Source: Actinomycetota bacterium
GTDB taxonomy: Bacteria > Actinomycetota > Rubrobacteria > Rubrobacterales > Rubrobacteraceae
Direction: 5' to 3'
Assembly: GCA_902810695.1 (NCBI GenBank)
Contig: CADDYV010000030.1
Span: 1-40,780, forward strand
DNA length: 40,780 nt
Shown here in pieces: positions 1-40,780 of the stretch (within the stretch, counting starts at the first letter, position 1; each line of letters starts with the position of its first letter). The notes under the pieces are model-generated. The model searched no databases. It was not told where the DNA came from and worked only from the letters and a program-made list of their open reading frames with translations. The position numbers and the translations under genes are program-made.

Positions 1-830
1 TCGTCGGGCACGAAGCTGGTCGTGGGGTTGTCCGCCTTGCCGTGGTGAGAGTAGTCGTAGCCTTCGCGGGCTTTGATGTAGCTGGTCAAGGCCGCCGGAA
101 CCTCCCCGCTCTCACCGTAGCGGGCTACGAGGTCGGCGACGTGGTTGCCCACCATCCCCCCGAACCACCGGCACTGATCGCGCTGGTGGGAGAGGTCGCC
201 GCCAACGTAGGCCGGAGCAGAGACGCAGACCTTTATCTCCTTAGGGTCGCGGCCAGCTTCTTTAGCCGCCTCGCGGACATGCTGCACGGTCCACTCCAGG
301 ATCACAGGGTCCGCGAGCTGCAAAATGAAGCCGTCGGCCTTGCGGCCTACGAGGTTCAGCGCCTTGGGGCCGTAGCCCGCCATCCACACCTCGAGTTTGC
401 CGTCCTTTACCCACGGGATGCGGACCTTCCTGCCACCGTAGTCCACCTCCCTCCCCTCGGCCAGCTCTTTTATGATATGCATGGCCGCTTCGAGATGCTT
501 GAGCGTGGTCGGCTTCTTGCCGAGAACGCGCCGGGCCGAATCTCCCCGACCGATGCCGCAGATGGTGCGGTTGCCGAACATGTCGTTTAAGGTGGCAAAC
601 AGCGAGGCCGTAACCGAAGGGTCGCGGGTTGCGGGGTTGGTCACCATGGGCCCTACCATGATCCCCTCCGTAGCAGAGAGCATCTGCGAGTAGATGACGT
701 AGGGCTCCTGCCAGAGGATGTGCGAGTCAAACGTCCAGGCGTGCGTAAATCCAAGCCTTTCGGCTCTTTGTGTTAATTCAATGACACGCCAGGCCGGAGG
801 GTCGGTCTGGAAGGTTACGCCGAAGTCCAT
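1..830 (-). CDS. LLM-class flavin/F420-dependent oxidoreductase (3' end outside window)
   Basis: My reading of the complement from the ATG at 830 gives an uninterrupted frame of 276 codons that leaves the window at position 1. The protein begins MDFGVTFQTDPPAWRV and has the bacterial luciferase-like TIM-barrel pattern: an early FDSHILWQEPY stretch, NPATRDPSVTAS, GRGDSARRVLG and VWMAGYGPKAL. This looks like the TIGR03842-type subfamily often called F420-dependent; whether FMN or F420 is used cannot be read from the sequence. It is the last visible gene of the hydantoinase operon, 13 bp after the NTF2-like gene, so a role in pyrimidine or hydantoin catabolism is likely but unproven. It could be a reductase feeding the pathway or an oxygenase of a related ring. 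The C-terminus is missing only because of the window edge. Confidence 0.85.
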   Translation of the reverse strand, partial: MDFGVTFQTDPPAWRVIELTQRAERLGFTHAWTFDSHILWQEPYVIYSQMLSATEGIMVGPMVTNPATRDPSVTASLFATLNDMFGNRTICGIGRGDSARRVLGKKPTTLKHLEAAMHIIKELAEGREVDYGGRKVRIPWVKDGKLEVWMAGYGPKALNLVGRKADGFILQLADPVILEWTVQHVREAAKEAGRDPKEIKVCVSAPAYVGGDLSHQRDQCRWFGGMVGNHVADLVARYGESGEVPAALTSYIKAREGYDYSHHGKADNPTTSFVPD

Positions 831-843
831 ACGCGCACTCCTT

Positions 844-1212
844 CTACTCCTGCTTGTGCCACCACTCCCGGAATTCCGTGCAGCGCCCGTTGGCATCAAG
901 CTTTACCAGGAAGACGCCGTCGAGTTTGACCGGTGCATCCGTGGGGAGCCTCGTGTAGTTTGCGTTCCAGTGGGCGATTCCTTCTTCTTCGGTTATCGCG
1001 AGGATCTCGTAAGAGAAGCTGATGTCGCTCTGCGAGCGCGGCACGCCGGACCAGTACCCCGATATCTCTTCACGTCCCTGGAGAGGCTCGTCGAAGGGGG
1101 TCTCGCGGTAGGTCGCCTCTTCGGTGAACAGGTCCGCCGCGGCCTGGGGATCTCTGGTCTCCCACGCCTGGCCGTAGGCATCGAGCCACGCCTCCAGCGT
1201 TTTCCGGTTCAT
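844..1212 (-). CDS. NTF2/SnoaL-like small protein
   Basis: A 122-residue protein with the alpha+beta cone pattern of NTF2-like (SnoaL/DUF4440-type) proteins: an N-terminal helix (LEAWLDAYGQAWETRDPQ), AADLFTEEATYRETPF, a central sheet, and a final strand ending EFREWWHKQE. Members are either small enzymes (isomerases, cyclases, hydrolases) or simple ligand binders. No catalytic residues can be assigned with confidence. Its ATG overlaps the stop of the upstream permease gene by 4 bp (ATGA), so it is translationally coupled and belongs to the pyrimidine/hydantoin operon. Function unknown; a role in processing an unstable pathway intermediate is only a guess. Confidence 0.85.
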   Translation of the reverse strand: MNRKTLEAWLDAYGQAWETRDPQAAADLFTEEATYRETPFDEPLQGREEISGYWSGVPRSQSDISFSYEILAITEEEGIAHWNANYTRLPTDAPVKLDGVFLVKLDANGRCTEFREWWHKQE

Positions 1213-2765
1213 CCGCTCCTCTGTTCTTCAGGTCGTCTCCGGGGCTCTCTCCGCTCGGGCTCGGCGGCGGGGCTACCTACGGCGGACAGGATCAGGTACA
1301 CCAGCCCTGCCACGATGAAGGTGAAGAACAGGCCGTAGTTGTATAGCCCCTCGATGAAGCTGGGGTTCTGGAAGACGCCGCTGAAGTTCGGGGTGGTTGC
1401 TGCCTTGAGGAAGCCGGGCACCACCGGGATGACCCCGACCAGGACCGCCACGATGGCCCTCCAGTTCCAGCCGCCGGAGTAGGCGTAGCGGCCGTCGGTC
1501 TTGTAGAGGTCTATCAGGGAGAGCCTTCTGCGGCGTACGATCCAGTAGTCGGTGATCATGACCGCCGCTATCGCCCCGAGCAGGCTGCTGTAGCCGACGA
1601 GCCAGGTGAAGATGTAGGCGCTCGCGCTCTCGTAAAGCAGCCAGGGGAACGAGATGATGCCGATAACCGCCGTTATGAGCCCGCCCATCCTGAAGGAGAT
1701 GTATCTCGGGAGGAGGTTCGAGAAGTCGAACGAGGGAGAGACGACGTTTGCGGCCATGTTGGTCGATATCTGGGCTATCGCGATGATTATCATGGCGAGG
1801 ATGAGAACGACCGGCAGGTTACCGGCGATCTTCGTGGTGAGGGCGACCGGATCCCATATGGGCTTGCCGTAGATGACCACGGTGGCCGCTGTTACCGCGA
1901 TGCCGAGGAAGCTGAAGGCGGTCATCGTCGGCGGGAGCCCCAGGACCTGCCCGACAACCTGCGAACGCTGGCTTTTGGCGTAGCGGGTAAAGTCCGGGAT
2001 ATTCAGGGAGAGCGTGATCCAGTACCCCACGTTCGCCGCGAGCCCCGTCCAGAAAAGCGACCAGAACGGGGTGTTGCCCTGCTGGAGCTTGGCCGAGGCC
2101 GCGAACACGTGCCCCACGCCGCCGCCTGCGACAAATCCCCAGATCAAAAGCGCCACTCCGCCGAGCAAAAGCAGCGGCGCCGCGAAGGACTCGAAGAACT
2201 TGACTCCCTCTATGCCGAACAGGATGATCGCAACCTGTATTCCCCAGAAGATAAAGAATGTGATGAACCTGTTCCCCGGAACGTCCGGCCAGCCGCTGTA
2301 GGCCGCGCTCAGCAGAGCGTTGAGGGCGAGCCCCCCGATCCAGGTCTGTATCCCGAACCAGCCGCAGGCCACCAGCGCGCGGGCTATCGCGGCGAAGTTG
2401 GCTCCCCTCACCCCGAACGAGGAGCGCACAAAGACCGGGAAGGGTACCCCGTACCTGGTCCCCGCGTGCGCGTTCAGGAGCATCGGGATCAGGACGAGCA
2501 CGTTTCCCAAAGAGACCGTAAGCAGCGCCTGCCACCAGTTCATCCCCGCAACCATGAGCCCCGAGGCCAGGGTGTAGGTGGTGATGACCACCGACATCCC
2601 GATCCAGAGCGCCGCTATGTTATAGGTGTTCCAGGTGCGCCTCTCGGGACCGGTCGGCGCGAGGTCCTCGTTATACAGCTTAGAGCCGCTCACCTCGTCT
2701 TTGAGCGCCCTCAGCTCGCTCCGGTCCTCTACCGCCAGGTCCCTGAACTCTTCCCTCTCCAACAC
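1209..2765 (-). CDS. NCS1-family nucleobase/hydantoin:cation symporter
   Basis: A 518-residue integral membrane protein with about 12 hydrophobic segments. Recognisable NCS1 features are the N-terminal NEDLAPTGPERRTWNTYNIAALW, then the GTRYGVPFPVFVRSSFGVRGAN loop and the SLNIPDFTRYAKSQ region (read as separate motifs). The family imports uracil, cytosine, allantoin, hydantoins or thiamine with a cation. The gene sits between the carbamoyl amidase (24 bp upstream) and the NTF2-like gene (4-bp overlap), so uptake of uracil, thymine, dihydropyrimidines or hydantoins for this operon is the obvious role. The start is taken as GTG at 2765, preceded by GGAGG; a TTG one codon downstream is also possible. 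The C-terminal tail is charged (EPERREPRRRPEEQ) and probably cytoplasmic. Confidence 0.93.
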   Translation of the reverse strand: MLEREEFRDLAVEDRSELRALKDEVSGSKLYNEDLAPTGPERRTWNTYNIAALWIGMSVVITTYTLASGLMVAGMNWWQALLTVSLGNVLVLIPMLLNAHAGTRYGVPFPVFVRSSFGVRGANFAAIARALVACGWFGIQTWIGGLALNALLSAAYSGWPDVPGNRFITFFIFWGIQVAIILFGIEGVKFFESFAAPLLLLGGVALLIWGFVAGGGVGHVFAASAKLQQGNTPFWSLFWTGLAANVGYWITLSLNIPDFTRYAKSQRSQVVGQVLGLPPTMTAFSFLGIAVTAATVVIYGKPIWDPVALTTKIAGNLPVVLILAMIIIAIAQISTNMAANVVSPSFDFSNLLPRYISFRMGGLITAVIGIISFPWLLYESASAYIFTWLVGYSSLLGAIAAVMITDYWIVRRRRLSLIDLYKTDGRYAYSGGWNWRAIVAVLVGVIPVVPGFLKAATTPNFSGVFQNPSFIEGLYNYGLFFTFIVAGLVYLILSAVGSPAAEPERREPRRRPEEQRSG

Positions 2766-2789
2766 CCTCTCCTTCCTCCGCGCGCTTTA

Positions 2790-4034
2790 TTACACGCGAC
2801 TATTCACCCAGTCTATCGCGCGTACCGCGAGCCCGTGCAGCGCCCGTACCGCGAGTTCCAGATCCTCTTCCGGTGTGTCTTCCTCTTTGGTGTGGCTCAA
2901 GCCCCGCAGACTCTTGACGAAGAGCATCACCGTGGGCATGAGCCGCGCCATCTCCGCCGCGTCGTGCAGGGGTCCCGAGGGAAGCCGGTGCGACTTTCCG
3001 GCGACCTCTTTCACTGCCTCGTCGGCGAGTTCGATCAGGTCCGGGTGGAACGGTATCGGCTCTATCTGCCACATCCGCTCCCACTCTACCTCGACGCCTT
3101 CTTCGCGGGCGATATTTCTCGCCGCTTCCTTCGCCTCAGCGAGCATGTCGGCGAGCACATCGGCATCAAGCGCCCGCTGGTCCAGGGACATCTCGCACCA
3201 CCCGTTGAACGCCGTGACGATGGCCGGACTCACGTTCACAAATCCGGTGGTGGCGCGCACGTCGTCCCGGCGGGCCGCGTCGTCCCGGAAGGCGACCGCT
3301 GAGCGGGCTGCGGCGATGAACGCGTCGCGCCGGGCGTCCATCGGGGTCGAGCCGGAGTGGGCGTGCTGGCCGGTGAAACGGACCGCGTGCCGCTCGACCC
3401 CGAACGTTCCGAGCACGACGCCCAGCGGAAGGTTCATCCGCTCCAGCACCGGTCCCTGCTCGATGTGCAGCTCCAGGTACGCGGCGGCGTTCTCTAGTTG
3501 CCGGTGCGACTCGTTCATCCGGTCCAGATCCACGCCGTGCTCGGCCAGCGCATCTGGCAGCGCGACGCCGTCCTTGTCCTTGAGGCCGCGTACCTCGTCG
3601 GGGTCCAGGGTGTTCGCGCAGGCGCTGGAGCCCAGCAGGCTGCGCCCGAAACGCGCGCCCTCCTCGTCGGCCCAGTCCACGAGCCGCAGGGTTACCGGAC
3701 GCTCCCGCGGCGCGAGCACCCGGAAGGTTTCGAGCGCCCCTATCGTGTCCAGGCAGCCGTCGAGCCAGCCGCCGTTTGGGACGGAGTCTATGTGGCCGCC
3801 GAGGATGAGCGCCTTCTCCGAGTTGCCGGGGGCTGTCGCCCAGAGGTTTCCAGCCTCGTCGGTCTCGATTTCGCACTCGATCTCACCGAGCTTCTCCTTG
3901 AGCCAGTCGCGCGCCTTCACCCACTCCTCAGTCCACGCTACCCGCCGCGCCCCGTCCGGCCCGCCGGTAAGCTCGGCAAGCTCCCGGAGCTCCTCCACGG
4001 CGCGGCGGGAGTCCACCTGTCCGGCAATCTCCAT
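2790..4034 (-). CDS. M20-family N-carbamoyl amidohydrolase (beta-ureidopropionase/allantoate amidohydrolase type)
   Basis: A 414-residue dinuclear-metal amidase of the M20 hydantoinase/carbamoylase group. Expected metal ligands are visible: H81 (GGHIDSVPNGG), D92 (LDGCLD), E125/E126 (DEEGARFG) and H190 (LELHIEQGPVLE). The lid/dimerisation domain falls roughly at residues 200-310, including QHAHSGSTPMDARRD. The enzyme hydrolyses N-carbamoyl groups, releasing CO2 and ammonia. After a dihydropyrimidinase and before a beta-alanine-type aminotransferase, the likely substrate is N-carbamoyl-beta-alanine or the beta-aminoisobutyrate analogue. The ATG at 4034 is chosen because it shares one base with the upstream stop (TGATG); the frame stays open a further 53 codons upstream, but that stretch lies inside the aminotransferase gene. 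Confidence 0.93.
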   Translation of the reverse strand: MEIAGQVDSRRAVEELRELAELTGGPDGARRVAWTEEWVKARDWLKEKLGEIECEIETDEAGNLWATAPGNSEKALILGGHIDSVPNGGWLDGCLDTIGALETFRVLAPRERPVTLRLVDWADEEGARFGRSLLGSSACANTLDPDEVRGLKDKDGVALPDALAEHGVDLDRMNESHRQLENAAAYLELHIEQGPVLERMNLPLGVVLGTFGVERHAVRFTGQHAHSGSTPMDARRDAFIAAARSAVAFRDDAARRDDVRATTGFVNVSPAIVTAFNGWCEMSLDQRALDADVLADMLAEAKEAARNIAREEGVEVEWERMWQIEPIPFHPDLIELADEAVKEVAGKSHRLPSGPLHDAAEMARLMPTVMLFVKSLRGLSHTKEEDTPEEDLELAVRALHGLAVRAIDWVNSRV

Positions 4035-5338
4035 CAGCCCACCCTCTCTTTCGTCTCCACCTCGGAAAGCACCTCCTCGAAGACGTCCGCCGCCTCTTTT
4101 GCGGCCTCGCGCGTGACCGTGAGCGGGGGCGAGATGCGGATGGCGTTGGCCTTTATGCCGCCCTTGCCGACGAGCACCCCGCGCTCTCTGCACGCCTCCA
4201 GGAAACGAACGGCGGCCTGCGGGTCGGGCTCACCGTCCGGCCTCACAAGCTCGACGCCGAGCATCAGCCCCCGCCCCCGCACCTCGCCGACGACAGGATG
4301 TTCCTCCGCCATCTTCAGCAGGCGCTCTTTCAGGTAGCCTCCGACCTCGGCGGCGTTTCTCTGCAGGTCGTTTTCCAGGATGTAGTTCAGGTTGGCAAGC
4401 GCCCCGGCTGTCGAGATGGGGTTGCCGCCGAAGGTCGAGATGTGCTGCTTGGGGGAGAGGGAGTCTATGATCTCCGCGCGCCCCATGACCGCGCCGATGG
4501 CGAGCCCATTTCCTAGCCCTTTTGCCATCGTTATGAGATCCGGCTCCACCTCGAAAGCCTCGATACCCCAGAAGTGGTCCCCGGTGCGCCCGAAGGCCGT
4601 CTGCACCTCGTCGGATATCAGGAGTATCCCGGTCTCGTCTAGGATCTCCTTGACCCGCTCGAAGTATCCCGGCGGCGCCTCGATAAACCCGCCGACACCC
4701 TGTATCGGCTCGGCGATGAACGCGGCGACGTGCCCCGTGGTCGCCGTCTCGATGACGCTGCGCACATCGTCCGCGCAGGCCAGGGTGCAGCCCCGCTCAT
4801 GCTTGCAGAACGGGCAGCGGTAGTGGTAGGGGTTCATCGCGTAGGCCACATCGAGGGCCGAGCGCGGCGTGGGCCGCCAGCTCCCCTGCCCGGTTATCCC
4901 CATCGTTCCGAAAGAGCCGCCGTGGTAGGAGGAGCGCAGGGCGATGATCTCGCTGGAGCTGCGGTACGTCGTCGCGAACAGCATGGCGGCCTCGTTGGCC
5001 TCGCTGCCGCTGCCGACGAAGAATACCTTCTGGTCCCCGGAGATGGGGGAGAGCGATATCAGCTTCTCCGCCAGTTCCACCTGCTTTTCGATCAGGTACA
5101 GCGTCGAGGAGTGGAAGATCTTACCGGCCTGCTCCCGCACGGCCTCCACAATCTCCGGCACGGCGTGCCCGCTTATGGTGGTTACGATGCCGCCGAAGAA
5201 GTCCAGGTACTCGTTGCCCTCGGAGTCGAAGACCTTGAACCCCTCGCCGCGGACCAGTTCGATAGGCTTCTCGTAGTAGAGCGATATCCACTCCGGCAGC
5301 GCGGCCTTGTGCCGCTCGTACAGCTCTTCCGGTCTCAT
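4034..5338 (-). CDS. Class III PLP aminotransferase (beta-alanine:pyruvate/alanine-glyoxylate type)
   Basis: A 434-residue class III (omega) aminotransferase. Visible elements: the GSGSEANEAAM phosphate-binding region (residues 109-119), SSYHGGSFGTMG, LLISDEVQTAFGRTG with the pyridine-binding D243, and MAKGLGNGLAIG with the PLP-Schiff-base K273. The sub-region around C175, C178, C184 and C188 is cysteine-rich, in a CPFC...C...C arrangement that could bind a metal. In this operon it would remove the amino group of beta-alanine or beta-aminoisobutyrate made by the downstream carbamoyl amidase, using pyruvate or glyoxylate as acceptor, to give malonate semialdehyde. The ATG overlaps the dihydropyrimidinase stop by 4 bp. 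No methylmalonate-semialdehyde dehydrogenase is visible in the window. Confidence 0.93.
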   Translation of the reverse strand: MRPEELYERHKAALPEWISLYYEKPIELVRGEGFKVFDSEGNEYLDFFGGIVTTISGHAVPEIVEAVREQAGKIFHSSTLYLIEKQVELAEKLISLSPISGDQKVFFVGSGSEANEAAMLFATTYRSSSEIIALRSSYHGGSFGTMGITGQGSWRPTPRSALDVAYAMNPYHYRCPFCKHERGCTLACADDVRSVIETATTGHVAAFIAEPIQGVGGFIEAPPGYFERVKEILDETGILLISDEVQTAFGRTGDHFWGIEAFEVEPDLITMAKGLGNGLAIGAVMGRAEIIDSLSPKQHISTFGGNPISTAGALANLNYILENDLQRNAAEVGGYLKERLLKMAEEHPVVGEVRGRGLMLGVELVRPDGEPDPQAAVRFLEACRERGVLVGKGGIKANAIRISPPLTVTREAAKEAADVFEEVLSEVETKERVG

Positions 5339-6741
5339 ACCATCACCGACCTCATGCTCGGGGAAATGAACTTCCGCTCGACGAACCTGCCGGATCCACG
5401 CTCCGCCACGACTTCGCCATCACTGTAGGCGAGCTTGCCGCGCACGTAGACCGCCGCCGGGCCGCCTTCGAAGATCATCCCCTCGTAGGGGGTGTAGTCC
5501 ACGTTGCCGTGGCGGTTCTCGACGGTGGCCGTAGTCTCCAGCTCCGGGTCCCACAGCACGATGTCCGCGTCCGCGCCGGGCACCAGCGTCCCCTTGCGCG
5601 GGTACATGCCGTGTATCTTCGCCTGGTTCGTCGAGAGCAGCGCGACGAACTGCCCCTCGGAGATGCGCCCTTCGTTCACGCCCAGGGTCCAGAGCGTCAT
5701 AGCCCTCTCCTCGGCTCCGGGCAGGCCGTTGGGAATCCTGGAGAAGTCGTCTATCCCCAGCTCCTTCTGGCCCCGGTAGTTGAACGAGCAGTGGTCGGAG
5801 CCGAAGATCTGGAGGTCCCCGACCCTCATCCCGTTCCACAACGGCTCCCGGTTCCACTCGTCGCGCAGGGGCGGCGAGCAGACGTACTTCGCGCCCTCGA
5901 AGCCTTCCCGCGCCAGGTCCGCGTAGGAGAAGGCGAAGTACTGCGGGCAGGTCTCGGCGTAGACCGTCTGGCCGCGCTCGTGTGCCCGGTGGACTTCTTC
6001 CAGCGCCGCCGCGCACGAGACGTGGACCACCAGGAGCGGCGTGTTTGCCACCTGCGCGAGCCGGATCGCCCGTCCCGTAGCCTCCGCCTCTACTTCCGGC
6101 GGGCGTGTCAGGGCGTGGAAGCACGGTGCTGTCTCGTCTCTCGCCAGCGCCTGTCCGGTGAGCTTCGCTATGACGTCGCCGTTTTCAGCGTGGACCATGA
6201 CCAGGATTCCGGCTTCGCGCGCGATCTGCATCGCCTCGAAGAGGTCCTCGTCCTCGGTGTAGAGCGGGGTACCCTTGTAGGCCATGAAGATCTTGACCGA
6301 GGAGACACCCTTCTGGACGAGGCTCGGGATCTCGGCTTTGATCTCCTCGGTCAGGTTGGTTATGGCGACGTGGAAACCGTAGTCGGTTACGGCCCTGCCC
6401 TCGGCTTTCTTCTCCCACTCCTCGATGGCTTCGGCGAGAGTTCCTTCCACGTCCTGCAAAGAGAAGTCCACGATGGTCGTCGTCCCGCCCGCGACAGCCG
6501 CCTCGGTCCCGGTTGCCCAGTCATCCGCCGTGACCGTCCCCCCGAAGGGCATGTCCATGTGGGTGTGCCCGTCTATGAAGCCGGGCATCACGAGCTTGCC
6601 CGAAGCATCCACCACCTCGGCTCCATCTGGGAATAGATCCGTGCCGACGGAGACTATTTTCTCATCCTCGACGAGCACGTCGGCCCGGAAGCTCCCGTCG
6701 GACGTTACGATGGTACCGCCGCTGAACAGTAGCTTTCCCAC
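5335..6741 (-). CDS. hydA: Dihydropyrimidinase / D-hydantoinase
   Basis: A 468-residue amidohydrolase-superfamily enzyme with the full binuclear zinc set: H59 and H61 (GFIDGHTHMDMP), the carbamylated lysine K150 (SSVKIFMAYKG), H184 (MVHAENGD), H240 (VVHVSCAAA) and D316 (FGSDHCSF). It opens dihydrouracil, dihydrothymine or 5-substituted hydantoins to N-carbamoyl amino acids. It is the first gene of the minus-strand pyrimidine/hydantoin operon. The start is GTG at 6741, preceded by AAAGGAG six bases away. Its length is normal for bacterial hydantoinases (about 460). Because carbamoylase and aminotransferase follow, dihydropyrimidinase of the reductive uracil pathway is preferred over a pure hydantoinase, although both activities usually coexist. 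Confidence 0.95.
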   Translation of the reverse strand: MGKLLFSGGTIVTSDGSFRADVLVEDEKIVSVGTDLFPDGAEVVDASGKLVMPGFIDGHTHMDMPFGGTVTADDWATGTEAAVAGGTTTIVDFSLQDVEGTLAEAIEEWEKKAEGRAVTDYGFHVAITNLTEEIKAEIPSLVQKGVSSVKIFMAYKGTPLYTEDEDLFEAMQIAREAGILVMVHAENGDVIAKLTGQALARDETAPCFHALTRPPEVEAEATGRAIRLAQVANTPLLVVHVSCAAALEEVHRAHERGQTVYAETCPQYFAFSYADLAREGFEGAKYVCSPPLRDEWNREPLWNGMRVGDLQIFGSDHCSFNYRGQKELGIDDFSRIPNGLPGAEERAMTLWTLGVNEGRISEGQFVALLSTNQAKIHGMYPRKGTLVPGADADIVLWDPELETTATVENRHGNVDYTPYEGMIFEGGPAAVYVRGKLAYSDGEVVAERGSGRFVERKFISPSMRSVMV

Positions 6742-6971
6742 CTTCTACTCCTTTCCTGCCATGGAAGCGAGGATCCGCACCTCATCCTCTCTTAAAGCCT
6801 GGATAAGCCCCCCTTAACGGCTCTCCTCTGCATAACCCACCTCTTTGTATTCCTGATAGATTACACCCCGCAGGGTTCGACTGTAAATAACTTCCTCAGA
6901 GCACCTGCCCGCCGGTATTCGCCTCGATTTCCCCTTATAATTCTTATCGCAAGGGAGTGAGAGGAGAGGGA
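6742..6971. promoter_or_regulatory. Divergent intergenic region with candidate -10 for the MFS gene
   Basis: This 230-bp gap separates the divergent hydantoinase operon and the MFS transporter, so it must hold both promoters. On the plus strand there is a perfect TATAAT at 6936-6941, about 30 bp before the MFS start; no convincing -35 lies 16-18 bp upstream. Around 6870-6890 a short CCC-GGG inverted repeat (CCCCGCAGGG) could be part of an operator. On the minus strand I see no promoter better than chance. No gene or RNA is recognisable here. Confidence 0.45.
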
Positions 6972-8294
6972 ATGCCTGCTAACAATATATCTGCAGAACG
7001 AGGTAACGGTCCTCTGAGTTCGGCGCTCTCCAGCCAGCGCTGGAAGATCATCATCCCGATCTCCTTTATCACCTACAGCCTGGCTTACCTCGACCGCTCG
7101 AATTACTCGCTGGGCACGGCAGGCGGGCTGGCCAAAGACCTGAACATCTCCGCGCAGGCAGACGCGCTTCTGGGAGCCCTGTTCTTCCTGGGATACTTCC
7201 TCTTCCAGATCCCGGCCGCCCACTACGCCGAGCACCGCAGCGTGAAGAAACTCATCTTCTGGTGCCTGGTTTTGTGGGGAATCTTCGCCGCCGCCCAAGG
7301 GGTTATCCCCTGGCTGGGACTGCTGTTTGTGGACCGCTTCCTGCTGGGGGTCGTGGAGGCGGCGGTCATACCGGCGATGCTCATATTCCTCTCGCACTGG
7401 TTTACCAGCCGCGAGCGCGGGCGGGCCAACTCGTTTCTGATCCTGGGCAACCCCATCACGGTGATGTGGATGTCGGCCGTATCCGGCTACCTGATAGCAG
7501 CCACGAGCTGGCGCTGGATGTTCATCCTGGAAGGGGTTCCGGCCATCCTGTGGGCGTTCGTCTTCCGGCGGGTTGTGGCCGACCGCCCGAAGGACGCGGG
7601 CTGGCTCAACGACTCCGAGAAGCGGTCCATAGAGAACGCTCTGGCCGAGGAGCAGCGCAAGATACCCCCGGTCGAAGGCTACCGCAAGGCTTTAGGCTCG
7701 CGCAACGTGATCGTGCTGTCCATCCAGTACGCGCTCTGGAGCATAGGGGTCTACGGGTTCGTGTTCTGGCTCCCGACGATCATAAAAGCGGCCTCTCACC
7801 ACGGCATCGGCGCTACGGGCGCGCTCTCGGCCGTTCCCTACGCCGTGGCCGCGCTCGCGATGGTCGGCGTCTCCTACCTCTCGGACCGCTCTACCAAACG
7901 AGGCATCTTCGTGTGGCCGTTTCTGCTCGCCGGGACGATCGCCTTCTACCTCTCCTACAAGCTCGGCCCCGGCAACTTCTGGCTCGCTTTCGTCCTGCTC
8001 GTCATCGCCGGGGCGGTGATGTACGCGCCCTACGGACCTTACTTCGCCTTCATCCCCGAGTTCTTGCCGCAGAACGTCTCGGGAGCGGCCATCGCGCTGG
8101 TCAACAGCTTCGGGGCTCTGGGCGGCTTCGTAGGGGCCTACGCGGTTGGTTGGATCCAGGGTACCGCAGGCTCGGGAGCAGCGTTTATCTTCATGGCCGC
8201 CGCGCTCCTGGTGGCCGCCCTCCTGATGCTCCTTGTCAAGAGACCGAGGACCGGAGAAGGGGAAGTCCTGCATCCTGCCAAGGCGCATCCCTGA
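6972..8294 (+). CDS. MFS transporter, anion:cation symporter (ACS) type
   Basis: A 440-residue major facilitator with 12 predicted membrane segments in two halves. ACS-family signs include the N-terminal SLAYLDRSNYSLG (the family's YxDRxN motif), GYFLFQIPAAHYAEHRSVKK, RFLLGVVEAAVIPAMLIFLSHWF and VVADRPKDAGWLNDSEK at the start of the central loop. ACS members import organic anions such as phthalate, glucarate, 4-hydroxyphenylacetate or allantoate. It lies divergent to the hydantoinase operon and convergent to the end of the molybdenum-hydroxylase operon (21-bp gap), so it could serve either. The ATG at 6972 is chosen because GAGGAGAGGG sits just upstream; an in-frame GTG at 6957 lacks a well-placed ribosome binding site. 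Confidence 0.92.
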   Translation: MPANNISAERGNGPLSSALSSQRWKIIIPISFITYSLAYLDRSNYSLGTAGGLAKDLNISAQADALLGALFFLGYFLFQIPAAHYAEHRSVKKLIFWCLVLWGIFAAAQGVIPWLGLLFVDRFLLGVVEAAVIPAMLIFLSHWFTSRERGRANSFLILGNPITVMWMSAVSGYLIAATSWRWMFILEGVPAILWAFVFRRVVADRPKDAGWLNDSEKRSIENALAEEQRKIPPVEGYRKALGSRNVIVLSIQYALWSIGVYGFVFWLPTIIKAASHHGIGATGALSAVPYAVAALAMVGVSYLSDRSTKRGIFVWPFLLAGTIAFYLSYKLGPGNFWLAFVLLVIAGAVMYAPYGPYFAFIPEFLPQNVSGAAIALVNSFGALGGFVGAYAVGWIQGTAGSGAAFIFMAAALLVAALLMLLVKRPRTGEGEVLHPAKAHP

Positions 8295-8315
8295 GCTTTT
8301 CCCTTCTTCTGGAGA

Positions 8316-9059
8316 TCATCCCTCCGGCGCGATGGTGCCCCAGACATCCCCCACGACGCCCCGGCGACCACGAAAGGATACAGCCGCCCCGCCTTTGGTG
8401 GAGAATTCCAGGTCCACGGACTCCAGGTAGTCGGGCTCTCCGGGATCTTCTCTCGTAAGATAGCGGCGAACGAAGGCCCGCAAGAGGGGCGAGTGGGTAA
8501 CGCACACGTACCGCCGCCGCGTCTCCGCCGGCAGGTCCAGCAGGCTCGTTGCGAAGGTAAGGAGTCTACGGGCGACTGCTCCCCAGTCCTCACCCGGAGG
8601 ATCGGGGTGTTGCACCCAGTAGCCGATACGGTCGGGAGACTCCCAGAACCTTCGAAAGAAGCGATGACCCGACAACTCTTCTGCGGTAAGTCTCCTCGCC
8701 CCCGTCTGCGCCGCGAGCGCCTCCGGAGTGCTCACCATCTCCACCCGCCCGCCCGCCACGTAGAGGTCCGGGTTGCGCAGCGCCCACTCCTCGGCGGGGG
8801 CGTGCAGTTCCACCTGTCCCCGGCGTCCGGCATCTCTGAGGGATGCCTCCGCGCCGCCGCGGATCGCCGCCGCAGTCTCCCGCGCCCGGAGCGTCGGGGC
8901 ATACAGGAAGAAAACCCTCTCGCCGGGCTCCAGCTCTTCTCCAAGTCGCCATCCCGCCGCTACCGCCCGCGCGATGCCTCCCTCCGTAACCGGAACGTCT
9001 CCCCGGTGAGAAGCCACCTCGCCGTGGCGCACCAGTTGCACCAGGAGCGGGTTGCTCAT
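8316..9059 (-). CDS. Histidine phosphatase superfamily protein
   Basis: A 247-residue branch-1 histidine phosphatase. The RHGE catalytic motif is at residues 11-14 (LVRHGEVASHRGD), with the second phosphate-binding part at PTLRARETAAAI and the second histidine in VCVTHSPLLRAF. The family removes phosphate from small molecules or proteins through a phospho-histidine. It is the last gene of the minus-strand operon; the preceding cyclase stop (TAG, 9060-9062) abuts its ATG exactly. Because the first gene and another gene of the same operon encode the halves of a dikinase-like phosphotransferase, this phosphatase could hydrolyse that system's phosphorylated product or a side product. That link is inference; the substrate cannot be read from the sequence. 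Confidence 0.88.
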   Translation of the reverse strand: MSNPLLVQLVRHGEVASHRGDVPVTEGGIARAVAAGWRLGEELEPGERVFFLYAPTLRARETAAAIRGGAEASLRDAGRRGQVELHAPAEEWALRNPDLYVAGGRVEMVSTPEALAAQTGARRLTAEELSGHRFFRRFWESPDRIGYWVQHPDPPGEDWGAVARRLLTFATSLLDLPAETRRRYVCVTHSPLLRAFVRRYLTREDPGEPDYLESVDLEFSTKGGAAVSFRGRRGVVGDVWGTIAPEG

Positions 9060-9740
9060 CTACTCGATCACGGCGAAGGCACGTGCGGGGGCGCTCTCGA
9101 TCCCGGCGAACTTGTAGAAGGGCGCGAAGAACCGGCACCGGGGCGGAAGGTCTTTGAGGTTCACCAGCCCCTCCACCAGCGGTATGCCCGCGCCCAGGAT
9201 CGTGTTGTGCACCACGAACTGATCCGGCGTCCAGCCCGGCTCGCGGGCGGCGGGCTCCTCGAAGAAGTCGCAGCCGATACATTTCGGCTCTCGTTCGACG
9301 AGCCACCGGGCCGCCTCCTCCGTAAGCCCGGGCGAGCGGCGGAAATACGCGTGCTGGCCGATGGCCCTCTCGGACCAGTCGGTGCGCAGGAGCAGAATGT
9401 CCCCGGTCCTGATGGACTCTCCCCTCGACTCCAGGCGTTTGCGGGCTTTCTCCAGGTCCGGTACATCGAGCAGGGCCATCTCCTCCACGGGCGTCAGGTC
9501 CAGGACGACGGCCTCCCCGATCACCCTCTCCAGGGCCACCTCGTCAATGCTCTCCCCGCCCTCTATGGTGTGCAGCGCAGATTCGACGTGACAGCCGGTG
9601 TGCAGGCTCATCAAGTTGGTCTGCGTGGACTGCCAGTAGCCCGGCTTGGTGCGCACCTCGAGCTGCACTCCGAGATCCGTCGAGGGCGGGCCCTTGAAAC
9701 CATGGGGAACCGCCGGGCTCAGGTCTACAATCCTCTCCAC
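9060..9740 (-). CDS. Cyclase/kynurenine formamidase-family hydrolase with variant metal motif
   Basis: A 226-residue member of the metal-dependent cyclase family (kynurenine formamidase, isatin hydrolase, polyketide cyclase). The usual HxGTHxD metal motif appears as HTGCHVE: H47, H51, E53 and H57 are in place, but Thr is replaced by Cys50 and Asp by Glu53. Other conserved parts are DILLLRTDWSER, FRRSPGLTEEAARWLVE and the C-terminal VHNTILGAGIPLVEGLVNL. Such enzymes hydrolyse amide or lactam bonds with Zn or Mn. The GTG start at 9740 follows AGGAG nine bases away. It is the second cyclase-family gene of this operon and differs strongly from the one at 15299-16015, so the two probably act on different intermediates. 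Confidence 0.9.
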   Translation of the reverse strand: MERIVDLSPAVPHGFKGPPSTDLGVQLEVRTKPGYWQSTQTNLMSLHTGCHVESALHTIEGGESIDEVALERVIGEAVVLDLTPVEEMALLDVPDLEKARKRLESRGESIRTGDILLLRTDWSERAIGQHAYFRRSPGLTEEAARWLVEREPKCIGCDFFEEPAAREPGWTPDQFVVHNTILGAGIPLVEGLVNLKDLPPRCRFFAPFYKFAGIESAPARAFAVIE

Positions 9741-9751
9741 AACGCTTTCTC

Positions 9752-10045
9752 CTAAACGTCCATCGTCTCGTAGAACTCGCGCTCGCGGCTCTCGAGGCGT
9801 GGGATCGCATCCCCAAAGGCATACTCCTGGAAGTGTTTGGAGTCTATGTGAGCCTGGTAGGCGTCGGCGTCCACGTACTGCTCGTAGAGGTAGAAGACGT
9901 TGGGGTTCTCCGGGTCGCGGTGGGGCTGGTAGAGCAGAATTCCTGGCTCCTGCCGCGAGGGTCCCGCGAGCTTCTTTATCGCCTCGGCGACCTTCTCCGC
10001 CTCACCTTCCTTCGCCGTCCACTTCGCGCTCACCACGTAGGCCAT
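9752..10045 (-). CDS. ABM-fold small monooxygenase/quinol monooxygenase-like
   Basis: A 97-residue ferredoxin-like dimeric alpha+beta barrel protein of the antibiotic biosynthesis monooxygenase (ABM, YgiN-like) family. It starts MAYVVSAKWTAKEGEAEKV and carries typical family features: EPGILLYQPHRDPENP, FYLYEQYVDADAYQAH and the helix-ending KHFQEY. Members oxidise quinols or aromatic intermediates without a cofactor, or only bind them. The ATG at 10045 has a strong AAGGAGG. The gene lies 4 bp downstream of the FAH-type hydrolase gene and is clearly co-transcribed. A role on an aromatic intermediate of the operon's pathway is plausible. Confidence 0.88.
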   Translation of the reverse strand: MAYVVSAKWTAKEGEAEKVAEAIKKLAGPSRQEPGILLYQPHRDPENPNVFYLYEQYVDADAYQAHIDSKHFQEYAFGDAIPRLESREREFYETMDV

Positions 10046-10049
10046 GTTT

Positions 10050-10886
10050 TCACCCTCCTTTTCTTCCGACGCGGTTTCTCAAGACTCCTATACCCTCGAT
10101 CTCCATCTCTATAAGATTCCCCTCCTCAAGCCAGCGGTCTATTTCCAGGCCGGATCCTCTGGCAGCGGTCCCGGAGCCGAAGACCTCTCCGGGGTAGATC
10201 GTCTGCGCCTGGGATGCGTAGGATATGAGGTCTGCGAACTTGTGGTGCATGTTCGCCGAAGTGTCCTCACCCCACACCTCGCCGTTCACCCGCACGACCA
10301 TGCGCAGATTCGAGGCATCGAGTTCATCCGAGGTAACTATGCATGGTCCGAGCACGTTCGATCCATCCCAATCTTTTGCTTTGGACGGTCCCATACCCAC
10401 CGGAAGCTCGCGGGCCTGCACGTCGCGGGCGGAGAGGTCGTTCCAGATCGTGTAGCCGAAGATATACCTCGAAGCCTCCTCTTTCGAGATGTCCTTTCCC
10501 CTGCGCCCGATGATAGCGGCAAGCTCCAGCTCGTGGTCGAGCCGGTCGGTGTAGGAAGGCCAGGGGATCTCCGCCTCGGGTCCGATCACGGTATCCGGCA
10601 TGCCCTTGTAGAAGGCAGGCACCTCGTACCACTCCTCGGGTATGGGACGACCGAGCCTCCCCAGGGCGTTTTTCATGTGCCCCTCGAAGGTCAGGAAGTC
10701 CCGCATCGAACGCGGCCTTAAAGGAGCGAGCAGACGCGCGTTCGCCACCGGCACCCCCTCGCGGACTGGAGCGCCGGCCTCTATGAACGCGACCATGTCA
10801 CCGTCGAACCCGACGTCCACCACCCGTCTGTCTTTGAGCATCCCCACCCTCGGACCGTCTCCGGCTTCGTACGTCACGAACTTCAC
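10050..10886 (-). CDS. Fumarylacetoacetate hydrolase-family protein
   Basis: A 278-residue FAH-fold protein. After an N-terminal domain (residues 1-60), the catalytic domain shows LDHELELAAIIGRRG with metal ligands E119 and E121, FGYTIWNDLSARDVQARE with D150, and KDWDGSNVLGPCIVT. The family hydrolyses C-C bonds of beta-diketones, decarboxylates oxaloacetate-like acids or hydrates 2-hydroxypentadienoates. It lies in the molybdenum-hydroxylase operon directly after the 2Fe-2S subunit gene. The start is set at GTG 10886, which overlaps the upstream stop by 4 bp (GTGA) and has GGGAGGTG upstream; the frame is open for 64 further codons inside the neighbouring gene, but these encode nothing family-like. 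Confidence 0.92.
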   Translation of the reverse strand: MKFVTYEAGDGPRVGMLKDRRVVDVGFDGDMVAFIEAGAPVREGVPVANARLLAPLRPRSMRDFLTFEGHMKNALGRLGRPIPEEWYEVPAFYKGMPDTVIGPEAEIPWPSYTDRLDHELELAAIIGRRGKDISKEEASRYIFGYTIWNDLSARDVQARELPVGMGPSKAKDWDGSNVLGPCIVTSDELDASNLRMVVRVNGEVWGEDTSANMHHKFADLISYASQAQTIYPGEVFGSGTAARGSGLEIDRWLEEGNLIEMEIEGIGVLRNRVGRKGG

Positions 10887-11359
10887 GTCCCGCTCACCTC
10901 CCTGAGAGGGTAGCTCTCCGCAGCCGCGAGCTTCACCGCCTCGATGATCTTCACGTAGCACCCGCACCGGCACAGGTTCCCGCCCAGGTAGGTTTTGATC
11001 TCCTCCTCCGAAGGCTCCGGCATCTCCTCTAGCAGCCGCTTGGCGGTGAGGATCATACCAGGGGTGCAATAGCCGCACTGGAATGCCTCCGCCTCCACGA
11101 ACGCCCGCTGGACGGGATGGTCGCCCCCCAGACTTTCGACCGTGGTGATATCACGCCCCGCCGCAAGCGGCGTCAGGAGCAGGCAGGCCGAGACCGGCTC
11201 TCCGTCCACCAGCACCGTGCAGGCCCCGCACACCCCGATCCCGCACGTCTCCCGCACGCTCAGCAGACCGAACTCCCGGCGCAACACCCCGAGCAGCATC
11301 TCGTCCGGGCGGGCCTCCACCGCAACCCGCTCCCCGTTTACCACTAACGGCACCTTCAT
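10883..11359 (-). CDS. Molybdenum hydroxylase 2Fe-2S subunit
   Basis: A 158-residue CoxS/XdhC-like subunit with two [2Fe-2S] clusters. The plant-ferredoxin-type cluster uses C39, C44, C47 (CGIGVCGAC) and C59; the second, four-helix-bundle cluster uses C95, C98 (CGYCTPGM), C130 and C132 (NLCRCGC). It passes electrons from the molybdenum site to the FAD subunit. Gene order in the operon is FAD subunit, Mo subunit, Fe-S subunit. The ATG overlaps the Mo-subunit stop by 4 bp. The length is normal for the family and all eight cysteines are present, so it should be functional. No molybdenum-cofactor insertion gene (XdhC/CoxF-like) is seen nearby. Confidence 0.96.
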   Translation of the reverse strand: MKVPLVVNGERVAVEARPDEMLLGVLRREFGLLSVRETCGIGVCGACTVLVDGEPVSACLLLTPLAAGRDITTVESLGGDHPVQRAFVEAEAFQCGYCTPGMILTAKRLLEEMPEPSEEEIKTYLGGNLCRCGCYVKIIEAVKLAAAESYPLREVSGT

Positions 11360-13608
11360 CTCGCAAGCCTCCTCGGAACTAACCTCTTCGCCGCAGCGAT
11401 CCGGCGCGAGCGCAGCAGGAGCCCGACGACGAGCGCCCCCAGCGAGATCCCGAACGCCACCGCGTAGGTTCTGCGGGCTCCATTCTTACCCGCAACCCCT
11501 TCGGTTGCGGGCTCTTCCTGAGACGGAAGGGTACTCCTGGTTCGCTCCTCGTCCCGGCGGTCTATCGCGTCGAGGACCGATTCGGCTGTGATCGGCAGTC
11601 CGGTAATGTTTATGCCCAGAGAGTGCAGGGCGTTGCCTATGGCGGGAGGGACAGGCGGAAGCGCGGTCTCCCCGAGCCCGTGAACCTCGGCCCTCTCACC
11701 CTCCACCAGCTCGTGGGTAAGCACCTCGGGCATATCTCCGGCGGCGGGCACGCAGTAGTCGGAGAGGTTGGCGTTGCTCACCTGCCCCTCCGAGAAATTC
11801 ACGCTCTCGAAGAGCGCCGTGCCCACTCCCATTATCATGGAGCCCTCGTTCTGCAGCTCGGCTCCCGGACGGTTTATTACCCTGCCCGCGTAAACGGGAG
11901 CGTGCAGCCTCTTTACAGAGAACCTCCCGGTCTCCTTGTCCACCTCGACCTCGGCGGCTGCCGCTCCCTGGTGCCAGTGCGAGGAGGCCACTCCCTGACC
12001 GGTATCCGGGTCCAGCCCTCCCTCATCCACTACCTCGCCGTAGCCGCGCCTGCCATTTTTCCTGAGGTCCTCGACCGCCTTCTCCAGCGCCCGGCCCATC
12101 ATGTGCGTGGAGCGGCTGGAGGTGGTGCGCGTGTCGTAAGGCACCGCGTCGGTGTCGGGGTCGGGGAAGCCTACTTTCTCTACTTCCACCCCGAGAAGCT
12201 CCGCAGCCATCAGCCGGATCGCCTTTCTCGCCCCCTGTCCCATCTCGGCGGTCGCGCAGAGGACGGTGTAGTTTCCGTTGTCGCTAGCTTCGACGGCGAT
12301 GGAGGCCCGGCTCGGCGTCTGCATGCCCTTGAGCATCACGCACAGCCCTTTACCGTGCCGGTTCTCGTTCCACCTTACGGCATCCGCCGCTCTTTGCAGA
12401 AGCTCGGCGAAGTGGACGTCGTGCATGATCTCACCGGTACAGTAGCGGTCTCCATCTTTGAGGATGTTTTTCAGCCGCAGCTCCAGCGGGTCCATTTCGA
12501 GCTTTTCGGCGAGCAGGTCAATCGTTCTCTCGGAGGCCCAGGTGCACTGCATCTGGCCGTAGCCGCGGTACGCGCCGTTGGGCGGCAGGTTGGTGTAGAC
12601 GGCGTGGGAATCTACCCAGACGTTGGGGATGCGGTAGGGGCCGGGAGAGGCGAAGCCCATCTTCTGGGCGACGCCGGGGCCGCAGTCGGCGTAGGCACCC
12701 GTGTTCGCCCAGCACTCTACCCGCTTGGCCACGAGCGTCCCGTCGCGCTTCGCGCCCAGTTTGACCTTGAGCGTAGCCGGGTGGCGGTTGAGGGTCAGCC
12801 ACTCCTCGTCGCGATCCAGCACGATCTTGGTCGGACGTTCCGCCTTGCGAGCGAGGCAGGCGGCAATGGCTTCCAGGCGCACGAAGGTCTTGGCCCCGAA
12901 CGAACCCCCCATCGGCGGACATACGATGCGCACCTTCTCCTCCGGGATGCCGAATATCCCCGCGAGGTCCATGCGGGTGTTGAAAGGCGTCTGCGAGCCG
13001 GTCCAGACTTCGAGCCCGTCGCCTTCCCAGCGGGCGAGCGCCGCGTGAGGCTCCATCGGGGCGTGCTGCGCCCCGGCGGTGAAATAAGTTTCTTCTACGA
13101 CCACGTCGGCCTCCCCGAAGCCACTTTCGATGTCGCCGTGCCGGATGCGGAAGCGGTGGCAGACGTTCGTTCCCTGCTGCGGGCGCAGCCCGAAGTACGC
13201 CGCGTCGTTTTCGGAGAGCTTGATCTCCTCATGGACCAGCGGGCCGTCCGCAGCAGCCTCCGCCGCGTCGAATACGGCGGGAAGCTCCTCGTAGTCCACC
13301 TCGATCAAATCGAGCGCCTCTTCGGCTCGCTCGGGAGTGGTAGCCGCGACCGCGGCCACCGGGTCGCCGGCGTAGCGCACCTTCTCCTGCGCCAGCACAG
13401 TCTGGTCCTTTATCTGGCAGCCGTAGTAGCCGAGGTCGCGCACGTCGTGGGGCACGAGCACCACGACATCCTCCGGCACCGCGGAGGCATCCACCCGCGA
13501 GATGCGGGCGTGGGGGTGCGGGGAGCGCAGGATGCGGGCGTGGAGCATGCCTTCCAGCTCGATGTCCTGGGAGTAGCGGAGCTCTCCTGTAACCCTGGGA
13601 TCACTCAC
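11356..13608 (-). CDS. Molybdenum hydroxylase large subunit with C-terminal membrane segment
   Basis: A 750-residue xanthine dehydrogenase/aldehyde oxidase-type molybdopterin-binding subunit. Features in order: VTGELRYSQDIELEGMLHA at the N-terminus, the MGGSFGAKTF loop, NGAYRGYGQMQCTWASERT, the AEMGQGARKAIR cofactor contact, and GLGETALPPVPPAIGNAL with the catalytic base E647. The selenium/copper loop of form I CO dehydrogenase (AYxCSFR) is absent, so a role in CO oxidation is unlikely. Unusually, a linker after about residue 690 leads to a single hydrophobic helix at about 714-732 followed by an Arg/Lys-rich tail, which predicts an inner-membrane anchor. The GTG start overlaps the FAD-subunit gene by 8 bp. 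The substrate is probably an N-heteroaromatic, aldehyde or aromatic compound. Confidence 0.94.
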   Translation of the reverse strand: MSDPRVTGELRYSQDIELEGMLHARILRSPHPHARISRVDASAVPEDVVVLVPHDVRDLGYYGCQIKDQTVLAQEKVRYAGDPVAAVAATTPERAEEALDLIEVDYEELPAVFDAAEAAADGPLVHEEIKLSENDAAYFGLRPQQGTNVCHRFRIRHGDIESGFGEADVVVEETYFTAGAQHAPMEPHAALARWEGDGLEVWTGSQTPFNTRMDLAGIFGIPEEKVRIVCPPMGGSFGAKTFVRLEAIAACLARKAERPTKIVLDRDEEWLTLNRHPATLKVKLGAKRDGTLVAKRVECWANTGAYADCGPGVAQKMGFASPGPYRIPNVWVDSHAVYTNLPPNGAYRGYGQMQCTWASERTIDLLAEKLEMDPLELRLKNILKDGDRYCTGEIMHDVHFAELLQRAADAVRWNENRHGKGLCVMLKGMQTPSRASIAVEASDNGNYTVLCATAEMGQGARKAIRLMAAELLGVEVEKVGFPDPDTDAVPYDTRTTSSRSTHMMGRALEKAVEDLRKNGRRGYGEVVDEGGLDPDTGQGVASSHWHQGAAAAEVEVDKETGRFSVKRLHAPVYAGRVINRPGAELQNEGSMIMGVGTALFESVNFSEGQVSNANLSDYCVPAAGDMPEVLTHELVEGERAEVHGLGETALPPVPPAIGNALHSLGINITGLPITAESVLDAIDRRDEERTRSTLPSQEEPATEGVAGKNGARRTYAVAFGISLGALVVGLLLRSRRIAAAKRLVPRRLAR

Positions 13609-14434
13609 GGTAGAGATCCTCCAGCGCCCGGCGTACTTCCACGGCTACCACCCGCCGTCGGTAACGGGCCGAGCCGCGGGCGTCGGAGATGGGTTCGATA
13701 GCCTCCGCGTAGCGCCGGGCTATCTCGTCCGCCAGATCCGGCTCCGTTCGCCCGCTCTCCGCAAGCGCGCAGGCTTCGGGGAAATACTGGGGCCTTCCGG
13801 CGACCGCCCCGACCACAACCCGAAGTCCTCCTCCGACCTCCGCCGCGGCAACCGAGACGCACGGACGATCCTCGCTGGAGCGGGAGCGGAACTTGCGATA
13901 GACCGCACGCCGCGCCCTACCCGGTACCCGCACCTCTACCACCAGCTCGTCTTCCTCCAGAGAGGTCGTGTAGTGGTCCAGTATGAAGTCTGCAACGGGG
14001 ATCTCACGCCTGCCTCCCGATCCTGCTACCACGACGCGGGCGTCCAGCGCGGCCAGCATCGCCGGCGGGTCTGAGGCGTAGTCGGCGTCCGCCAGCACCC
14101 CTCCGACGGTCGCCTGGTTGCGTACCCTGGGGCTCGCGACGACGGAGAAGGCGTGGGCGAGCGCGGGCCAGCCCTCCCGAACCATCCCGGAACGCTCCAC
14201 CACCCTGTGGGTAGCCATCGCTCCGAGCACGAGCCCTTCGTTCTCCTGGTTTATGGAGTCGAGATCGAGCACGCCGCGGAGAGCGAGAAGCCGGACCGGG
14301 CGAAGGAAGCCCTGGTTCATGAGGATTCCGAGGAATGTTCCCCCCGCGACCACGGTCGCATCCTCGCCGTACCTTGCCCGCAGATCCAGCGCCTCCTCAA
14401 GAGAACGGGGCTCCAGCCACTCCACCGCGCTCAT
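13601..14434 (-). CDS. Molybdenum hydroxylase FAD-binding subunit
   Basis: A 277-residue CoxM-like FAD subunit. The FAD pyrophosphate-binding motif is near residues 29-36 (VVAGGTFLGI), the second FAD motif ATVGGVLADADYASDP lies near 110-125, and the C-terminal CO_deh_flav_C domain follows (about 175-275). It accepts electrons from the Fe-S subunit and passes them to an external acceptor. The ATG at 14434 is preferred; it lies 5 bp after the ATP-grasp gene stop. The frame remains open 22 codons further upstream, but those residues do not resemble the family. It is the first of the three hydroxylase genes. Confidence 0.93.
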   Translation of the reverse strand: MSAVEWLEPRSLEEALDLRARYGEDATVVAGGTFLGILMNQGFLRPVRLLALRGVLDLDSINQENEGLVLGAMATHRVVERSGMVREGWPALAHAFSVVASPRVRNQATVGGVLADADYASDPPAMLAALDARVVVAGSGGRREIPVADFILDHYTTSLEEDELVVEVRVPGRARRAVYRKFRSRSSEDRPCVSVAAAEVGGGLRVVVGAVAGRPQYFPEACALAESGRTEPDLADEIARRYAEAIEPISDARGSARYRRRVVAVEVRRALEDLYRE

Positions 14435-14439
14435 ACCGA

Positions 14440-15306
14440 TCACAGGGTGGTTACGGGCCGGCACTGCAGGAGATAGAGGTCGTCGCCAACGATGGCCCAC
14501 TCTATGTCTTGGGGTGCGCCCTCCCTCTCCTCGAGCAGCCTGCCAAGCTCCACGAGACGCCGCAGTTCCTCCTCACCGAGCACCTGCTCGTCCACGATCC
14601 GCTGCCGTTTCAGGATTCCGGAGCGGTCGAGGACGTAGTGGTCGGGAGTTACCTCGCCCGATACCACCTTCTCGCCGAGCCCTGCGGTCGCCTCGACGAC
14701 CATTCTGTCGCGCCGCCTCTTGACGGGGTCCGCGGTGAACAGGACGCCGGACTTCTCCGGCTGCACCATTTTCTGCACCACGACCGCCATGCGCAGATCC
14801 TCCAGCGAGCCCTTCTGCGCCCGGTAGAAGAGCGCCCTCTCGGTGAAGAACGAGGCCCAGCAGTCCACCACGCGTTCGCAGACCTCCTCTGCACCTTCAA
14901 CGTTGAGGTAGGTCTCCTGCTGGCCGGCGTAGCTCGCGGTCCCGGAGTCCTCGGCGCAGGCCGAGGAGCGCACCGCCACCCTGCCGTCGCCGATACGCTT
15001 GTAGGTTGCGGTGGTCCTCCCGCCGGTGAGCCGCCGGTAGGCGGAGGAGATCTCCTCCCGCGGTGGCTCGGCTTTTCGCACTAACGTCTCGATCCCCCCG
15101 TGGTCCTGCCTGCGCACCAGCTCCAGAATCCGCTCCGCGTCCACCGAGCGTTCGAATACGTGGGGGGGAATGACGAACCCCGGCGGAACCGGAAGCCCCT
15201 CGGAGGCCATCTTCGCCAGGTTCGCTCCTTTTCCACCCGCGAGCGACACATCCGCGCACTCCTCGTCCGAGAACCAGAGCACGGTCCTCTCGCGCACCCT
15301 ACTCAT
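14440..15306 (-). CDS. Stand-alone PEP synthase-type ATP-grasp (PPDK_N) subunit
   Basis: A 288-residue protein consisting only of the pyruvate phosphate dikinase N-terminal ATP-grasp domain. Motifs: LAGGKGANLAKM (K26), AVRSSACAEDSGTASYAGQ (R113), AVVVQKMV, SGVLFTADP, EATAGLGEKVVSGEVTPDHY, and the closing DIEWAI...LLQCRPV. These bind ATP and transfer the beta-phosphate to a mobile histidine, but this protein has no histidine domain. That domain is encoded by the first gene of the same operon (16650-18383), giving a split enzyme laid out like phenylphosphate synthase. The ATG at 15306 overlaps the cyclase gene by 8 bp; an in-frame TTG at 15318 is less likely. The phosphate acceptor is unknown. 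Confidence 0.92.
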   Translation of the reverse strand: MSRVRERTVLWFSDEECADVSLAGGKGANLAKMASEGLPVPPGFVIPPHVFERSVDAERILELVRRQDHGGIETLVRKAEPPREEISSAYRRLTGGRTTATYKRIGDGRVAVRSSACAEDSGTASYAGQQETYLNVEGAEEVCERVVDCWASFFTERALFYRAQKGSLEDLRMAVVVQKMVQPEKSGVLFTADPVKRRRDRMVVEATAGLGEKVVSGEVTPDHYVLDRSGILKRQRIVDEQVLGEEELRRLVELGRLLEEREGAPQDIEWAIVGDDLYLLQCRPVTTL

Positions 15307-16015
15307 CGAGGATCGCAACCGCCCGCAGCGGGGCGCCGGTGGTGCCGGTCCACTTCAGGGGGAAAGCCGAGAGCTTGAACCCGTACGGCGGTAGCTGGTC
15401 GAGGTTGGTCAGGTTCTCTATGTGCCAGTAGTCTTCCTCCCACATCACCCGGTGCGCCTCCCAGAACTGCTTGCGCTCGAACATCGCCCACACCGGCGGG
15501 TCGAAGGTCGGGGCGTCGGTGCCCATGAGCCGGACGCCCCTGGAGATCAGATACTTCGTGGCCTCCGCGGTCATCCCGCAGTGGTCGGTGAGGTAGCGTT
15601 CTTCGTCGTTGTAGGCCGAGGCGCCGGTCTGGATGAGCACGATGTCGCGCTCCTTGAGCCCGTAGCCGATCTTCTCCAGCGCCTCGTCTATGTCGGCGGC
15701 GGTGATCCCTGCCCCTTTCTCCAGATACCTGAAGTCGAGGACGACTCCGTCAGAGTAACAGTACTCCAGCGGAATCTTCTCGGCTCCAGGGCCGTCGGGC
15801 CGTATGTGCTTGAGGGCGTCCATGTGGGTCCCGGCGTGGTCGCTCTGGATGACCAGGTAGGAGGCGGTGAGCGAGTCCACGCCGTACTTGTCGGCTCCGA
15901 CCCCCTCGGCGAACTCCTGCCAGGTCTCGTACATCAGGAGGCTGGGCGTCGGGATGCGGGGGAAGGTAACCATGTCCTTGTGGACAGGCATGGAGAGGTC
16001 CACCAGACGGCTCAT
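15299..16015 (-). CDS. Cyclase-family metal-dependent hydrolase
   Basis: A 238-residue cyclase/kynurenine formamidase-family protein with the canonical metal site HAGTHMDALKH: H60, H64, D66 and H70. Supporting parts are RLVDLSMPVHKDMVTFP at the N-terminus, DIVLIQTGASAYN and GVRLMGTDAPTFDPPVWAMF. The family hydrolyses amides or lactams (N-formylkynurenine, isatin) with a divalent metal. It lies between the GntR regulator gene (4-bp overlap) and the ATP-grasp gene (8-bp overlap), so it is tightly coupled to the phosphotransferase pair. The specific substrate is unknown. It and the 9060-9740 gene are distant paralogues in one operon. Confidence 0.93.
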   Translation of the reverse strand: MSRLVDLSMPVHKDMVTFPRIPTPSLLMYETWQEFAEGVGADKYGVDSLTASYLVIQSDHAGTHMDALKHIRPDGPGAEKIPLEYCYSDGVVLDFRYLEKGAGITAADIDEALEKIGYGLKERDIVLIQTGASAYNDEERYLTDHCGMTAEATKYLISRGVRLMGTDAPTFDPPVWAMFERKQFWEAHRVMWEEDYWHIENLTNLDQLPPYGFKLSAFPLKWTGTTGAPLRAVAILDE

Positions 16016-16653
16016 TCGGACTGTGCTCCTTTCATCATCTTCTCGAACGACTCGAAGTGCCAGCGCAAAGCTTCGCCTGCCTTCTCGGGGTTGCCTTCTT
16101 CGAAGGCTTCCAGAAGCGGCCGGTGCATCTCGGCCAGCTCGTTAAGGTCTATATCGGTCTTGACCACGGTGATGATCGTGCGCGCCCCGATCCTCAGCGA
16201 GCCCCAGAGCTCTTTGAGCGTCTGGTTGCCCGCCGACTCTACGATCAGGCGGTGGAAGCTCACGTCGTGGCGCACCAGCTCGTGCAGGTTCCCGGCGTCG
16301 GCAGCTTCTTTCATCGCCTCGAACTCTCTCTCGAAGGCCTCGACCTTCCCGTCCAGCCGGGCGGCGGCCTGCCGCGCCGCCAGCTCCTCCAGAGCCGCCC
16401 GGACGGGGTATACCTCCAGCAGTTCATCCAGCGTTACCTCCCGGACGCGCGCTCCCCGGAAGGGTTCGGATTCCACGAAACGCAGGAACTCCAGCTCCCG
16501 CAGGGCCTCGCGCACGGGGGCCTGGCTTGTGCCGAACTCTCTGGCCAGCTGGGTCTCCACCAGCCGCTCTCCGGGTGCGTACTCGCCGCTCAGCAGCCGC
16601 TCGATGAGCTGCTCTTTGATCTGCTCGCGCAGCACGGTGCGGTTGAGTTTCAA
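16012..16653 (-). CDS. GntR-family regulator with FCD ligand domain
   Basis: A 213-residue regulator. The winged helix is at about residues 1-72 (LIERLLSGEYAPGERLVETQLAREFGTSQAPVREALREL, given here as the family pattern of helix, PGxxLxE, LAxxxGxSxxPVREAL). The all-helical FCD domain follows at about 78-205 with the typical acidic/histidine metal-binding positions (HDVSFHRLI and the late H in ALRWHFESF). FCD regulators usually sense organic acids and repress catabolic operons. The gene is second in its own operon, overlapping the first by 4 bp and the cyclase by 4 bp, which suggests autoregulation. The best candidate operator is the tandem CGATTAT repeat in the promoter at 18427-18455. Confidence 0.94.
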   Translation of the reverse strand: MKLNRTVLREQIKEQLIERLLSGEYAPGERLVETQLAREFGTSQAPVREALRELEFLRFVESEPFRGARVREVTLDELLEVYPVRAALEELAARQAAARLDGKVEAFEREFEAMKEAADAGNLHELVRHDVSFHRLIVESAGNQTLKELWGSLRIGARTIITVVKTDIDLNELAEMHRPLLEAFEEGNPEKAGEALRWHFESFEKMMKGAQSE

Positions 16654-18383
16654 GAGAGGATCTCCACGACGCCCGTAGCCCCGTTTACGCGTATGCGATC
16701 CCCGGTCTTTATCCGGGCGGTCGCCTCCGAGGTTCCCACCACCGCCGGTATGCCGAACTCACGCGAGACGACCGCCGGGTGGGAGACGGTCCCGCCCGCG
16801 TCGGTGACGAGCGCGCTTATCTTGGTGAAGAGCACGACCCACGCCGGGTTGGTCATCCGGCAGACGAGCACATCTCCTTCCCTGACCTGGTCGGATTCCT
16901 CCAGCGAGGTGACGACGCGGGCCACACCCTCCACAACCCCGGCTGAAGCGGCGAGTCCTATGATCTCATCCGCCTTCTCCGGTGGCTTACGGTAAAACTT
17001 CTCGGGGAACCCCCAGAGCGCGCCGTACGGGAACTCCAGAGCTTCCCTGGTCGCCGTGCCGACCCAATCGCGGGGTCGGATCTCGTACGCCTCCTCGTGC
17101 TCGTCGCGCCGGTCGGAGACTACGGTGCGGGCGTCTATCTGCTCCGGGTCCGTCATCAGCACCCGAAGCTCGTTGTAGCGGAGAAACATTACATCTTCGG
17201 GATCGTCGAGAAGCCCGGCCTCGACGAGCTTCTTCCCGATGGCGATGAGGACGAGGCGCAGCCGCGCGTTCGTGCCCTGGTCTATGTAGAAGTGGTGGTC
17301 GGGAGTGAGGGGGTTCATACGCAGCGAGAGGTCCAGCGCCCTCTGGAGCTTTGTTTTCCCCTCGCCCTCCGGCACGTCGTCCATCAGTTCGTGGATGGCG
17401 GCTTCGAGGTCCTCCTTGACGGCCCGGAGCGCCTTCGGGTAGTCATAGTCGCTCTCCAGGTATCCCCTCACCGCCTCGATGATCGGGGCCGGGTCCTCCT
17501 TCCAGGTCTTGAACATGAATTCATGGGCCCAGATCGCCTTGTACCCGAACTCTTGCTGGTAGGGCTCCAGCCTCTCGCTGATAAACCGCTTTCCGCGCTC
17601 AGACCCCTGCAGAGCCTCCATCACCCCGGAAGCGGTATTGGCCTGGAAGGCTTCGTGGAGTTCGGGCTCTTCCTTGATATCCTCCTTCATCCTCCACAGA
17701 GCCTCCACAGAGTCCCAGTTTCTGTCCTCCGTCGAGCTCTGCAACCTCCCTACGAGGCCGGGGTCCACCTCGCCCTTGACCTCGGCTATGGTGGCGCTCA
17801 GGTTCTGCGTGGAGGTGAACTGGGCGAAGTTGAGCATCCAGTGGATCTTCCAGTGGCGGTCGTGGATGTCTATGGCGTCTTCGAGCAGGACGGCGAGCTC
17901 TACGAGGTCCGCCCCCTCCTTGTCGTAGCTATCCAGGTAGGTGAAGTTGCGCTCCATCTCGGGACGGAGCCTGTTCCGCCACCACTCCAGAAAGTTCCAG
18001 GCGTAGTGGGGCAGCACCGCGTTCATGTACGCCCCGATCTTCGCGGCGTAGCCGGGCTCGCGCGGGACCCGTGGTACGTAGCGGCTCTGGTACTCGGTGG
18101 CCTCCGCGTGCACCGATGGATCCGCCGGAACCGCCGCCGTGTACACGTAGCCGTTTATCTTCTTCGCGATCCAGTCAGAGGCGAAAGGCGTTCCGAACCG
18201 CCTGAACATGTGGTCGCAAGAGAGCCACCACCCGCCGATGTCGAAGAACATGGGAGAGACGGGATTCGGACAATGCAGGTCGTCGTAGATCCAGAACAGC
18301 TCCTTCTCCCCTTCCTCCCACTCTATCGGAAAGTCCGCATCACCATAATATGCACCAAGCACTCGACCGGTGTCCGTCTCCAC
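16650..18383 (-). CDS. PEP-utilising swivelling-histidine subunit of a split dikinase-like phosphotransferase
   Basis: A 577-residue protein. The C-terminal ~90 residues are a PEP-utilising mobile domain with the phospho-accepting histidine H535 in GGTVSHPAVVSREFGIPAVVG, preceded by ASAGVVEGVARVV and DVLVCRMTNPAWV. The N-terminal ~480 residues are mostly helical with a FWIYDDLHCPNPVSPMF motif like that of rifampicin-phosphotransferase/PEP-synthase central domains and probably bind the substrate. It has no ATP-binding domain; the ATP-grasp half is the gene at 14440-15306. The combined length (865) matches a single-chain rifampicin phosphotransferase, and the split also recalls phenylphosphate synthase A and B. 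The GTG start at 18383 follows AAGGAGGAG. It is the first gene of an eleven-gene operon. The substrate is unknown. Confidence 0.88.
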   Translation of the reverse strand: METDTGRVLGAYYGDADFPIEWEEGEKELFWIYDDLHCPNPVSPMFFDIGGWWLSCDHMFRRFGTPFASDWIAKKINGYVYTAAVPADPSVHAEATEYQSRYVPRVPREPGYAAKIGAYMNAVLPHYAWNFLEWWRNRLRPEMERNFTYLDSYDKEGADLVELAVLLEDAIDIHDRHWKIHWMLNFAQFTSTQNLSATIAEVKGEVDPGLVGRLQSSTEDRNWDSVEALWRMKEDIKEEPELHEAFQANTASGVMEALQGSERGKRFISERLEPYQQEFGYKAIWAHEFMFKTWKEDPAPIIEAVRGYLESDYDYPKALRAVKEDLEAAIHELMDDVPEGEGKTKLQRALDLSLRMNPLTPDHHFYIDQGTNARLRLVLIAIGKKLVEAGLLDDPEDVMFLRYNELRVLMTDPEQIDARTVVSDRRDEHEEAYEIRPRDWVGTATREALEFPYGALWGFPEKFYRKPPEKADEIIGLAASAGVVEGVARVVTSLEESDQVREGDVLVCRMTNPAWVVLFTKISALVTDAGGTVSHPAVVSREFGIPAVVGTSEATARIKTGDRIRVNGATGVVEILS

Positions 18384-18426
18384 GTCCGCTCCTCCTTGCC
18401 AGTTCGGCTACCCTTTCCTTCGTGTA

Positions 18427-18455
18427 ACTATATATAATCGATAATCGAAACGCAA
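18427..18455 (-). promoter_or_regulatory. Promoter of the split-phosphotransferase/Mo-hydroxylase operon with tandem operator
   Basis: On the minus strand a -35-like TTGCGT (18450-18455), a 17-bp spacer and a -10 TATAGT (18427-18432) lie about 45 bp upstream of the GTG at 18383. The spacer contains two perfect adjacent CGATTAT repeats (18434-18447), which also form a near-palindrome TAATCGATAA. This is the most repeat-rich, AT-rich spot in the 297-bp divergent gap and is a good candidate binding site for the operon's own FCD GntR regulator. Confidence 0.55.
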
Positions 18456-18570
18456 GCGATTTGGGAAAGGCGCACAAAACGAGCCCTTTGATCTCGGGCA
18501 AAAGTTAGAGTTCGGGAGTCGGTGCGCTCTGAAACATCTGGCCTGAGGCATGGGAAGCGGCGATACTGGT

Positions 18571-18597
18571 ACCCTGGCAACAAAATCCTTGCCGGGT
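18571..18597 (+). other. Hairpin in the leader of the trehalose gene cluster
   Basis: ACCC-T-GGCAA (18571-18580) can pair with TTGCCGGGT (18589-18597) across an 8-nt loop, leaving one bulged T. No T-run follows, so it is not an intrinsic terminator. It lies about 85 bp upstream of the HAD gene start, in a region with no other recognisable signal. It could be a leader RNA element or a protein-binding inverted repeat. I do not recognise a known riboswitch consensus. Confidence 0.3.
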
Positions 18598-18680
18598 ATG
18601 GAAGCGGCAAAGAAGATAAGTTAGAAAGAACTCTGGCTGGCGATTCGGCTGTGATTTTTTCTCGCGGGAGAGGAGGAGAG

Positions 18681-19481
18681 GTGCAGAGACCAGAGGGAAG
18701 GTTCCGGGGAGCGATCTTCGACGTGGATGGGGTGCTGGTTGACTCGCCCCATGAACGGGCCTGGCGCGAGGGACTTAAGCAACTCATGGAGGGTGAGTGG
18801 AGCGACATCCGCGACCAGAGCACCTACTCACCCGAAAGGTTCACCCCGCAGGTCTACCAGCGGGTGATGAGCGGCAAGCCCCGCTACAAAGGCGCTCAAG
18901 CGGCCCTCGAGTACTTCGAGGTCCCAGACGCCGAAAGACGCGCCCGGGAGTACGGCGACCGCAAGCAGGTTATGATCACCAGACTCATCGAGGCCGGGGA
19001 GTTCAAAGCTTACCCTGACGCTCTGCGCTTCGTGCTGGCGGTCAAAGATGCGGGGCTGAAGATAGTAACGGCCTCTTCTTCCAAGAACGCCAACGCTTTC
19101 CTGCAGCGCATACACCTGGACGAGTTCGCCGATAAAGAAGGGCTCTCCTACGAGTTCCTGAAGCCAGGTTACACCATACTCGACATCCTGGACGCGAACG
19201 TAAGCGGGCGCGACTTCGCGCAGGGCAAGCCGCACCCGGAGATCTTCCTCACGGCGGCTGAGGAGCTGGGCGTTCCGCCGGAGGAGTGCTTCGTAGTCGA
19301 GGACGCGGCAAACGGGGTGCAGGCGGCGAAGGCGGGAGGCATGGCGGCGTTGGGACTGGCGAGGGCGGATGATGAGGAGCTGTTGAGTGAGGCGGGCGCT
19401 GACATAGTGGTTACGAGCCTCGACGATGTATCTCTGGAGGCTCTGGCGGAGGGCCGTCTCGAACAGGCTGGCGTCCGCTGA
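18681..19481 (+). CDS. HAD phosphosugar mutase (beta-phosphoglucomutase-like)
   Basis: A 266-residue HAD subfamily IA protein. Motif I is FDVDGVLVDSP with D14 and D16, followed by the helical cap (about residues 25-120), the motif II region IVTASSSKNA, the motif III lysine in GKPHPEIFL, and motif IV VVEDAANGVQAAKAGG. DGVLVDS plus ASSSKNA is typical of beta-phosphoglucomutases, which convert beta-glucose-1-phosphate to glucose-6-phosphate. It is followed, with a 1-bp overlap, by a trehalose-phosphate phosphatase and then a GH65 enzyme, whose phosphorylase product would be beta-glucose-1-phosphate. The GTG at 18681 has AGGAGG four bases upstream; the frame is open 53 codons further upstream, but that part is not family-like. 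Confidence 0.88.
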   Translation: MQRPEGRFRGAIFDVDGVLVDSPHERAWREGLKQLMEGEWSDIRDQSTYSPERFTPQVYQRVMSGKPRYKGAQAALEYFEVPDAERRAREYGDRKQVMITRLIEAGEFKAYPDALRFVLAVKDAGLKIVTASSSKNANAFLQRIHLDEFADKEGLSYEFLKPGYTILDILDANVSGRDFAQGKPHPEIFLTAAEELGVPPEECFVVEDAANGVQAAKAGGMAALGLARADDEELLSEAGADIVVTSLDDVSLEALAEGRLEQAGVR

Positions 19482-20296
19482 TGGGCAGGAAGATCTCCGA
19501 TCTCCCGCACGCGCTCGTCCACGAAGAGGATTTGAACCGGCGTCTGGCCGGGAAACGTCCTGCCGTGTTCCTCGACTACGACGGCACCCTCACCCCCATC
19601 GTGGATCGTCCGGAGGATGCGGTGATCTCCGAGAGCATGCGGGAGGTTGTAAGCTCTCTGGCGCGGCGCTGCCCGGTGTGCGTCATCAGCGGGCGGGACC
19701 GGCAGGTGGTGCAGGAGCTTATGGGCCTTGAGAGCCTGATCGTGGCCGGAAGCCACGGCTTCGACATCTGGAGTCCCGGTGAGGGCAAAATTCAGCACGA
19801 GGCGGCTGCCGGGACCGAAGGACTGCTCGATGCGGTAAAAGCGCGTCTGGAGAAGGAGATCAAACCCTTCGAGGGCGCTGCGGTCGAAGCCAAGAAAGCC
19901 TCGGTGGCCGTCCACTACAGGCTCCTCTCCGAAGAACAGAGGCCCAGGATAAAGGAGATAGTTGACAGGCTCCTCGAAGAGCACCCGGACGAGTTGAAGG
20001 TAACCCCCGGCAAGATGGTCTTTGAGGTACAGCCCAAAATAGATTGGGACAAGGGCAAAGCCGTACTCTATCTGCTGGAGGCCCTGGAGTTGAATCGCGA
20101 CGACGTGGTTCCTCTCTATCTGGGAGACGATGTTACAGATGAGGACGCCTTCGGGGCTCTGGCGGAAAATGGGGGCATCGGCGTCTTCGTGGGGCGAGCC
20201 GGGGATCCGGAGGTCGGCGAGAGGAAAACTAAGGCGGAGTACATTCTGAACACCACGGAGGAGGTGGAGCGTTTTCTGGATGCGCTCGCCCGCTGA
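19481..20296 (+). CDS. otsB: Trehalose-6-phosphate phosphatase
   Basis: A 271-residue HAD phosphatase of the OtsB family. It has the catalytic motif FLDYDGTLTPI with D32 and D34, CVISGRDRQVVQ, the substrate-binding GSHGFDIW, WDKGKAVLYLLE, and GDDVTDEDAF for magnesium. It dephosphorylates trehalose-6-phosphate to trehalose, a compatible solute. The ATG shares one base with the stop of the upstream HAD gene (TGATG). No trehalose-6-phosphate synthase is in the window. Together with its neighbours it reproduces the domain order of mycobacterial OtsB1 as separate genes. Confidence 0.94.
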   Translation: MGRKISDLPHALVHEEDLNRRLAGKRPAVFLDYDGTLTPIVDRPEDAVISESMREVVSSLARRCPVCVISGRDRQVVQELMGLESLIVAGSHGFDIWSPGEGKIQHEAAAGTEGLLDAVKARLEKEIKPFEGAAVEAKKASVAVHYRLLSEEQRPRIKEIVDRLLEEHPDELKVTPGKMVFEVQPKIDWDKGKAVLYLLEALELNRDDVVPLYLGDDVTDEDAFGALAENGGIGVFVGRAGDPEVGERKTKAEYILNTTEEVERFLDALAR

Positions 20297-20327
20297 ACCG
20301 AACGAGGCGCGTAAGGAACGGAGATCC

Positions 20328-22808
20328 ATGCTGGAAGAGAGAAGTATCGCGAAAGAGAACTGGACGCTGGGCTACGACTCCTTCGTCCCCGAAGAAGAGG
20401 GTTTGCGCGAGGCGCTGACCTCGACCGGCAACGGCTACTTCTGCACCAGGGGAGCTTTCGCCTGGATCGAGGCCAGCGGCGTGCACTACCCCGGCACCTA
20501 CACCCACGGCGGCTACAACCGGGAGACCACCATCATGGCCGGGGTTCCGGTGTTGAACGAGGACCTGGTAAATCTCCCCAACTGGCTGCTTCTGGAGATC
20601 CGTATCGAAGGCGAGGAGGCCGTCGGAGCGAACAACGTCGAGCTTCTCTCCTACCGCCACGAGATAGACCTGAGAGACGCCGTGCTGGTACGCAACCTCC
20701 GCTTCCGGGACCGCGCCGGAAGGGAGACAACCATCGAGACCCGCCGGTTTGTGAGCATGGCCGCCAGGCACCTGGGGGCGATGGAGTGGAAGATCACCCC
20801 ACAGAACTGGTCGGGAAAGGTGGAGATGGTTACGGCGCTCGATGGGCGGGTGACCAACAGCGGAGTGGCCCGCTACCGGCAGCTAGAAGGGCGCCACCTC
20901 GACCCTGTGGCGACCCACACCTCGGACCCCAACGTCGCCAGCGCGCCGGGGCCCGGGATCATCGCGCTTGAGGCCAGAACCCGCCAGTCGCACATCTACA
21001 TAGCCGAGGCTGCCCGCACCCGCATCTACGACGCCGAGCACGAGGATGGCGAGGAACTCGCGGTCGGCCACAGCCTCTACCGGATGGAGGACTACATCCA
21101 CCAGGTGCTCTCTTTTGTGGTAGAAGAGAAAAAAGCGGTGCGCGTCGAGAAGATGGTCGCCTTCTACACCTCGCGAGATCGGGCCATAAACGAGCCCCTC
21201 TCCAACGCCATGAAAGCGGCGAGACGCTTTGGCACCTTTGAGGAAGCCCTGGAGAACCACCGGCGCGCGTGGGCGGAGTTGTGGGAGATCTGCGACGTGC
21301 GCCTGCCCAGAGACAGCCGGGTTCAACTCTTGCTCCGGCTGCACATCTACCACATCCTCTCGGTGTGCTCCCCGCACACTTCAGACCTCGACGCGGGAGT
21401 TCCCGCCCGGGGCCTGAACGGAGAAGCCTACCGGGGCCACATCTTCTGGGATGACCTCTACATCTACCCCTTCCTCAACTTCCGGCTGCCCGATATCACC
21501 CGCGAGACGCTCATGTACCGCTACCGTCGGCTGGAAGAGGCCCGTGTGGCGGCTAAAGAAGCCGGATACAGAGGAGCGATGTTCCCCTGGCAGAGCGGCT
21601 CGGACGGCCAGGAAGAGACGCAGATCGTTCATCTCAACCCCCGCTCGGGAAAGTGGGACCCTGATCTCTCCCGCAACCAGCGTCACGTGAACGCAGCGAT
21701 CTTCTACAACATCTACAACTACTACAAGACAACCGGGGATATCGAGTTCCTTCTGGGGCACGGAGCCGAGGTGATGCTGGAGATCGCCCGCTTCTGGGCC
21801 TCTATCGCCCACTACAACCCGGATAGAGGCCGCTACGAGATCCACGGGGTGATGGGTCCCGACGAGTTCCACGAGAAGTACCCCGACTCGGATAAAGCGG
21901 GCCTGAACAACAACGCCTACACCAACGTGATGGTGGCCTGGATCTCGAAGGTAGCTGGGGAAGTGCTCGAGATGCTCCCCGAGCGCCGCCGCAACGCCCT
22001 TTGCAACAACATCGGGCTCACTGAAGAGGAGATCGAGCAGTGGAAAGAGATGAGCGAAAAGATGTTCATCCCCTTCCACAAAGACGAAGAAGGCAACGAT
22101 ATCATAAGTCAGTTCGAGGGCTATGAGGAACTGGAAGAGCTTGACTGGGAGCACTACCGCGAGAAGTACGGCAACATCCAGCGCCTGGACCGCATCCTGA
22201 AGGCCGAAGGCGATACCCCCGACCGCTACAAGTTCTCCAAGCAGGCAGACACTCTCATGCTGCACTTCCTCTTCACCAGAGAGGAGCTAAAAGATATCTT
22301 CGAGCGCCTCGGCTACGCCTACACGCCGGAGATGGCCCGAAAGAACATCGCCTACTACGCGAGCAGGAGCACCCACGGCTCCACTCTAAGCTTCATCGTG
22401 CACGCCCACGTCCTGGCCGAGATAGACCCCGAAGCCTCCTGGCAGATGTTCAAGACTGCCTTAGAGAGCGACGTGGGAGACATCCAGGGCGGGACCACCA
22501 GGGAAGGCATCCACATGGGGGTTATGGCCGGCACGCTGGACCTGATCCAGCGCGGCTACCTGGGCACCACGATCAGAGATGAGACCCTCTACTTCGCCCC
22601 CCAACAGACCGAGAGGCTCGATGGACTCTCGTTCTTCATGCGCTTTCGGAGAGTGCCGATCGAGCTAACACTCGAAGAGGGCAAGCTCAGGGTCGCCGTA
22701 CAGGAGGATGGATATGGCAACACCATCAAAATCGGAGTAGGAGACGAGCTTGTGGAGCTCGAAGCCGGCCAGCACCATACCTTCGATCTCCGCGGCGGAG
22801 CGCATTAA
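20328..22808 (+). CDS. Glycoside hydrolase family 65 protein (trehalase/trehalose phosphorylase type)
   Basis: An 826-residue GH65 enzyme. An N-terminal beta-sandwich (about residues 1-300) is followed by an (alpha/alpha)6 barrel (about 330-740) and a small C-terminal sheet domain. The barrel has RGLNGEAYRGHIFWDD, GYRGAMFPWQSGSDGQEE and the general-acid motif GPDEFHE with E513. GH65 enzymes cleave alpha-linked disaccharides with phosphate (trehalose, maltose, kojibiose) or water. The SGSDGQEET insert and the genetic company resemble mycobacterial GH65 trehalases, but a phosphorylase would fit the adjacent beta-phosphoglucomutase better. The ATG at 20328 is chosen with AAGGAACGGAG upstream; an upstream ATG at 20280 lies inside otsB. 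Confidence 0.93.
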   Translation: MLEERSIAKENWTLGYDSFVPEEEGLREALTSTGNGYFCTRGAFAWIEASGVHYPGTYTHGGYNRETTIMAGVPVLNEDLVNLPNWLLLEIRIEGEEAVGANNVELLSYRHEIDLRDAVLVRNLRFRDRAGRETTIETRRFVSMAARHLGAMEWKITPQNWSGKVEMVTALDGRVTNSGVARYRQLEGRHLDPVATHTSDPNVASAPGPGIIALEARTRQSHIYIAEAARTRIYDAEHEDGEELAVGHSLYRMEDYIHQVLSFVVEEKKAVRVEKMVAFYTSRDRAINEPLSNAMKAARRFGTFEEALENHRRAWAELWEICDVRLPRDSRVQLLLRLHIYHILSVCSPHTSDLDAGVPARGLNGEAYRGHIFWDDLYIYPFLNFRLPDITRETLMYRYRRLEEARVAAKEAGYRGAMFPWQSGSDGQEETQIVHLNPRSGKWDPDLSRNQRHVNAAIFYNIYNYYKTTGDIEFLLGHGAEVMLEIARFWASIAHYNPDRGRYEIHGVMGPDEFHEKYPDSDKAGLNNNAYTNVMVAWISKVAGEVLEMLPERRRNALCNNIGLTEEEIEQWKEMSEKMFIPFHKDEEGNDIISQFEGYEELEELDWEHYREKYGNIQRLDRILKAEGDTPDRYKFSKQADTLMLHFLFTREELKDIFERLGYAYTPEMARKNIAYYASRSTHGSTLSFIVHAHVLAEIDPEASWQMFKTALESDVGDIQGGTTREGIHMGVMAGTLDLIQRGYLGTTIRDETLYFAPQQTERLDGLSFFMRFRRVPIELTLEEGKLRVAVQEDGYGNTIKIGVGDELVELEAGQHHTFDLRGGAH

Positions 22809-22874
22809 TACCATCCCTGTGCCCTGCGCGCTCGAACAACAACCGAAGAATGCGGGTGCGAGAGGAATAGAGTG

Positions 22875-23489
22875 ATGGCTATTCGCGCGGTTGTGTTCGA
22901 CATCGGTGGTGTACTGGAACACACGCCGTCTACTGGATGGGTTGAAAAATGGGAGGCCCGTCTCAATCTGAAACCCGGAGAGCTCGATGAGCGGCTTGAA
23001 GGGGTGTGGCGGGATGGCAGCGTTGGCAACATCTCGGAAGCGGAAGTAAAAAAGAGGGTGGGTGAGATACTGGGGTTGGATCCGGCGCAGGTAGAGGCGT
23101 TTATGGACGACTTCTGGGAGGAGTATGTCGGTAAACTCAACGTCGAACTCGCATCCTACTTCGCCAGCCTGCGTCCGCGCTATCGAACCGCCATTCTCAG
23201 CAACAGCTTCGTCGGCGCCCGGCGCAGAGAACAGGAACGCTACCGCTTCGACGAGATGTGCGACCTTATCGTCTACTCCCACGAGGAAGGGATGGAGAAA
23301 CCCGAGCAGCGCATCTTCGAACTGACCTGCAAGCGCCTCGGCGTACAGCCGGAAGAGACCATCTTCCTCGATGATGTCGAACCGCACGTAGCGGCCGCCC
23401 GGGAATACGGCATCCAGGCTATCCTCTTTCAGAACACAACCCAGGCGATCTCAGACATCGAAGACCGCCTGCAAACTTACTCCTCATAG
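22875..23489 (+). CDS. HAD-family phosphatase (YihX-like)
   Basis: A 204-residue HAD-IA hydrolase. Motif I reads VVFDIGGVLE (nucleophile D9), in which the second Asp of the DxD motif is Gly, as in the YihX/epoxide-hydrolase-like subgroup. Motif II is AILSNSF, motif III MEKPEQRIFE, and motif IV FLDDVEPHVAAAREYG. E. coli YihX removes phosphate from alpha-glucose-1-phosphate; with a GH65 and OtsB upstream, a sugar-phosphate substrate is plausible but not shown. It follows the GH65 gene by 66 bp and has GAGAGGAAT upstream. A GTG one codon before the chosen ATG is an alternative start. Confidence 0.86.
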   Translation: MAIRAVVFDIGGVLEHTPSTGWVEKWEARLNLKPGELDERLEGVWRDGSVGNISEAEVKKRVGEILGLDPAQVEAFMDDFWEEYVGKLNVELASYFASLRPRYRTAILSNSFVGARRREQERYRFDEMCDLIVYSHEEGMEKPEQRIFELTCKRLGVQPEETIFLDDVEPHVAAAREYGIQAILFQNTTQAISDIEDRLQTYSS

Positions 23490-23833
23490 CACACCTGCAA
23501 AGCCGGCAATGTGTGAAGATTTGTTTCGTCCTGTGATGTGTGTTGCGCTATGCGATAAGATTTCATTTTCGGCACACGGGCCATGCAAGCAACGAGGGAG
23601 GGAAGTTTGTCATGCAAGGCTCTGCCAGACGCGCTGTTGACCCCTGGGTTTCGGTTGCGATATCGCCGGCACCTATCTTTGGACGAAGATCGTATACAGC
23701 GTAAAGAGTTCGGCTACTTTTGCCTCTTTTGCAACTACCATCAACTGGCTCGATCAGGGCTATCTGATGAGTGCTGCAAACTGCAACAGGCAATCCATGT
23801 CTTGAAATCTTCAAACGAGGGGGCCATGAATCA
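23490..23833. other. Gene-free stretch, possible decayed gene and MFS leader
   Basis: This 344-bp stretch is visibly less GC-rich than its surroundings. It contains several short open frames on both strands; one in the plus frame from about 23643 to 23797 reads like protein (GFGCDIAGTYLW, then TINWLDQGYLMSAANC) but lacks a start and a recognised family. None has a convincing ribosome binding site. A purine-rich GAGGGGG at 23817-23823 serves the next gene. I find no strong promoter or RNA structure. It may be the remnant of an old gene or simply a long leader. Confidence 0.3.
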
Positions 23834-25264
23834 GTGAGTGATGGTAGCGAATCTCTGGATGGATTTGGAGTTGATCAGCACCGGCACGGTTGGACAGAAG
23901 ACGATATCACCGTGGTGCAGGTCTCGGGCCTCAAGCGCACCATATCCGGCACGGCCATCGGCAACATGATGGAGTGGTATGACTTTGGGGTCTACGGTTT
24001 TATCGCCACCACCCTGGGCCAGGTGTTTTTCCCCGGCTCCAGTCACGCGGCGCAGTTGATCTCCACGTTTGCCACCTTCGCTGCGGCGTTTCTGGTGCGC
24101 CCGCTGGGTGGGCTGTTCTTCGGCCCGCTGGGCGACAGGATCGGCCGCCAGAAGGTGCTGGCCATCACCATGATCTTGATGGCGCTCGGATCATTCGCCA
24201 TCGGGTTGCTACCCAGCTATGCGACCCTCGGTATCTGGGCCCCTATTCTGCTCCTGGTGGCCCGGCTGGTGCAGGGATTCTCTACCGGCGGCGAGTACGG
24301 TGGGGCGATGACTTTCCTCAGCGAGCACTCCCCAGACCGGCGGAGAGGATTCTTGGGAAGCTGGTTGGAGTTCGGCACGCTAACCGGATACGTGCTCGGT
24401 GCGTCCATCGTCACCGGGCTCACCGCCAGCCTCTCGGATAGTGCACTCTTAACCTGGGGATGGCGGATACCATTCCTGGTGGCTGGTCCGCTGGGAATCA
24501 TCGGATTGTACGTGAGGCTGAGGCTGGAGGAGACTCCAGCTTACGAGAAGCAGGCTGAAACCAATCGCACCGAAGCCAGCGTTACCCTCGCCGAGCAGTT
24601 TCGCCACACCGTCATCGAGCAGTGGCGACCTTTGCTGATTTGCGTAGGTCTGGTGCTGGTGTGGAACGTCACCAACTACATGCTCACGGCCTACATGCCC
24701 ACCTACCTCTCCAGTGAGACGGGCATCCCTGCAACCCCCGCTCTGGTGATCATCGTGGTGGTCATGGTGATCCTGATGGCGGCTATCACCTTTGTTGGCC
24801 GGATTTCGGACCGGGCCGGGCGCAAGCCGGTGCTGGCCGCTGGCTGCGGACTTCTGATCTTACTGTCGGTGCCAGCGTTTCTGCTCATCGGCCAGGGCGG
24901 TTACGCGATGGTCTTCATCGGCACCATGCTGATTGGACTGATGCTCGTGTGCTTCAGCAGCACCGAACCATCCACCCTGCCGGCGCTGTTCCCCACCAAC
25001 GTCCGCTACGGGGCGCTTTCGGTCGGGTTCAACATCTCCGTGTCGTTGTTCGGGGGCACAACCCCGCTGGTCACCGAGTCACTGGTGGCCGCCACCGGAA
25101 ACAAGCTCATGCCAGCCTTCTACCTCATAGCCGCCGGCATCTTCGGCGCGATCGCAGTGCTCTTCACCCGCGAGAGTGCCCGCAAACCTCTGCCGGGCTC
25201 ATCGCCCTCGGTTGCCAGCCAGGCTGAGGCCCGCAAGGTCGCTACGGACAGCAAGCGTAAGTAG
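23834..25264 (+). CDS. MFS metabolite:H+ symporter, ProP/MHS type
   Basis: A 476-residue major facilitator with 12 membrane helices. MHS-family signs are GNMMEWYDFGVYGFIATT in helix 1, the GGLFFGPLGDRIGRQKVL loop after helix 2, VQGFSTGGEYGGAMTFL and a second RISDRAGRKPVL repeat. ProP-like members import proline, glycine betaine or other small zwitterions and acids. The C-terminal coiled coil of E. coli ProP, which tunes osmosensing, is absent; the tail is short and polar. Upstream of an N-methyl catabolic gene set, uptake of betaine, dimethylglycine or sarcosine as a nutrient is likely. The GTG at 23834 is preferred, preceded by GAGGGGG ten bases away; an upstream in-frame start at 23771 has no ribosome binding site. 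Confidence 0.9.
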   Translation: MSDGSESLDGFGVDQHRHGWTEDDITVVQVSGLKRTISGTAIGNMMEWYDFGVYGFIATTLGQVFFPGSSHAAQLISTFATFAAAFLVRPLGGLFFGPLGDRIGRQKVLAITMILMALGSFAIGLLPSYATLGIWAPILLLVARLVQGFSTGGEYGGAMTFLSEHSPDRRRGFLGSWLEFGTLTGYVLGASIVTGLTASLSDSALLTWGWRIPFLVAGPLGIIGLYVRLRLEETPAYEKQAETNRTEASVTLAEQFRHTVIEQWRPLLICVGLVLVWNVTNYMLTAYMPTYLSSETGIPATPALVIIVVVMVILMAAITFVGRISDRAGRKPVLAAGCGLLILLSVPAFLLIGQGGYAMVFIGTMLIGLMLVCFSSTEPSTLPALFPTNVRYGALSVGFNISVSLFGGTTPLVTESLVAATGNKLMPAFYLIAAGIFGAIAVLFTRESARKPLPGSSPSVASQAEARKVATDSKRK

Positions 25265-25606
25265 CAGATAGCCACAGACACCCCGGCTGGCGGAAGTAAA
25301 ACAGCACTCCACGATCCCGTGAATAACGTCTGCGTCGGCTTCGAGAAAGGCTCGCCGGAGACCGCCGCAAAAGGCCCGCGATCCCACCTTAGCCCGGCTT
25401 GAACAGCCAATGCAGAGAATGCCTTGACCCCTCAGCTAACGTATGTTACTTTCCTCAGTACAAAACGTGGTGCGTAATATGCAACAAGGGAAGTGTGCTG
25501 CGTTGGTCTTTTCAAAGCGGGCGGAATCTTCGGGAGATCTAGTCGGAGAGGTCTGCCGGATCTATGAATCAGGACTTGCTTTGGCCGGGGTGATAGGTGG
25601 TTCTCT
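25265..25606. promoter_or_regulatory. Intergenic region with candidate promoter of the one-carbon operon
   Basis: In this 342-bp gap, TTGACC (25424-25429) and TACTTT (25447-25452) are separated by 17 bp and could be the -35 and -10 for the following dehydrogenase operon. The spacer/-10 overlap carries an inverted repeat TAAC-GTAT-GTTA (25437-25448), a possible operator. About 150 nt of leader would follow. No glycine-riboswitch consensus is visible in it. The rest of the gap, 25265-25420, shows nothing recognisable. Confidence 0.4.
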
Positions 25607-28048
25607 ATGGAGTCTAGCGCCAGGGTTGTAGTTATCGGGGCAGGCATCGTCGGCTGCGGCGTCGCCGAGCATTTAACGAGGATGGGCTGGCGGGATGTGG
25701 TGGTCCTGGATCAGGGTCCGCTGTTTAGGGCGGGCGGGTCCACCTCGCACGCGCCGGGTCTGATGTTCCAGACCAACCCGTCGAAAACGATGACGGATCT
25801 GGCGAAGTACAGCGTCGGGCGCTACTCGGAGCTGGAGCTGGACGGCCAGCCGTGCTGCTACCAGGTGGGCGGCATAGAGGTCGCCGCCACGCCGGAGCGG
25901 TGGAAGGATCTCAAGCGCAAACACGGCCTGGCAGCCTCGTGGGGGCTCCAGTCGCACCTGATATCACCCGAAGAATGCCAGGAGAAGATACCGCTTCTGG
26001 ACGGGAGCAAGATCTACGGCGGATTCTACGTCCCCACCGACGGCATCGCCAAGGCGGTAAGGGCGTGCGAGGCGATGGCCAACCTCGCGACAGAGCGCGG
26101 CGCGAAATTCTACGGCGAGACGGAAGTTACGGGGATCGAGGTCAAAAACGGCCGCGTGCGGGCCGTAGAGACGGACAAAGGACGCATCGAAACGGAGCTG
26201 GTCGTGAGCTGCGCCGGGATGTGGGGGCCGAAGATCGGGCGTATGGTCGGCATGAAGATACCGCTCACCCCCATGCAGCACCAGTACGCCTGGACCACGC
26301 CGCTCGAAGAGCTGGAAGGCGAGAGCCGCGAGGTCGTCCACCCTATCCTGCGCCACCAGGACTTCTCGATGTACTTCCGCCAGAGAGAAGACCGCTACGG
26401 CATAGGCACCTACCGGCACCGTCCCATGCCCATCTCCCCCGACGACATCCTGCGCTGGGGCGAGGCCGAGGTGATGCCCTCGGTCATGAAGTTTACGCCC
26501 GAGGACTTCGAACCTTCCTGGCAGGAGGCGCGCCGGATGCTCCCCGCCCTGGAGAAGGTAGAAATCGAGGAGCCGATGAACGGCCTGTTCTCGTTCACGC
26601 CGGACGGGATGCCGCTTCTGGGCGAGTCGAGGGAGGCCAGGGGCTTCTGGGTGGCGGAGGCGGTCTGGATCACGCACGCTCTGGGTATCGCGAAGGCGAT
26701 GGCGGAGTGGATCTCCGAGGGCGTCCCGAGCGTGGACCTGAGCGGCTGCGACATCCACCGCTTCGAGCCCCACGCCCTGAGCCCTTCCTATGTGCTGGCG
26801 CGCAGCTCGCAGTCCTTCCGCGAGGTCTACGACATCATCCATCCCCTGCAGCCGATGGAGGAGCCGCGCCCGCTGCGGACGAGCCCCTTCTACCCACGCC
26901 AGAAGGCACTCGGGGCGTACTTTCTGGAGGCCAGCGGCTGGGAGCGGCCGCACTGGTTCGAGGTTAACGCCCCGCTGGCCGAGGGCCGCGACATCCCGGA
27001 GCGCGACGAGTGGTCCGCGCGCTACTGGTCGCCCATCGCTGGCGCCGAACATCTCCACACGCGCGAGCGGGTCGCCCTCTACGACATGACCCCTCTAAAG
27101 AAAGTAGAGGTAACCGGCCCCGGCGCGCTGGAGTTCCTGCAGCGTCTCAACACCAACCAGCTAGAGAAGCCGGTGGGGAGCGTAACCTACACGCTTATGC
27201 TCGACGAGAACGGCGGGGTGAGGAGCGACATAACCGTCGCGCGCCTCGGCGAAGAACACTTCCAGGTCGGCTGCAACGGGCCGCGAGATGTCGTGTGGAT
27301 GGAGCGCCACCTGCCTGATGACGGCTCGGTGCGGATAAGGGACATAACGAGCGGGACCTGCTGCGTCGGCGTCTGGGGGCCGATGGCCCGGGATCTCGTG
27401 CAGGGCCTCACCGAAGACGACTTCTCCAACGAGGCGTTCGGGTTCTTCAAGGCGAAGCGGGCCTATCTGCGCGAGGTCCCGGTCGTCGCGCTCCGGGTCT
27501 CCTACGTCGGGGAATTGGGGTGGGAGATCTACACCACCGCCGACCTGGGATTGAGGCTGTGGGACCTGTTATGGAGAGCCGGGCAGCCCTTCGGTGTCAT
27601 AGCCGGCGGGCGCAGCGCGTTCAACGGCCTGCGGCTGGAGAAGGGCTACCGGATGTGGGGCACGGACATGACTACCGAGCACGACCCCTACGAGGCGGGG
27701 CTGGGCTTCGCGGTCAAGCCGGAGAAGGGCGATTTCGTCGGCAGGGAGGCGCTCCTGAGGCGCAAAGAAGAAGGGCTGAGGAGGAAGCTCTCTTGCCTAG
27801 TGCTCGAAGAGCCAGGGGCGGTAGTCATGGGCAGCGAGCCGGTCTACGCGAATGGCAGGGCAGCCGGTTACGTTACCAGCGCGGCCTACGGCTACTCGGT
27901 GGGGCGGGGCATCGCCTACGCCTGGCTGCCGCCGGAGCTCGCGGAGGCCGGGAGCGCGGTGGAGATCGAATACTTCGGCGAGCGGCGTGCGGCCACGGTC
28001 GCGGAGGAGCCGCTCTTCGATCCGGCGATGAAGCGGATGCGCGCGTGA
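25607..28048 (+). CDS. Dimethylglycine/sarcosine dehydrogenase-like FAD oxidoreductase fused to GcvT domain
   Basis: An 813-residue two-domain enzyme. The N-terminal DAO-type FAD domain (about 1-375) has VVVIGAGIVGCG and GGSTSHAPG, where H48 fits the covalent-FAD histidine of dimethylglycine oxidase/dehydrogenase. An FAO_M linker (about 375-440) leads to a GcvT folate domain (about 450-810) with GGVRSDITVARL and a C-terminal barrel. Such enzymes oxidise an N-methyl group and transfer the resulting methylene unit to tetrahydrofolate, forming 5,10-methylene-THF. The likely substrate is dimethylglycine or sarcosine, consistent with a ProP-like importer before it and a sarcosine oxidase-like gene at the end of the block. 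Start ATG 25607 with a weak AGGTGG upstream. Confidence 0.92.
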   Translation: MESSARVVVIGAGIVGCGVAEHLTRMGWRDVVVLDQGPLFRAGGSTSHAPGLMFQTNPSKTMTDLAKYSVGRYSELELDGQPCCYQVGGIEVAATPERWKDLKRKHGLAASWGLQSHLISPEECQEKIPLLDGSKIYGGFYVPTDGIAKAVRACEAMANLATERGAKFYGETEVTGIEVKNGRVRAVETDKGRIETELVVSCAGMWGPKIGRMVGMKIPLTPMQHQYAWTTPLEELEGESREVVHPILRHQDFSMYFRQREDRYGIGTYRHRPMPISPDDILRWGEAEVMPSVMKFTPEDFEPSWQEARRMLPALEKVEIEEPMNGLFSFTPDGMPLLGESREARGFWVAEAVWITHALGIAKAMAEWISEGVPSVDLSGCDIHRFEPHALSPSYVLARSSQSFREVYDIIHPLQPMEEPRPLRTSPFYPRQKALGAYFLEASGWERPHWFEVNAPLAEGRDIPERDEWSARYWSPIAGAEHLHTRERVALYDMTPLKKVEVTGPGALEFLQRLNTNQLEKPVGSVTYTLMLDENGGVRSDITVARLGEEHFQVGCNGPRDVVWMERHLPDDGSVRIRDITSGTCCVGVWGPMARDLVQGLTEDDFSNEAFGFFKAKRAYLREVPVVALRVSYVGELGWEIYTTADLGLRLWDLLWRAGQPFGVIAGGRSAFNGLRLEKGYRMWGTDMTTEHDPYEAGLGFAVKPEKGDFVGREALLRRKEEGLRRKLSCLVLEEPGAVVMGSEPVYANGRAAGYVTSAAYGYSVGRGIAYAWLPPELAEAGSAVEIEYFGERRAATVAEEPLFDPAMKRMRA

Positions 28049-28152
28049 TGCGGAAGAGAGGTGGTGATGCCGCTGAGCGGAGATTCTGACGAAGGTTTAC
28101 GTAACGTTTTCTGACCGATTCACCTGAAGAACATTACGGGAGGTGCCAAGAG

Positions 28153-29367
28153 TTGACCCAGGCAAACATTCCTCCGGCAGAGCAGAAAAACCGGGCACCG
28201 GAAATACTTCTGTACACCAGGATCAAGAAGAGCCCCTACTTCTACGCTTCGCGCAAGCACGGGCCTGCGATGTACAGCACCTACAACCACCACTACCACC
28301 CGCGCCACTACGGCGACCCGGTACAGGAGTACTGGGAGCTTCTGAACGGTGTAACGCTGTGGGACGTGGGCGGAGCCGAGCGGCAGGTCGAGATCACCGG
28401 CCCCGACGCCTTCGAGTTCACCAACATGCTCGTCCCGCGCGATCTGAACAAGTGCGCCGTCGGGCAGTGCAAGTACGTCTTCATCACCGCTCCCGATGGC
28501 GGCATCATCAACGACCCCGTCCTGCTGCGGCTCGGTGAAAATCACTTCTGGCTCTCGCTCGCGGACAGCGACGTGCTCCTGTGGGCCATGGGGCTGGCGT
28601 ACAACTCAGGGCTGAACGTGGAGATAAAAGAGCCCGATGTGGGCCCGGTTCAGGTGCAGGGTCCCAAGTCGCGCGAGGTCATGGTGGACCTCTTCGGGGA
28701 GAAGATCCTCGAAGTGCCCTACTACTACACCGTGAGCGAGGAGCTCGACGGGATGGAGGTCGTCATCTCCCGCACCGGGTACACCTCCGAGATCGGGTTC
28801 GAGATCTACCTGAAGAACGCGAGCCGCGACGGGGAGAAGCTGTGGGACGCCGTCTGGCAGGCGGGTGAGCCGCACGGGATGAAGGTCATAGGCCCCTGCC
28901 ACATCCGGCGCATCGAGGGCGGCATCCTCGCCTACGGCTGCGACATGGACCTCTCCACCAACCCCTACGAGGTTGACTACGGCTACGAGTGGATGGTGGA
29001 CCTCGATCAGGAAGCGGACTTCGTGGGCAAGGAAGCCTTAAAACGCATCAAGGAAGAGGGCGTAAGCCGCAAGCTGGTCGGAGTCGAGATCGGGGGCGAG
29101 TCTTTAGGCTCCTACAACGACGGCTCGATGATCGACTTCTTCCCGGTCTACGACGGTGAGCGGCATATCGGGAAGGTAACCTCGGCGTGCTACTCGCCGC
29201 GGCTGGAGAAGAACATCGGGTACGCGATGGTGCCCATAGAGTACATCGAGTACGGCACCGAGCTGCAGGTGGATACCCCCCACGGCAGGCAGCGGGCCGT
29301 GGTCGTCCGCAGGCCGTTCGTGGACCCGGAGAAGGAGATCCCCAAGCAAAAGCTGGCAACAAGCTGA
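28153..29367 (+). CDS. DmdA/LigM-like tetrahydrofolate-dependent methyltransferase (GcvT fold)
   Basis: A 404-residue stand-alone T-protein-fold enzyme with a TTG start behind GGGAGGTG. Unlike true glycine-cleavage T-proteins, which have GG(I/L)xDD, it reads GGIINDPVLLRL (N120, D121, P122) and LSLADSDVLLW and PDVGPVQVQGPKS, a pattern I recall from DMSP demethylase DmdA. Those relatives move a methyl group from S-, O- or N-methyl substrates to THF, yielding 5-methyl-THF. It is directly followed by metF-like and formyl-THF ligase genes, the same order as ligM-metF-ligH for aromatic O-demethylation in Sphingobium. The substrate is unknown; betaine, DMSP or a methoxyaromatic are possible. A plain aminomethyltransferase is the alternative. 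Confidence 0.85.
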   Translation: MTQANIPPAEQKNRAPEILLYTRIKKSPYFYASRKHGPAMYSTYNHHYHPRHYGDPVQEYWELLNGVTLWDVGGAERQVEITGPDAFEFTNMLVPRDLNKCAVGQCKYVFITAPDGGIINDPVLLRLGENHFWLSLADSDVLLWAMGLAYNSGLNVEIKEPDVGPVQVQGPKSREVMVDLFGEKILEVPYYYTVSEELDGMEVVISRTGYTSEIGFEIYLKNASRDGEKLWDAVWQAGEPHGMKVIGPCHIRRIEGGILAYGCDMDLSTNPYEVDYGYEWMVDLDQEADFVGKEALKRIKEEGVSRKLVGVEIGGESLGSYNDGSMIDFFPVYDGERHIGKVTSACYSPRLEKNIGYAMVPIEYIEYGTELQVDTPHGRQRAVVVRRPFVDPEKEIPKQKLATS

Positions 29368-29384
29368 TACCTGCGGCATCTGGA

Positions 29385-29417
29385 GAGAGGCGGCGGACCT
29401 CGCGTTGGTCGCCTCTC
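29385..29417 (+). terminator. Hairpin between methyltransferase and metF-like genes
   Basis: GAGAGGCG (29385-29392) and CGCCTCTC (29410-29417) form a perfect 8-bp GC-rich stem with a 17-nt loop that can itself pair ACC with GGT. A T/C-rich run (CTTTTCTTTTC) begins 11 nt later, too far for a standard terminator but compatible with partial termination, attenuation or transcript processing inside the operon. Confidence 0.4.
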
Positions 29418-29452
29418 CTCAGATCACCTTTTCTTTTCAGGAAGTGGTCGCA

Positions 29453-30328
29453 ATGATGATGCAACAGACCGAGAAAGAGGCGCTGGCCGCCGCCCTGCGG
29501 CATCCCAGGTACGAGGTGATCCCGCTGGAAGGCATAGAAGAAGAGGTCGCGGAGCACGTCCCCAGAGACATCAAGCTGACCGTTACCGCCTCGCCAAAGA
29601 AGGGCATCGAGGCGACGCTGGATCTTACGGAGCGGCTCCTGCAACTGGGCTTCCGGGTAACACCCCACATAGCGGCGCGGCTTGTCGTTGATAACGCCCA
29701 CCTGGAGGACATACTGCAGAGGATGGACGGGATGGGCGTGCGGGAGGTCTTCGTTATCGCGGGAGACGAGGAGGAGCCCGCCGGAGAGTTCGAGGGGGCG
29801 GTGGATCTTCTGCGGGCGATGGCCGAAGTCGGGCACAGCTTCGAGGAGGTGGGTATCAGCGGCTACCCGGAGAGCCACCCGGTCATAAGCGATGAGACTA
29901 CAATTCAGGCCATGTACGAGAAGGCCCCCTACGCCAGCTACATAGTCAGCCAGATCTGCTTCAACCCGAAGGTCATAGCGGGCTGGGTGCGGGCGGTGCA
30001 CGAGCGCGGGGTGGGGCTGCCGATCTACGTCGGGATGCCCGGCGTGGTGAGCAACCAGAAGCTGCTCCACATCTCCACCAGGATCGGGCTCGGCGAGTCC
30101 TCGCGGTTTCTGAAGAAGCACAGCAACTGGCTCCTTCGGATGTTCCTTCCCGGCGGGTACAACCCCGACAACCTGATCGAAGGCCTCGTCCCCTACCTCG
30201 CAGATCCGTGGTACAAGATATCGGGGTTTCACGTATACACTTTCAATGAGTTAAAACGTTTGGAGGCGTGGCGGCGCGAGCGGCTGGAAAGCCTGGGGAA
30301 AGCGATATCCAAGGAGACGACTGCATGA
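29453..30328 (+). CDS. Divergent methylenetetrahydrofolate reductase (MetF) homologue
   Basis: A 291-residue TIM-barrel protein of the MetF family. The flavin/folate aspartate region is VIAGDEEEPAGEF (D105), and GISGYPESHP, SQICFNPKVIAGWV and IYVGMPGVV follow the family order. It is divergent: the glutamate that activates folate in E. coli (E28 in FEFFPP) aligns with T45 in VTASPKK, and the HLTC motif is missing. Placed between a methyl-THF-producing methyltransferase and formyl-THF ligase, it probably oxidises 5-methyl-THF to 5,10-methylene-THF. Three consecutive ATGs (29453, 29456, 29459) are possible; the first is used. Its stop overlaps the next ATG by 4 bp. Confidence 0.86.
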   Translation: MMMQQTEKEALAAALRHPRYEVIPLEGIEEEVAEHVPRDIKLTVTASPKKGIEATLDLTERLLQLGFRVTPHIAARLVVDNAHLEDILQRMDGMGVREVFVIAGDEEEPAGEFEGAVDLLRAMAEVGHSFEEVGISGYPESHPVISDETTIQAMYEKAPYASYIVSQICFNPKVIAGWVRAVHERGVGLPIYVGMPGVVSNQKLLHISTRIGLGESSRFLKKHSNWLLRMFLPGGYNPDNLIEGLVPYLADPWYKISGFHVYTFNELKRLEAWRRERLESLGKAISKETTA

Positions 30329-32034
30329 AGTTCCCAACCAAGGTCCCATCTAACCTGGAAGTAGCGCGCAAGGCGAAGCTAATGCCTATAGAGGAGATCG
30401 CTGAGTCTATGGGCATAGAAGAGCATCTCCTGGACCCTTATGGCAAATCCGTAGCCAAGATAAAGCTCGATGCTATAGAGGAGCTTGCCAATAGACCCAA
30501 AGCAAAGTACGTGGTCGTCTCTGCTATAACCCCAACTCCTCTGGGAGAGGGCAAGACCACTACCACCGTGGGCCTGGGGCAGGCTTTCAAGCACATCGGA
30601 AAGAGAGCGACTGTTGCAGTGAGGCAGGCTTCGATGGGACCGGCCTTTGGGATCAAGGGCGGAGCAGCGGGGGGTGGCTACAGCCAGATCGTGCCCATGG
30701 ACAGGCTCAACCTGCACCTCACAGGAGATCTGCACGCCGTAACCGAGGCCCACAACATGCTCTCGGCGATGATAGACAACCACCTCTACCAGGGAAACTC
30801 TCTAGATATAGACCCGCATTCGATCACCTGGCGGCGGGTGATGGACGTGAACGACAGAGCTTTGAGGAACATCGTGGTGGGGCTGGGCTCAAGGGTTGAT
30901 GGCATACCCAGACAATCTGGCTTCGACATCACGGCGGCTTCCGAGGTCATGGCGATCCTCGCTCTGGCGACCTCCATCCAGGATATGAGAAAGAGGTTTG
31001 GCAGGATCGTCATCGCCAGCAACCGCGATGGCGATCCCATAACCGCCGAGGACGTAAAGGGAGCGGGGGCGATGACGGTGATCATGCGCGAGGCCATAAA
31101 GCCCAACCTGATGCAGACCATCGAGAACACTCCGGCTCTGGTCCACGCCGGACCGTTTGGGAACATCGCCCACGGCAACTCCTCGATTGTGGCGGACCTC
31201 ATCGGCATTCACTCGGGAGACTTCCTCGTTACCGAGGCGGGCTTCGGTGCGGACATGGGAGCCGAACGCTTCTTCAACATCAAGTGTCGCAACTCCGGCT
31301 TAAAGCCGGATGCAGCAGTGGTCGTGGCAACTGTGCGGGCGCTAAAAGCCCACTCCGGGCGGCACAAGATAGTTGCTGGCAGGGATCTTCCGCCAGAGCT
31401 TCTGGAAGAGAACCCCGATGACGTTTACGCCGGAGCAGCCAACCTCAAAAAGCAGATCGAGAACATAAGGCTGCACGGGGTCTCCCCGGTGGTGGCGGTC
31501 AACTCCTTTCCCACCGACTACCCTTCAGAACACGCCGCCATCCGCGAGGTCGCCAAAGAGATGGGCGCACGCATCGCTATCTGCAACCACTTCTCAGAAG
31601 GCGGGGCAGGGGCAGTGGAGCTGGCAGAAGCGGTGGCCGAAGCAGCAGAGGAGCCAAGCGACTTCCACTTCCTCTACCCCGATGAAGCGAGCCTCAAGGA
31701 GAAGATAGAGACCATCGCCACCAAGCTCTATGGAGCAAAGGATGTAGAGTACGACCACATAGCCTCCCAGGCGCTTGAGTCCTACGAGAAGGCGGGCTTT
31801 GGCAACCTGCCGGTATGCATCGCCAAGAGTCACCTCTCACTCTCCTCGGACCCCAGCCTCAAAGGAGCGCCAACGGGATGGGTTATGCCGGTAAGGCAGG
31901 TCAGAGCCTCGGTGGGAGCGGGGTTCATCTACCCCATCTGCGGAGAGATGCGCACGATGCCGGGACTTAGTGCCTCGCCTGCAGCCGAGAAGATAGACAT
32001 AGACGAAAACGGCGAGATCGTGGGGCTCTTCTGA
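30325..32034 (+). CDS. fhs: Formate--tetrahydrofolate ligase
   Basis: A 569-residue 10-formyl-THF synthetase with the P-loop TPLGEGKTTTTVGLGQ near residues 65-80, RQASMGPAFGIKGGAAGGGY, and EAGFGADMGAERFFNIKCR. It interconverts formate, ATP and THF with 10-formyl-THF. In this oxidative C1 module it may run towards formate and ATP. The ATG overlaps the metF-like stop by 4 bp (ATGA), with AAGGAG upstream. Length is normal. Codon choice is noticeably less GC-biased than in its neighbours (many ATA, AGA, CTA and GCT-type codons), hinting at higher expression or a separate origin. Confidence 0.96.
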   Translation: MKFPTKVPSNLEVARKAKLMPIEEIAESMGIEEHLLDPYGKSVAKIKLDAIEELANRPKAKYVVVSAITPTPLGEGKTTTTVGLGQAFKHIGKRATVAVRQASMGPAFGIKGGAAGGGYSQIVPMDRLNLHLTGDLHAVTEAHNMLSAMIDNHLYQGNSLDIDPHSITWRRVMDVNDRALRNIVVGLGSRVDGIPRQSGFDITAASEVMAILALATSIQDMRKRFGRIVIASNRDGDPITAEDVKGAGAMTVIMREAIKPNLMQTIENTPALVHAGPFGNIAHGNSSIVADLIGIHSGDFLVTEAGFGADMGAERFFNIKCRNSGLKPDAAVVVATVRALKAHSGRHKIVAGRDLPPELLEENPDDVYAGAANLKKQIENIRLHGVSPVVAVNSFPTDYPSEHAAIREVAKEMGARIAICNHFSEGGAGAVELAEAVAEAAEEPSDFHFLYPDEASLKEKIETIATKLYGAKDVEYDHIASQALESYEKAGFGNLPVCIAKSHLSLSSDPSLKGAPTGWVMPVRQVRASVGAGFIYPICGEMRTMPGLSASPAAEKIDIDENGEIVGLF

Positions 32035-32152
32035 GTAAGGACGTCCAAAACTACGGCTGGCGGGATGATGGCATCGCAACGCAGAGCTTATTACCTGGTG
32101 TTTGCGTTACCGGCTCCAGAGTATGTTCCGCCGCCGATACCGGGGAGGCGTA

Positions 32153-32758
32153 GTGTCTGCTGAGACGAAACCTTCCAGAGATTACCCACAGATGTCGCTG
32201 GGGCGGTTTCTGGAGCTTGTCGGCTCAGCGGAGCCCGATCCTGGCGGCGGAGCCGTGTGCGCCGTGGCAGTAGCCCTCTCGGCGGCGCTCGCGGGGATGG
32301 CCGCCCGTTTCTCCGAGAAACATCTCGACGGCTCCGCCGAACTCGCCGCCAGAGCCGAGAAGCTGCGCGAGCGCGCACTACCGCTGGCGCAGGCGGACGC
32401 GGAAGCCTACGGACGCGTGATATCAGCTTACCGCATGCCGCGCGAGGAGAATCCCGCCCGTCGTAAGCGTGAGATCCGGGAGGCGCTCTCGGGAGCGGCT
32501 GACGTACCTCTTGAGATCGTCGAGATCGGCGCGGAGGTGGCGGACCTCGCGTCACATCTGGCCCGCTCCGGCAACCCGAACCTGAAGGGAGACGCGGTCT
32601 CCGCCGCGCTCCTCGCCGAGGCCGCGGTCCGGGCGGCGGCTAACCTGGCGGAGATCAACCTCTCCGGCGCCGAAGCGAGAGACGATGCGAGGCTCGGGCA
32701 ACTGGGCAAGATCCAGATGCGCGCCGCTGCCGCCCGAAAGAGCGTCCTGGAGGATTGA
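32153..32758 (+). CDS. FTCD/FchA-family methenyl-THF cyclohydrolase (cyclodeaminase-like)
   Basis: A 201-residue all-helical protein of the formiminotransferase-cyclodeaminase C-terminal family. It has the hallmark FLELVGSAEPDPGGGAVCA near the N-terminus and the late NPNLKGDAVSAALLAEAAV segment. Stand-alone members include FchA, the methenyl-THF cyclohydrolase of methylotrophs, and formimino-THF cyclodeaminase. Here it lies between fhs and a FolD homologue that lacks cyclohydrolase residues, so methenyl-THF to 10-formyl-THF conversion is the likely role. The GTG start at 32153 follows GGGGAGG. No histidine-degradation genes are near, arguing against cyclodeaminase. Confidence 0.85.
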   Translation: MSAETKPSRDYPQMSLGRFLELVGSAEPDPGGGAVCAVAVALSAALAGMAARFSEKHLDGSAELAARAEKLRERALPLAQADAEAYGRVISAYRMPREENPARRKREIREALSGAADVPLEIVEIGAEVADLASHLARSGNPNLKGDAVSAALLAEAAVRAAANLAEINLSGAEARDDARLGQLGKIQMRAAAARKSVLED

Positions 32759-32760
32759 CC

Positions 32761-33741
32761 TTGGGCGCCCGGATCATAGACGGCAAGGCTCTCGCCGCCG
32801 GACTGAAGCGGCAACTGGCAGAGCAGATGGCCGCCCTGGAAGAGAAGGATATCAGACCTGGGCTCGCGACCGTGCTGGTGGGCAACCCTTACGAGGCGGA
32901 AGCCTACGAGAAGAGGATTCGATACCTCGCCGGGGATATCGGCTGCCACTATACCCGCGAGCCGCTCCCGGAAGATACGGCAGAGGCCGACGTGGTAGCA
33001 ACCGTCGGCAAGCTCAACGCGGACCCGCGCGTATCCGGCATCCTGATCCTCAAGCCGCTGCCGGAGGGAATCTCCGAAGCCGCGGTGCACGAGGCGCTGG
33101 ACCCGAAGAAGGACATCGAGGCGGTCCACCCGGTGAACGCGGGCCTCCTGACTCTGGGAAGACCCCGCTACGTTCCCTCCACCCCGGCGGCCTGCTTCCA
33201 CGCGCTGGATAGCTACCTCGCTTCCTCGGGGCGAGATCCCGCAGACTTCTACTCCCGGAGCAACCTGGTGGTCGTGGGCCGCTCGAACAACGTCGGAAAG
33301 CCTCTCGTCTCCTTGGGGTTCTCGCGCAACGCCACCGTAACCTCCTGCGACGTGCACACCTACAACGCCGGACGCCTGCGCGAGTTCACCATCCAGGCCG
33401 ATATCCTCATCGTGGCCGCGGGTGTAGAGGGGCTCATAGACGCAAGCTACGTGCGGGAAGGTGTGATCGCCGTGGACGTGGGCATCAACCCGGTCGAAGA
33501 CCCCGAAACCGGCCAGACGAAGCTCGTCGGAGATCTGGACTTCGAGAGCGTCGCGGAGAAGGCCGAGGCCCTCACCCCCGTCCCCGGCGGCATCGGTCCC
33601 GTAACCGACGCCTGGCTCCTGAACAACGCCATCCTGGCCGCAAAAACCGCCGCAGGGCTCGACACCTCTGTTGAACCCGCGGCCAGGCAGCCTCTCTCTT
33701 CAAGCAACAAGATATACAATCTACAGAACATCAGGGAATAA
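32761..33741 (+). CDS. FolD-family methylene-THF dehydrogenase lacking canonical cyclohydrolase residues
   Basis: A 326-residue FolD homologue. N-terminal folate domain and Rossmann domain are both recognisable: RIIDGKALA, VVVGRSNNVGKPLVS, VDVGINPVEDP and TPVPGGIGPVTDAW. An ungapped alignment from VLVG onward to E. coli FolD places Y49 on Y52, but I53 on the essential K56, L97 on Q98 and E120 on D121. So the dehydrogenase fold is intact while the cyclohydrolase catalytic set is lost, as in monofunctional dehydrogenases. The FchA-like gene just upstream could supply the missing step. The TTG at 32761, seven bases after GGAGG, is preferred over the TTG at 32755. A 40-residue C-terminal extension is extra. 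Confidence 0.88.
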   Translation: MGARIIDGKALAAGLKRQLAEQMAALEEKDIRPGLATVLVGNPYEAEAYEKRIRYLAGDIGCHYTREPLPEDTAEADVVATVGKLNADPRVSGILILKPLPEGISEAAVHEALDPKKDIEAVHPVNAGLLTLGRPRYVPSTPAACFHALDSYLASSGRDPADFYSRSNLVVVGRSNNVGKPLVSLGFSRNATVTSCDVHTYNAGRLREFTIQADILIVAAGVEGLIDASYVREGVIAVDVGINPVEDPETGQTKLVGDLDFESVAEKAEALTPVPGGIGPVTDAWLLNNAILAAKTAAGLDTSVEPAARQPLSSSNKIYNLQNIRE

Positions 33742-33758
33742 GCAAGGAGGAGCCCGGT

Positions 33759-35060
33759 ATGCCCGAGAGAAGAACGCCTTTCTACGATTACCACCTGCGC
33801 ACCGCTAGCAGCATGGTCAAAGGTGGCGGAGACTTCATGTTCCCCACCTCCTACACCTCACCGGTCGAGGAGCATTTGAACGTCAGGCGCAACGCAGGTG
33901 TGCAGGACTTATCCACGATGGGAGAGGTGGACATCAAGGGTCCGGGCGCCGAGCGGCTGGTGCGGCGGCTTCTGGTCAACGAGGTTCTGGACATGGAGCC
34001 GGGACAGCTCCGCTACTCGCAGATGTGCAACGAAGAGGGCGGCATTGTGGACGATATTACCGTCTACAAGTTCGATGACGAGCACTTCATGATCGTGGTC
34101 AGCAGCGGGCCGCGCATAAAGAGCTACCGCTGGATCGCAGAGCACGCCGCAGGCGCGAGCGCCTACGTAACCGATATGACGGCGGCGATCGCGCTGCCCG
34201 TGGTGCAGGGGCCGCGCTCGCGCCAGTTTCTCAAGACTGTCGTTGAAGACGTGGACCTCGACGCTCTTCGATTTTTCCGGTTCGCCCGCGGGCGGATCGG
34301 GGACGTGGAGCTTCTCATCTCCCGCTCCGGCTACACCGGAGAGCTCGGCTACGAGCTCTACACTCCCGCAGATCAGGCGCAGGTTTTGTGGGAGCACCTC
34401 TTGCAGCAGGGCCGCGAGTTCAACCTGCGTCCCTACGGTGTTCAGGCCATGCAATCGCTGCGCATCGAGAAGAGCCTGCCGCTCTACGGCTCGGACATAA
34501 ACGAAGCGTACACCCCGTTTCACGCGGGGCTTGGGCGCTGGGTCCGTTTCGACAAGCCTGACTTCATAGGTCGGGAGGCGCTGTTGCGGGTGCAGGAGCG
34601 GGGGCTGGAGAAGCGCTGGGTCGGGCTGACGCTCGAAAGCGAGGCTCCCGCCGCAGCGGGCGACAAAGTCTACAGCATCGGTGATGTGGCGACCTTCCGG
34701 GAGATGATGTACAGCGGCAGCGAGGCCGGAGAGTACAAGGATAGGCTCTTGCCCGGAGAGAGGCAGGTCGGGCACGTAACCGCGAGCGTCTGGGGACCGA
34801 CGGTGGGAAAGATGCTCGCGATGGCCTACGTGGATACCGCCCACTCCTGGCCGGGGAACAACCTGCTCGTGGAGATAAACGGCCGTCCCGTCGCCGCGAA
34901 GGTCGTCCAGACGCCGTTCTTCGACCCGGAGATGAGGCGTCCCCGGGCCAAACCCCAGGACGACGAGGGGAGACTGGAGCCGACCCCGCAGCCGGTTCCG
35001 GCCACCGGTGTCCCGGCGGGCACCTCCCTCGACACCTCCCACGGCAACGGCGCGAGATGA
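33759..35060 (+). CDS. Aminomethyltransferase (GcvT-like) paralogue
   Basis: A 433-residue T-protein-fold enzyme. The folate-binding aspartate motif is canonical, GGIVDDITVYKF, followed by VVQGPRSRQFL, ISRSGYTGELGYELY and SLRIEKSLPLYGSDI; the C-terminal barrel ends near residue 390 and is followed by a proline-rich tail. It probably transfers a methyl or methylene group from an N-methyl amine or aminomethyl donor to THF. It is the third GcvT-fold protein in this block. No GcvH or GcvP gene is visible, so a glycine-cleavage role is less likely than partnership with the sarcosine oxidase-like enzyme encoded just downstream (4-bp overlap). Strong AAGGAGGAG before the ATG. Confidence 0.9.
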   Translation: MPERRTPFYDYHLRTASSMVKGGGDFMFPTSYTSPVEEHLNVRRNAGVQDLSTMGEVDIKGPGAERLVRRLLVNEVLDMEPGQLRYSQMCNEEGGIVDDITVYKFDDEHFMIVVSSGPRIKSYRWIAEHAAGASAYVTDMTAAIALPVVQGPRSRQFLKTVVEDVDLDALRFFRFARGRIGDVELLISRSGYTGELGYELYTPADQAQVLWEHLLQQGREFNLRPYGVQAMQSLRIEKSLPLYGSDINEAYTPFHAGLGRWVRFDKPDFIGREALLRVQERGLEKRWVGLTLESEAPAAAGDKVYSIGDVATFREMMYSGSEAGEYKDRLLPGERQVGHVTASVWGPTVGKMLAMAYVDTAHSWPGNNLLVEINGRPVAAKVVQTPFFDPEMRRPRAKPQDDEGRLEPTPQPVPATGVPAGTSLDTSHGNGAR

Positions 35061-36286
35061 ACGATTCGTACTCGGGCCGCTACGATGTGATCGTCGTCGG
35101 GGCGGGCGCGATGGGCAGCGCCACCGCCTACTACCTCGCCCGGCGCGGCAAGCGGGTGCTCGCCATCGAACGTTTCGGTATCCCGCACTCGATGGGCTCT
35201 TCCCACGGCCACACCCGCATCATCCGGCTCGCCTACTACGAGCACCCCTCCTACGTGATGCTGCTCAGACGAGCTTACGAGCTGTGGCGCGATATCCAGC
35301 GCGAAGCCGGCGAGAAGCTCCTTCACATCACCGGCTCCGTAGACGCCGGGCCCGAGGATAGCTGGGTTTTCAAGGGCTCGTGGGAGTCCTGCAGGCTCCA
35401 CGACCTTCCCCACGAGGTCCTGACCGGATCCGAACTGCGGCGGCGCCACCCTGGCTACCACCTGCCCCCCGAGCACCTGGCGCTCTTGCAGCCGGAGGGT
35501 GGCTTCCTCGCGCCGGAGCGGTGCATCGTCTCCTACGTGATGGCGGCGCAGGCGAGAGGAGCCGAGGTTCATGGCCGCGAGCGAGTCCTGGAGTGGGTTC
35601 CGCTCGAAGGCGGGGTGCGCGTCCGCACCGACCGCGGCACATACGAAGCGGAGAAACTCGTCATCACCGCCGGAGCGTGGAACGGGCACCTGCTCAACAT
35701 CCTCGACGGCCTCGTCGCGCCCGAGCGCCAGGTTCTCGCCTGGCTACAGCCGACCCGCCCCGAATACTTCCGGCCAGAGAACTTCCCGGTGTTCAACCTG
35801 CTCGTGGACGAGGGACGCTTCTACGGTTTTCCGGTCTTCGGGGTGCCGGGCTTTAAGTTCGGCAAATACCACCACCTCGAAGAGAGCGTGGACCCCGAAA
35901 ATTGGGACCGCGAAGTCCACGACCACGACGAGCGGTTGCTCAGGGAGTTCGCCGGGCGGTACTTCCCGGATGGGTGCGGTCCGACGATGGACCTCCAGGT
36001 ATGCATGTTCACCAACTCGCCCGACAACCACTTCGTCATAGACGTGCACCCCGATTACCCGCAGGTCTCCTTCGCCTCGCCCTGCTCCGGGCACGGCTTC
36101 AAGTTCGCGAGCGTGGTAGGTGAGATCATGGCGGACCTCGCCGAGCGGGGCATGACCCGCCACGACATAAGCCTCTTCCGACTGGGGCGGTTCGCAGAAC
36201 CAGAGCGGCGCGTAGTCTCCTTCGAAGCGCGCGACGGGAGAGCACGCCGCTTTTCCAGGCCGAGGGAGGTGCGCCCGCTCTGGTAA
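35057..36286 (+). CDS. Monomeric sarcosine oxidase / N-methyl amino acid oxidase family
   Basis: A 409-residue flavoenzyme. It has VIVVGAGAMGSATAYYLARRG (FAD dinucleotide site, split here for reading as GAGAMG at residues 15-20), H50, R54 and R57 in SSHGHTRIIR, the flavin-linking cysteine C316 in CMFTNSPD, and K349 in CSGHGFKF. These match the Bacillus monomeric sarcosine oxidase residues H45, R49, R52, C315 and K348, so an active oxidase with covalent FAD is expected. It oxidises N-methyl groups of sarcosine, N-methyltryptophan or similar. It overlaps the GcvT paralogue by 4 bp, hinting that formaldehyde or methylene is passed to THF. The C-terminus is about 20 residues longer than usual. 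Confidence 0.93.
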   Translation: MNDSYSGRYDVIVVGAGAMGSATAYYLARRGKRVLAIERFGIPHSMGSSHGHTRIIRLAYYEHPSYVMLLRRAYELWRDIQREAGEKLLHITGSVDAGPEDSWVFKGSWESCRLHDLPHEVLTGSELRRRHPGYHLPPEHLALLQPEGGFLAPERCIVSYVMAAQARGAEVHGRERVLEWVPLEGGVRVRTDRGTYEAEKLVITAGAWNGHLLNILDGLVAPERQVLAWLQPTRPEYFRPENFPVFNLLVDEGRFYGFPVFGVPGFKFGKYHHLEESVDPENWDREVHDHDERLLREFAGRYFPDGCGPTMDLQVCMFTNSPDNHFVIDVHPDYPQVSFASPCSGHGFKFASVVGEIMADLAERGMTRHDISLFRLGRFAEPERRVVSFEARDGRARRFSRPREVRPLW

Positions 36287-36303
36287 TTTGAGAATTTTTT
36301 GCG

Positions 36304-37077
36304 CTAGCTGGCTCGGGCCCGGCGGTACTCTTCGACTACGAGATCGGTCAGCTCCTCCATGGAGGTCTCGGCCGTAGGCTTGTCGTAGGTGATCTCGCCG
36401 TGCTGGATCAGGTTCACCCGGTCGCAGATGCCGAAGATGTGAGCGTAGTTGTGGTCCACCATGATGATCGAGATCTCCCCGTCCTCCCGGAGCCTCTGGA
36501 TGAGGTCCATGATCATCGTGGCCTCCTTGGCCCCCATCGCCGCCAGAGGCTCGTCCAGCAGCAATATCTTCGTGTTGGCCGAGTACACCGCCCGCGCGAC
36601 CGCTATCGCCTGGCGCTGCCCGCCGGAGAGGCGGGCTATCGGTTCGTCTATCGAGGGGATGTTGACGCCAATGTCCTCCAGGTACTGGCGGGTTTTCTTC
36701 TTCATCTCGCGCTTGTTCAAAAAGCGCGGGAATTTGTGGGTGATCTCCTTGTTGAGGAACATGTTCTCGTAGACGGTCATGTCGTTGGCCAGCGCAAGGT
36801 CCTGGTAGACCGCCTGTATCCCCAGAGACTGGGCGTGGGAGACGGACTTCAGTTCGATCTCCTCGCCCTCCAGGTAGAGCTTGCCCTCCGTAGGCTTGTG
36901 GAAGCCCGTGAGGATCTTCATCAGGGTGGACTTGCCCGCGCCGTTGTCGCCCACGATCCCGAGGACCTCGCCCTTCTTGAGATGCATGGAGACGCCGCGC
37001 AGGGCAACCACGGATCCAAACTGCTTGACGATGCCCTCAGCCCGCAGAACGTCGGGCACTTCTTCGGTGTTGCTCAT
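36304..37077 (-). CDS. Sugar-type ABC transporter ATPase, single cassette
   Basis: A 257-residue ATP-binding subunit. Walker A is GDNGAGKST (residues 43-51), Q-loop AVYQDL, signature LSGGQRQA (150-157), Walker B ILLLDEPLAA with D175 and E176, and switch histidine H209 (VDHN). It has one cassette, not the two of RbsA-type proteins, resembling FrcA of the fructose importer. It is the last gene of a binding protein-permease-ATPase operon. The ATG at 37077 overlaps the permease stop by 4 bp; the frame is open much further upstream, but that region is inside the permease gene. It runs convergent to the sarcosine oxidase-like gene (17-bp gap). Confidence 0.94.
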   Translation of the reverse strand: MSNTEEVPDVLRAEGIVKQFGSVVALRGVSMHLKKGEVLGIVGDNGAGKSTLMKILTGFHKPTEGKLYLEGEEIELKSVSHAQSLGIQAVYQDLALANDMTVYENMFLNKEITHKFPRFLNKREMKKKTRQYLEDIGVNIPSIDEPIARLSGGQRQAIAVARAVYSANTKILLLDEPLAAMGAKEATMIMDLIQRLREDGEISIIMVDHNYAHIFGICDRVNLIQHGEITYDKPTAETSMEELTDLVVEEYRRARAS

Positions 37078-38111
37078 GTAGATCCTTTCCTCCTGGCCTG
37101 GAGAAACCCGCCGAAGCCACCGCGCTCGCGCACGGTGCCGAGGTAGATGTTGAAGATCATCAGTATCAGGATCGCAACCCCCAGGATGACGTCGAAGGTG
37201 TTGGCGCTGACCCCGAGGAGCGTGAACCCCTGCCTGAGCTCCGCCAGCACTATGGAGCCCAGAAACGCACCGATCATGGTCCCGACCCCGCCGGCCAGCG
37301 GCGTGCCACCAATAACCGCCGCCGAGATAGCCAGGAACATCGTGTTCGCGCCACCGGCAAGCGGGTCTATGGACCCCACCCGCATTGACTCCAGGATGCC
37401 CGCGAACCCGGCCAGGGCGGCGGCGATCATAAAGTTGACGACCCTTATCCTGTTTACCCTGATGCCTGCCTCCCTCGCTCCTAGGAGATTTCCGCCGGTG
37501 GCGAAGGTATGCATGCCCCAGCGGGTGTGTCGGAGAAGAAGGTGCATCAGTACCAGCAGGATGAATGCCCAGACTATCTCCGAGTACGGGTAGCTTCCCA
37601 GCCACTGCCGCACCGTCCCGCCGGGAGCATTCTGGGGGAACCCGTTAAGCAGTATGACGTTAAGTCCCCCGAGCAGGAAGAACGTGCCTAAAGTGACCAC
37701 GAACGAGGGGACTCTGAAGTACACGTGCACCACACCGTTGATCAGCCCAACCGCGGCACAGGCGAGAAGCCCTATCGCCACGGCTATCGGGAGGATCAGG
37801 CGCAGGTCCGCGTAGGCGAGCCACATCACGATCGGAGCGAACCCGAAGGTAGACCCCACCGAGAGGTCTATCTCCCCCAGGATCATGACCATCACGAGGC
37901 CCACGGCCATGATCACATACGGAGCCACGGTCTGCGAGAGGGTGGTCAGGTTGCTCTGCGTCCAGAAGCCCGAGTTGGCGAACTGAAAATACAAGAACAG
38001 TATCGCGGCGATAACGAATATGCCCACCTCGCGCTGCACCAGCAGCCTGCGGGCTCCGTGTAGCAGGCCACCAGCACTCTCCTGCCTGCCGGCTGCGTTA
38101 CCGGTTGTCAT
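37074..38111 (-). CDS. ABC transporter permease, RbsC/FrcB type
   Basis: A 345-residue membrane protein with eight to ten hydrophobic helices. Typical BPD_transp_2 features are VMILGEIDLSVGSTFG, VPSFVVTLGTFFLLGGLN, the GGNLLGAREAGIRVNR loop that contacts the ATPase, and AVIGGTPLAGGVGTMIGAFLG. It forms the channel for a sugar or polyol. The ATG at 38111 has GGAGGTGAG upstream. It lies 36 bp after the binding-protein gene. Substrate cannot be predicted; inositol, ribose or fructose types share this architecture. Confidence 0.93.
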   Translation of the reverse strand: MTTGNAAGRQESAGGLLHGARRLLVQREVGIFVIAAILFLYFQFANSGFWTQSNLTTLSQTVAPYVIMAVGLVMVMILGEIDLSVGSTFGFAPIVMWLAYADLRLILPIAVAIGLLACAAVGLINGVVHVYFRVPSFVVTLGTFFLLGGLNVILLNGFPQNAPGGTVRQWLGSYPYSEIVWAFILLVLMHLLLRHTRWGMHTFATGGNLLGAREAGIRVNRIRVVNFMIAAALAGFAGILESMRVGSIDPLAGGANTMFLAISAAVIGGTPLAGGVGTMIGAFLGSIVLAELRQGFTLLGVSANTFDVILGVAILILMIFNIYLGTVRERGGFGGFLQARRKGST

Positions 38112-38147
38112 AGGCTCTCACCTCCAAATAGTTCCTCACCCTCAAGA

Positions 38148-39263
38148 CTAGGAGGGGGAGTACGTGGAAGGCGGGCTTATCTTCGAGGGAACCTTGATCA
38201 GCTTCTCCTGCTTGGAGCTGCCCTCGTAGCGCGACTTGCTGCTCAGGTATGGGGCGACCGTGTCCTTGGTAACGAACTTCAGTCCCGTGCTGGTCGTCGA
38301 AGGAGCCATGAGCCCGCCCGAAATCCTGTAGAGGTAGAGCTGCATCACCGGCCAGAAGCCCTGCTGGTAGGGCTGCTGGTCTATGGTGAAGTCCAGGTGC
38401 CCTTCCTTGATGTACTGCAGCGTCTTGGGCAGCAGGTCGTACCCGCCTCCCCTGACGCCCTTGGCGTGCAGCCCGTACTTCTTCATCACCTGGCCGACGC
38501 TCTGGGTGGACCCGGCATCCACGGCGAACATGCCCTTCACGTCCTTGTGCCCCTGGTAGTAGGCATCTATTCTGTTCAGCTCGTCGGTTACCTGCGCGCC
38601 GGTCGCCACCTCCGAGACCTGTATCGGTGCCCCGGATTGCTTGATCCCGGCCTTCGCGCCGTCTATCCTCGGCTGGATGTTGAGCTGCCCTGGGGTGGCG
38701 ATGAAGAGCGCGACCTTGCCCTTCTTGACGAGCTGGGCGATCCTCTTGCCCATCTCCACGCCGGACTGGTAGAGGTCCTGCCCGATGTACGCGAGCGCGG
38801 GGTTGGGCTTGCCCGGAGCGCCGTTGGCGTTGTAGGCGACTACGGGTATGCCCTTCTGGTAGGCTTTCAGTATCGGGGCGTTGAAAGCCTTGGGGTCCAC
38901 GATGGAGACCGCGATGCCGTCGGCATTGCCGTCAATCGCCGTGTTCATCGCGTTGACCATCTCGGAAACTATCGAGTTTTCAGATCCCGTCCACTGGTAC
39001 TTGCACCCCAGGAGCGCGCAGGCATCCTGAATGCCGTACTGCGTGGCGGTGAAGAACGGATTGGTCGTTACGTGGTTGACGAACACGAAGTTGTACTGCG
39101 GGGTCTTCGGATAGTTCCCCACTCCACTGCTGCTACCGCTGGCCTGGCTCCCCCCGCTGGTGCTCCTGCATCCGTCCAGAAGCAGCGCGCCCGCTCCAGC
39201 CGCAGCACCCGCTAGCAAAAACTTGCGGCGCGAAATACCCCGTTCCTCGATCTCTCTATCCAC
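38148..39263 (-). CDS. ABC transporter substrate-binding lipoprotein, ribose-type, Tat-exported
   Basis: A 371-residue periplasmic-binding-protein-like (Peripla_BP_4) lipoprotein. The N-terminus carries a twin-arginine signal SRRKFLL (RR at 12-13), a hydrophobic Ala/Gly-rich stretch, and a lipobox ending in C32 (LLLDGC). A serine/glycine linker follows (GGSQASGSSSG). The mature part has FVNHVTTNPFF near its start, as in ribose-type binding proteins, and VAYNANGAPGKPNPALAYIG. The GTG at 39263 is preferred because AGAAGGAG lies eight bases upstream and it gives a normal Tat signal; a start at ATG 39326 would add 21 polar residues before it. First gene of the ABC operon. Confidence 0.92.
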   Translation of the reverse strand: MDREIEERGISRRKFLLAGAAAGAGALLLDGCRSTSGGSQASGSSSGVGNYPKTPQYNFVFVNHVTTNPFFTATQYGIQDACALLGCKYQWTGSENSIVSEMVNAMNTAIDGNADGIAVSIVDPKAFNAPILKAYQKGIPVVAYNANGAPGKPNPALAYIGQDLYQSGVEMGKRIAQLVKKGKVALFIATPGQLNIQPRIDGAKAGIKQSGAPIQVSEVATGAQVTDELNRIDAYYQGHKDVKGMFAVDAGSTQSVGQVMKKYGLHAKGVRGGGYDLLPKTLQYIKEGHLDFTIDQQPYQQGFWPVMQLYLYRISGGLMAPSTTSTGLKFVTKDTVAPYLSSKSRYEGSSKQEKLIKVPSKISPPSTYSPS

Positions 39264-39324
39264 TTGTGTGTCTCCTTCTATCCCAGTTTTCCCATGGGTT
39301 CGATGGCCGGTTAGATCTTTCCCC

Positions 39325-39358
39325 ATGCACTGTGCATAACTTTACACTCACTTTACAC
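39325..39358 (-). promoter_or_regulatory. Candidate operators upstream of the ABC transporter operon
   Basis: About 60-95 bp upstream of the binding-protein GTG lie a perfect 13-bp inverted repeat ATGCAC-T-GTGCAT (39325-39337) and, adjacent to it, two direct copies of ACTTTACAC (39339-39347 and 39350-39358) spaced by 2 bp, a period of 11 bp or one helical turn. Read on the minus strand the repeats are GTGTAAAGT and may overlap a -10 element (TGTAAA), with TTGTGG at 39365-39370 as a possible -35. Regulator unknown; no regulator gene is adjacent. Confidence 0.45.
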
Positions 39359-39435
39359 CTTGGACCACAAATTCTTCTACCCTTTCTTTCAAATATCCAC
39401 CTTTTCCCACAACCTGAATTGTAATGTCTTGGGCT

Positions 39436-40635
39436 TCAGGCGATAAACCGCCAGCTCACGAACATGGCGCACAATACGAGGGAGAAAGCGGTACTCAGGA
39501 TGAGCCAGCCGCTGAGAAGCCAGCGATTTTTGAGCAGCCTGCCAAGCGTTATGAAGAGAGGAAAGGCGACGAGCACGTACCTCGGCATTCCCATGAGCGG
39601 AATGTCTTCCGTCCCCAGAAAAACCGGAGGCACGACGAGCAGGAAAGCGTAGGCGCTGAGTCCGAGAGGCAGGAGCCGCAAACCCGCGATGAGGATGATG
39701 ACGGCGAAGATCAGGAAAGCCAGGTTGTAGGCGTTGGTAGCCCCGGCGAGGTGGTTTGCGATGCCAGCCGGGGTTGGGTTGTGGCGGAGTTGCGGGGTGA
39801 GGAGTTGAGACGCACCGGCGCCCGCTTTCTCCCAGGTTTCGCGGAAGGCCGTTACGGGACCGACGGGACGGCGGCCCCAGTTCTTCTGGTCCGTAAAGAA
39901 AAGCTGCGGCTTCCCGAAGCGCCACCACAGGTACGCCGCGTAGAGGGCAAGGCCGGAGGGAGCCAGGATCAGGTAGAGGGCTTGCCAGCGGTAGCGTCTC
40001 GCCTCTCTGAACCATTCGCAGGCCAGCGGCAGCCCGAGGAAGATGCCGTCCAGCCTCGTGGCCGATGCGAGACCTGCGAGCAGGCACGCCAGAAGCAGGT
40101 TCTTCCTGACCCGCACTGCCCAAATGGCTCCGGCGGAGATCGCCAGAAACAGACTCTCCGTGTAGACTGCGTTCAGGAATAAGGTCGTCGGGAAGAAGGC
40201 CAGGGTGAGGACGGTCCCCCGCGCCGTGCGCGTCCCCCAGCCGTCCTCGGCGATCCGGTATACGAACCACAAGGCAAACGGTAGCGCCACAAGCGAGACT
40301 ATGACGCCCCACACGCCGAGCGCGTCAGCGGAGATCGGACCGCCGAACAGTTCGGCGAAGGAACGCACAAGCAGCGGGTAGAGAGGAAAGAATGCCGGGG
40401 AGACGTTGTAAGGAGGGTGCAAATATCCGTAGAGAGCAAGGTGCGTGTAGTGCTCGCCGTCGAAGTGTGCCCAGATGTTCAGCGTCCCGAAGGGAACATC
40501 GGAAGTAAACTTCTGGAACCGCCCCACCGGGACACGCTCCGCGAGCCAGCGCCCGGCCACGAGGTAGAAAACCCGGCTCAGGGCGAAGACTGCCAGCACG
40601 AACCACAGCCCCTGCCCTTCTTTTTTATGCTCCAT
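39436..40635 (-). CDS. PIG-V-like membrane mannosyltransferase (GT-C fold)
   Basis: A 399-residue polytopic membrane protein with 9-11 hydrophobic helices. After the first helix, a loop contains IWAHFDGEHYTHLALYGY with the acidic catalytic-type motif (FDGEHY), followed by SPAFFPLYPLLVR, LNAVYTESLFLAISAGA and SATRLDGIFLGLPL. These match the mannosyltransferase PIG-V group of GT-C enzymes, which use polyprenyl-phosphate mannose to glycosylate lipids or proteins. It likely acts in cell-envelope glycan synthesis and is functionally separate from the catabolic genes. The ATG at 40635 is used. The stop is 172 bp upstream of the ABC operon start, and the next gene on the right edge runs in the same direction. 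Confidence 0.85.
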   Translation of the reverse strand: MEHKKEGQGLWFVLAVFALSRVFYLVAGRWLAERVPVGRFQKFTSDVPFGTLNIWAHFDGEHYTHLALYGYLHPPYNVSPAFFPLYPLLVRSFAELFGGPISADALGVWGVIVSLVALPFALWFVYRIAEDGWGTRTARGTVLTLAFFPTTLFLNAVYTESLFLAISAGAIWAVRVRKNLLLACLLAGLASATRLDGIFLGLPLACEWFREARRYRWQALYLILAPSGLALYAAYLWWRFGKPQLFFTDQKNWGRRPVGPVTAFRETWEKAGAGASQLLTPQLRHNPTPAGIANHLAGATNAYNLAFLIFAVIILIAGLRLLPLGLSAYAFLLVVPPVFLGTEDIPLMGMPRYVLVAFPLFITLGRLLKNRWLLSGWLILSTAFSLVLCAMFVSWRFIA

Positions 40636-40658
40636 TTTATTGCCCGGCAGGGTGTCGC

Positions 40659-40780
40659 CTAGCGTCTTTTAACGATAAGGACATCCCGGTTCTCAAAAAC
40701 ATCTTTGTATAGATCTGGATGCGCCTTGAAGAGCTTCCAGTACGCTACCACCGGCCTGTCCGGCTCCCTCTTGTATAAAA
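40659..40780 (-). CDS. C-terminal end of an unidentified gene (5' part outside window)
   Basis: On the minus strand an open frame enters from the right edge and ends at TAG (40659-40661), giving about 40 residues that include REPDRPVVAYWKLF and a final basic tail ENRDVLIVKRR. The following gene starts 23 bp later on the same strand. The fragment has no recognisable domain. It could be the soluble C-terminus of another membrane glycosyltransferase, judging only from its neighbour. Confidence 0.5.
   Translation of the reverse strand, partial: LYKREPDRPVVAYWKLFKAHPDLYKDVFENRDVLIVKRR

Follow-up and report, generated by a model that had tools for sequence, protein, structure and literature searches.

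The window, by which we mean the whole 40,780-nucleotide stretch of a Rubrobacteraceae (Actinomycetota) contig analysed here, contains a forward-strand operon of folate-linked one-carbon genes (Table 1). Their order is FAD oxidoreductase-GcvT fusion, DmdA/GcvT-like demethylase, MetF-like homologue, formate--tetrahydrofolate (THF) ligase (Fhs), FchA-like cyclohydrolase, FolD, GcvT-like aminomethyltransferase and N-methyl amino acid oxidase-like enzyme. The operon reads as a system for demethylating N-methyl compounds onto THF and then oxidizing the C1 unit to formate, where we infer the substrate and, from the operon content, the oxidative direction of flux. The Fhs-FchA-FolD order is kept in seven related loci (L041-L043, L049, L051, L075 and L076); it is joined by a MetF-like gene in L049 and L051, and in L076 it is accompanied by the fusion and a DmdA-like gene. 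The window's MetF homologue, at 48 bits to methylene-THF reductase models, is possibly of a catabolic, methyl-THF-oxidizing type. Convergent with the operon, on the reverse strand at 36304-39326, lies what appears by eye to be a sugar-type ABC transporter with ATPase, permease and substrate-binding protein, a possible uptake system for the operon's substrate.

Table 1. Features of the window, and tandem FolD genes of other loci in the coordinates of those loci.
Feature	Coordinates	Strand	Basis
FAD oxidoreductase-GcvT fusion, dimethylglycine/sarcosine dehydrogenase-like	25607..28048	+	PF01266, PF16350, PF01571, PF08669
GcvT/DmdA-like THF-dependent methyltransferase (demethylase)	28153..29367	+	PF01571; NCBIfam DMSP demethylase 337 bits, below cut-off 410
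Distant MetF-like homologue of methylene-THF reductase; may start further in	29405..30328	+	PF02219, 48 bits
Fhs, formate--THF ligase; ATG overlaps stop of preceding gene (ATGA)	30325..32034	+	PF01268, 846 bits
FchA-like methenyl-THF cyclohydrolase (predicted), FTCD_C domain, 201 aa	32153..32758	+	PF04961, 131 bits
GGAGG, ribosome-binding-like, inside the end of fchA; serves start 32761	32749..32753	+	read from sequence
Lysine-less FolD (326 aa), predicted to be a methylene-THF dehydrogenase lacking cyclohydrolase activity	32761..33741	+	PF00763, PF02882
Tyr49 codon TAC (E. coli Tyr50), kept	32905..32907	+	alignment; sequence
Ile53 codon ATT, catalytic lysine site (E. coli Lys54, human Lys56)	32917..32919	+	alignment; sequence
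Leu97 codon CTC, E. coli Gln98 site	33049..33051	+	alignment
Glu120 codon GAG, E. coli Asp121 site, conservative change	33118..33120	+	alignment
GcvT-like aminomethyltransferase	33759..35060	+	PF01571, 279 bits
N-methyl amino acid oxidase-like FAD enzyme	35057..36286	+	NCBIfam NF008425, 531 bits, above cut-off 257
Tandem FolDs of L080	7097-7942, 8007-8894		
Tandem FolDs of L081	7092-7940, 8004-8891		
Tandem FolDs of L105	8001-8873, 9033-9905		
Tandem FolDs of L136	7998-8861, 8910-9773		

The folD open reading frame encodes a real, full-length FolD homologue that belongs to the FolD superfamily, with both Pfam domains far above their cut-offs (PF00763, 96 bits versus 32.8; PF02882, 151 bits versus 27). 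A mechanical list of reading frames gives 32755-33741, beginning with a TTG at 32755, but the TTG at 32761, two bases after the end of the fchA stop codon, is the better start because the GGAGG is spaced 7 bases from it and only 1 base from the other. The first-pass annotation had numbered residues from 32761, and the codons read from the sequence place Tyr49, Ile53, Leu97 and Glu120 exactly where it had put them. An AlphaFold2 model built from an 18-sequence alignment (pLDDT 90.5) superimposes on E. coli FolD (1b0a) with TM scores of 0.83/0.94, and its nearest solved structures are FolD/MTHFD enzymes (TM up to 0.95 by target length). Against the NCBIfam bifunctional models the protein scores at best 249 bits, below the cut-off of 396, although these models are narrow and a score under their cut-off says little by itself.

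The active site departs from the bifunctional type. A MAFFT alignment that includes E. coli FolD and canonical FolDs from related genomes has no gaps between VLVG and the glycine after the helix, and in it every canonical sequence has K, Q and D at the three sites where the window FolD has I, L and E. The lysine of YxxxK is thus Ile53 and its Gln98 partner Leu97. The loss of three residues proposed in the first-pass annotation holds for the lysine and the glutamine, while the replacement of Asp by Glu120 is conservative and carries less weight. The labels used there (K56, Q98, D121) mix human with E. coli numbering and read K54, Q98 and D121 when E. coli is used throughout. A register shift that would restore the lysine is excluded by the gap-free alignment and by the model, in which residues 44-60 form one unbroken helix (pLDDT ~95) holding both Tyr49 and Ile53; no shift in the full alignment brings a lysine back to human position 56. 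Tyr49, the GRSxxVGKP NAD(P) motif and TPVPGG are retained, as had also been claimed. Relatives at 59-67% identity have the pattern I/V/L-L-E, and all close relatives have a hydrophobic residue plus Leu (I/V/L-L-E or V-L-D).

Mutants of the E. coli enzyme indicate what such changes may cost. The K54N variant has undetectable cyclohydrolase activity and ~19% of the dehydrogenase activity, and Q98H retains ~1% and ~8%, respectively (PMC5688156). Since both lose most of their dehydrogenase activity, the window clade must have compensated for that loss if its FolD works as a dehydrogenase. A further difference lies in the cofactor site, where human His196 has been described as helping to hold the NADP phosphate (PMC3368264). 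The equivalent E. coli position 190 is His in 126 of 129 canonical FolDs and Asp in 12 of 20 window-clade sequences, including the window itself (CDVH). An acidic residue in place of the His that helps hold the 2'-phosphate suggests a preference for NAD+, tentatively so given that the Arg and Ser of GRS are retained in the clade. Such a preference would fit a catabolic role.

The gene directly upstream encodes an FchA-family protein, as the first-pass annotation had said. Its PF04961 score far exceeds the cut-off of 24.5, and it keeps PGGG, D82, A115, P119, D147 and N169, which are the invariant residues of 76 diverse homologues. The best PDB match is 7vg4, deposited as a methenyltetrahydrofolate cyclohydrolase, which we take to come from Methylobacterium. 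Because the protein reaches 105 bits against the NCBIfam FchA equivalog NF045657, below its cut-off of 275, we file it as FchA-like and not as a certified FchA.

Both proteins are the only ones of their kind in the genome as assembled. The assembly (3.59 Mb, 98.2% complete) has one match to PF00763, one full match to PF02882 and one to PF04961, all within this operon, so the second, canonical folD for which a check had been suggested is absent from the assembly by PF00763/PF02882 profile search. Other PF02882 matches are below threshold (at most 18 bits over ~40-75 positions) and look like generic Rossmann folds. Two formyltransferase-family genes, of 193 residues (PurN size) and 340 residues (Fmt size), imply that 10-formyl-THF is needed for biosynthesis, and it could come from FolD plus FchA and from Fhs. 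Having no second copies in the genome, FolD and FchA would have to serve biosynthesis too, alongside Fhs. Three sister-genus genomes likewise contain a lysine-less FolD only; three genomes of the same family (G008, G010 and G019) have both a window-type and a canonical FolD. The cultivable relative Rubrobacter taiwanensis has this Fch-FolD pair as well, and a nearly identical genome among those analysed retains a canonical FolD in addition.

A survey of FolD neighbourhoods places this arrangement in a broader context. In 396 sampled Actinomycetota genomes, a profile of the FolD variant (A1) cleanly separated variants, at 363 bits or more, from canonical FolDs, at roughly 303 bits or less, the exception being a contig-edge fragment in G327 that scored 281 bits. 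Among the fetched loci, some of which had been collected with the variant profile, FchA lay within 1.5 kb of 51 of 68 lysine-less FolDs versus 0 of 112 lysine-bearing ones. After thinning, which left 185 non-redundant genomic FolDs and the E. coli enzyme as a reference, FchA was found beside 0 of the 123 scorable canonical K/Q FolDs (E. coli counted) versus 39 of the 55 scorable altered ones, with the same origin of the loci applying. As a counter-check, loci were chosen by FchA alone, and the adjoining FolD was altered in all cases, both in Actinomycetota (11/11, some redundant with the earlier loci) and in Bacillota (6/6). FchA is adjacent to the lysine-less FolD in each of the 32 examined Actinomycetota genomes that have no other FolD. 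Lysine-less FolDs without an adjoining FchA belong mainly to one family (f8), whose genomes encode, at other loci, a canonical FolD and mostly also an FchA. FchA adjacency and loss of the K/Q pair go together in the samples of two phyla.

The form of the loss differs between these phyla. Bacillota FolDs next to FchA usually retain the lysine and carry Glu in place of Gln98 (YKED), and sometimes have YAMD, YAFD or YLLD instead. The YKED type is found beside FchA in L272-L274, L277, L283, L310, L311, L314-L321 and L323-L327, and is likely another route to a dehydrogenase-only FolD. A separate observation concerns the genome G451 (L259/L333), in which a FolD from the canonical part of the tree has Gln for Lys54 (YQQD) and lacks an FchA neighbour, although the genome has two FchA-family genes.

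A different arrangement occurs where FchA is missing. L080, L081 and in part L079 have two FolDs in tandem, preceded by Fhs (seen in L080). In these loci the first copy keeps Tyr, Lys, Gln and Asp and has altered NAD(P) motifs (GRGPLVALP, GVSF), and the second lacks the lysine and has an intact GRSHNVGKP. The lysine-bearing copy, which sits on a very long branch (1.71), occupies the place that FchA has in the window clade. In Chloroflexota (L105/L336, L136, L337 and L338) the order is reversed: a lysine-less (YI-) copy with intact GRSNIVGKP comes before a YKQD copy with NVDN or SADN in place of GRSN. Such complementary pairs were found in four Chloroflexota genomes and two to three Actinomycetota MAGs, and FchA is absent from the tandem-FolD genomes checked for it (those of L079, L080, L081, L105 and L136). 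We lean towards complementary decay as the explanation, judging by the residue patterns. A FolD linked to FchA would lose Lys/Gln, and where FchA is missing, the tandem FolDs would divide into a dehydrogenase-only and a cyclohydrolase-only copy. No cyclohydrolase-like FolD of this kind (A3-type) was found in the 396 sampled Actinomycetota, in which the best matches score at the canonical level, so the pairing is rare there.

In a tree of 106 sequences from which the four trait columns had been removed, most altered FolDs fall in a few large groups, and parsimony needs three changes between intact and altered FolD. The FchA-linked groups are the window/YVLD clade (99%), the KE clade (99%) and an AM/AF/AL/IQ group (89%); they may have one or several origins, as the backbone lacks resolution. 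The lysine loss in Chloroflexota is nested within canonical FolDs (97-99%) and is independent. An independent-pairs test of the association finds only 2-3 independent pairs and has no power. Given the three parsimony changes, the backbone and the powerless test, we claim an association and not many convergent losses.

The best explanation of these observations, to which we give a probability of about 85%, is that the window encodes a dehydrogenase-only FolD with the FchA-like protein as its partner cyclohydrolase, the activities, direction and substrate being predicted from sequence and gene content. The operon would oxidize methyl groups from N-methyl compounds such as sarcosine or dimethylglycine. 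FolD would oxidize 5,10-methylene-THF to 5,10-methenyl-THF and stop there, since with Lys54 and Gln98 gone it is proposed to be unable to hydrolyse the product. Methenyl-THF would pass to FchA, which would convert it to 10-formyl-THF, and Fhs, encoded one gene further up, would release formate and ATP. The division of labour with a compensating upstream FchA, suggested in the first-pass annotation, is supported at the genomic level by the sole FolD, the conserved FchA residues and the adjacency survey.

It is very unlikely that the window FolD is still bifunctional, with Lys51 or Arg52 (two and one residues before Ile53 on the same helix) or Glu120 standing in for Lys54. KR or RR does precede Ile53 in the window clade, and the role of the lysine as a base is still debated; from human enzyme data it has been argued that the main contribution of Lys56 is to binding in the dehydrogenase step (PMC9173628). 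However, residues one and two positions before Ile53 face other sides of the continuous helix in the model, both positions are free of basic residues in other lysine-less clades (RGQV in the YVLD clade), and E. coli K54N loses detectable cyclohydrolase activity with Arg55 and Lys56 alongside (PMC5688156). The presence of FchA next to a lysine-less sole FolD in every such genome examined also argues against a FolD that does both steps.

The FTCD_C family includes cyclodeaminases, and the neighbour, which falls below the NCBIfam cut-off, could be a cyclodeaminase-like relative instead; that it is a formimino-THF cyclodeaminase of histidine or purine degradation, next to folD by chance, is very unlikely, because its best PDB match is a methenyl-THF cyclohydrolase, no formiminotransferase is among the annotated operon genes, and the Fhs-FchA-FolD order is conserved. 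Least likely is a degenerate or moonlighting FolD without methylene-THF dehydrogenase activity, with Fhs alone supplying 10-formyl-THF. The lowered dehydrogenase activity of the E. coli Lys and Gln mutants would agree with it, but the lysine-less type is conserved across dozens of genomes in several families with little or no variation in its Tyr, NAD(P) loop and TPVPGG, is the sole FolD in more than 30 genomes, and, in all window-clade loci with compared neighbourhoods, is part of a folate operon.

A dehydrogenase-only FolD partnered by FchA is in principle already known. In Clostridium perfringens, FolD is reportedly a dehydrogenase only, FchA supplies the cyclohydrolase step, and Fhs is present. 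The window resembles that system in its predicted dehydrogenase-only FolD with a separate FchA, and differs in that its FolD has lost the Lys as well, in an actinobacterial demethylation operon, whereas the FchA-linked FolDs of Bacillota in this survey mostly keep Lys54 and have Glu for Gln98. The occurrence of a separate cyclohydrolase FchA in some microbes has been noted, with Aluri et al. 2016 (Microbiology 162:145) cited on C. perfringens (PMC7219735), as has a monofunctional dehydrogenase in Peptostreptococcus productus (PMC6443876). The window FolD shares its fold, both Pfam domains, Tyr50, the NAD(P) loop and TPVPGG with the E. coli enzyme and differs from it in having Ile for Lys54, Leu for Gln98, Glu for Asp121, Asp for His190 and a longer segment just after His190. 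The analogy to yeast Mtd1 (1edz) in the first-pass annotation captures a dehydrogenase without cyclohydrolase activity: Mtd1 is an NAD-dependent monofunctional dehydrogenase that works as the window FolD is proposed to. Mtd1 belongs to another lineage, though, and is a distant profile match (E 8e-17, versus 1e-76 for bacterial FolDs), which makes the analogy loose and the C. perfringens pair the better precedent. Methylobacterium MtdA and Fch also place dehydrogenase and cyclohydrolase on separate proteins; MtdA belongs to another dehydrogenase family than FolD.

New, as far as we have found, are an actinobacterial clade with a lysine-less FolD as sole FolD inside a demethylation operon, and FchA-less genomes that pair a lysine-less FolD with a lysine-intact, NAD(P)-damaged one; tandem complementary FolD pairs had no description in the literature searched. 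Nearly everywhere, FolD is labelled bifunctional, also in the NCBIfam names that this protein attracts; testing Lys54/Gln98 and looking for FchA would put this right in many genomes and metabolic models. The question of why one active site houses both dehydrogenase and cyclohydrolase could be studied with what these lineages supply, namely FolDs that would have dropped one activity and tandem pairs that seem to have split the two. As carolacton is no longer bound by E. coli K54N FolD (PMC5688156), lysine-less FolDs are predicted to be insensitive to it. A further departure from the canonical type is a second, very divergent FolD in G038 (L052:7162-8052), which keeps Lys, Gln and Asp, has Gln in place of Tyr50, and has GLGEIMSRP as its NAD(P) motif.
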